DNA from: Bacteroidota bacterium
GTDB lineage: Bacteria > Bacteroidota > Rhodothermia > Rhodothermales > Rubricoccaceae
Direction of reading: 5' to 3'
DNA length: 32,109 nt
Assembly: GCA_022561755.1 (NCBI GenBank)
Contig: JADFQN010000016.1
Coordinates: forward strand, 1-32,109
Part shown: positions 1-32,109 of the stretch, in pieces
How the letters are laid out: every line of letters begins with the position of its first letter
Numbering within the stretch: the first letter of the stretch is position 1
Notes under the pieces: model-generated
What the model was told of the DNA's origin: nothing
Databases searched by the model: none
The model's input: only the letters and a program-made list of their open reading frames with translations
Position numbers and translations under genes: made by a program

Positions 1-1
1 C

Positions 2-679
2 GTCGAGGGCCGCGATATTGGTTCATTTGTCGCCGAGGCCCAGAACGTGATCCGGGAGCGGGTTGAGATCCCGCCGGGTTACCTCACGACGTGGGGTGGG
101 CAGTTCCGCCTCCAGCAGGAGGCGAACAAGCGACTCATGGTCGTGGTGCCGATTACGTTGTTGATCGTATTCCTCCTCCTTTATTCGAGTTTCAACTCCC
201 TGAAGAACGCGACGCTTATCGTGCTCAACATCCCCCTCGCACTCGTGGGCGGCATTGTGGCGCTGTGGATCTCGGGGCAAAACCTGTCGGTGCCGGCGTC
301 GGTGGGCTTCATCGCGCTCTTCGGCATCGCGCTCCTGAACGCGATCGTGCTGGTGACCTACATCAATCAGCTAGTCCAGGACGGGCTGCCGGTGGATGAG
401 GCATCCATTCGGGGCGCGTGCATGCGGCTGCGGCCGGTGCTGATGACGGCGCTGGCTGCGGGCCTGGGTATGATTCCGCTATTATTCTCCACCGGCACGG
501 GAAGCGAGGTGCAGCGCCCACTGGCGACCGTCGTGGTGGGCGGTCTCTTCACCTCAACAGTGCTGACGCTCCTCGTCATCCCAGCGCTCTACACCTGGTT
601 CAGCGAACCGCCACCCGTACCGGAGCAGGCCGAGCCGGCTCCCGTTAGCCACGCAACCGCTTCCATCAGCCCTTCCTGA
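2..679 (+). CDS. CusA/CzcA-family heavy-metal RND efflux pump, C-terminal part
   Basis: This is the 3' end of an inner-membrane RND transporter that drives metal cations through a tripartite pump out of the cell. The reading frame is open from base 2, so the start lies outside the window. The visible part begins with GRDIGSFVAEAQ and the PPGY..WGGQF stretch typical of the last periplasmic segment of CusA/CzcA. It then carries the final membrane helices, including FIALFGIALLNAIVLVTYIN and RLRPVLMTALAAGLGMIPL. The protein ends after a short proline-rich tail. It is followed at close spacing by a PII-like gene and a metal ATPase on the same strand, which fits a metal-efflux operon. The metal (Cu/Ag or Co/Zn/Cd) cannot be decided because the proton-relay helix is upstream of the window. 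Confidence 0.95.
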   Translation, partial: VEGRDIGSFVAEAQNVIRERVEIPPGYLTTWGGQFRLQQEANKRLMVVVPITLLIVFLLLYSSFNSLKNATLIVLNIPLALVGGIVALWISGQNLSVPASVGFIALFGIALLNAIVLVTYINQLVQDGLPVDEASIRGACMRLRPVLMTALAAGLGMIPLLFSTGTGSEVQRPLATVVVGGLFTSTVLTLLVIPALYTWFSEPPPVPEQAEPAPVSHATASISPS

Positions 680-713
680 CTTCCCTTTGTGCGAACTCTA
701 CTTCCTATCTGCC

Positions 714-1055
714 ATGAAACAGATACAGGCCTACATCAAACCACACAAGCTCTCGGCCGTAACCCGGGCCCTCCATCAAGTTGAAGGGATGACGGGAGTG
801 AGCGTGCTCGACGTTAAGGGCTTCGGGCGCGGCCGGGCGAAGGATGTGCCACAACGCATTACCGAAGATCTCGTCGACTACCTCCCTTACGTCAAGATCG
901 AGACCGTGTGCCCCGATGCGCTCGTGGACGAGATTTTCGAGACGATCTGCCGCGAGGCACATACCGGCCTCCGCGGCGACGGGAAGATTTACGTCTTGCC
1001 CGTTGAGGATGCCGGGCGGATCTCTACCGGCGAGCGCGGCGAAGCCGCCGTTTGA
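714..1055 (+). CDS. PII-family signalling protein lacking the T-loop tyrosine
   Basis: A 113-residue GlnB/GlnK-like protein. PII trimers bind ATP, ADP and 2-oxoglutarate and act on a partner protein through the T-loop. The fold signature is clear: KPHKLSAVTRAL at the start, VKGFGRG before the T-loop, LPYVKIE after it, and the nucleotide-binding B-loop TGLRGDGKIYVLP followed by RISTGERGE. The position equivalent to the uridylylated Tyr51 of GlnB is a glutamine here (AKDVPQRITED), so classic uridylylation is not expected. ATG at 714 is chosen over a TTG at 687 because MKQIQAYIKP aligns with PII N-termini. It lies 34 bases after the RND pump and before the P1B ATPase, so I infer a role in metal-linked regulation rather than nitrogen control. 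No amtB is visible. Confidence 0.9.
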   Translation: MKQIQAYIKPHKLSAVTRALHQVEGMTGVSVLDVKGFGRGRAKDVPQRITEDLVDYLPYVKIETVCPDALVDEIFETICREAHTGLRGDGKIYVLPVEDAGRISTGERGEAAV

Positions 1056-1151
1056 GCCAACTCTATCGTTAGCAATGCTACCCGGTATGTAGCGAACGGT
1101 GCGCGGCAGGCATCGCTTTCACAAAGTAGTCCAATTCTGTCCTGCGTTCCT

Positions 1152-3644
1152 ATGCCGAAACCTCTGCGCCTCGACCTCCCTGTCCTCCTCCCGGATGTAC
1201 CAGACGCCCGCGATGCCTGCGTGGGCCTTCTGATCGACACGTTGCAGACCACAGACGGTGTTGAGCGCGTACACATCATTCCGGCGCGGAACGGCGAGCA
1301 GGCAAAGATCTGCATTCATTATGATCCTGGGGCAGTTGCGCTGCCCCGCATCCGGCGTATTGCCGAGCGAACCGGCGCGAGCATCTCCGAACAGTTCGGG
1401 CACGTTGTCTGGGAGGTCTCCGGGCTCGGCCACCAGCGTCGCGCTCGTGCCGTCGCCGAACGATTGGGGCGGATGGAGGGTGTCGCTGAGGTCGAGGCGA
1501 ACGCGACAGGGCCAATTCGTATGGAGTTCCACCGGGAGGCCACGGACGAGGCGGCGCTGCGGTTGGCACTCGGCGAGTTGGGCGTGGCAGTCACCGCCCC
1601 CAAGCCTGCCGAGCGAGGCGCAGTGACAGCCCACGATGGGTACGATCACGCCCTGGCCGAGGAGCGGGAGGGCAAAGATGCTCATGAGCATGTTCACGGC
1701 GGCATTTTCGGCGAGCGAAGCGAGATCATTTTCGCCGTTCTCTCCGGCGTCTGTGTAGGGCTCGGCTGGGGGCTCGATGCCTTCACCGGAATTGCCGGGT
1801 GGGTGCCGCTCGCGCTCTTCGTCGGCGGGTACCTCTTTGGCGGGTGGTTCACCGTTCGCGAAGCGGTCGGCTCGGTTCGTGCCGGGCGATTCGAGATTGA
1901 CTTTCTCATGCTCGTTGCAGCGGCCGGGGCAGCGGTCCTCGGCGAATGGTTCGAGGGGGCGTTGCTGCTCTTCCTGTTCTCGATCGGCCACTCGCTCGAA
2001 GGCTACGCGATGGGTCGTGCGCGGAAGGCTATCGAGGCGCTCGCTGAGTCGGCCCCCAAGATGGCGACGATCCGCCGGAACGGAAAGGAGCAAGAGATCC
2101 CGGTCGAGGAGCTCGCCGTGGGCGACACCGTTATCGTCAAGACGAATGAGCGGCTTCCCGCCGATGGCTTCGTCGTAAAGGGCACGGGCGTAGTCAACCA
2201 GGCTCCCGTGACCGGCGAGAGCGTGCCCGTCGACAAGCGCCCCGTGGATGACGCCGAGGTGGCGCTGGCGGCTCCCCAGGCACTCGACGCCGCGCACCGC
2301 GTCTTCGCCGGGACGATCAACGGCAGCAGTCCGCTCGAAGTCATCGTGACCAGGATCTCAGCCGAGTCCACGCTGGCGCGCGTCGTGCAGATGGTGGCCG
2401 AGGCCGAGACGGAGCGCTCGCCCACGCAGCGGTTCACCGACCGGTTCGAGCGGGTGTTCGTTCCGGCTGTGCTGGGCCTCGTAGTCCTCTTGCTCTTCGC
2501 GTGGGTCGTCGTGGACGAAACGTTCGCTGTGAGCTTTTACCGGTCGATGGCAGTCCTTGTGGCGGCGAGCCCATGCGCCCTCGCTATCGCCACGCCGAGT
2601 GCCGTTTTGTCCGGCATAGCGCGCGCTGGGCGCGGCGGTGTCCTCGTCAAGGGCGGAGGACCGCTCGAGAACCTAGGCACAGTCACGACCATCGCCTTCG
2701 ACAAGACCGGCACCCTCACCGAGGGGAGGCCGCGCGTAACCGATGTGGTTCCGATGGACGGTGTCGCCGAGGAAGTACTGCTGGCTACAGCCGTCGCCGT
2801 CGAGAGGTTAAGCGATCACCCTCTGGCAAAGGCCGTGGTCCGGTTCGGCGAGGGGAAGCTGGAGCGGACAACGCTGAGCGAGGCTCATAACCTTCAGAGC
2901 ATCACGGGCCGTGGTGTCCGCGCCACCCTTAGTGGCGAGCAGGTTTACGTGGGGAAGGACGACCTCTTCGCGGAGATCGACGGCCCGCCACTCCCGGAAA
3001 CCATCCGCGAGACGGTCGAACGCCTGGAAACCGAAGGCCGGACGACCATGATTGTCAGGCTGGGCAAGCAGTACCTCGGTGTACTCGGGTTGATGGATAC
3101 CCCGCGTGTGGCCGCACGCGAAACGATTGCTCGCCTTCGAGAGCTCGGCATAGAACGCATGGTGATGATCTCCGGCGACAACCAGCGCGTGGCCGAAGCG
3201 GTAGCGCTCGAAGTTGGTCTGGATGAAGCTTACGGAGACCTCATGCCGGAAGACAAAGTTGCTATGATCAAGCGGCTGGCCCAGGATGCAAAAGTTGCGA
3301 TGGTCGGTGACGGCGTGAACGACGCCCCCGCGATGGCAAACGCGACGGTAAGCCTTGCGATGGGTGCGGCCGGGAGTGATGTCGCTCTTGAAACAGCTGA
3401 TGTAGCCCTCATGGCTGATGATCTACGTCATCTTCCATTCGCCGTGGGCCTCAGCCGCAAGACACGCCGGATCATCCGGCAGAACCTGTGGATGAGTCTG
3501 GGGATGGTTGCCTTCCTCGTGCCCGCCACCATCCTCGGTCTGGGCATCGGCCCGGCCGTGGCGCTGCATGAAGGAAGCACACTCGTAGTCGTGTTCAACG
3601 CTCTCCGCCTCCTCGCCTACAACGACCGGGTGGCCGAGCAATAA
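1152..3644 (+). CDS. P1B-4-type metal-transporting P-type ATPase
   Basis: An 830-residue inner-membrane ATPase that exports transition metals. It has the actuator TGES (about residue 354), the phosphorylation motif DKTGT (Asp517), the ATP-binding HP site (SDHPLAKAV) and GDGVND (about 719). The membrane metal site reads SPC (about 473-475) rather than CPC, and the last helices carry HEGST. SPC plus HEGG(S/T)-like is the signature of subgroup P1B-4 (CtpD/CoaT/PfeT: Co, Fe or Zn). The first 170 residues hold two degenerate HMA-like folds without the CxxC pair, then a His-rich linker (HDGYDHA..HEHVHGG) that may bind metal. It sits 96 bases after the PII-like gene in a metal operon. Cobalt, iron and zinc remain open as substrate. 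Confidence 0.95.
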   Translation: MPKPLRLDLPVLLPDVPDARDACVGLLIDTLQTTDGVERVHIIPARNGEQAKICIHYDPGAVALPRIRRIAERTGASISEQFGHVVWEVSGLGHQRRARAVAERLGRMEGVAEVEANATGPIRMEFHREATDEAALRLALGELGVAVTAPKPAERGAVTAHDGYDHALAEEREGKDAHEHVHGGIFGERSEIIFAVLSGVCVGLGWGLDAFTGIAGWVPLALFVGGYLFGGWFTVREAVGSVRAGRFEIDFLMLVAAAGAAVLGEWFEGALLLFLFSIGHSLEGYAMGRARKAIEALAESAPKMATIRRNGKEQEIPVEELAVGDTVIVKTNERLPADGFVVKGTGVVNQAPVTGESVPVDKRPVDDAEVALAAPQALDAAHRVFAGTINGSSPLEVIVTRISAESTLARVVQMVAEAETERSPTQRFTDRFERVFVPAVLGLVVLLLFAWVVVDETFAVSFYRSMAVLVAASPCALAIATPSAVLSGIARAGRGGVLVKGGGPLENLGTVTTIAFDKTGTLTEGRPRVTDVVPMDGVAEEVLLATAVAVERLSDHPLAKAVVRFGEGKLERTTLSEAHNLQSITGRGVRATLSGEQVYVGKDDLFAEIDGPPLPETIRETVERLETEGRTTMIVRLGKQYLGVLGLMDTPRVAARETIARLRELGIERMVMISGDNQRVAEAVALEVGLDEAYGDLMPEDKVAMIKRLAQDAKVAMVGDGVNDAPAMANATVSLAMGAAGSDVALETADVALMADDLRHLPFAVGLSRKTRRIIRQNLWMSLGMVAFLVPATILGLGIGPAVALHEGSTLVVVFNALRLLAYNDRVAEQ

Positions 3645-3761
3645 TCGAGAACGAAGACCGAAAAAGGAGATCCACTGCATCGAAGCTCAACGTCGTCGCG
3701 AGACTGACAAACCAGCGTCAGTATGGCCGCAGGCATTGTGATGGGCTAGATTCGCCCTGTT

Positions 3762-3923
3762 CTCAATCGGCTCGATGGAGTTGTCACGGCGCAGGTAACG
3801 GATGTGCCCCCACGTGCTATCGTGCGGTATGACGAGACGAGCGTTTCCATCGAGGAGTTGACAAATGCCACGGCCAACGCGGGCTACCCTTCTTTGGTGG
3901 TTGTCGAACCGTCAAGCCCATGA
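3762..3923 (+). pseudogene. Decayed HMA-domain (MerP-like) metal-binding protein remnant
   Basis: The frame reads LNRLDGVVTAQV..RAIVRYDETSVSIEELTNATANAGYPS, which matches the second half of a heavy-metal-associated domain (helix 1 end to strand 4). The first half, with the GMxCxxC motif, is not in frame: a TAG stop lies 13 bases upstream at 3747-3749, and CDG can be seen in another frame just before it (around 3740), suggesting a frameshift. Its TGA stop overlaps the ATG of the next gene (ATGA), the usual sign of a former translational coupling. It could alternatively be a short protein from a non-AUG start, but without CxxC it would not bind metal in the usual way. Confidence 0.5.
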
Positions 3924-4138
3924 GTGAAGTGATCCTTCAGTCCACGATCACATGTCCGGCATGCGGCCAGAAAGAAACGGAGACGATGCCCACCAACGCG
4001 TGTCAGTTCTTCTGGGAGTGTCCTTCGTGCAAGGTCGTCACTCGCCCCAAGGAAGGAGATTGTTGCGTGTATTGCTCGTACGGAGATGTTCCGTGTCCAC
4101 CGATTCAGGAGGAAGGGGCGGGGGCTTCGTGTTGCTAG
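3920..4138 (+). CDS. GDCCVxC-domain small cysteine-rich protein
   Basis: A 72-residue cytosolic protein with an N-terminal CPxCG zinc-ribbon-like pair (TCPACGQ), a second pair (ECPSC) and the family hallmark GDCCVYCSYGDVPCPP, ending in a CC tail. The GDCCVxC family is small, usually found next to mercury and other metal-resistance genes, and has no settled biochemical role; metal binding is an inference from the cysteines. The ATG overlaps the stop of the decayed HMA remnant. It is the last gene of the + strand metal cluster and faces the distal end of the integron, whose last attC begins 23 bases after its stop codon. Confidence 0.85.
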   Translation: MSEVILQSTITCPACGQKETETMPTNACQFFWECPSCKVVTRPKEGDCCVYCSYGDVPCPPIQEEGAGASCC

Positions 4139-4160
4139 ACATTCCCCCTAACGACATGCC

Positions 4161-4250
4161 GTACAACGTCAGCAATCACCGGGCCGCGACGAGTGATTGT
4201 CCATTTGGAAACGCCCGGCTTCGCGGCTCCGGTGCATTGCATTGTTATGC
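4161..4250 (-). repeat. attC site of the TIR cassette (last in array)
   Basis: Read on the - strand it starts with GCATAAC and ends with GTTGTAC. Inside, GCAATGCACCGGAGCCGCGA pairs with TCGCGGCCCGGTGATTGC, leaving one unpaired G and one unpaired A on the first arm. Extrahelical bases on one arm are the hallmark that lets the integrase choose the bottom strand. Length 90 bases. Confidence 0.85.
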
Positions 4251-4546
4251 CCCGCTTCCAGCAGCGAAGCAGGGATTCGGATGACTGGCGTCAGTGTGAG
4301 TCGAGCAATTAGCAATTCAAGCATTACCCAAGGTGAACGATACACCATCCGTGAGTCAATTATAACGAGTAAGTGGCAGCGGATCAGTTGCCAGAAAATG
4401 CGAAGTTGCGGATGCCATCTAGACGAAGGTGACAAATGGTCAACAAAGACATTGCCAAACAGAGAAAGATATGAATTGGCGAACGCTAGTTGATCGCCGT
4501 CCACACCCTGATCGCGAAAGGTATACGAAACGAATATTCGCGTCAT
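4169..4546 (-). CDS. TIR-like domain protein, integron cassette gene
   Basis: A 125-residue cytosolic protein. It begins with a TIR-type first strand, RIFVSYTFRD, followed by a second strand NVFVDHL. Later comes LLVIIDSRMVYRSPWVMLEL, in which the W..xE pattern places a glutamate (about residue 77) where the catalytic NADase Glu of TIR domains lies. I infer a TIR/SEFIR-like fold; it is shorter than typical TIR proteins. Its ATG overlaps the stop of the upstream membrane-protein gene (ATGA), so the two are probably translated together. The frame runs through the attC core, so roughly the last 25 residues, after EAGHN, are encoded by the recombination site. Bacterial TIR proteins often serve in anti-phage defence, which is the leading guess here. 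Confidence 0.65.
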   Translation of the reverse strand: MTRIFVSYTFRDQGVDGDQLAFANSYLSLFGNVFVDHLSPSSRWHPQLRIFWQLIRCHLLVIIDSRMVYRSPWVMLELLIARLTLTPVIRIPASLLEAGHNNAMHRSREAGRFQMDNHSSRPGDC

Positions 4547-5022
4547 CCGATCACCCCAGCGGCAAAACACGCACAAAGCAGAATGTCAAGGACGATCAAA
4601 AACAGGTAGAGCCACATTGAATGATTGAAAAATGTATCGAACAGGCGGTGCCCTACAGGTCTTTCCGTTCGAGTATCTGAGATCACTTCGGAATTCGGTC
4701 CACGGAGAACACTGTCAGCGTGCCGCTTGTGTATCCGATCACGCACACCGTCCATAATTCCTCGAAGCTTGACTTGGTAGTAGTAGCCAACGGAATCGAG
4801 GAACCAGAAGGAAACGGTGATTACGGCGGCCGCGACAAAGATAGATTGGTCCAGTTTATCGCTCGTGAACGTTGCGATTACGCCAACGACGCCAACGAGC
4901 ACGGTCAGGCACACCTGCTTGGTGCGGAAACAAAACGTGCCAATTTGCAGAACGACCGCATGCAGTTGATCGAGAAGACTCCAATCAAGGTCGTCTTCAA
5001 CGGTGCGTTCGTAGTCGGCCAT
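4543..5022 (-). CDS. Three-helix membrane protein paired with the TIR-like gene
   Basis: A 159-residue protein, not named by me. A charged N-terminal segment (ERTVEDDLDWSLLDQLH) precedes two membrane segments, about 37-53 (VCLTVLVGVVGVIATF) and 60-79 (IFVAAAVITVSFWFLDSVGY). A basic cytosolic stretch follows (YYQVKLRGIMDGVRDRIHKR), then a C-terminal helix about 136-157 (WLYLFLIVLDILLCACFAAG). It starts 16 bases inside the cassette after the GTTATGC core and overlaps the TIR-like gene by four bases. A two-gene cassette with a membrane partner and a TIR-like protein suggests a sensor/effector or toxin-type module. This function is inference only. Confidence 0.75.
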   Translation of the reverse strand: MADYERTVEDDLDWSLLDQLHAVVLQIGTFCFRTKQVCLTVLVGVVGVIATFTSDKLDQSIFVAAAVITVSFWFLDSVGYYYQVKLRGIMDGVRDRIHKRHADSVLRGPNSEVISDTRTERPVGHRLFDTFFNHSMWLYLFLIVLDILLCACFAAGVIG

Positions 5023-5037
5023 AGATGTTCTTCAGGG

Positions 5038-5107
5038 GCATAACGGGGTCGCGGTTAAGCGTCACTTCCCAGATGGGAAGGTGTACGGCTTCAACCGCTG
5101 GTTATGA
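5038..5107 (-). repeat. attC of the distal ORF-less cassette
   Basis: On the - strand it runs from TCATAAC to GTTATGC over 70 bases. GCGGTTGAAGCCGT pairs with ACGCTTAACCGC, leaving an unpaired G and C on one arm, and the tip is the small hairpin TTCCCATCTGGGAA. It is the same site as at 7387-7456 apart from the core variant. Confidence 0.85.
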
Positions 5108-5271
5108 GTCGATTGCGCGAGCAGTGCAGAAAGAGATCCGGCGGCCGGCTGGATGGGCTTGCCTTCAGATCGTGCTTGCGTACTACCGCGCGACTACAAG
5201 ATACAGGAGAGATCCTGAGCCGGAACGCCTAGCCGCGATCCCGTTATGAGCGAGCGAAGCGAGCTCATAAC
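5038..5271 (-). repeat. ORF-less integron cassette, copy A
   Basis: A 234-base cassette bounded by TCATAAC (5265-5271 on +) and GCATAAC (5038-5044 on +), nearly identical to 7387-7620. I see no convincing reading frame shared by the two copies. The attI-proximal end is a palindrome around GAGCGAGCGAAGCGAGCTC, and its ends are mutually inverted (GGTCGCGGTTAAGCG against its reverse complement). It lies directly upstream of the TIR pair, so it may supply a promoter or a non-coding RNA; that is inference. Confidence 0.8.
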
Positions 5272-5359
5272 GTCTCGTCATTCTGCTGCGCGGCCAGCCC
5301 GGACACCAGCGCAGCGTATCCACCAGTTCCTCCGCGTCAGTAGCAATGACTTGTTAGGC
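5265..5359 (-). repeat. attC site of the methyltransferase cassette
   Basis: On the - strand it begins GCCTAAC (a perfect RYYYAAC core) and ends at GTTATGA, 95 bases. GTCATTGCTACTG near one end pairs with CAGCAGAATGAC near the other, with an unpaired G. An inner stem CTGCGC / GCGCAG is also visible. The methyltransferase stop codon lies seven bases upstream of the core. Confidence 0.8.
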
Positions 5360-5365
5360 GGCGCC

Positions 5366-6127
5366 TCACCTAGAGGGTTTTCGAGCGATCGCCAAGAAAG
5401 TGGTCCCGCCGGGTTCAACCGCTTTGCCGTCCTGACCAGCGATCCGCTCGATTTCGAACCCGGCGCGACAGAGCATTTCCGTGAGTTGTTGGACAGTATA
5501 CCACCGGACGATCCAATCGCGTTGCACGGTGTCCACAACGACCCTGCTCTCCTCTATTTCAAAGACTAGCTGCGTGGTAACAATCTGTTTTTTAATGTCT
5601 TCTGTTTGGGACAACGATTGTATGGAGATCACTGTTTCATCCGCACGTGTTGCAGTTCTCTTCGACGAGGGCTGATCGACGAGTTCTGGCCGGAAAACCG
5701 GAACTAGGAAACGCCCTCCAGGTTCAAGATGCCTAAAAACAGCATCGATAGCCTGCTGCGCATCATCGAGCTGATCAATCAGGCAGAATGACTCACCAGC
5801 TAGGTAGCAACTTCTATAACGGTAGGGTACGTCGAGGTCCTGCATGCGCTGACAGAAGACGATCGGCCGCAGACCTCGGACACGTGCTTTTTCTAGACAA
5901 AGGTCGAGCATGTCTTGAGAGGAATCCAGTCCGTGTACTTCCAGTCCGCTCTCAATGAGATCGAGCATCGGATGACCCGCTCCGCAAGCAAGCTCAAGTG
6001 CCGGGGTTCCGTATTTCGACACGAATCTCTTTGACGTTTCTGGATCCGGGAGGTCGGCAACGAGCGCCTCATACAGGTGTGCTATCGACCCGCTGTAGAA
6101 CTGACTTGGATCAACAATGTCTGCCAT
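5366..6127 (-). CDS. Class I SAM-dependent methyltransferase, cassette gene
   Basis: A 253-residue cytosolic enzyme. Motif I, the SAM-binding loop, reads ALELACGAGHPML (about 48-60); the acidic end of strand 2 is VHGLDSSQDML. A later post-I segment (YLAGESFCLIDQLDD) and the FRHLEPGGRFLVPVF strand complete a Rossmann methyltransferase, with IVRWYTVQQLTEMLCRAGFE in the usual place before the last strands. The fold is clear but the substrate is not: small-molecule O- or N-methylation is as likely as anything. The start at 6127 lies about 70 bases after the preceding attC core, and the stop lies next to its own attC, so it fills one cassette. Its composition is moderately GC-rich, unlike the two cassettes upstream. 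Confidence 0.9.
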   Translation of the reverse strand: MADIVDPSQFYSGSIAHLYEALVADLPDPETSKRFVSKYGTPALELACGAGHPMLDLIESGLEVHGLDSSQDMLDLCLEKARVRGLRPIVFCQRMQDLDVPYRYRSCYLAGESFCLIDQLDDAQQAIDAVFRHLEPGGRFLVPVFRPELVDQPSSKRTATRADETVISIQSLSQTEDIKKQIVTTQLVFEIEESRVVVDTVQRDWIVRWYTVQQLTEMLCRAGFEIERIAGQDGKAVEPGGTTFLAIARKPSR

Positions 6128-6197
6128 ATTCTGATGTCCGCGTGAAGCCGAATGACGAGACAGACCCTACCGAGCCCCGGGTGGTCTTGCCAGCGCT

Positions 6198-6254
6198 GCC
6201 CAACACTGAGGTCACCGGCGCGCGAAGCGGGGCCGGTGCACCGTTTTGTTATGC
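6198..6254 (-). repeat. attC site, 57 bases, of the membrane-protein cassette
   Basis: On the - strand it runs GCATAAC to GTTGGGC (a perfect GTTRRRY). GGTGCACCGGC pairs with GCCGGTGACC leaving one unpaired G, with a short loop around CGCTTCGCG. At 57 bases it is near the lower size limit known for attC sites. The stop codon of the gene overlaps its first core. Confidence 0.85.
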
Positions 6255-6665
6255 ATTGTGCTCCGTGCCTCTGCCGTAAATTTTACCAATGAGAAGGCCA
6301 TAAGCACCAAATTGTATTAATAGGTAAAAACTCTCCATGACAACAAATGAAAGTGAATTATCAACTACCTGCTTGGCAACAAAAGCCAAAACGTGCGATG
6401 ACCAGAAGAATATGCCTATAATTAGAGCGTACTTTAGGCCCCTGATAATACCTTGGCCCTTAAATTTTACATAAGAGTATAAGAGCGACAAAATATAGCC
6501 CTGGATAATAATAGTTAACAAGCCAAGAGCGAAATTTGGTTCACCTTCAAAATAACCAAAAGAATGATACTTGTCTTCGAACAGTACTACATGCCAAATT
6601 ACTGCTAATGGAAATGCAACCAGTGTATAGGCGAGCGTTCCAAGCAGTGTGGATTTATGAATCAT
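6249..6665 (-). CDS. Small multi-helix membrane protein, cassette gene
   Basis: A 138-residue, AT-rich gene of unknown function. ATG at 6665 is chosen because AGGAG lies eight bases upstream; an in-frame extension to 6767 would run through the preceding attC. Four hydrophobic segments are visible: LLGTLAYTLVAFPLAVIW, FALGLLTIIIQGYILSLLY, YALIIGIFFWSSHVLAFVA and a C-terminal FYLLIQFGAYGLLIGKIYG. The pattern of four helices with short loops resembles small integral proteins of unknown role often found in integron cassettes. Its low GC content contrasts sharply with the flanking chromosome and shows foreign origin. The TAA stop is part of the attC core. Confidence 0.85.
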   Translation of the reverse strand: MIHKSTLLGTLAYTLVAFPLAVIWHVVLFEDKYHSFGYFEGEPNFALGLLTIIIQGYILSLLYSYVKFKGQGIIRGLKYALIIGIFFWSSHVLAFVAKQVVDNSLSFVVMESFYLLIQFGAYGLLIGKIYGRGTEHNA

Positions 6666-6682
6666 TCTTATTCTCCTGTAGT

Positions 6683-6801
6683 GCATAACGATTGAGTTCA
6701 GCGGTAATGTGAATTTTGGTTCTTTTGTGAAAATAATGTAGCGAAGCGGAATGCACAAAAGAACCAAAATTCACATTGTCCACTGAAACGATTTGTTATA
6801 C
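6683..6801 (-). repeat. attC site, 119 bases, of the acetyltransferase cassette
   Basis: On the - strand it runs from GTATAAC (holding the gene's TAA stop) to GTTATGC. The arms at 6706-6729 and 6754-6777 are perfect 24-base inverted repeats, with a 24-base loop. The outer part pairs imperfectly (TCGTTTCAGTGGAC against CCGCTGAACTCAA). The length and form resemble the long attC sites of chromosomal integrons. Confidence 0.9.
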
Positions 6802-7359
6802 GGCATTTGCTGACCAACTATGCCTGTCTATTTTGTAGAGCACATGCTCCCGTAATGGGCTGCCCTCAGGAATCATCGGATGCTCAAAATTGCTGTTAGC
6901 ATTACTCATACCCAATCTTTCCATAACCGCCCGGGACATTCTATTTGATACTGACGTAAATGAGTACACTTCAGATAAATTTAGCTTCTGGAATGCTACT
7001 ACCAATGAGGCTTTCGCTGCTTCACTCGCATACCCACAACCCCAATGCTCCTTACCGAGTCTCCAACCAATTTCAACGCAAGGTGTAACTGTTAAATCAT
7101 AAGTTGGCTCATGTAGCCCAACAAAACCAACAAATTGATTGTCCTCGATCTTTTCTACAGCCCAGAACCCCCATCCTCTATTAGTAATTAATGTCTCGAA
7201 TTTGTGCGCCATAACATTACTTTCTTCTTCGCTCATAACACTAGGGTAATATTCCATTACATCAGGATCTGCATTTATTTTTGCAAAACTTGGATAGTCC
7301 TCCTTTTTCCATTGCCTTAACTTAAGGCGTTCCGTTTCCATTTCAATAATATTAGCCAT
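6796..7359 (-). CDS. GNAT-family N-acetyltransferase (RimJ/RimL-like), cassette gene
   Basis: A 187-residue acetyl-CoA-dependent N-acetyltransferase. It opens with METERLKLRQWKKEDYPSF, the usual RimJ/RimL start. It has the acyl-acceptor strand VGFVGLHEP, and the acetyl-CoA loop in RLGKEHWGCGYASEA, followed by SNRMSRAVMERLGM, a standard GNAT helix. The substrate may be a protein N-terminus or a small amine, possibly an antibiotic, but nothing in the sequence decides this. ATG at 7359 is preferred to TTG at 7365. The gene is AT-rich, and its TAA stop is contained in the attC core, which identifies it as a gene cassette. It is the first gene-bearing cassette after attI. Confidence 0.92.
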   Translation of the reverse strand: MANIIEMETERLKLRQWKKEDYPSFAKINADPDVMEYYPSVMSEEESNVMAHKFETLITNRGWGFWAVEKIEDNQFVGFVGLHEPTYDLTVTPCVEIGWRLGKEHWGCGYASEAAKASLVVAFQKLNLSEVYSFTSVSNRMSRAVMERLGMSNANSNFEHPMIPEGSPLREHVLYKIDRHSWSANAV

Positions 7360-7386
7360 CAGCAATCTAAATTATTTTCCTATGAC

Positions 7387-7456
7387 GTATAACGGGGTCG
7401 CGGTTAAGCGTCACTTCCCAGATGGGAAGGTGTACGGCTTCAACCGCTGGTTATGA
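7387..7456 (-). repeat. attC of the proximal ORF-less cassette
   Basis: It has the same 70-base structure as 5038-5107, ending here in GTTATAC on the - strand. The unpaired G and C on one arm are conserved in both copies. Confidence 0.85.
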
Positions 7457-7620
7457 GTCGATTGCGCGAGCAACGCAGAAAGAGATCCGGCGGTCGGTTG
7501 GATGGGCTTGCCTTCAGATCGTGCTTGCGTACTACCTCGCGACTACAAGATACAGGAGAGATCCTGAGCCGGAACGCTTAACCGCGACCCCGCTATGAGC
7601 GAGCGAAGCGAGTTCATAAC
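7387..7620 (-). repeat. ORF-less integron cassette, copy B (first cassette)
   Basis: A 234-base near-duplicate of 5038-5271 with scattered substitutions, placed directly at attI. Its attI-proximal end (CGCTTAACCGCGACCCC then the GAGCGAGCGAAGCGAG palindrome) recurs at about 18264-18324, again fused to an attI-like site. No shared open frame is visible in the copies. Confidence 0.8.
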
Positions 7621-7708
7621 TACTGTTTATACGTCACTGTGACGCATAACACGCAAGAACGGCAAAGGGTAAAAGGTATGTTCACAGCCGTGTAAGGCAT
7701 GGGGCAGA
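7614..7708 (-). other. attI-like recombination site / integron leader
   Basis: The first cassette joins at the core TCATAAC (7614-7620, + strand). The leader then reads TACTGTTTATACGTCACTG and contains a second core-like GCATAAC at 7643-7649. A diverged copy of this leader, still starting core-TACTG, occurs at 14693, 15224 and 18318. It lies between the array and the 5' end of the integrase relic, which is the expected place for attI. A cassette promoter is expected nearby, but I cannot place it. Confidence 0.7.
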
Positions 7709-8013
7709 GTGTTATCAATACCTTGGGCGGATAATGTGCCTGTCGCGTCTGCGAACGTTTTGTTTCACGCAAAGATACTTAACGTGCTCGACAACGTCAG
7801 ACAGAACAAGCCGCCGAAGCTCCTCGGACGAGTTCGCAATGCCTGCCGGACACGTCATCTTAGCCTCCGTACCGAGAAGGCGTACGTAAACTGGGTGCGG
7901 CGGTATGTCCGCTATCAGACGTTCACCCAAGCGAGTTGGACGACACGCATGTACAAGCATTTCTTTCGTATCTCGTCGTAGAGCAGCATGTTGCGGTTTT
8001 CACGCAGAATCAG
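7709..8013 (+). pseudogene. intI: Integron integrase (intI) N-terminal relic, frameshifted
   Basis: The first frame reads KLLGRVRNACRTRHLSLRTE followed by KAYVNWVRRYVRY, the SAM-like N-terminal domain of integron tyrosine integrases. Near 7922 the match moves to another frame and continues HPSELDDTHVQAFLSYLVVE then QHVAVFTQNQA, exactly the next part of the family (an alpha-helical core-binding domain). A one-base indel therefore separates the two halves. The match ends at TQNQA, where the sequence runs into the stop codon of the convergent peroxiredoxin gene. The catalytic domain (R, H, R, Y residues) and the integron-specific insert are missing, so the protein cannot recombine. The true start is uncertain; 7709 is the open-frame limit. 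Confidence 0.85.
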
Positions 8014-8690
8014 GCGTACACCTCGCTCTCAACCACGGGCGCCTTCGTCTTCCGAATGTAAGGCATTACGGATTCCCAGCCGTCGGGGAAGAGCTTCCGC
8101 GCTTCTTCATCCGACACCGACGGGAGTATGAATGCATCGTCACCGCTCTGCCAGTCTGCCGGGGTAGCAAGCTTGTGTCTTGCTGTCAGCTGCAACGAAT
8201 CCAGCACACGCAGGATTTCGGCGAAGTTGCGTCCGGTGCTCATCGGATAAGTAAGAATCAGCTTGATCGTCTTGTCAGGACCAATGATAAAGACCGACCG
8301 GACAGTTGCGTTGGTGGCCGCCGTCCGTCCTTCGGAAGTGCCTTCGGTATCGGCCGGCAGCATGGAATAGAGCTTGGCGACGGATAGGTCGGTATCGCCG
8401 ATCATCGGATAGTTAGGGGCTGTACCCGTGACCTCTTCAATGTCTTTTGCCCACCTTTCATGATCGTCTACGGGGTCAACGCTCAGACCAATAATCTTTG
8501 TATTCCGTTTGTCAAATTCCGGCTTGAGCGTTGCCATGGTCCCAAGCTCCGTGGTGCAGACCGGCGTGAAGTCCTTCGGATGAGAAAACAGCACGGCCCA
8601 ACCATCTCCGATCCATTCGTGAAAACGAATTGTGCCATGGGTCGTTTCGGCCTGGAAATCAGGCGCAGTATCATTGATCGCTAGAGACAT
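8010..8690 (-). CDS. 1-Cys peroxiredoxin (Prx6 family)
   Basis: A 226-residue cytosolic thiol peroxidase that reduces hydrogen peroxide and alkyl hydroperoxides. The peroxidatic site is HPKDFTPVCTTELG with Cys45. The remaining text follows the Prx6 family closely: IGLSVDPVDDHERWAKDIEE, NYPMIGD, RSVFIIGPDKTIKLILTYP, and the C-terminal ATPADWQSGDD region typical of the longer Prx6 class. No resolving cysteine is visible. ATG at 8690 is chosen because the family starts with M-x-L-x-I-N/G-D-x-APDF; an extension to 8759 adds an unrelated stretch. The stop codon lies within the end of the integrase relic, showing that a recombination joined the two. Confidence 0.95.
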   Translation of the reverse strand: MSLAINDTAPDFQAETTHGTIRFHEWIGDGWAVLFSHPKDFTPVCTTELGTMATLKPEFDKRNTKIIGLSVDPVDDHERWAKDIEEVTGTAPNYPMIGDTDLSVAKLYSMLPADTEGTSEGRTAATNATVRSVFIIGPDKTIKLILTYPMSTGRNFAEILRVLDSLQLTARHKLATPADWQSGDDAFILPSVSDEEARKLFPDGWESVMPYIRKTKAPVVESEVYA

Positions 8691-8866
8691 GGATAAACCT
8701 CCATCTCGGTTAAGGTGAATTGAGTGTTCATGACCTCGCCGGCAAGTCATCTGCGACAAGGCGGCTTACGTGAAGGCGAGCGAACGCGCGATATTCAAGA
8801 GTACGGCGCAGCCACGGATGGTGCAAGTAGTTCTTTTGCTTTCTGTTAAGCAAAGCCCGAACCGCG

Positions 8867-8935
8867 CCGCCGCACCTCACCCGCCCGCCGACTATCCGGA
8901 CGAGGGGCGGCGCGAAGCCCGCCACTCCGTGAACG
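8867..8935 (-). repeat. GC-rich dispersed repeat, copy 1
   Basis: Matches the family CCTCACCCGCCCGCCGGCGA / GAGGGGCGGCTCGAAGCC seen at seven intergenic places in this window, here with a diverged middle. It lies between the peroxiredoxin and cupredoxin genes. No frame is conserved through it. Confidence 0.55.
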
Positions 8936-8967
8936 TGCGCTCCACCTCCTTGCCCGTCGGATCACCC

Positions 8968-9438
8968 TCACGGGGAGATGATGTTGAGCCTCCAACCCAT
9001 AATTAGATGATTAGCGCATTGGTAGAACAGAAGATCCGGCGCTCCGTTCGGCACGACGAACGTCACCGCTTCGTTGCCCGTAGCAAAATTTCCTGTTACA
9101 CCGTCCATCCATTCACCCGCGCCGCCATCTCCGCCAGTCGAACTGGTCGAGATATGGAATGGATGGAGCGCGGGCGTGTTGTTCATCTGGAAAACGTACG
9201 TCTCGCCGCGAACGAGCGTCAATTCGGTTCCTTGCACGTCGTCAACTTCAAAAACCACGGAGTGTGCGTTTGGGTCGGGGTGGTCTGTTTCCGATACCAC
9301 TGCCACCTGAAACGTGGTCGCATTCGGAGTCGCTGACTGTTCATCATCATCAACGGTATCACATCCGAAGGGGAGGCAAAGAACAAAGACGAGTAGAGTG
9401 GCGAACAACTTGCTCGCACGAGTGTCGAGAACTTTCAT
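8968..9438 (-). CDS. Cupredoxin-like lipoprotein
   Basis: A 156-residue exported lipoprotein. The signal segment LFATLLVFVLCLPFGC ends in a lipobox with Cys26, so it should be anchored in a membrane on the periplasmic side. The C-terminal half resembles a type-1 copper fold: strand YVFQMNNTPA, a His-containing LHPFHIS (His92/95), then FYQCANHLIMGW with Cys141, His144 and Met147 in the usual Cys-His-Met copper-ligand spacing. It may carry electrons or bind copper. Neighbours are not in an obvious pathway, although metal genes are common in the window. ATG at 9438 is preferred, since the longer frame from 9501 adds a non-signal sequence. Confidence 0.75.
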   Translation of the reverse strand: MKVLDTRASKLFATLLVFVLCLPFGCDTVDDDEQSATPNATTFQVAVVSETDHPDPNAHSVVFEVDDVQGTELTLVRGETYVFQMNNTPALHPFHISTSSTGGDGGAGEWMDGVTGNFATGNEAVTFVVPNGAPDLLFYQCANHLIMGWRLNIISP

Positions 9439-9547
9439 CTGGATTTGAATGGAGTGACTGGCCCAGGGTTGAGCCATGCATGCCGAACATAGGGGGATCA
9501 TTCAGGCGACAATCTCACGGATCTGTTACGCCGGCCCTGGGGCGCTC

Positions 9548-9620
9548 GTTTGTGCCCTCCCGCCACCGACCCGAACGAGGGACGGCTCGATGCCCTCGGC
9601 CTCCCATTCATAGCTCACTT
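9548..9620 (-). repeat. GC-rich dispersed repeat, copy 2 (diverged)
   Basis: Carries CGAACGAGGGACGGCTCGA and CCCTCGGCCTCCCATTCAT, matching the family at 12280 and 16137. It lies between the DUF4365-like gene's stop and the start of the cupredoxin gene (both on - strand). Confidence 0.5.
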
Positions 9621-9687
9621 CGGGGCATCGCGGCTCATCAACTGTCTGCTTTAGTAATTGGAATGGCATCCGTGAATCACTTCTGCC

Positions 9688-10578
9688 CTACTGCTCATAG
9701 AAGGCTGGGTTATCCGCTTTGTGCTGTTTTAGATTTTCCAGTCTGGAAATTCCGACAGAGAGCCGATCAGCGCCGTGTTTATTAATATCGTTTAAGGGAT
9801 GAGGGATGGGGTTAGGGTGCAGTTCCCGAAGCTTGTTCATCAATTCAAGGACCGGAGACAAGTCAGCCGTCTGATGATGACCAAGAGTGTATCCGAGTGC
9901 GGAAAGCGGGTCGATGCACTCTGCGATGACTCCTTGTAAAAGCAGCGGATCGCTCGCGGCATACATGATGTCGCCTCTATAGCTTGGGATTTTATTTGTC
10001 TCCCAATCCACTTGCATCGTCATTGAGAGGATTCTCCATTTCAGTTGGTGTCTAAGGAGGACGTACCAATGGCTAAGAATCGCGACCGCCTTCTTGCGAA
10101 ATTCTGGGTCTGAACCCATCGATAGGTCCCACTCCAGGATTGCTGGTCCCAGCGTGTGACGAGCATCATCGTCGCAGAGCGGGTATACCAGTTCGGCTCG
10201 TATATCAACACGTGAACGGTGAAGCATCGACACGTCGGCGAAGCAATTGAGATAGCTGTAAAGGTAGAATCGATTGGATTTTACATCGACCCGGCAAAGG
10301 AAGAATGGGAGTATGACCCCTCTCAGCCACGGGATTTCGTCCGCGGTGTATACAAGCTGTTCTACTGAAACCGCCTTGAACTGAACCGCGAATGTGTCTC
10401 CGGCAAGGAGCCTACGCGGCATATTCTCGTCGGCCACCAGTAGCGTGGCGAAGGCGTCGATCCCAACATCTTCTGGGCGCGGAACTGGTGCAACCGCCGC
10501 AAAGTCTCGCAATGCCGCCATACCACGGCTTTCTGCAATGTCTCCACCACGCAGGTTTTTATCTCTCCTACCGCTCAT
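9688..10578 (-). CDS. DUF4365-like protein with a possible nuclease-type fold
   Basis: A 296-residue cytosolic protein. Its first third reads VPRPEDVGIDAFATLL, then GDTFAVQFKAVSVEQLVYT and LPFFLCRVDVKSNRFYLYSY. A D-x-GID element followed by a strand ending Q-x-K is the pattern of DUF4365 and related PD-(D/E)xK-type domains, which are often found in defence or restriction loci. The latter two thirds are predicted alpha-helical and not recognised. Nuclease activity is inference. The gene stands alone, in a moderately lower-GC patch, between dispersed repeats, which may reflect acquisition. The start at 10578 follows a short upstream region with no clear Shine-Dalgarno sequence. Confidence 0.6.
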   Translation of the reverse strand: MSGRRDKNLRGGDIAESRGMAALRDFAAVAPVPRPEDVGIDAFATLLVADENMPRRLLAGDTFAVQFKAVSVEQLVYTADEIPWLRGVILPFFLCRVDVKSNRFYLYSYLNCFADVSMLHRSRVDIRAELVYPLCDDDARHTLGPAILEWDLSMGSDPEFRKKAVAILSHWYVLLRHQLKWRILSMTMQVDWETNKIPSYRGDIMYAASDPLLLQGVIAECIDPLSALGYTLGHHQTADLSPVLELMNKLRELHPNPIPHPLNDINKHGADRLSVGISRLENLKQHKADNPAFYEQ

Positions 10579-10733
10579 AGTGCTAAGGAATTACCGAAAC
10601 AACAAATGCTTCGCAAAACTTGTCTGTGACGTCATCAGAAAGGACATGGTGCCAATATCGCTACGTCTTAGCAGATGCATCCGGGCACAAGGCCCTCGGC
10701 CTCCCATTCGCGGAAGGTCGCCTGCACCAGCTC

Positions 10734-10772
10734 AAACAAAAGGGGCGACCCCGTGATTCCGGCGTCGCCCCT
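10734..10772 (-). terminator. Rho-independent terminator after the T9SS protein gene
   Basis: On the - strand AGGGGCGAC pairs perfectly with GTCGCCCCT (nine bases, 14-base loop), followed by TTTGTTT. It lies about 45 bases after the stop of the gene at 10819-11871. Confidence 0.75.
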
Positions 10773-10818
10773 CTTCGATTTGCCTTGAGGCACATCGCGG
10801 TTGCAGATACCTACTGCG

Positions 10819-11871
10819 TCACTTCAGCAGCGTTACGGTGAGCGCATCCGTGAAGCGTTCGCCCGCTACACGCACGATGTACATGCCGCTGGCGAGACCA
10901 GCGCCGTCAATCGTAATCTGTTGTGACTGGTTCGCTTCAACCGTACCCTCGAACAGTAACACTACGCGCTGGCCCAGTGTGTTGAAGAGTTCGGCCGTCA
11001 CGTGCTGATTGTGAGCAACAGCCAGCGTGAACTGGCTCTGTGGGTTGAACGGGTTTGGGTACGCGTTCGAAAGTTGGTGCGTATCCACCACTTCGATCAC
11101 GGCCTCGACTTCAGAGCTGTAATCGAAGGCCCCGTTGAAGTCTATCTGCTTCAGGCGGAACGTGTGCGCGCCGACTGTCATGTCCCCAACCATGAAGCTG
11201 TAGGTCTGGGCCTCGGTCGTCGTGCCGTGGCCTTCTACGAATCCGAGCGCATCCCAATCGTCTCCACTCTGCAGCTGGATCTCGAAGCCAGCATTGTTGG
11301 TCTCGGACGTCGTCACCCAACGCAGCGTGACCTCTGTCCTACGAACGACGGCATCGAAGGAAAGGAGTTCGACCGGCAAGGGAGGGGAGACAGTGAGTTC
11401 GCTCAGGAAGGTCAGGCTATCCCTTTCGTATTCTCCACTCTCCGTGCACAGAGGTGGGCGATCAATGCAAGAATCGTATGTCACATCGACGTCTATCGGG
11501 GGAACGCCGGCCTCGAGTTGAAAGCTTGTGCTCCAGATACGATAGGCCAACAGTTCTCCGGTAACAAAGCCGTCGACCTCGGGCGTAATCGGATCATCTC
11601 CCCAGGCAGTTAGCGCGATGTTGGTGCTGTCGTCAACCCACATGACTACTCCGGCGCACATGCCGGACGGAGTGAAGACAGCAATTTCATCCCCCGGCTC
11701 GAAGGGTTCACCGAAAAAAGTGGGTTCGATGGCCGCCTCTATGACAATTGTGGCGCTTTCTCCTGTATTGAAAGCACAATCCGTGAAATGCTCTTGGGCA
11801 TTAAGCGTGCCACCGAAGAGTACCGCAAGGAGCATTGCAGGTATCGGCCACGTATTCTGAACTCTGCGCAT
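10819..11871 (-). CDS. Secreted protein with T9SS C-terminal sorting domain
   Basis: A 350-residue exported protein of unknown activity. The N-terminus is a signal peptide (PIPAMLLAVLFGGTLNAQ). The first domain has FFGEPFEPGDEIAVFTPSG and CAGVVMW, a fold often seen at the start of Bacteroidota surface proteins. A middle domain carries LPVELLSFDAVVRRTEVTLR, then WVTTSETNNAGFEIQ, a fibronectin-III-like linker widely used before sorting tails. The last 80 residues begin SNAYPNPFNPQSQF and contain VTAELFNTLGQRV and LASGMYIVRV, the type-A T9SS tail, so the protein should be exported across the outer membrane and attached or released there. A terminator follows. No catalytic motif is recognised. 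Confidence 0.85.
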   Translation of the reverse strand: MRRVQNTWPIPAMLLAVLFGGTLNAQEHFTDCAFNTGESATIVIEAAIEPTFFGEPFEPGDEIAVFTPSGMCAGVVMWVDDSTNIALTAWGDDPITPEVDGFVTGELLAYRIWSTSFQLEAGVPPIDVDVTYDSCIDRPPLCTESGEYERDSLTFLSELTVSPPLPVELLSFDAVVRRTEVTLRWVTTSETNNAGFEIQLQSGDDWDALGFVEGHGTTTEAQTYSFMVGDMTVGAHTFRLKQIDFNGAFDYSSEVEAVIEVVDTHQLSNAYPNPFNPQSQFTLAVAHNQHVTAELFNTLGQRVVLLFEGTVEANQSQQITIDGAGLASGMYIVRVAGERFTDALTVTLLK

Positions 11872-12015
11872 AGTCTTCCCCCCGATGATTCGAAACGGAA
11901 CAAGTGATTATGCTAAGAATGGCGTGGATTCATTAAGATGTCAATTACGACCCAATTTAGTCTGTCTCTTGCTACCCTGTTGCCTATTATTGCCCTGATT
12001 TACGAGCAGATCCAC

Positions 12016-12250
12016 CTACCGCGCAAGTGTAATGCGTCCGGTATGCCCTTGGTGGTTCGCACGCAGGCGGTAGAAATAAGTGCCTCTTGCCAGCCGTGAG
12101 CCATCGAATTCTGTTTGATAGGAACCAGCTTCCTGCATCTCCGCAACAAGTGTGGCCACCAAGCGCCCCAGTACGTCAACAACCTGAATCTCTACGTCGG
12201 CCGTATCGTTTAGGGAATATGCAATCGTGGTAGTCCAAGAGCCAGAGGTG
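12016..12250 (-). pseudogene. Orphan T9SS sorting-tail fragment
   Basis: The frame reads TTTIAYSLNDTADVEIQVVD, VLGRLVATLVAEMQEAGSY, then LARGTYFYRLRANHQGHTGR and ends ITLAR. This is the last ~75 residues of a T9SS-sorted protein with no YPNPFNP start, signal peptide or passenger. Upstream of it the frame enters the GC-rich dispersed repeat (12280-12362), which has replaced the rest of the gene. It cannot be secreted as it stands. Confidence 0.75.
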
Positions 12251-12279
12251 CGTTTCGAGGAGCTCGATAACGCAATAGA

Positions 12280-12362
12280 CCGCGCCGCCGCGCCTCGCCC
12301 GCCGGCGGGCGAGGCGCGGCTCGAAGCCCTCGGCCATCCACTTTCAGAGCAAGAGCACCTAT
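12280..12362 (-). repeat. GC-rich dispersed repeat, copy 3, with a 34-base perfect palindrome
   Basis: Positions 12287-12320 read the same on both strands, centred on GCCCGCCGGCGGGC. This continues into the family segment CTCGAAGCCCTCGGCCATCC and then AGAGCAAGAGCACC, the degenerate end of a T9SS tail (VLLL.). Other copies have the same order but a less perfect palindrome. Confidence 0.8.
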
Positions 12363-12428
12363 AGTGGTCGGGGGCAGGCCTCGCCGGGAGACCTGCCACC
12401 TTGTTGCGACTCAGACTTCGGCCAACGT

Positions 12429-13763
12429 TTACTTCGCCAGTAGCATCGTCCGCACGAAGCTGCCCTGCGGCGTCTCCAGCCGGTAGAGATACGTCCCGCT
12501 TGGTAGGTCGCTCGTGTCGAAGACCACCTCGTGCGCGCCGGCCTCCCGAGTGCCATCGAGGAGCACACGGACTTGTCGGCCCAGCACATCGTAGACGACC
12601 AGTCGAACCTGCGCCGATTCCGGCAAGCCGAAACGAATCGTTGTACTCGGGTTGAACGGGTTCGGGTAGTTGCCCTCCAGAGCGTACTGATCGGGCACCG
12701 CTACCGGCTCGCCCGCACGTAGGTTCGCCGTCCCACTATCGATGGCGTCGATCATAGCCTGGGCAGTGGCGATCAGGTCGTCTGCTTGCGCGTCGGTAAG
12801 GGCGTGGCCGCGCTGCGCTTCGACGAGGAGGATGGAGGCATTGAGCTGGTTGACGGCTGCGATTGTATTGCCGCTTTCAAAGCTCCCTAAGGCATTTTCG
12901 AGGATGGAGACAAGCGAGTTTTCGAGACCCCTGACGAGATCGAGGCCGATGATGTCGGCAATCAGCGCGTCGATAGCCTGCTCGACGCTTAAGACTGATG
13001 ACTCAACCTTGCGGACGCGATGGTTAAGAACCTCCGCAACGAAGAGATTCCCGGAGCCATCCACGAAAACACCAATGGGGTCAGACAGTTGCGCGGTAGT
13101 GGCCAGGATGCCGTCGCCGTTGAAGCCAGCTGTGCCCGTGCCGGCCACCGTGCTGATGAGGCCGGTGGCGCCGTCTACCTTGCGGACGCGATTGTTACTA
13201 AAATCCGCAATGAAGAGATTCCCGGAGCCATCCACGAAAACACCAGCGGGAAGATTCAGTTGTGCGGTAGTGGCCGGGATGCCGTCGCCGTTGAAGCCAG
13301 AGGTGCCCGTGCCGGCCACCGTGCTGATGATACCGGTGACGGCGTCTACCTTGCGGACGCGATGGTTTTCTGAATCCCCAATGAAGAGATTCCCCGAACC
13401 ATCCACGAAAACACCACGGGGAGCAATCAGTTGTGCAGTAGTGGCCGGGATGCCGTCGCCGTTGAAGCCGGGGGTACCCGTGCCGGCCACCGTGCTGATG
13501 ATACCGGTGACGCCGTCTACCTTGCGGACGCGATGGTTGTTAAGCTCTCCAATGAAGAGATTCCTGGAGCCATCCACGAAAACACCAACGGGATTAAACA
13601 ATTGTGCGCTAGTGGCCGGGATGCCGTCTCCGTTAAAGCCAAACGTGCCCGTGCCGGCCACCGTGCTGATGAAGCCGGGCTGGGCAGCGGCCACTGTGGT
13701 CAGGCTCAGCAGCACCGCTAAGAGCGGCAGGGCCAGAGACGTGATCGATAGCTTTGTTTTCAT
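12429..13763 (-). CDS. Secreted NHL-repeat beta-propeller protein with T9SS tail
   Basis: A 444-residue exported protein. ATG at 13763 has GGAGG about ten bases upstream and starts a signal peptide (SLALPLLAVLLSLTTVAAAQ). Four near-identical 57-residue units follow (ISTVAGTG..GFNGDGIPAT, then GVFVDGSGNLFI, NHRVRKVD), each an NHL blade pair of the type found in SMP-30/gluconolactonase-like and teneurin-style propellers. A helical linker (about 250-355) leads to GNYPNPFNPSTTIRFGLPES, VRLVVYDVLGRQVRVLL and SGTYLYRLETPQGSFVRTML, a canonical T9SS sorting tail. The propeller probably binds a ligand at the cell surface; no enzyme residues are evident. The strong DNA-level similarity of the units suggests recent duplication or gene conversion. 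Confidence 0.9.
   Translation of the reverse strand: MKTKLSITSLALPLLAVLLSLTTVAAAQPGFISTVAGTGTFGFNGDGIPATSAQLFNPVGVFVDGSRNLFIGELNNHRVRKVDGVTGIISTVAGTGTPGFNGDGIPATTAQLIAPRGVFVDGSGNLFIGDSENHRVRKVDAVTGIISTVAGTGTSGFNGDGIPATTAQLNLPAGVFVDGSGNLFIADFSNNRVRKVDGATGLISTVAGTGTAGFNGDGILATTAQLSDPIGVFVDGSGNLFVAEVLNHRVRKVESSVLSVEQAIDALIADIIGLDLVRGLENSLVSILENALGSFESGNTIAAVNQLNASILLVEAQRGHALTDAQADDLIATAQAMIDAIDSGTANLRAGEPVAVPDQYALEGNYPNPFNPSTTIRFGLPESAQVRLVVYDVLGRQVRVLLDGTREAGAHEVVFDTSDLPSGTYLYRLETPQGSFVRTMLLAK
13040..13710 (-). repeat. Four tandem 171-bp coding repeats
   Basis: The segment CCGGCCACCGTGCTGATGA recurs at 13141, 13312, 13483 and 13654, exactly 171 bases apart (57 codons). Units are very similar at the DNA level, including synonymous positions, so they are young or homogenised. 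The repeats lie inside the NHL/T9SS gene. Confidence 0.9.
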
Positions 13764-14041
13764 CGGTGGTTCCTCCAATCAGGGTGGGTTCTGGGTGTCT
13801 TGATCGAGGGGGGACAGGTTCGTCAGGCCGAATAGGCCCCAACAAGTTACGATTATAGAGAGTACCACACAGCCATGACAATTACAAAGCGCACCCGGGC
13901 CCCAGCGTGATTCAGTTTGGCCGCAGGGAACATTAGTGTTACATCAACGCCGCATATTGGGCGCCTACTCCGAATCGACCACCGGCATGGCCACTGGCAA
14001 AAGCGCTGCCAAAGCCGCCACGACCGCAAACTCCGCGTCTT

Positions 14042-14422
14042 CTACGGGATGGGCGTCGCCCGAGACCGGCGGCGCCACAGCAGGTAGCCGTAGATCGCGG
14101 CGTTGACGGCAAGCACGAGGATCCCGAGCACGATCTGATGCGTGCGGGTTAACCCTCGGGGGTAAAGGATAGAGAAGATGTAGCGCTCGATGAATCCGCC
14201 GGCGTAGCCGGCCTCACCGCCTAGGCCACGCAGGTGTTTCTCTAGTGGCGTAAGCGGGCACACCCAGCCGAACAATTCGATGAGCGCGCCCCACATGGCG
14301 CACGGTAGGTGCATCCACAGGACCCTCGGCCACCGTAGCACCAGCAGCCCACCCGCCACCACGAACGCAACAAACAGAAAGTGCACGACGACGACGAAAT
14401 CAGCAAGCAAGCAGTAAGGCAT
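14042..14422 (-). CDS. DUF2784 inner-membrane protein
   Basis: A 126-residue membrane protein of unknown function. ATG at 14422 starts MPYCLLADFVVVVHFLFVAF, where DUF2784 proteins begin; the open frame extends to 14503 without family similarity. The family's signatures are present: FVVAGGLLVLRWPRVLWMHL, CAMWGALIELFGWVCPLTPL and YAGGFIERYIFSILYPRGLT. Four membrane helices are expected, the last being IVLGILVLAVNAAIYGYLLW. It stands alone between repeats, and nothing in the neighbourhood indicates its role. Confidence 0.9.
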   Translation of the reverse strand: MPYCLLADFVVVVHFLFVAFVVAGGLLVLRWPRVLWMHLPCAMWGALIELFGWVCPLTPLEKHLRGLGGEAGYAGGFIERYIFSILYPRGLTRTHQIVLGILVLAVNAAIYGYLLWRRRSRATPIP

Positions 14423-14555
14423 GATGGCAAGAGAAAGCCCCGGCATCGAACGATGCACAGCGGCCATCAAGTTTGAGGTAGACGTCGTCGGGGACGAAGG
14501 CACCGAGCTCCGGCTCGACGGCTACAATACACCCATCGTACACAGGCATTGAAAC

Positions 14556-14632
14556 GCTGCTCACGCGGCAACGAGCGCGAACTCCGCGTCCTCTACGCCT
14601 CACCCGCCCGCCGGCGACGCACATCCGGGTCA
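14556..14632 (-). repeat. GC-rich dispersed repeat, copy 4
   Basis: Contains CGCGGCAACGAGCGCGAACT, CCGCGTCCTCTACGCCTCAC and CCGCCCGCCGGCGA, shared with 16929-17050; a partial version (CGCAAACTCCGCGTCTTCTACGG) lies at about 14025-14047. A short ATG-started frame on the - strand (MAKKLTR, with an AGGA upstream) enters the repeat from 14645, so the repeat may have cut a gene. Confidence 0.6.
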
Positions 14633-14692
14633 GCTTCTTCGCCATGTATCATTCCTGTTTCCAAATCATCGGGTAAGCGGCAATCCTACGCT

Positions 14693-14780
14693 CCCCAACT
14701 ACTGATTATCCCTCGAGGTGAGGTACAACGCACAGAATCGGCAGGTCGCAACGTACTGTTCACCGCTGCGCTCGGATCTG
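14693..14780 (-). other. attI-like leader copy 2
   Basis: Starts with CCCCAAC then TACTGATTATCCCTCGAGG and continues AGAATCGGCAGGTCGCAAC, closely matching 18318-18400 and less closely the integron attI at 7614. It ends at or next to the stop codon of the 2H phosphoesterase gene (14793). Confidence 0.6.
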
Positions 14781-14792
14781 GTCCGCGTGATG

Positions 14793-15215
14793 TCAGGCAT
14801 TCTTGCAATTCCCGATTGTGAGATGCAAGGGCCATTTTGGTTCGCGAGGAAGCCCGAGCTGTTCGCGATAGTCGAGAGCCTCGGGACAGTCCACTGGCAG
14901 GAAGATGTAGCCGTCCGTTTCCTGCGGCGCCTGTTCATACTCCAGTGTGACCTCCCGGCCCTCTCGGTCGTTCCAATGTTCGAGGTTGGGCGGAGTTTCG
15001 TTTTGGATGATTGATACGTGTGCGCCCCAAAGCGGCTCGCTGATCTTTACGCCGCCCGGGGCCTCTAGCTTGCAAAGATGGCGAAGGTACCGGCCTAAAT
15101 CGCGATCGCACTGAACAATGAGCCACCAGTCCGTTGTGGCCCCATCTCGTCGCACTCGGTTTCCGCCGCTCCCAAGGGCGGGCGCGAACTTGTATGTTCC
15201 AGTGATTTGGGGCAT
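14793..15215 (-). CDS. 2H phosphoesterase-like protein (LigT/CPDase fold)
   Basis: A 140-residue cytosolic protein. The two catalytic H-x-(S/T) motifs of the 2H phosphoesterase superfamily are visible: GAHVSII (His66, Ser68) and LHLTIGN (His131, Thr133). The spacing and small size fit the compact bacterial and phage members that hydrolyse or form 2',3'-cyclic phosphates on RNA or nucleotides. The actual substrate is unknown. The gene behaves like an integron cassette: a GTTAGGC core lies nine bases before the ATG on the same strand, directly joined to an attI-like leader (15224-15302). Another leader copy abuts the stop codon. No clear attC stem is seen after the gene. The frame could extend upstream to 15308 but only through the leader. 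Confidence 0.75.
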   Translation of the reverse strand: MPQITGTYKFAPALGSGGNRVRRDGATTDWWLIVQCDRDLGRYLRHLCKLEAPGGVKISEPLWGAHVSIIQNETPPNLEHWNDREGREVTLEYEQAPQETDGYIFLPVDCPEALDYREQLGLPREPKWPLHLTIGNCKNA

Positions 15216-15223
15216 GTCGGAAT

Positions 15224-15302
15224 GCCTAACTACTGTTTTTTCGTCGAGGTGACGAATGGTGTGCAGCATCGGCAGTGCGCCTCCCCAATATATCCGCTGC
15301 CA
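15224..15302 (-). other. attI-like leader copy 3 joined to the 2H phosphoesterase gene
   Basis: GCCTAAC (15224-15230) is a perfect core, followed by TACTGTTTTTTCGTCGAGG and a shortened leader ending CCTCCCCAATATATCCGCTG. The end segment also closes copy 4 at 18449. On the - strand the core GTTAGGC opens the cassette-like 2H gene. Confidence 0.65.
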
Positions 15303-15343
15303 TGACATCTACAGCTCTCTCTGGGACCTTCGGCCATAAATCC

Positions 15344-15410
15344 CGAGGCCGCACCGTAGCCCCTCACCCGCCCGCTGGCGAACGAGGGCCGGTTCGAAGC
15401 GTTCGACCCC
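15344..15410 (-). repeat. GC-rich dispersed repeat, copy 5
   Basis: Reads GCACCGTAGCCCCTCACC then CGCCCGCTGGCGAACGAGGG, sharing its first half exactly with copy 6 at 16149. Located upstream of the attI-like leader copy 3 and downstream of the pentapeptide gene. Confidence 0.6.
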
Positions 15411-15439
15411 CTGTCCCCGCGCTAGCCAAGGATTGACTA

Positions 15440-16006
15440 CTACTCTGAGACCAATGTCATGCCGGCTCCTGCCGGATCAAAGCCAGGCGGAAACTTAGTA
15501 GCGGGATTGTAGCGGGCGCCGGTTAGAATGGCCGTAGGCAGACCCAAGGCCGTACTCAGGTTGGCCCCAGCTAGGTTAGCCACGTATAAGGTGGCCAAGT
15601 ACAAGTTCGCATCGGTGAGATTGGCCTCGGACAGGTCGGCCCCGGACAGGTCGGCCGCACTCAGCATGGCCCCGGTCAGATCAGCCCGACCCATCTCGGC
15701 AAGCCGCAGGTCGGCTCCACTCAGGCTGGCCCCGGACAGGTCGGCCCGATATAGGTGGGCTCTTCTCAGATCGGACCAATCCAGCCTGGCGCCGGCCAGG
15801 TCGGCCCGGCCCAGATTGGCCCCGAACAGGTTGGTACAAGCCAAATTAGGGGCTTCGCTGATGGGATCCTCTACCGTTCTAAGCCCATTCGGGCACGTCC
15901 ACGTGACATCATCCTGGGCCCAGGCGGGGCCCGCGGGTGCCAGCGCCATCACAACCGCCAGGGCGAGAAGCAGCGCACGCGAAAACGTCAATCCTTTCAT
16001 AGCCAT
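15440..16006 (-). CDS. Exported pentapeptide-repeat protein
   Basis: A 188-residue protein. A signal peptide (FSRALLLALAVVMALAPAGP, then AWAQ) is followed by a short Cys-containing segment (TCPNGLRTVEDP, LACTNL) and about 18 consecutive pentapeptides of the A(D/N)Lxx type, e.g. GANLGRADLAGARLDWSDL and SAADLSGADLSEANL. These should form a right-handed quadrilateral beta-helix. The last ~35 residues (TGARYNPATKFPPGFDPAGA) are the common end of exported pentapeptide proteins. Periplasmic or surface location is inferred from the signal peptide. Function is unknown; a gyrase-protecting role is unlikely for an exported form. It stands alone, with repeat copies on both sides. Confidence 0.9.
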   Translation of the reverse strand: MAMKGLTFSRALLLALAVVMALAPAGPAWAQDDVTWTCPNGLRTVEDPISEAPNLACTNLFGANLGRADLAGARLDWSDLRRAHLYRADLSGASLSGADLRLAEMGRADLTGAMLSAADLSGADLSEANLTDANLYLATLYVANLAGANLSTALGLPTAILTGARYNPATKFPPGFDPAGAGMTLVSE

Positions 16007-16136
16007 GAACCAAGCTTCAGTTGGAAAAGGACGCCACCACTTTGGTCCACAGCCGCGTGTGCAGGCGGGTGGTGTCGCCGGGGTGTGAGACGATAATATA
16101 GAGCAACCGCCTTAAAGTTTGATCCTTACCCGCCTG

Positions 16137-16264
16137 AGGATCCGAGGCCGCACCGTAGCCCCTCACCCGCCCGCTGGCGATGCCGGGGGTCCGCTCGAAC
16201 CCCTCATTCATCCACTATCGTAGCAACAGCACCTTTTGCGTCGCGTGGACGAGCTGTCCGCCGC
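16137..16264 (-). pseudogene. T9SS tail end fused to GC-rich dispersed repeat, copy 6
   Basis: The - strand frame SGGQLVHATQKVLLLR with a stop at 16215-16217 is the last turn of a T9SS sorting tail; nothing recognisable precedes it. Directly downstream come the family blocks CATTCATCC, CGCTCGAACCCC and CGCCCGCTGGCGA. Similar tail ends precede copies 3 and 7, so the repeat family includes the 3' end of a T9SS gene. Confidence 0.6.
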
Positions 16265-16338
16265 TATCCGGCCGCCATGTCGAACCACCGACAAGACCGA
16301 CCTTGGCGCTGCTCAGGGTGAACGCCTGATGGCAGGGC

Positions 16339-16785
16339 TCATCGACCGAGCCGCTCCAGCTCCTCGGCGTGGTCGGTCTCCTCGGCCAGCATGTCCTCGA
16401 GCCGGACGGCGAGCCCCTTGTCGCCGCATTCCTCCGCCTGGGCGATCCGCGTCGTGTAGTTCGCAATCACGTGCCGCTCGGCCGCGATGTCGATCTTCAT
16501 CATCTCCTCGGTGGTCCGGACCTTCTTTGGCATCGACGGCTTGATGTCGAGCTCTCCCCCGAGTGCCGTGATCTTGTCCGCCAGAAACACCGCGTGGTTC
16601 ATCTCGCCCACGATGTCCGCTTTCAGCTCTTCCCGCAGCTCGTGGCCGAGCAGCCCGGTGGCCGACGCGGAGTGATACAGATACCGTAGCACCGCCTCGA
16701 GCTCGAGGTTCAGGTCCTCGTTCAGGCCGTCGATCAGCTCCTGCTTCACGTCGCGCTTCGTGCTCTTCGTCGCTCGCTTCGCCAT
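16339..16785 (-). CDS. Ferritin-like diiron domain protein (bacterioferritin type)
   Basis: A 148-residue four-helix-bundle protein. The helices carry the expected iron ligands: LNLELEAVLRYLYHS (Glu in helix 1), ADIVGEMNHAVFLADKI (E..H in helix 2), AAERHVIANYTTRIAQAEE (helix 3) and MLAEETDHAEELERL (helix 4, E..H). The layout matches bacterioferritin / Dps-like ferritin-family proteins used for iron storage or peroxide-linked iron oxidation; no haem-ligand Met is obvious. ATG at 16785 has GGGGGAGG seven bases upstream. The N-terminus is lysine-rich (MAKRATKSTKRDVKQ). It is a single gene between repeats, consistent with the metal and oxidative-stress character of the window. Confidence 0.9.
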   Translation of the reverse strand: MAKRATKSTKRDVKQELIDGLNEDLNLELEAVLRYLYHSASATGLLGHELREELKADIVGEMNHAVFLADKITALGGELDIKPSMPKKVRTTEEMMKIDIAAERHVIANYTTRIAQAEECGDKGLAVRLEDMLAEETDHAEELERLGR

Positions 16786-16928
16786 GCTGCCTCCCCCCTG
16801 ATTAGTTGATGTTGGCTCGAGCGATCCCAGCCGCATTCAATACGGGCTGACTATCGCGTACTCGCCCTCAACATAAGCCACGCAGCCTAACCTTACCGTG
16901 ATCTTAAATTTACCTACGCAAGAACCCG

Positions 16929-17050
16929 GCGCCTCACGCCGCAACGACCACGAACGCCGCGTCTTCAACGGGCAGCGCCTCAACCGCCCGCCGGCGAGCG
17001 AGGGGCGGCTCGAAGCCTCGGCCATCTACTATCGTAGCAAGAGCAGGAAA
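16929..17050 (-). repeat. GC-rich dispersed repeat, copy 7 (fullest copy)
   Basis: Contains all blocks in order on the + strand: CACGCCGCAACGACCACGAA, GCGTCTTCAACGGG, CCGCCCGCCGGCGAGCGAG, GGGCGGCTCGAAGCCTCGGC and TATCGTAGCAAGAGCAGG. The last block is a T9SS tail end on the - strand. It begins about 44 bases after the stop of the beta-propeller gene. Confidence 0.7.
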
Positions 17051-17093
17051 CAGTCTGTTCAGGCTCAGACTCGCGAGCTCGGCACCATGGAAT

Positions 17094-18032
17094 TCATCGA
17101 CCCACGGCAATGGCGCTGGGAAATCCATCAACACAGACGCGATCAGTCACCTTATTGGTGGCCGGATCTATGCGAACCACCGAAGCATCTTCGGGAAGAA
17201 CAGCCCACACCGCTCCTGCACCTACAGCCACATCGTCCACCCAACCGCCGACGTCGATTGTGGCCAGGACCTGGTTGGTATTCTCGTCGATCCGGATGAC
17301 AGCGTTATTCTCCGCCGTTGCGACCCACACGGAGCCCGGTCCGACAGCGAGGCCCGGGGCTTCACCCGTCTGCACCCCGACACTGATGGGCACGACGGTA
17401 CCCCCAGCACTCACCCGGAGCACGCGACCGGCCCAAAGGTCGGAGGCCCAGAGATCATCGGCGCCTCCTGCGAGCGCGTTCGGATAACCGTCGGTATCGA
17501 TCGTCGTTGCGATGCTCGATGCAGTCGGCGCGAACCTGTGAATTTGCCCCTGGGCAGTGGCGACCCAAACCGACCCGCTGGTCATCGCCACGTCGTAGAT
17601 GGCGGACTCGGTCTCTATCCGCCCGACGACGGCATTGGTTGCCGGATCGATACGCGTGAGTTGCCCAAGATCGCCGCTGCCAACCCACACCACTCCGTTT
17701 CCGGCACTGATGCTACTGGAATATGACGCCGGTTGCAGCGATGCCACGACAGCGTAACTCCGAGGATCCACACGATGGACATGGCCCTCGAAGTACGTGA
17801 TCCACACGCCTCCCTCGCCGACGGTTATCTTTTCTGCCAGCTCGCCGCGATGTGGATCGATCACCTCAATCACTCTGGCCGACGCGGGATCGATGACGGC
17901 GACTGTCCCGGTGTTTCGTTTCACCACCCAGACGAGCTCGCCCGGCTGGGCTGCAACCTCGGCAATCAGGCCGACACCGCTCATAAATAAGAGCAGGCAC
18001 GAGACCCTTGCCCAACTCGCGTACCTCAGCAT
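17094..18032 (-). CDS. Exported YVTN/Vgb-like beta-propeller protein
   Basis: A 312-residue protein with a signal peptide (ARVSCLLLFMSGVGLIAEVA, then AQPG). The body is a seven-bladed-type propeller made of units such as GELVWVVKRNTGTVAVIDPA, GVVWVGSGDLGQLTRIDPAT, GSVWVATAENNAVIRIDENT and GAVWAVLPEDASVVRIDPAT. V-W-V-(A/G) strands followed by I-D-P-x-T-N turns are typical of YVTN and virginiamycin-B-lyase-like propellers. No lyase residues can be assigned, so it is most safely called a surface or periplasmic binding propeller. ATG at 18032 is selected by the signal peptide; the frame is open further upstream without similarity. It lacks a T9SS tail; a repeat copy containing such a tail end lies just downstream. 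Confidence 0.85.
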   Translation of the reverse strand: MLRYASWARVSCLLLFMSGVGLIAEVAAQPGELVWVVKRNTGTVAVIDPASARVIEVIDPHRGELAEKITVGEGGVWITYFEGHVHRVDPRSYAVVASLQPASYSSSISAGNGVVWVGSGDLGQLTRIDPATNAVVGRIETESAIYDVAMTSGSVWVATAQGQIHRFAPTASSIATTIDTDGYPNALAGGADDLWASDLWAGRVLRVSAGGTVVPISVGVQTGEAPGLAVGPGSVWVATAENNAVIRIDENTNQVLATIDVGGWVDDVAVGAGAVWAVLPEDASVVRIDPATNKVTDRVCVDGFPSAIAVGR

Positions 18033-18254
18033 CGCATCCCCATTTGGCAAACAAATTGTACACATCCACGGATGACCAGTATAACAACCTCCTTCCGAAT
18101 AACAAACGGCGCGAACCCCTCGGTCTCCCATTCCTGGAAGGTGCCTTTTGAGCGAATCAAGACGAAGGCTGCCATTCCCGCGCTTGGCAACCTTCGTGTA
18201 ACGGGCCGGAATCGCGCGTTCTCGTCCAGCATACATCTATTGGGATAGGCGCCA

Positions 18255-18324
18255 GACGCGCCAGATCCTGAGCCGGAACGCTTAACCGCGACTCCGTTAT
18301 GAGCGAGCGAAGCGAGCTCATAGC
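18255..18324 (-). repeat. Truncated ORF-less cassette fragment outside the array
   Basis: AGATCCTGAGCCGGAACGCT, TAACCGCGACTCCG and the GAGCGAGCGAAGCGAGCTCA palindrome match the attI-proximal ~60 bases of the two cassettes at 5038-5271 and 7387-7620. It is joined at TCATAGC to an attI-like leader, as copy B is at 7614. The rest of the cassette, with its attC, is missing. Confidence 0.8.
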
Positions 18325-18470
18325 TACTGATTATCCGTCGAGGTGACGTATAAAGCGCAGAATCGGCAGGTCGCAATGTATTTGTTCACTGCTGTCCTGG
18401 TACGGCGCGTTATCAAAACTTTGTATGGATAAGACGCTTGTATGAGCCTCCCCAATATATCCGCTGCGAT
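18318..18470 (-). other. attI-like leader copy 4
   Basis: TCATAGC followed by TACTGATTATCCGTCGAGG, GACGTATAAAGCGCAGAATC, then TTGTTCACTGCTGTCC and GCGTTATCAAAAC. It aligns along about 120 bases with the leader before the integrase relic (7614-7735), ending in CCTCCCCAATATATCCGCTG as copy 3 does. No integrase sequence follows; the ferredoxin gene does. Confidence 0.7.
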
Positions 18471-18507
18471 GACGACTGCGACCCTGGACGTCCAGCGAGC
18501 CTCGCGC

Positions 18508-18858
18508 TTACTCGGCGCCTTCCCACGTGAGGATGTCTTCCTCCGACTTCTCCTTCGTAGTCCATTCCTCCGCGTCTGGGAGTGAGTCCTTCTTCTCCGT
18601 GATGTTGTAGCCGAGCTCCCGCCACTGGTCGGCCAGGTGAGCGTTCCATTCCGTATAATGCGCCCACTTTTCGGGCAGCTCGTCGTCGACGTAAATGGCC
18701 TCGACGGGACACACGGGTACACACGCGTCGCAGTCGATGCACTCGTCGGGGTGGATGACGAGGAAATTGGGACCTTCGTAAAAGCAGTCCACCGGGCACA
18801 CTTCCACACAATCGGTATACTTGCAGTTGATGCACGGCTCGGCGACGATGTACGCCAT
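18508..18858 (-). CDS. fdxA: 7Fe ferredoxin (FdxA type)
   Basis: A 116-residue cytosolic electron carrier with one 3Fe-4S and one 4Fe-4S cluster. The N-terminus [20 protein letters not shown] and [20 protein letters not shown], then [16 protein letters not shown], are the classic bacterial-type sequence, with the 3Fe site (CxxxxxxC..C) and the CxxCxxCxxxCP site. The long C-terminal part with [20 protein letters not shown], then [15 protein letters not shown] is that of the FdxA subfamily. The partner is not visible. ATG at 18858 is the only sensible start. It is preceded by the leader copy on its 3' side, and followed upstream by 430 bases without a gene. Confidence 0.95.
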
Positions 18859-19286
18859 GGGTAAGCTATTCAGTGTTTCGTATTACGTATTGCGCAGCGT
18901 GTAATGGAGATCGCAACAGGGAAATACGGAATACGAATTTCAACAAGGCCCCGAGTCAAAGGATTCATCCTCCGGTAACAATAGATCCTACGTCCACGCG
19001 GCGCTCGTGCTCTCGACTTCTTCGCCCGCCGGTTCGGCGTATTTTGGAAGGCGATGCCTCCAGAGCCCCAGAGACCGAATCACCCGCTCCTCATGCTGCT
19101 GGACAAGGCGCGGTTTAGACAGCTGACCGTCGAGGTGGACGGGTGGAAGAAGTGGGGCGTGCCGGAAGCACCGTCCAGTCCTGCGGGGGAGCCGTTGCCG
19201 ACGCACCCACCGAACTTACTCAAGCGGCAGAGTCTCAGGGGACAGGCTAGGCTTTGCCTGAGAAGGGTTCCGCCTCCGATTCTGAA
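18859..19286. other. Intergenic region without a convincing gene
   Basis: Frames exist on both strands (for example 19054-19290 on +), but none shows a recognisable domain or a ribosome-binding site. It probably holds the ferredoxin promoter near its left end. A MITE-like element begins at its right end. Confidence 0.5.
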
Positions 19287-19455
19287 CTAGGGCCTGTTCA
19301 CAGTGAGCGTGTTGAGATTGGTTCGAGGACAGTCTGAGGCCGATTCAAGGCGCGGGAGGAGGTCGGGGCAATAGTCCCGAACGACGAGTGCAACGCCGAA
19401 ACGGTCCAGAATGGGCCGAAACGATCCTTCATGATTTACTGTGAACAGGTCCTAG
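19287..19455. mobile_element. MITE-like element, family 1, copy 1, with CTAG target duplication
   Basis: The element (19291-19451, 161 bases) has terminal inverted repeats GGCCTGTTCACAGT / ACTGTGAACAGGTC and is flanked by CTAG on both sides. The inside matches the reverse complement of 29017-29176, e.g. GGTTCGAGGACA, AGGTCGGGGCAATAG and CGACGAGTG. No coding capacity. The 4-base YTAG duplication is the habit of IS5-type transposases. Confidence 0.85.
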
Positions 19456-19574
19456 AACTGCAGTTCTATCCCCGTCTGCCACTCGGCGAACGTGCGCTCT
19501 ACCGCCTCGTTGGTCGGTTCGGACTTTCCTTCTTCTCTGGCCTTTGCCACTTCGCCGCGGGTCCTCGTTTTCAT
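19452..19574 (-). CDS. Possible 40-residue hypothetical protein ending in the MITE target site
   Basis: The frame begins MKTRTRGEVAKAREEGKSE and ends ERTFAEWQTGIELQF, with GGAG nine bases before the ATG. It is charged and hydrophilic, with a helical look. Its TAG stop is part of the CTAG duplicated by the MITE. No family is recognised; it may be a small regulatory or metal-operon peptide, or a chance frame. Confidence 0.35.
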   Translation of the reverse strand: MKTRTRGEVAKAREEGKSEPTNEAVERTFAEWQTGIELQF

Positions 19575-19577
19575 CCG

Positions 19578-19710
19578 TCACTTCTCCGCGGGTTGAAATA
19601 CCTGGATGCGGTCGTTGCGGAAGTCTGCTACGTACGGCTGGCCTTCTAAGTCGACGGCAACGTCGGCCGGGCGGCTACGGCCGTCGCCACGTTGAACCGG
19701 CCGGGGCCTG
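19578..19710 (-). pseudogene. C-terminal fragment of an NHL-repeat protein
   Basis: The frame SRPADVAVDLEGQPYVADFR and NDRIQVFQPAEK then stop is one NHL blade, close in style to the end of the intact NHL lipoprotein at 20249-21211. Upstream, STGPGRFNVATA in another frame also resembles that protein (STQGRFNVATS). It is a decayed duplicate separated from its parent by the MerR gene. Confidence 0.65.
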
Positions 19711-19715
19711 TGCTC

Positions 19716-20141
19716 TCAATTGGCGACGGCGTGGAAGGATTCCTCGCTCTCAATCGCTTCTAAGATCGGGCATTCACTCGTTGGTCCGCGCCCGCTACAA
19801 GAAGTTACCAGTCTCGTCAACTGGTTCTTCATCCGCTCCAGGTCACTGATCTTCTTCTCGATGTCGACGATTTTTGTCGCGGCACGCTGCTTCACTTCAC
19901 CCCGGTCCGTTTCCGGGTCAACGCGGAGCGAGAGCAGCTCCTTGATCTCGGACAGCGTGAAACCGAGTTCCTGCGCCCGTTTGATGAACCGGATGCGCTC
20001 AACGTAGTCCTCGGTGTATTGCCGGTAGCCGGATGTAGTTCGAGGCGGCTCGGGAATCAGTCCGCGCTGCTCATAGTAGCGGATCGTCTCAATGTTCACG
20101 CCGGCACGCCGGGCTAATTTTCCTCGGGTTATCATCTTCAT
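19716..20141 (-). CDS. MerR-family metal-responsive regulator
   Basis: A 141-residue transcription factor that would bind and distort a long-spacer promoter. The winged-helix part reads ITRGKLARRAGVNIETIRYY and GLIPEPPRTTSGYRQYTED. The dimerisation helix carries DIEKKISDLERMKNQLTRL, followed by the metal loop SCSGRGPTSECPIL with Cys115 and Cys124 (C-x8-C, the MerR/Pb-type spacing; CueR has C-x7-C). The cysteine expected at the start of the dimer helix in MerR (Cys82 of Tn501) is replaced within RVDPETDRGEV. The ligand is therefore unclear (Zn, Cu, Hg or Pb are all possible). It is the last gene of a five-gene - strand metal operon that it may control. ATG at 20141 matches MerR starts. Confidence 0.9.
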   Translation of the reverse strand: MKMITRGKLARRAGVNIETIRYYEQRGLIPEPPRTTSGYRQYTEDYVERIRFIKRAQELGFTLSEIKELLSLRVDPETDRGEVKQRAATKIVDIEKKISDLERMKNQLTRLVTSCSGRGPTSECPILEAIESEESFHAVAN

Positions 20142-20248
20142 TGCTCTCGGAGGTGCATGGAGTCGGCGCGGTGGCAAGATGGTTTCGAAAACACGTTCAA
20201 ATTGTTACTCAGGCCTGCATACTGATCCAGACATGGTGACGCAAGTTC

Positions 20249-21211
20249 TCAGCGAACCGGCTCGAATTTCTGGATGCGGTCATTGCCGAAGTCGACGACG
20301 TAGAGATTCCCGTCGGCATCGAAGGCCATGTCCGTCGGCCGCTCAAACTGCCCACTTCCCGAGCCCTGCGAGCCAAAGGCTGAGACGAACTGGCCATCTT
20401 CTCCAATAATCTGGATGCGGTGGTTGTAGAAATCGGCTACGTAGATATGGTTCTCTGGTCCAACGGTAACCGAGGTGGCCACGTTAAAACGACCTTGCGT
20501 CGAATCTGCCCAGTTGATGTCATCTGGAATCATCCAACGAAAGGCGCCGTCGGCATCGAAGGCCTGAATGCGGTGATTGTACGCATCACCCACAACGAAG
20601 CCACCATCAGGAAACAGCGCCACTGCGGTCGGATAGGTAAACTGTTCTGGCTCAGGCCCATCTTCTCCGGTCGTGCCAAACTGTCGGACCAAATCGCCCT
20701 CCGGGCTGAGTACTTGGATACGCTGGTTGTAGAAATCAGCTACATAGATGCGACCATCGGCATCGACTGTGGCGCTGGTCGGCGCGTCGAATTGTCCCGG
20801 TCCTGCGCCCGCCGAACCGATCGATGACAGCACGGTGCCGTCGAGTGTAAAGCGCTGCACGCGGTCGTTGAGATATTCCGCAACGTATAAAGTGCCTCCC
20901 TGTACTCCGAGATGCATTGGTCGCCCTAACTCGCCGGGGCCACTTCCCTCGGAGCCAAACTGGCGAAGGAATAAGCCCTCCCGGTCGAAGACTTGAATCC
21001 GGTTGTTGCCCGCATCGCTGACGAAGACCTCCTCGCCGGAGATGACGATACCAATAGGCTCTCGCAGTTCCCCCGGTCCGTCGCCTCTCTGGCCCCAGGT
21101 CTTCACAAAGCGATACGTGGGTGTTTCCGGCTCAGACGGCTGGCAGCCGAGAACGGGCACGGTAAGGGAGGCCAGAAGCAAGAGGCGTTTTGCAAAAAAA
21201 GCAGTAAGCAT
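20249..21211 (-). CDS. NHL-repeat six-bladed propeller lipoprotein
   Basis: A 320-residue exported lipoprotein. The signal ends LTVPVLGC, so it is acylated at Cys23. Six NHL units follow, each like FGSEGSGPGELGRPMHLGV + NDRVQRF or DADGRIYVADFYNQRIQVLS. This is the NHL propeller of the 6-NHL/peptidyl-alpha-hydroxyglycine-lyase-like class, here most likely a binding or scaffold protein at the envelope. There are no evident metal-binding or catalytic residues. The gene lies between the beta-barrel protein and MerR genes with short gaps (37 and 107 bases), so it belongs to the metal operon. A decayed copy of its C-terminus lies beyond merR. Confidence 0.85.
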   Translation of the reverse strand: MLTAFFAKRLLLLASLTVPVLGCQPSEPETPTYRFVKTWGQRGDGPGELREPIGIVISGEEVFVSDAGNNRIQVFDREGLFLRQFGSEGSGPGELGRPMHLGVQGGTLYVAEYLNDRVQRFTLDGTVLSSIGSAGAGPGQFDAPTSATVDADGRIYVADFYNQRIQVLSPEGDLVRQFGTTGEDGPEPEQFTYPTAVALFPDGGFVVGDAYNHRIQAFDADGAFRWMIPDDINWADSTQGRFNVATSVTVGPENHIYVADFYNHRIQIIGEDGQFVSAFGSQGSGSGQFERPTDMAFDADGNLYVVDFGNDRIQKFEPVR

Positions 21212-21248
21212 GGCTAAAGGTTCCGTCCGGGAGTGTTTGCAGGAGGGC

Positions 21249-22202
21249 CTAAATGCTGAAGCGCGAGCTCAGCGTGATGATGAAGTTGTTTTCGAGGGCA
21301 CTTCCATTCAAATCCTGGACAACAGGGACTTGGACAGCCGCTTCGAGAATAACCCGCCTGGTCGCGTACTGAATGCCCGGCGCGATGTACCAAGTGGTGC
21401 CGCCCGAGTTCACATCCACGGCACCGCCCATCTCGTTCTGGTCCTGCCAGATCACGTTCGTCTCTAGGTTGCCATAGAGGAAGCTGGGCAACCCGCTACT
21501 GAGGCGGCGAGGCAAGAGGCGCACCTTCGTGGCCACGTCCAGGCGGACCTCATCCCCGAACTGAAAGTCATCGGCTTCCGTGCTGAATTTGTAAGATGCC
21601 GAAACATCGATTTGCCAGGCAAAGGTTTGCCTGGTAAACACCACGCCCGCGAAGGGGTCCCACGACCCAGAACCTAGTTGCAGTGGCGGCGGCAGTAGGC
21701 CCCAGCCGTCCGTTGCGTCATTCGTGCCGGTGGGCAGCTCAACTCCGGCGAAAGGCGCGAGCCGGGCAGTTTGACCGCGCCGGTTGAACTGGTACACCGT
21801 GTAGCGCGCAAAAAGACGAACGTCGGCCAGCCCCGAGGTCTTCCGCGTGACGCGGCCCTGCGGTGTGGTCACCTCCAGGTTCTTATCGAGGACCGGAACA
21901 ACACCGAACAATGTTAGCTTCGGCGTTACGCCGTAAACACCGACCAAGGGAAACGCCAGCACTCGCAATTCCCGATCCATCTCACTGGGGTCGCCCGTAG
22001 AGCGAATGAGTTTCGACTGAACGCGTATAATTCCCTCTCCTGCGCTTACGGGCAGCGCTGTATTCGTCGTAATCTGCGCGCGCGCTGGTGAGGCCGCGAT
22101 TATTGCCAGCAGCACGAAGGCAGCCGCATGTGGCAAGGGTCCAGGCCCAATTCCTTGAAGGAAGAGGAGCACCTTTTTTCCGCAATGGGCTTGGCAAGTC
22201 AT
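21249..22202 (-). CDS. Outer-membrane beta-barrel protein (meta-pathway/transporter family)
   Basis: A 317-residue exported protein. After a cleavable signal (AAAFVLLAIIAASPARAQ) come alternating hydrophobic strands with aromatic girdles, e.g. LTLFGVVPVLDKNLEV, VRLFARYTVYQFNRR, LAPFAGVELPTGTNDATDGW and a final NNFIITLSSRFSI, ending in the Phe/Ile pattern of outer-membrane proteins. APFAGVELPTG and GVTPKLTLFGVVP match the PF13557-like 'MetA pathway / transporter' barrels that often sit in metal operons. Its ATG overlaps the stop of the upstream HMA gene (ATGA), a coupled pair. A role in metal passage across the outer membrane is inferred. Confidence 0.8.
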   Translation of the reverse strand: MTCQAHCGKKVLLFLQGIGPGPLPHAAAFVLLAIIAASPARAQITTNTALPVSAGEGIIRVQSKLIRSTGDPSEMDRELRVLAFPLVGVYGVTPKLTLFGVVPVLDKNLEVTTPQGRVTRKTSGLADVRLFARYTVYQFNRRGQTARLAPFAGVELPTGTNDATDGWGLLPPPLQLGSGSWDPFAGVVFTRQTFAWQIDVSASYKFSTEADDFQFGDEVRLDVATKVRLLPRRLSSGLPSFLYGNLETNVIWQDQNEMGGAVDVNSGGTTWYIAPGIQYATRRVILEAAVQVPVVQDLNGSALENNFIITLSSRFSI

Positions 22203-22585
22203 CGACCAACCCCCGATGATGTTCGCACCTCTTCGTTGACGAAGACAATACTTCGCGCTTCGAACCCGGCCTCGGCGACTGCCTCTCGAAGGCGTTCTTC
22301 GGAGACCGTTGCCCCCTCGTCCATCTTCAGTTGAACCCTGCCCTCCTCCAGCAGAACGGACAGCTCAGCTACGCCGTCGATCCTCTTCAGGCGCTTCTCG
22401 ATACCATAGGCACAAAAGGGACATGCAATCCCGTCTACCTCGATGATGATATCGGGATCTTCTATGAGTTTGTCATCCTGAGCGCTCGCTTGCTGTGCAA
22501 GAGCCATCGTAGCGAAAAGTGCAACGAGCGCACATGCGGCGAATCGTCTACCTGCTGTCAGCGGTGCTGGGGTTGGTCGTTTCAT
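22199..22585 (-). CDS. Periplasmic HMA-domain metal-binding protein (MerP-like)
   Basis: A 128-residue exported protein. A signal peptide (CALVALFATMALAQQASAQD) precedes an HMA ferredoxin-like fold: IIIEVDGIACPFCAYGIEKR, with metal-binding Cys55 and Cys58 in a CPFC motif, then LKRIDGVAELSVLLEEGRVQ and AVAEAGFEA. The layout matches periplasmic MerP/CopZ-like metal chaperones. The ~20-residue C-terminal tail (NEEVRTSSGVGR) is unremarkable. It overlaps the outer-membrane protein gene by four bases and lies 100 bases after the thioredoxin-like gene. ATG at 22585 is chosen because it starts directly before the basic signal region. Confidence 0.92.
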   Translation of the reverse strand: MKRPTPAPLTAGRRFAACALVALFATMALAQQASAQDDKLIEDPDIIIEVDGIACPFCAYGIEKRLKRIDGVAELSVLLEEGRVQLKMDEGATVSEERLREAVAEAGFEARSIVFVNEEVRTSSGVGR

Positions 22586-22685
22586 GGTGTGTTCCATGGT
22601 TTTAGTTCGAATGGGGTGAATGTGAATGCGATGAGGGTTCAGTCTATAGGATTGGAGTCTTAAATCCCGTAGATCTGTTTGTTGG

Positions 22686-22952
22686 TTAAAGCTGTTGTCC
22701 TACGCCCGCAGCCCGCAACGCGTCCTCGGACACACCTCGGTCGACGCAGCAGGTTGCAGGTATACCGTCAACGACAACGGCCGGCACGGACAGTATCGAC
22801 AATGCTGCGGCCCGACGCGCCACCTCTGGATCGTTCAGATCCAGGACGGTCACATCGCAAGAAGAGCAGGCCAGGGTCTCGACCATTTGGAGGGTCTCGA
22901 TACAGATGGGGCAGCCTGCTGTATAGATTTCTATGAGGCGTTTGGGACTCAT
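22686..22952 (-). CDS. Small thioredoxin/glutaredoxin-like protein
   Basis: An 88-residue cytosolic protein. The first strand and active site read LIEIYTAGCPICIETLQMVE with Cys14 and Cys17 (C-P-I-C), followed by a second cysteine pair (LACSSC, Cys30/33) and VTVLDLNDPEVARRA. The cis-proline strand is SILSVPAVVVDG, and another CC lies in IPATCCVDRG. It is the first gene of the metal operon. The many cysteines suggest thiol-disulfide exchange or metal transfer to the HMA protein next door. Such thioredoxin-family genes often accompany mercury or copper genes. ATG at 22952 is chosen over an adjacent GTG. Confidence 0.85.
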   Translation of the reverse strand: MSPKRLIEIYTAGCPICIETLQMVETLACSSCDVTVLDLNDPEVARRAAALSILSVPAVVVDGIPATCCVDRGVSEDALRAAGVGQQL

Positions 22953-23073
22953 CACGATACGTCTAGGTTGTCAGGTTTGTCGCGAAGACATCTACAGCCT
23001 GTTGTATACTACAGAGTTCCGAGGTTCATGAAAACTTTACAACCAGAGATTTTTTCGATACCCGTTCATCCTA

Positions 23074-23091
23074 TTGCTCCGAAAGGAGTAA
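23074..23091. promoter_or_regulatory. Palindromic operator candidate between divergent genes
   Basis: TTGCTCCGAAAGGAGTAA is an imperfect palindrome (TTxCTCC / GGAGxAA) in an AT-rich 190-base gap between the thioredoxin-like operon (left) and the DUF2270 gene (right). Short dyads of this kind occur in MerR-type promoters, but I cannot place convincing -35/-10 boxes with a 19-base spacer. Confidence 0.3.
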
Positions 23092-23145
23092 CCTTAACTT
23101 AGGCGCGGTTGATCGTACTTCACGGCTTCACCCCGGTAGATCGCG

Positions 23146-23823
23146 ATGGTAGACAATACGATGGTGCTGGTCCACTTCTACCGTGCTGCGGTCGTGCACG
23201 CGGACGTATGGCGTCGGCGCCTGGATGCCACGACGAACTGGGCGGTGGTGACTGCGGCCGCGGTGGTCACATTTGCGTTCGGCGAGGCGCAGGCTCCCCA
23301 TTTTGTTCTCCTGATGGCATTGTTGTTCACTCTATTCTTTCTCGTGATGGAGTCACGCCGCTACCAGATCTATCATGTGTGGGAGCTTCTGATCCGTGAC
23401 CTGCATCAATACCTCGTCCGGCCGGCGCTACTGCAGAGCTCGGATACGGACCAAGAAGCGATCGAGGCCGGTCTGGCGCAGATCGCGCGGGATCTCGGGA
23501 GCACGCTCCCGCGAATATCCCTCCTCGAGGCGGCCGGACTTAGGATTCGTCGGAACTACGGGCCCTTATTCACCATCTTACTGTTGGCCTGGTTGCTAAA
23601 GCTCTGGCTTTACCCCAGGCCTACCTACGAGACTGAAGAGTTCGTGGCTCGCGCTGTGGTAGGGGTCGTGCCCGGAGCTGCCGTTCTGGTTGCGATGGGT
23701 GTATTCTTCGCCCTTTGTGTGATTGCTGCACTAGGCGCACCCTCCGAGCACATTGTTGACTGGGCGGCCGACGTCTCACCGGCCAGGAAGCTCGTCGGGC
23801 GGAGAGGGCGGCCGAAAGAATAG
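23146..23823 (+). CDS. DUF2270 membrane protein
   Basis: A 225-residue inner-membrane protein of unknown function. It begins with the family text MVLVHFYRAAVVHADVWRRR, LDATTNWAVVTAAAVVTFAF and ends its second helix in LMALLFTLFFLVMESRRYQI. Four helices are expected: about 33-48, 54-69, and a C-terminal pair (LFTILLLAWLLKLWLYP; VLVAMGVFFALCVIAALG). The conserved VWRRRLD, TTNWAVV and ESRRYQIY identify DUF2270. It is transcribed divergently from the metal operon. The family lies beside various transporter genes, with no proven activity. Confidence 0.9.
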   Translation: MVDNTMVLVHFYRAAVVHADVWRRRLDATTNWAVVTAAAVVTFAFGEAQAPHFVLLMALLFTLFFLVMESRRYQIYHVWELLIRDLHQYLVRPALLQSSDTDQEAIEAGLAQIARDLGSTLPRISLLEAAGLRIRRNYGPLFTILLLAWLLKLWLYPRPTYETEEFVARAVVGVVPGAAVLVAMGVFFALCVIAALGAPSEHIVDWAADVSPARKLVGRRGRPKE

Positions 23824-23978
23824 GATGTAGTCCCCATCTCGAACCTGTCCGTTTGCCTGCTGCGCTTGATCCATCGTTGCGGGTGCCTAAATCGATAGAG
23901 GATCGTACTCGTTCCCCATTCCGCTAAAGCCAAGGCGCGCATCCTATCTGCTGTATCACTCCCGGTAAACCCGTCGTC

Positions 23979-24986
23979 ATGCGCTTCATCGTACCCATTC
24001 TTTGCTTTCTGATGGCCGCCGCCTCCGCATCTGCCCAGCCCTCTGATCCAGTTGTTCTCGTCGTCCACGGAGGGGCGGGTACGATTAGTCGGGATCGGGT
24101 GACGCCGGAAAGGGAAACTGCCATCCGCTCGGCACTGGAGGAAGCCCTCCGCGCAGGGTATGCGGCCATTGAGGAGGGCAATCCTGCACTCGACGGTGTG
24201 GTGGATGCTATTGAGGTGCTGGAGGATGACCCGCATTTCAACGCAGGAATCGGCGGTGTTTTTGCAGCCGACGGCACCGTGCGTCACGATGCCTCCATCA
24301 TGGATGGCGCTACTGGGCAGGCGGGCGCGTCGACGGGGACGATGCACATCCGCCACCCCATCCAACTGGCGAGAGCCGTGATGGAGCACTCCGTCCACGT
24401 GATGCTCAACGAGGAGGGCGCGGAGGAGTTTGCCATCCAACAGGGTTTGGAGATCGTGCCGAATAGTTTCTTCCACACCGAGCACCGCCGAAGGGCGCTG
24501 GAGGCCGCCCAGGAACGTGAACGCGAGCTGCAAGGTGATGCAGGCTATGTGCCCGAGGAATGGCAGATGATCGGCACGGTGGGGGCAGTAGCCCTCGACA
24601 ACGAGGGGCATCTCGCAGCGGGCACCTCCACGGGCGGGATGACGAACAAGCGCTGGGGCCGAATCGGCGACTCGCCCATCATCGGCGCGGGGACGTTTGT
24701 CAACGATGCGACGTGCGGCGTCAGTTCGACAGGCCACGGCGAGTACTTCATCCGGCTTGCCATCGCCCACGACATACATGCGCGTGCGATGTACGGCGGA
24801 GAGACCTGCACCGAAGCCGCTGAAGCCGTTATTCACGAAACGCTGACCGAGGCCGGTGGCACGGGCGGCGTCATCATGCTGGATCGCCATGGCAACGTGG
24901 CCATGCCGTTCAACACGAAAGGAATGTACCGGGGCTATATCACCCGGAGCGGGCAGGTCACGGTCAAGCTGTACGCCGACGAATAA
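23979..24986 (+). CDS. iaaA: Isoaspartyl peptidase / plant-type L-asparaginase (Ntn hydrolase)
   Basis: A 335-residue exported Ntn-hydrolase precursor that cleaves isoaspartyl dipeptides and L-asparagine after autoprocessing. A signal peptide (IVPILCFLMAAASASAQ) puts it in the periplasm. VVLVVHGGAGTISRD opens the alpha chain; the self-cleavage site is MIGTVGAVALD, with Thr200 becoming the nucleophile of the beta chain. The beta chain shows GTSTGGMTNKRWGRIGDSP (substrate pocket) and IIGAGTFVNDATCGVSSTGH, then the conserved TEAGGTGGVIMLDRHGNVAM. Length is normal. The stop overlaps the next gene's start by one base (TAATG). Confidence 0.95.
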   Translation: MRFIVPILCFLMAAASASAQPSDPVVLVVHGGAGTISRDRVTPERETAIRSALEEALRAGYAAIEEGNPALDGVVDAIEVLEDDPHFNAGIGGVFAADGTVRHDASIMDGATGQAGASTGTMHIRHPIQLARAVMEHSVHVMLNEEGAEEFAIQQGLEIVPNSFFHTEHRRRALEAAQERERELQGDAGYVPEEWQMIGTVGAVALDNEGHLAAGTSTGGMTNKRWGRIGDSPIIGAGTFVNDATCGVSSTGHGEYFIRLAIAHDIHARAMYGGETCTEAAEAVIHETLTEAGGTGGVIMLDRHGNVAMPFNTKGMYRGYITRSGQVTVKLYADE

Positions 24987-25630
24987 TGTTGACGTACGAT
25001 CCGGAAGAGGCTATCGCAGCGCTCGCCAAGGCCGATTACGACCTCGGCGTTTTTATGGAGGTGGCCGGGCCGTGCCGAATTGCCGAGCGGGCGTGGGCGC
25101 AACCCGTGGAGCCGTTCGAGGCGCTGTTGCGCTCCATCATCTACCAGCAGCTTTCAGGTAAAGTCGCGGGGACCATCCACGGCCGGTTTGTCGATCTGTT
25201 CGATGGCGCTGGGCCTTCGCCCGAAGCGCTTCTAGCGCTCTCTGAAGATCAACTGCGCGGATGTGGGCTATCGCGAAACAAGACGTTGGCTGTGCAGGAT
25301 CTGGCCGAAAAAACCCTTGCAGACGTGGTCCCCGAACGAGAAACGCTTCTCACACTTCCCGATGATGAAGTCATCGCACGCCTTACGGAGGTTCGTGGGA
25401 TCGGCCCGTGGACGGTAGAGATGCTGCTGATGTTCAACCTCGGCCGCCCGGATGTCTTGCCCGCAACAGATTTGGGCATCCAGAAGGGCTACCAACTGGT
25501 GTATGGGACGAACGATCTCCCTACCCCCCAAGAACTGGCAGCGCACGGCGAGAAGTGGCGGCCGTGGCGGACGGTGGCGAGCTGGTATATGTGGGAGGCC
25601 CTCCACATCGAGCGCGGCGAAACGCCGTAG
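24986..25630 (+). CDS. DNA-3-methyladenine glycosylase II (AlkA/HhH-GPD family)
   Basis: A 214-residue base-excision DNA repair enzyme that removes alkylated purines. The helix-hairpin-helix and GPD signature read LTEVRGIGPWTVEMLLMFNL with the catalytic Asp162 in ATDLGIQKGY. The front part SIIYQQLSGKVAGTIHGRF is the usual 'Q-Q-(L/I)S' helix of this family. It lacks the N-terminal extension of E. coli AlkA, so it is the short MAG/AlkA type. It overlaps the upstream asparaginase gene by one base (TAATG), which implies co-translation although the two have no obvious shared pathway. Confidence 0.95.
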   Translation: MLTYDPEEAIAALAKADYDLGVFMEVAGPCRIAERAWAQPVEPFEALLRSIIYQQLSGKVAGTIHGRFVDLFDGAGPSPEALLALSEDQLRGCGLSRNKTLAVQDLAEKTLADVVPERETLLTLPDDEVIARLTEVRGIGPWTVEMLLMFNLGRPDVLPATDLGIQKGYQLVYGTNDLPTPQELAAHGEKWRPWRTVASWYMWEALHIERGETP

Positions 25631-25853
25631 GGGTTAGCCGGTGGCTCGCCCACTGACCGCCGGCCTACTCCGCGATCTCCGCAGCCATTCCGGCATCAGG
25701 TTCGACGAATTTCGCCAGCACGAGCCTGGCGAACGACGCATCAGGCGGTCCCGTGAAAGATGAAGGCCGAGATGTTCGCGAAGGCATGCAGGATGCCCAT
25801 CGACAACTGCGCGTTGGCAACGCTCGGATCGCGCGGCGTCGTATACTTAGTGA

Positions 25854-26996
25854 ATGGAGAGAGAATTGGGATCGGTGCATGTCTGGTTCCCGAAGGACAA
25901 AGCACTAAAAGAGGGATATACGCTACCGGTAATCTCGGGTGAGTTCTCGTACTCTCACGACTTCGCTCTATGGATGGCGCTCTGCGCGCGCGCTTCCTAC
26001 GAGGACGAGGAGGACGGGAAACGGATGTTTATCGCGGCCGGATTCAGGGAGGACGTGCGCTTCATCCAGAAAGGGGAAACTCAAGCCTATATCGCCGTGC
26101 ATCCGGGTGGCACGAGCCCGTTCGCGGTCATTGTGTTCCGGGGGACTGACAATATCCGGGACGTCTTGACCGACCTGAAGCTCTGGCGGCGGAATGTCTG
26201 GGGGCGGAAGGTCTGGGGGCTCCGCGGCAGTCGCGCGCACCGCGGATTCCAGGACGCACTCGACGAGGTCTGGGCCGACATCGTCACCAACCTGCGGGAC
26301 ATCCGCAAAAAGCACGGAGCCGTGCCGCTCCATTTGACGGGACACAGCCTGGGTGCCGCTCTGGCGCTCCTCGCGGCGCAGCGCCTTGAGGATTCGGAGG
26401 ATCTGGCCCCTGCCATCTCCGTCGTCAACATCGGCTGCCCTCGGGTCGGTAACCGAGAGCTGGGCGAACGGATTGCCGAGAGCGCGTCTATTCACCGTGT
26501 CGTGCACGCCTCGGACGCCGTCCCGCGGATCCCACCGCTGCTCCTCGGCTATCGGCACGTCGGCACCGAGCATTGGCTGCTCCCCGACGGCGGCGAGATG
26601 ACTTTTCCGCCCCACCCGAAGCTCGCGCAACGGGTGCGCTGGCTGCAGCTTGCACACCATCAGTCCTATGCGTTCAGACAGTACCTGCTCGTCTCGGCAA
26701 TCATCGCGTTCTTGCTTACCGCAGGGATCTATAAAGGCCTAAACATCGATTTAACCGTCGTCGAGGCGCTGGTCCTGTTCGCCGTTCTGTGGATCGCTCT
26801 CGTAGGTGTGATGTCCCTACTGGTCAGCCCCCGTCTGCCAACGCCGGTACGGCGGTGGTTTCGCCCGCACGCCTTGATCGATCACAAGTCCGACCTCTAC
26901 GTCGAGGAACTGACGGCCCGCGCCGAGAGGTGGCTTTCATGCCGATATCCCTATGAAGAGGGCAAGAGTGGCAAGGAAAGCTCCGAGAAGTATTGA
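25854..26996 (+). CDS. Class 3 (fungal-type) lipase with two C-terminal membrane helices
   Basis: A 380-residue alpha/beta-hydrolase. The strand before the oxyanion loop is PFAVIVFRGTDNIRD; the nucleophile elbow is LHLTGHSLGAALALL (Ser165); the acid is HASDAVPRIPP (Asp221); and by comparison with class 3 lipases the base is in AHHQSY (about His269). The YRHVGTEHWL segment is the family's conserved region before it. Two hydrophobic helices follow (VSAIIAFLLTAGIYKGL and ALVLFAVLWIALVGVMSLL), which would anchor it to a membrane. No signal peptide is seen. It may hydrolyse lipids at the inner membrane. The start at 25854 (ATG) is the first of the open frame, without a strong ribosome-binding site. 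Confidence 0.9.
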   Translation: MERELGSVHVWFPKDKALKEGYTLPVISGEFSYSHDFALWMALCARASYEDEEDGKRMFIAAGFREDVRFIQKGETQAYIAVHPGGTSPFAVIVFRGTDNIRDVLTDLKLWRRNVWGRKVWGLRGSRAHRGFQDALDEVWADIVTNLRDIRKKHGAVPLHLTGHSLGAALALLAAQRLEDSEDLAPAISVVNIGCPRVGNRELGERIAESASIHRVVHASDAVPRIPPLLLGYRHVGTEHWLLPDGGEMTFPPHPKLAQRVRWLQLAHHQSYAFRQYLLVSAIIAFLLTAGIYKGLNIDLTVVEALVLFAVLWIALVGVMSLLVSPRLPTPVRRWFRPHALIDHKSDLYVEELTARAERWLSCRYPYEEGKSGKESSEKY

Positions 26997-27200
26997 ACGC
27001 ATGGCAATTCTCCGGGCCTGAGCAGGCCCAATGGTTGAAACAAGGCGCTAAAAATATAGCAGTGTGGATCGATCCGAGAGCCAACCCTATGGAGGTGCCA
27101 TTGCGTCGTTTCACCGACGGTTCACAGAAACCGAGGTTATGCGAGGGGCGGTGGACTTGTCTAATAGAGCCCATCCGTTCAACGAATCCCGAGGATCACC

Positions 27201-27650
27201 ATGCACCGCCTTCCCCTTTTCCTTTTTGTTCTCCTGTTTGCAGCACTCGCGGTGATGGACGCATCCGCACAGTCCGGCATTGACGAGGTTCTCACCTGGC
27301 GCAGCTACAGCGCCGAGCGTAGCGCCCGCGTTCGGGTCTTCGACTCGGGCGACAGCCGCCGGCTCCACACCGTGGTCATTGAAGAGGCGAACGACAACGC
27401 CGGGGGTCCCGTAACAGATGAGGCCCGCTATGTGGCCGAGACCATCGGGCGCACGTTCGGCTTCGATCCCGTGGATGCCTTCTTTGTTTTCCGCTTTGAG
27501 GTCGGCTCGGCTACAGGCGCATCTGCGGGCAACAAGATTCTCCTTCTGCGTGTCACGTTCCGCCGAGGCGCCACCGGCGAATTAGGTGCTCCGTCGTGGC
27601 GCGTCATCAGTGCAGAAACACTTTCCGACCTCACCGACCGGGCGCTGTAG
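27201..27650 (+). CDS. Exported protein of unknown function
   Basis: A 149-residue protein with a signal peptide (LPLFLFVLLFAALAVMDASA, Q). The mature part holds VLTWRSYSAERSARVRVFD and DEARYVAETIGRTFGFDPVD, then FFVFRFEVGSATGASAGNKI and LLLRVTFRRGATGELGAPSW. It is a mixed alpha/beta domain that I do not recognise. A strong rho-independent terminator follows the stop after about 55 bases, so the gene forms its own transcript end. It stands between the lipase gene and the MITE-rich stretch. Confidence 0.8.
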   Translation: MHRLPLFLFVLLFAALAVMDASAQSGIDEVLTWRSYSAERSARVRVFDSGDSRRLHTVVIEEANDNAGGPVTDEARYVAETIGRTFGFDPVDAFFVFRFEVGSATGASAGNKILLLRVTFRRGATGELGAPSWRVISAETLSDLTDRAL

Positions 27651-27703
27651 GGTTCAGCCGAGTAGAGACGCTCAGCTACGGATCGAGCCGTAGTTGCGTT
27701 TCC

Positions 27704-27741
27704 GGGCCGTCGGGGCTTCGGTTCCGGCGGCCCGTTTTTTT
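27704..27741 (+). terminator. Rho-independent terminator
   Basis: GGGCCGTC pairs with GGCGGCCC (one G-T pair) around a loop of GGGGCTTCGGTTCC-like bases, followed by seven T residues. It is 55 bases after the stop of the exported-protein gene. Confidence 0.85.
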
Positions 27742-27743
27742 AG

Positions 27744-27799
27744 GAGGTTGTTGAATTACGTGCTCCTTCGCAGGCCGGATGACGTTTTTCAACATGGTT
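27744..27799. mobile_element. Degenerate mini-element, family 2
   Basis: GAGGTTGTTGAATTACG at the left and CGTTTTTCAACATGG at the right are diverged inverted repeats of the family at 27985 and 31181. The inside shares TCGCAGGCCGGATGACG with the 27985 copy. It adjoins the terminator's T run. Confidence 0.6.
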
Positions 27800-27817
27800 T
27801 TATAAGCCGCCAATGGG

Positions 27818-27978
27818 ATGTCCCCCTTCAAAAGGGGGACTTCCCGCCGCATGGCGGGAAGGGGGTGGTGTGGCTGGGAGCTGCACCATGATTTCAAACC
27901 CGGATTGCCGACCCCCGCCCGTTCACCTCCTATCCCGGCCTGGGGCCGGGATTCGTCCCCCTAAAACAGGGGGGACAT
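27818..27978. repeat. Inverted-repeat-rich intergenic segment
   Basis: ATGTCCCCCTTCAAAAGGGG then GACTTCCCGCCGCATGGCGG on the left, and CCCGGCCTGGGGCCGGGA then GTCCCCCTAAAACAGGGGGG on the right. Each half is a pair of hairpins and the outer sides are roughly inverted. Repeats of this GGGGGAC type are common between genes in Bacteroidota and other environmental genomes. No coding potential. Confidence 0.6.
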
Positions 27979-27984
27979 TCTTAT

Positions 27985-28036
27985 GAGGCTGTTGAAATAC
28001 TCCGTCGCAGGCCGGATGACGTATTTCAACAGCCTC
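27985..28036. mobile_element. 52-base mini-element, family 2
   Basis: Inverted repeats GAGGCTGTTGAAATACT and CGTATTTCAACAGCCTC (16 of 17 match) flank 18 bases of TCGCAGGCCGGATGA-type sequence. No clear target duplication remains. It lies directly before the UbiA gene and provides an in-frame ATG (27983 or 28016) to it. Confidence 0.75.
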
Positions 28037-28078
28037 TTGGGGGAGGGCGTGGGAGGTACCTTTGAGGCCTCACCCAAT

Positions 28079-28972
28079 GTGTACACCGTGGAGCAACGCG
28101 CTCAGCTCGGCGGGCTCATTCGTCTGCTGAGGCCCCTCAACTTCGTGATGTTTTTCGCCGGCGTAGCGCTCGGCGGATTGCTCGCCGTCGGCCTCGATGC
28201 CTTCGCCGCCGAAAACCTGCCGCGGATGCTTCTGGCGATGGCTTCGGCAGGGCTCATTGGGGGAGGAGCCAACGCCATCAACGATGTTTACGACCTCGAC
28301 ATCGACCTCGTAAATCGCCCGGAGAGGCCTCTTCCATCCGGAGCCGCTTCCCCGGAAACCGCACGCAGACTGTGGCTGGGGCTCACGATTCTCGGCGTCG
28401 CGATCGGATGGTTCATTTCGCCGGTGCACGGGCTCGTGGCTGCCGGGGCGGCCGTTTTGCTGTGGGCATACAGCGCCCGCTTGAAGCGAACCCCCGGTTG
28501 GGGCAACCTGGCGGTGGCCGTTGTCCTCGGGCTGGCAATTTTTTACGGAGGGCTTGTGCCTGCGTCGGGCAACCTTGTCGCCGTCCTGATCGGCGCCCTG
28601 TTCGCGTTTTTCACCACGCTGGCGCGCGAGGGCGCCAAAGACATCGAAGACATGGAAGGCGATGCCCGGTTCGGCGCCCGCACGCTGCCTCTTGTTTGGG
28701 GCGTTCGTCCCGCAGCGCGGTGGGTTCTTGCCGTCATCTTCCTCACCCTGTTGGCGCTGCCGGTTCTCGCCGTCGCGGGTTTTGGTGTGGCGTTCTTGGC
28801 GTTTGCAATCCCGGTGGCCTGTAGTTTGCTTGCCTCAGGGTGGGCGCTGCTGCTTGCGGGGGTCTCCGGCACGGCGGAAGCATGGCATCGAGGCGCGGGG
28901 ACTGCCAGTACGTGGCTCAAAGTGGCAATGGTATCCGGCATCCTTGCGCTTTCGCTGGCCCGAATCGGGTAA
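28079..28972 (+). CDS. UbiA-superfamily prenyltransferase
   Basis: A membrane prenyltransferase of about 297 residues with eight or nine helices. The first Asp-rich motif is NAINDVYDLDIDLVNRPERP, followed by LPSG, and the second AREGAKDIEDMEGDARFGAR, both classic for UbiA-family enzymes that join a polyprenyl diphosphate to an acceptor. The second motif and SGAASPETARRL resemble geranylgeranylglycerol-phosphate / (S)-GGGP-type and menaquinone-like members, so the acceptor is unclear. The open frame begins at 27983 within the mini-element. I choose GTG at 28079, next to VYTVEQRAQLGGLIRLLRPL, because the upstream residues are element-encoded. The exact start is uncertain (28088 is also possible). 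Confidence 0.85.
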   Translation: MYTVEQRAQLGGLIRLLRPLNFVMFFAGVALGGLLAVGLDAFAAENLPRMLLAMASAGLIGGGANAINDVYDLDIDLVNRPERPLPSGAASPETARRLWLGLTILGVAIGWFISPVHGLVAAGAAVLLWAYSARLKRTPGWGNLAVAVVLGLAIFYGGLVPASGNLVAVLIGALFAFFTTLAREGAKDIEDMEGDARFGARTLPLVWGVRPAARWVLAVIFLTLLALPVLAVAGFGVAFLAFAIPVACSLLASGWALLLAGVSGTAEAWHRGAGTASTWLKVAMVSGILALSLARIG

Positions 28973-29012
28973 ACCGGCGATACCATTCGCGCAATTGAAT
29001 TCGTTCCTACTT

Positions 29013-29180
29013 TTAGGGCCTGTTAACATTTGATCGCGGCGGGCCGTTTCGGGCCATTCTGGTCCGTCTCGGTGTTACACTCGTCGTCCGGGGCTATTGC
29101 CCCGACCTTCTCGCGCGCCTTGATACGGCCTCAGATTGTCCTCGAACCGACCTCACGTGCTAAGTGTTAACAGGCCTTAG
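29013..29180. mobile_element. MITE-like element, family 1, copy 2, with TTAG target duplication
   Basis: The element (29017-29176, 160 bases) has inverted repeats GGCCTGTTAACA / TGTTAACAGGCC and a TTAG on each side. Its interior is an inverted, roughly 80%-similar (by eye) copy of 19291-19451. It lies between the UbiA gene and the sigma factor gene, possibly affecting the latter's promoter. Confidence 0.85.
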
Positions 29181-29231
29181 TGTGACCTTTTACAATTAAC
29201 GGGCGGCTAACCCCGTGCCAGTCTCTACACC

Positions 29232-29786
29232 ATGCACTCCCTCGACCCGCAGGCTGTAGTCCGAGCCCAACAGGGCGACGAAGCGGAACGCGGGCGATTG
29301 CTTGCGGCCCTGGAGCCTGTTCTGCGCGCGTTTTTCAAGGCGCGGATCGGCCGGGTGCCCGACGTGGACGATCTGGTCCAGAACACTCTCATTCGCGTAC
29401 ATCGCGGCCTGGAGGCGCTTCAAAAACCGAATCGCCTCAAGGCCTTTGCCATGAAAGCCGCCCTCTTTGAGCTACAGGATTTCTATCGCGGGAGGTACTC
29501 CGCGCGGGAATCCTTGTACGACCCCGACATCCCGCCGAGCGACCCTGCCGGTGTGGGTTCGGCGGGGCTGCGCCTCGATCTGGAACGGGCTATGGAAGTG
29601 TTGACGCCCCACGCGCGACGCATCATCGAGTTGCGTGAAATGGGCTATCCGTACGCAGAGATCGCCGAGACGCTTGAAACCACCGAGGCCGCCGTCAAGA
29701 TGCAGGTGAAGCGCGCGTTCGAGCGCCTTCGCAACGTGCTGTCGGCCCTCGTCCTAGCGATCCTCGCCACGTCCCCTTCCCTTTGA
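29232..29786 (+). CDS. ECF-type RNA polymerase sigma factor
   Basis: A 184-residue sigma factor. Region 2 reads LRAFFKARIGRVPDVDDLVQ and NTLIRVHRGLEAL (the D-D-L-x-Q-x-x-x-x-R-x-H pattern). Region 4 is MEVLTPHARRIIELREMGYP, YAEIAETLETTEAAVKMQVK RAFERLR, a normal helix-turn-helix. The linker LYDPDIPPSDPAGVGS is of usual length. A hydrophobic tail (LSALVLAILATSPSL) is unusual and could be membrane-associated. It lies 18 bases before a FecR-type gene, followed after two repeats by a STN-domain receptor start: the layout of a TonB-receptor/anti-sigma/sigma surface-signalling set. Confidence 0.92.
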   Translation: MHSLDPQAVVRAQQGDEAERGRLLAALEPVLRAFFKARIGRVPDVDDLVQNTLIRVHRGLEALQKPNRLKAFAMKAALFELQDFYRGRYSARESLYDPDIPPSDPAGVGSAGLRLDLERAMEVLTPHARRIIELREMGYPYAEIAETLETTEAAVKMQVKRAFERLRNVLSALVLAILATSPSL

Positions 29787-29804
29787 ACCCACCCTGCGGA
29801 CGCC

Positions 29805-30962
29805 ATGTCCCAGCCGTTCGATACCCTCGCCCTCTACGATTCACTCACCCCAGACGAACGGGAGGAGTTGGATCGAGCAATGGAAGCGAACCCGGCGCTT
29901 GCCGAGGCCTTTGCTCGGTGGACCAGCCTCCGCGCGGCCGTACGTCGCGAACTTGCCGCCGATTTGCCGGATCGCACGCTGCTCGTGCTTTACGCGCTCG
30001 CCGATGAAAACGTGCTGGATGCCGACGAACGGGCACGTTTGGATGCAGCCCGCGATGATCTCGGCGTCGCCATGGATCGCCATCCGGGGTTAGTAGACGT
30101 TGTCCGCCGCATCCGTGCCGACCGCGAAGCCTTCGAGCACGCCTGGGCAGCACATACGCAGATGAACGGGCAGGTGGAGGGGGAGGCAAAAACGAGTTCG
30201 GCTGACCGCCCGCCGCTTCGCCTCGTGCGCCCGCAACGTCCCGCCCGCTGGGTCTGGCGGATTGCTGCACTCGTCGCCATTGTGCTGGGCGGTACACTGC
30301 TCGTTCAAATCGCCATGCGCGATGCCGGGTTTGAAACCATCCGCGCCTCCGAACTGATGGCCGTCGATCTGCCGGACGGCTCCTCGGTGGAGTTGGCCGA
30401 GGGCGCCGTTCTGATGATTCCCGAAGAGGGTCGTCCAGTCCGCCAGGCTCGCCTGATGGGTGGCCGTGCCCTGTTCGACATTCGCCGCGATGAAGCCAGT
30501 CCCTTCACCGTCGAAACCCCGAATGCCACCATTGTGGTACTCGGCACCACGTTCGGCGTCGCGGTGACGGAAATCGAAACGGAAGTCGTGCTGGCGAGCG
30601 GCATCGTGGAACTGGCCTCCCACGCCGACCGCGAAGCTGCGGTGCGTCTCGAACCCGGTGAGCGCAGCCGTGTCCTCTCGCTGGACCTTCCGACTGAGCC
30701 CACGCCGGCCGATGTCAATGCTGAGCTAAGCTGGACGGGTGATCTGTTCATTCGCGCCGAAAGCATGGCGCGCGTCGCTGACCGCCTGTCGCAGGCGTTC
30801 GATACGCCGGTTGAAGTGGATGCGGCATTGGCGGGCGAAATAGTTTCCGGTACGCGCTTCGAGCGCGAGGCCGGCTTGGAAGCCGCGTTGCAGGAATTGG
30901 CGATGTCTCTCGGCGCGCAGGTCGTTCCGCTTGAAGGTGGCGGTTTCAGGATCGCTCCGTAA
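29805..30962 (+). CDS. FecR-type transmembrane anti-sigma regulator
   Basis: A 385-residue inner-membrane protein. The N-terminal ~145 residues are cytosolic and helical (an anti-sigma-like part, EREELDRAMEANPALAEAF). One membrane helix follows (VWRIAALVAIVLGGTLLVQI, about 150-169), and then a periplasmic FecR domain: VDLPDGSSVELAEGAVLMIP, GRALFDIRRDEASPFTVETP, NATIVVLGTTFGVAV and VRLEPGERS. The C-terminus (ADRLSQAFDTPVEVDAALAG) has a STN-like half-domain. It should hold the upstream ECF sigma factor and respond to a TonB-dependent receptor. Start ATG at 29805 follows the sigma gene with a short gap; the N-terminal cytosolic part is longer than the ~85 residues of E. coli FecR. Confidence 0.9.
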   Translation: MSQPFDTLALYDSLTPDEREELDRAMEANPALAEAFARWTSLRAAVRRELAADLPDRTLLVLYALADENVLDADERARLDAARDDLGVAMDRHPGLVDVVRRIRADREAFEHAWAAHTQMNGQVEGEAKTSSADRPPLRLVRPQRPARWVWRIAALVAIVLGGTLLVQIAMRDAGFETIRASELMAVDLPDGSSVELAEGAVLMIPEEGRPVRQARLMGGRALFDIRRDEASPFTVETPNATIVVLGTTFGVAVTEIETEVVLASGIVELASHADREAAVRLEPGERSRVLSLDLPTEPTPADVNAELSWTGDLFIRAESMARVADRLSQAFDTPVEVDAALAGEIVSGTRFEREAGLEAALQELAMSLGAQVVPLEGGGFRIAP

Positions 30963-31176
30963 GCGTGTCCGCTCACGAGGGCACTGCACGGGCGCTGTGT
31001 AGTCTGAGACGGCCAGGAGTCTTGTCGGGTTTAGGGGTTCGTAGCGAGGCGAGCAAGGAATCGAGATCATTTTTTCGATCTTTTGAGGCGCATTGTGGGG
31101 CTACGCAACGAAAAAGATCGGGGGAATGGGCCGATTGATTGCCGCCGCAGTAGATCATCCTGAACCCGATAGACTC

Positions 31177-31344
31177 CTAGGAGGCTGTTGAATTACGTGC
31201 TCTGTCGCCGAGACGAGCGCATCTCGGTTGAGATCGAGGCGCGAGATCACGGTCGAATCGGTGATTCGGCGAGATTCTCGCAACGTGGAGATCAGCCGCG
31301 AGGCGCCGTCACAGGCAAGATGGCGTATTTCAACAGCCTCCTAG
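31177..31344. mobile_element. MITE-like element, family 2, 160 bases, with CTAG target duplication
   Basis: The element (31181-31340) starts GAGGCTGTTGAATTACG and ends CGTATTTCAACAGCCTC, and is flanked by CTAG at 31177-31180 and 31341-31344. The inside has further inverted segments (CGATTCGGCGAGATTC). No reading frame of note. It lies between fecR and the broken receptor gene. Confidence 0.85.
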
Positions 31345-31419
31345 AGGGAGCCCCTTGCGAACCATTGCGTACAGGGTGAGGTTTTTGCAGATGATCATCT
31401 GCTGACGATCTCGTCCTAA

Positions 31420-31705
31420 ATGCGCCCTTTGCACCGGATAATCTCCCTGCTTGTCGTCGTGGCTGTTGGCCTCGGCGCAGAAGGGTCGGCCTCGGCGCAG
31501 GGGAAACCCCCAGAGGGTACGGTCTACACGTGGTTGAACGCGCCGTTGGAGACCGCGCTGTACGAGATCGCCGACCTGTCGGGCATCGCCGTGGTTTTTG
31601 CGCACCGTCTCGTGGATAGGCAGGTTGTGACGGCGTCCTACAAGGTAGGGGATGACCCCCGCGCGACGTTGGAGGCCATGCTGGCGGGCACGGGTCTTCG
31701 TGCCG
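31420..31705 (+). pseudogene. TonB-dependent receptor, STN-domain start only (truncated)
   Basis: After a signal peptide (RIISLLVVVAVGLGAEGSASAQ) the frame reads TVYTWLNAPLETALYEIADL, SGIAVVFAHRLVDRQVVTAS and YKVGDDPRATLEAMLAGTGL. This is the STN (secretin/TonB short N-terminal) domain of a signal-transducing TonB receptor. Normally a plug and a large barrel (hundreds of residues) follow. Here, after residue ~96, the sequence becomes unlike any receptor and uses other codons. A CusA-style surface signal cannot be passed by this stub. The break is a probable insertion point of foreign DNA; the rest of the receptor may lie beyond the window. Confidence 0.75.
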
Positions 31706-31714
31706 GGCGGGCTC

Positions 31715-31939
31715 ATGGGATGGTGGGGAGGTCCAGACGAGCGCCTGAGGTGCTCCAGGGACCGGAACGTGGTGCTCACCCGGTGGCAGGCGGACAGGAC
31801 GGCGAAGAGGGCGAGGATGCGGGTGTACCGGGGAGGGTGCGGGCACATCCACGTCGGGAGGGGCAAGGGTAAGACGTGGAGCTGGTACCGCCGTATCGAC
31901 GAACACGTGGAGAAACAGGAGGACGCCGATGTGCGATGA
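31715..31939 (+). CDS. Small basic hypothetical protein in foreign-looking DNA
   Basis: A 74-residue frame that begins MGWWGGPDERLRCSRDRNVV and ends HVEKQEDADVR, with RYIRRIDEH-like basic text (TWSWYRRIDEHVEK). It carries a CGHIHVGRGKGKTW segment. It uses AGG and GGA codons more than the chromosomal genes do. The frame is open back to 31652 but ATG 31715 fits the break after the receptor stub. Function is unknown; a phage or mobile-element origin is likely. Confidence 0.45.
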   Translation: MGWWGGPDERLRCSRDRNVVLTRWQADRTAKRARMRVYRGGCGHIHVGRGKGKTWSWYRRIDEHVEKQEDADVR

Positions 31940-32109
31940 GTGTCTACCCAGGCGCTACGAGCTGTTGAGGCTGGACCTACAGACCGACCGTACCAAGATG
32001 GAGACCCGCATCCGCCGTGACCACGCCTTCCTGCTACGGATAGAGGAGGGGGTGGTGGGGTTCGTGGACTCGCATGGGTGGGTGGCGGAGATGGGGGAGG
32101 GGCGGCACT
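31929..32109 (+). CDS. Start of a hypothetical protein, open at window end
   Basis: The frame begins MCDECLPRRYELLRLDLQTD and RTKMETRIRRDHAFLLRIEE, then GVVGFVDSHGWVAEMGEG, and continues past the window. It overlaps the previous frame by 11 bases, which suggests a coupled pair as seen in phage and plasmid gene clusters. A CxxC at the start may bind metal. No family is recognised. Confidence 0.5.
   Translation, partial: MCDECLPRRYELLRLDLQTDRTKMETRIRRDHAFLLRIEEGVVGFVDSHGWVAEMGEGRH

Follow-up and report, generated by a model that had tools for sequence, protein, structure and literature searches.

What is a short segment without an evident gene doing twice in an array of integron cassettes, once directly behind an attI-like leader? 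The locus lies on a contig of a Bacteroidota bacterium of the Rubricoccaceae (GCA_022561755.1, contig JADFQN010000016.1), of which positions 1-32,109 were analyzed; this whole stretch is referred to here as the window. Two near-identical segments were found by both repeat search and self-comparison, and the duplication described in an earlier note on this DNA therefore stands. Its length of 234 bases does not, as each copy measures 227 bp between its crossovers (copy B, 7393-7619; copy A, 5044-5270; both on the reverse strand). The two copies align with 10 substitutions and no indels, and neither contains an ORF of more than 210 bp (70 amino acids), the longest ATG-initiated ORF in both being 58 amino acids. 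The segment is probably an integron cassette without a gene, in which the attC recombination site is the part that does the work; most likely it is a mobile passenger, left over from a cassette whose gene was lost or never existed. It is a known kind of element, since gene-less integron cassettes are already described in other bacteria.

All cassettes of the array lie on the reverse strand. Reading leftward from the attI-like leader at 7620, copy B, which abuts the leader, is followed by a GNAT acetyltransferase cassette with its own attC (6689-7392, PF13302), a membrane-protein cassette with a short attC (6204-6688, boundaries read from the sequence), a methyltransferase cassette with its own attC (5271-6203), copy A and a cassette with two short ORFs and an attC (4167-5043, the left boundary read from the sequence and uncertain). 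The attC of the methyltransferase cassette ends where copy A begins, a boundary likewise read from the sequence, and pairing of its R and L boxes is absent from its MFE fold. Copy A is immediately before the 4169-5022 gene pair of the last cassette, in which ORF 4543-5022 is a membrane protein with a weak PADLOC match (PDC-M50A, E 1.7e-4). The other ORF, 4169-4576, had been called a TIR gene; this label was not borne out, as no TIR match was obtained in Pfam, PADLOC or PDB sequences, in searches that very divergent members could escape. The placement of the copies ahead of genes, which had been offered as a sign of function, is uninformative because any cassette that is not the last in its array has it. 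Elsewhere in the window, a GC-rich intergenic repeat of the CTCACCCGCCCGCTGGCGA type occurs near several genes (8856, 12274, 15343 and 16142), and a 145-base inverted repeat (19313-19457 and 29011-29155), 82% complementary, has its arms 9.5 kb apart.

Copies A and B are each bounded by attI/attC crossovers of the form G^TTRRRY, with G^TT at both ends; the third R is often a T, as in Vibrio. The first bases of the full copies, TTATGA, are constant, whereas those past the 3' G depend on which cassette comes next (GTTATGC, GTTATAC and GTTGGGC), which is the pattern predicted by cassette recombination. The attC comprises the 3' 71 bases and lies on the reverse strand at 7387-7457 in copy B and 5038-5108 in copy A. 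In order, it contains R'' CTCATAAC, L'' GCGGTT(G)AAGC, in which a single base is extrahelical, then a hairpin, L' GCTTAACCGC and finally R', which is GTTATAC in copy B. The attC of copy A is the same save for the R' end, which comes from the next cassette; R' is thus either GTTATAC or GTTATGC. In the predicted fold of the bottom strand (z -3.6), the R and L boxes are both paired around an open central spacer, whereas in the top-strand fold the R box is unpaired. Such asymmetry between the strands is usual for attC sites.

The organism's genome was searched as a draft of 198 contigs (3.06 Mb, 88% complete). This search revealed five copies or pieces in total, with E-values of 1e-25 to 1e-104 that rule out chance similarity. 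The truncated third copy described previously was confirmed: 18263-18338 matches at 92%, about 60 bases of it (18263-18322, reverse strand) being the 5' end of the cassette and the remainder belonging to the attI-like leader to which the piece is joined (18323-18480, reverse strand, identified by leader homology). A further full copy with an 88% match lies near another attI-like leader on a second contig (C99:11619-11866) and carries a 22-base tandem duplication and a 4-base deletion. On a third contig, a 108-base 3' part with a 98% match (C130:42844-42951) is the attC end fused behind a different ORF; there, a gene cassette uses the attC of the gene-less one. Between copy B and the C99 copy there are 3 internal substitutions and the two indels; copy B thus has fewer substitutions relative to the C99 copy than to copy A of its own array, which suggests movement between platforms. 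A matching variant (GGAGT/ACTCC) is found in both the 5' piece at 18263 and the 3' piece on C130, and these pieces may be the two halves of one variant cassette.

The differences among copies are unevenly placed. None of the 10 substitutions between A and B falls in the last ~84 of the 227 bases; this part is also unchanged in the C99 copy and shows one difference in the C130 piece, and outside it the copies show substitutions, one duplication and one deletion. The chance of finding no A/B substitution in those bases is (143/227)^10, or about 0.01. This is a modest test, as recent, rapid copying would likewise leave the attC with few differences. Taken with the crossover boundaries, the canonical attC fold and the occurrence of copies at attI- and attC-type junctions in at least two arrays, this invariance of the attC end leads us to the gene-less cassette reading. 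In this respect the earlier note was correct in describing an ORF-less integron cassette that is duplicated and linked to attI-like sites. Its proposal of a functional role rather than chance holds for recombination, given an attC with a canonical fold that is invariant in the full copies, but not for a promoter or small RNA. An integron integrase would have excised the cassette as a circle by way of the folded attC bottom strand, and reinsertion of the circle at attI-like sites would have produced the copies. One end would have come to serve a gene cassette as its attC (C130), and another copy would have been broken (18263).

Outside its own genome the cassette appears isolated. No relatives were found at the family level, in PLSDB plasmids or in IMG/VR (22-mer search), nor in 114 genomes of the order, 245 of the class or 395 of the phylum, the phylum and class searches having scored few candidates per genome, so that weak relatives could be missed. 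Matches to 18- and 19-mer patterns in two viral contigs of IMG/VR and eight GTDB genomes were only 18-26 bases long and were taken as chance. Absence from other arrays, which the earlier note had named as counting against its proposal, was thus found only in part: the cassette is present in the C99 array of its own genome and absent from every other genome searched. Evolutionary constraint is poorly measurable because there is no relative in the other genomes searched.

The gene-less cassettes of Vibrio superintegrons (PMC11014356) and of oral Treponema (PMC6557892) are the nearest comparison. They are likewise bounded by G^TT, carry an attC, have no ORF over 70 amino acids and, like the one here, lie between gene cassettes. 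The present cassette is shorter than those of Vibrio, at 227 bp compared to 491-666 bp, and so is its attC, at 71 compared to 101-127 (PMC11014356). It differs from both groups in having an inverted attC arm at its 5' end, in being GC-rich and in the lack of a promoter-like match; it also belongs to a different lineage, and an intact integrase was not found in its own assembly. The array resembles a CALIN or degenerate integron, an attC cluster without integrase, in that it is an attC array with an intI remnant only, but differs in that a clear attI-like leader is kept here and several leaders are present in the genome.

The strongest rival explanation is that the cassette is a promoter driving transcription of the cassettes behind it, namely the GNAT gene for copy B and the 4169-5022 pair for copy A. 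Most of the 29-30 gene-less Vibrio cassettes have sense-strand promoter activity (PMC11014356), as do those of oral Treponema (PMC6557892). Here, however, a promoter scan found no sigma-70-like site in copy A or copy B, and the best sigma-70 and Bacteroidota-type matches on both strands were no better than those of nearly all shuffles. Such a negative scan is weak evidence, since software fails to predict the promoters of these cassettes (PMC11014356). The part that is constant among copies is the attC and not the interior, and copy B immediately follows the leader, a position at which a Pc promoter should already be active. We regard a promoter function as unlikely.

Less likely by far is a small or antisense RNA encoded by the cassette. 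As an RNA, the cassette folds better than shuffles (z -4.9), and antisense-RNA roles for ORF-less cassettes are cited in PMC6557892. The folding signal, however, is present on both DNA strands and is explained by the attC together with the inverted arm, the interior carries indels in C99, and terminator-like matches were not above shuffles. Rfam gave no match in the cassettes; its only matches, all below the family thresholds, fell in the hairpin of the GNAT attC (microRNA-type) and, once, in the attC of the membrane-protein cassette. The earlier suggestion that the cassettes may carry promoters or small RNAs is thus unsupported, with no Rfam match and with promoter-like matches not above shuffles.

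Two other readings have very little in their favor. A non-autonomous, MITE-like transposon would account for near-perfect inverted arms of 20-odd bp around most of the cassette, the lack of an ORF and five copies or pieces in one genome, but the copies are not scattered at random with duplicated targets: the full copies all join their neighbors at integron crossovers, beside either an attI leader or the attC of another cassette, and show no target duplication, and the 5' inverted arm lies about 25 bases within the boundary, so that a transposon is highly improbable. Equally improbable is a 58-residue antisense protein, whose 58-codon ATG-TGA frame is open in both A and B, contrary to the claim that the copies have no reading frame in common, but looks like chance: a comparable ORF arises in 12.6% of shuffles (cut-off 57), A and B differ by 6 amino-acid changes against 2 synonymous ones, the 4-base deletion and 22-base duplication break the frame in C99, and 58 amino acids is under the 70-amino-acid limit that defines gene-less cassettes (PMC11014356).

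The gene-less cassette with its attC, our preferred reading, has one feature of its own at the 5' end. The L'-spacer-R' arm of the attC recurs in inverted form, lacking the extrahelical base, at 7574-7596 (forward strand) in copy B, where it gave a reverse-strand self-match of 96% and fold z-scores of -4.7 and -5.8. This arm sits about 25 bases inside the 5' boundary; beyond it, up to the crossover, is a 29-bp palindrome, GTTATGAGCGAGCGAAGCGAGCTCATAAC, with a GCGAAGC mini-hairpin core, which has perfect ends in copy A (5243-5271, read from the sequence, its structure presumed). When the full length of either strand is folded, the predicted structure has the 5' arm in a long helix with L'-R', and the bottom-strand fold is -54.9 kcal/mol for the whole cassette compared to -30.4 kcal/mol without the 5' 45 bases. 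The arm is not strictly maintained, because copy A has several mismatches there. It probably originated by fold-back copying and, if relevant at all, would act as a competitor of normal attC pairing. A doubtful extension of this idea, which we hold to be slightly less probable even than the promoter, is that the 5' half-attC is a built-in switch that would limit cassette mobility in a network spanning the genome, in which a single integrase would act on at least 11 attI-like leaders. In such a model, a fully single-stranded cassette would have its 5' arm paired with L'-R' and its recombination site hidden, and exposure of the 3' end alone would let the normal attC hairpin form.

The leaders themselves may be more interesting than the cassette. 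The leader of the array (7620-7760, reverse strand) ends at the copy B crossover, where its homology to leaders on other contigs stops. A leader sequence model, built from 7 of the 11, located 11 copies on six contigs, in addition to weaker partial ones: 7615, 14694, 15225 and 18319 in the window, and C29:12083, C99:13295, C167:206, C134:9443 and 13013, and C139:9444 and 12419. A palindrome around CGTCAC-GTGACG is common to them, as is a junction of the type CAGTAG^TTA. Pairwise similarity ends at the crossover in nearly all pairs, as expected of attI sites with different cassettes; the exception, 18319 and 7615, share the same cassette beyond it. These leaders, at least 11, may belong to one genome, although foreign contigs could have been binned in. 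Among 16 related genomes, one of the same genus, the leader model gave no strong match and two weak ones; a genome from the same order has a weak match at G029:C209:32662-32710 (E 8.8e-5). On C134 and C139, a repeated stretch before the leaders (L077 and L076) includes the 3' end of a GNAT-like gene and runs in the same direction as the genes behind.

At 14694-15296 of the window, a leader, a 2H-phosphoesterase-like gene and a second leader occur in attI-ORF-attI order. Read as 15296-14694, this matches the order of the attI-ORF-attI or delta-attI-type cassettes (PMC12901181). The likeness concerns this neighboring feature; the ORF-less cassette ends in an attC, and in contrast to the cassettes of PMC12901181 the leader copies here are spread over several contigs. 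A literature search on multiple or solo attI sites found no reports.

Beside the array leader, 7709-8034 (forward strand) is a truncated and frameshifted intI remnant covering approximately the first 73 of 315 model positions, with a Phage_int_SAM_4 match and TIGR02249 fragments 2-35 and 34-73. Other intI remnants adjoin leaders on C191 and C29. Many related genomes carry a full integrase, but a TIGR02249 profile search of the organism's own 88%-complete assembly found no intact intI, and current mobility is for this reason unproven. The integrase would now persist here as N-terminal remnants, and its activity may still be supplied by an unassembled gene.

Discussion of gene-less cassettes usually centers on promoter or regulatory-RNA roles. 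The sequence pattern observed here is the one expected if nothing but the recombination site is kept, in an element that moves from array to array within one genome and whose attC comes to serve a gene cassette. Should the inverted arm affect recombination, it would be a natural example of mobility control through competing folds. The many attI-like leaders would make this genome a case in which to test integrons having several insertion platforms.

Follow-up and report, generated by a model that had tools for sequence, protein, structure and literature searches.

A 2H phosphoesterase gene between two attI-like leaders: a probable delta-attI-type cassette in a decayed chromosomal integron

The 2H gene and its flanking leaders

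The window, by which we mean the whole 32,109-nt stretch of DNA analysed here, comes from a draft genome of the Rubricoccaceae (GCA_022561755.1; 3.06 Mb, 198 contigs, 88% complete) and carries a gene for a predicted 2H phosphoesterase of 140 aa plus stop codon on the minus strand (15215..14793), set between two copies of a repeat family that we call leaders. The features of this part of the window are as follows.

14699..15229, minus strand: proposed cassette unit, 531 nt, between two G^TT crossover points (core G's at 15230 and 14699), with a sharp boundary
14793..15215, minus strand: 2H phosphoesterase gene, 140 aa; HVS at residues 66-68, HLT at 131-133
15224..15230, minus strand: core GTTAGGC, putative attI R box and cassette start
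15225..15280, minus strand: upstream leader (attI-type), with an internal deletion; leader model positions 76-131
15276..15306, minus strand: extension upstream, 94% common to the leader at 18.4 kb
14697..14795, minus strand: downstream leader fragment in place of the attC, 97 nt to the core G at 14699; leader model positions 29-128
14792..14798, minus strand: GCCTGAC across the stop codon, a modest candidate for an inverse-core R'' remnant

A 171-aa open frame from 15308 reads through the upstream leader, and the Acidobacteria homologue that is 78% identical to the 2H protein begins at the equivalent of 15215. The coding sequence is taken to be 15215..14793 and not the longer frame; the span 14793-15302 given in an earlier, sequence-only reading of this DNA therefore takes in the upstream leader as well. 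The same reading had placed the gene next to a perfect GTTAGGC joined to a leader copy, and such a core is indeed present (15230-15224, minus strand), closing the upstream leader and forming a GTTRRRY-type upstream edge of the unit; the gene does follow it, with the ATG 8 nt past the core rather than nine. At the other end, the gene was said to stop at the edge of another leader, and the correspondence is exact, the second leader becoming recognisable from 14795, where the stop codon starts. The heptamer GTTAGGC alone was rejected as evidence, its 3 occurrences in the window being about what is expected (2.7); leader tail and core joined gave 3 matches in the window and 0 in 100 shuffles. The core that closes the downstream fragment (CAGTAGTTGGGG) reads GTTGGGG and fits GTTRRRY at 6 of its 7 positions.

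No obvious attC had been seen after the gene, and a fold scan within 3.2 kb likewise detected none with an inverse core matching GTTAGGC, nor does any of the best attC candidates of the whole window lie in the 2H gene stretch. Lacking an attC fold of its own after the gene, the 2H unit is not a canonical cassette. The attC is thus absent, as had been proposed, yet it has not simply been lost: a second copy of the repeat family, starting from the stop codon and ending, like the first, at G^TT, stands in its place. The heptamer GCCTGAC across the stop codon is complementary to GTTAGGC with one G-T pair; since the looser pattern GYYTRRY is frequent in the window (74 occurrences in 64204 window positions), this remnant is suggestive only, and its 7 nt could be due to chance or derive in part from the leader. 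A search for a sigma-70-like promoter or a terminator at 14600-15500 gave neither.

A short repeat, GGATATATTGGGGAGGCGCA, adjoins leaders at 15276-15306 and 18443-18473 of the window and is found without a leader at G000 C97:479-516 and C193:10005-10024.

A leader family with a fixed 3' end

A sequence model of the leader, built from nine copies that do not include the two flanking the 2H gene, finds 12 copies in the genome: four in the window (7615-7743, 14697-14795, 15225-15280 and 18319-18441), two each on contigs C134 and C139, and one each on C29, C81, C99 and C167. The nine copies used to build the model match by construction, which leaves three found independently: the pair flanking the 2H gene (14697-14795, E 2.5e-8; 15225-15280, E 1.7e-5) and the one on C81, whose decayed core excludes it from the 11-copy counts below. 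The two remaining copies in the window lie as follows.

18319..18441, minus strand: leader copy lying downstream of the gene for a ferredoxin; a partial attC-like repeat comes next
7615..7743, minus strand: leader copy adjoining an integrase remnant, at the head of a cassette array

In the 11 leaders with a readable core, the common sequence ends at G^TT. As far as the G, the copies have a mean pairwise identity of 0.63-0.82; the value is 0.83 over TTA, falls to 0.43 in the next three bases and is 0.25-0.30 further on. For the final 10 nt before the crossover it amounts to 0.82, and for positions 7-16 after it to 0.26. Judged from these alignments, the drop at G^TTRRRY has the pattern of a site where differing DNA was joined. 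The 5' end of the copies, unlike the fixed 3' end, is variable. The contigs that carry leaders match the window in GC content, and their tetranucleotide usage correlates with that of the window at r 0.83-0.92; the Acidobacteria locus and two further genera of the family give only 0.41-0.59, but a contig of the same genus reaches 0.88.

The leader model has no match at E<=0.001 in 147 related genomes, and in nine genomes searched at E<=1 it gave only matches of E 0.04-0.2, in G006 and G001. When the ferredoxin gene beside the 18.4 kb leader is compared with its counterpart in G001, similarity stops with the gene and no leader follows; the rest of the neighbourhood differs in G001 too, and this empty-site comparison is therefore weak evidence. 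The family may have spread through leader-ended circles at secondary sites, through segmental duplication or through another mobile element, each of which could account for it.

As a known RNA family the leader was rejected, there being no Rfam match at gathering scores. A conserved hairpin, TTATCCGTC..GACGGATAA, lies upstream of the core, with 91% of cells paired and one doubly changed position; this count equals that of its shuffles, and the hairpin is therefore not claimed as an RNA structure. A palindrome, TTATCCGTCAC-GTGACGGATAA, is found just upstream of the core (for instance in the L022 copy, on C134), one of its positions being altered on both sides in some copies, and may represent an operator or an integrase-binding repeat.

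Integrase remnants and attC sites beside the leaders

Broken, divergent pieces of the N-terminal part of an integron integrase adjoin the 7.6 kb and C29 leaders, and by alignment the C99 leader has the same integrase-type upstream sequence; most other copies have no integrase sequence beside them. No integrase match above the family cut-off, and thus no complete one of the kind that marks a functional integron, was found in this 88%-complete genome. Across the 148 genomes searched, integrases were matched in 75 at E<=1e-30 and in 61 above the cut-off, including one of the same genus, and at the level of the order they occur in about half of the sampled genomes. Beside the complete integrases of relatives, inspection by eye places a G^TT-ended site in the same position, upstream of and divergent from intI.

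On contig C29, a leader is followed by GTTAGCC, a 392-aa gene and, 20 nt past its stop codon, an attC formed by a 66-nt single hairpin running from GGCTAAC to GTTAGAT; the inverse core GGCTAAC matches GTTAGCC exactly, 1227 nt further on. This arrangement is found in L071 4151-5450, and a methyltransferase-like ORF comes after the attC. The window has an array of its own, which begins with the 7.6 kb leader and whose attC sites are at 7387-7456, 6683-6801 and 5038-5107.

7823..8034, plus strand: integron integrase N-terminal remnant in two pieces, TIGR02249 positions 2-73
7387..7456, minus strand: attC-like site, 70 nt, single hairpin
6683..6801, minus strand: attC site, 119 nt, single hairpin, after an acetyltransferase gene
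5038..5107, minus strand: attC site, 70 nt, single hairpin, in the second copy of a 247-nt repeat
4161..4250, minus strand: attC-like candidate, 90 nt, single hairpin

Altogether, an attC lies downstream of 3 of the 11 leaders (7.6 kb, C29 and C99), against 8 of 440 shuffled stretches, the shuffles holding base composition in 300-base blocks, not dinucleotides. These three are exactly the copies with integrase sequence upstream. For two of the eight without a detected attC, the contig ends too soon, after 211 and 635 nt. The scan applies simple rules, and the claims made here rest on unforced folds; one candidate beyond a C134 leader (C134a; GCCTAAC, offset 925) was not counted, being inside an ORF and poorly paired. 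The 247-nt repeat (window 5025-5271 and 7374-7620, 93% identical), which holds an attC-like site, also contains a partial copy of its own end in the opposite sense.

Because integrase N-terminal remnants adjoin leaders, the G^TT boundary is sharp and C29 bears a canonical cassette, the leader family is, as far as sequence comparison can tell, an attI-type site. One could instead regard the leaders as an ordinary dispersed repeat, such as a promoter or a small transposable element, with a coincidental likeness to an integron. The four copies on C134 and C139, which have a variously cut acetyltransferase tail and not integrase upstream, would suit such a repeat, as would the conserved palindrome if it were an operator; the integrase remnants, the attC arrays at three copies, the core and inverse-core match on C29 and the G^TT boundary all speak against it, and we consider it very improbable.

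The four copies with an acetyltransferase tail, which comes from the same acetyltransferase-like gene in each, are located at L072 (C134) 9443-9572 and 13013-13140 and at L073 (C139) 9387-9515 and 12349-12474, and unrelated genes come after them.

Origin and distribution of the 2H gene

The 2H gene is absent from 147 relatives, from 394 other genomes of a phylum sample that overlaps these relatives and from the plasmids searched, and the rest of its own genome holds only a chance-level match. When species genomes were scanned for close relatives, 1 of 22 candidates was confirmed, the 78% identical homologue already mentioned, which is encoded in an Acidobacteria draft genome and adjoins a HigB/HigA-type pair. 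At the DNA level, the two loci can be aligned from AGGCAT, which lies a little within the cassette start, as far as the stop codon, and similarity outside this stretch is weak or nil. No convincing attC follows the Acidobacteria gene: L090 4430-4524 is not claimed as one, its fold having several hairpins, and no attC-like repeat family was found in L090.

The more distant homologues are viral. The link of the gene to phages, proposed earlier, is borne out by homology to 43 phage records, of which nearly all among those listed are large phages (phage G, RaK2, Munch), and to 63 loci in viral contigs; PHROG 12204, a family listed without a function, is another match. The 2H protein is predicted to be a member of a large-phage 2H family. 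One homologue, in an uncultured phage (LR756511.1; L098 1001-1384), has a single in-frame TAG, which suggests a recoded stop codon.

These distributions bear on whether the 2H gene could be an old chromosomal gene, on both sides of which leaders landed later. Leaders do adjoin genes elsewhere, and beyond this nothing was found in favour of such a history. Orthologues at the same place without flanking leaders, named in the sequence-only reading as evidence that would count against capture, are missing from both the relatives and the phylum sample, and the closest match comes from another phylum with the remaining homologues viral, which makes an old chromosomal origin scarcely credible.

Fold and predicted activity of the 2H protein

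The histidine of each of the two H-x-S/T motifs is the same in all of 32 sequences, and the predicted model (mean pLDDT 93, pTM 0.87) places the two motifs in a 2H fold, as in 2H phosphoesterases. A Foldseek search against solved structures returned none at E 0.001; its first row was Acb1 (7t26, E 0.12), and its best rows were Acb1, MHV ns2, LigT and AKAP18, all of which we take to be 2H enzymes. Structural Z scores were 5.9 for CNPase, 5.9 for ns2, 5.8 for Acb1, about level with CNPase, and 5.5 for Usb1; the Pfam 2H-SAK match is below its cut-off. As all Z scores are below 8 and hence modest, it is fold and motifs in combination that support the assignment to the 2H phosphoesterases, which does not extend to a substrate. 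From fold and motifs, the protein probably hydrolyses a phosphodiester, for example a 2',3'-cyclic phosphate or a cyclic nucleotide.

With the phage 2H phosphoesterases (PHROG 12204), among them homologues in phage G, RaK2 and similar phages, and with Acb1, an anti-CBASS nuclease that cleaves cyclic oligonucleotides and a relative of solved fold, the protein shares the two H-x-S/T motifs and the 2H fold. Unlike the phage enzymes, it has a bacterial cassette as its carrier, and in the comparisons made its sequence did not fall into the Acb1 group. PADLOC gave no defence match for the 2H locus. A review of jumbo phages (PMC7824862) ties such enzymes to the clearing of 2',3'-cyclic ends before RNA ligation.

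A delta-attI-type cassette

The 2H unit shows a partial attI in place of an attC directly after the ORF (14697-14795), which is what distinguishes a delta-attI cassette. In class 1 and class 2 integrons, the accessible portion of a published account (PMC12901181) describes cassettes in which a piece of attI, attached at the inverse core, takes the place of the attC; several of these are recombined by IntI1, and in one of the attI-ORF-delta-attI examples the fragment fused at that core comes from attI2 and is 244 nt long. Compared with these cassettes, as presented in that portion (Partridge 2009 as cited there), the 2H unit has the same attI-ORF-delta-attI order, with core-proximal attI sequence replacing the attC, and the same join at the stop codon, at the inverse core. 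It differs from them, within the same limits of the source, in lying in a chromosomal draft genome with a decayed integrase and not in a mobile resistance integron, in its different attI, in the length of its fragment (97 nt against 14-18 nt and 244 nt), in its imperfect downstream core and in being recognised here from sequence alone.

We therefore favour, as the likely explanation, that the 2H gene is a delta-attI-type integron cassette inside a decayed, multi-site chromosomal integron. The earlier suggestion of a cassette captured at a secondary leader, with its attC gone, would then be largely right, the leaders being of attI type. Originally, the gene would have been followed by an attC belonging to it, whose inverse core included the stop codon; IntI would have joined the TTAGGC end of the cassette to the G of the upstream leader, and in a later rearrangement at the inverse core the gene would have become linked to part of a leader. 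As long as there was an active integrase, it could have used the two sites as substrates for excision or insertion of the 531-nt unit, which is now probably immobile unless an integrase sits in the missing part of the genome. Several points count against this explanation: the lack of an integrase above the cut-off, although the genome is 88% complete; a downstream core that departs from GTTRRRY; the possibility that the inverse-core remnant is due to chance; the eight leaders without a detected attC; and the lack of a convincing attC at the Acidobacteria copy.

Deletion of the attC by recombination between leaders, the other route proposed in advance, is not supported, because such an event would remove the 2H gene itself and leave one leader. 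The two flanking leaders also differ, about 50 nt being kept in one and 97 nt in the other.

An accidental juxtaposition would dispense with a working delta-attI cassette altogether, in that an ordinary 2H cassette would have entered at the upstream leader and an unrelated deletion would have removed its attC together with other DNA, ending by chance somewhere inside the next leader. Leader copies are cut at many different 5' points, so that a random join of gene and leader is plausible, and the internal deletion of the upstream leader and the imperfect GTTGGGG core fit such a course as well. We nevertheless judge it unlikely, as the join falls at the stop codon, the usual place of the inverse core, just as in published delta-attI cassettes.

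Cassette arrays without an integrase are termed CALIN. The genome resembles these and sedentary chromosomal integrons in its chromosomal cassette arrays with attC sites and integrase remnants, and differs from them in having about a dozen attI-like sites rather than one. A broader and tentative proposal, to which we give a limited chance of being correct, is that of a distributed integron, in which some dozen attI-type leaders have spread as units ending at the crossover G, with single genes under leaders at many loci, and in which leader-ended cassettes such as the 2H unit are the vehicles that carry a new attI wherever the integrase inserts them. If leader-ended cassettes do transport an attI in this way, an integron could establish further landing sites, whereas integrons are usually pictured with a single attI each; in the part of the literature covered, no chromosome with multiple attI copies was found to be reported. 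Under the favoured delta-attI reading, a cassette type described from mobile resistance integrons occurs here in a chromosomal setting, with a longer fragment and a genome-wide attI family for comparison, and a large-phage gene family is placed in the cassette pool.

Other repeats in the window

A G+C-rich dispersed repeat around CTCACCCGCCCGCYGGCGA, intergenic and often accompanied by a GGCTCGAAGCCCTCGGCC part, has copies at 8856-8894, 12274-12328, 15343-15401, 16142-16180 and 16985-17045. Paired repeats with inverted ends (TGTTGAAT.. and ..TTTCAACA) at 27741-28043 and 31178-31347 are possibly the ends of small transposable elements. Finally, an NHL-repeat protein is encoded at 12862-13674 with four tandem coding repeats of 171 nt, the last three of which are 86-89% alike.
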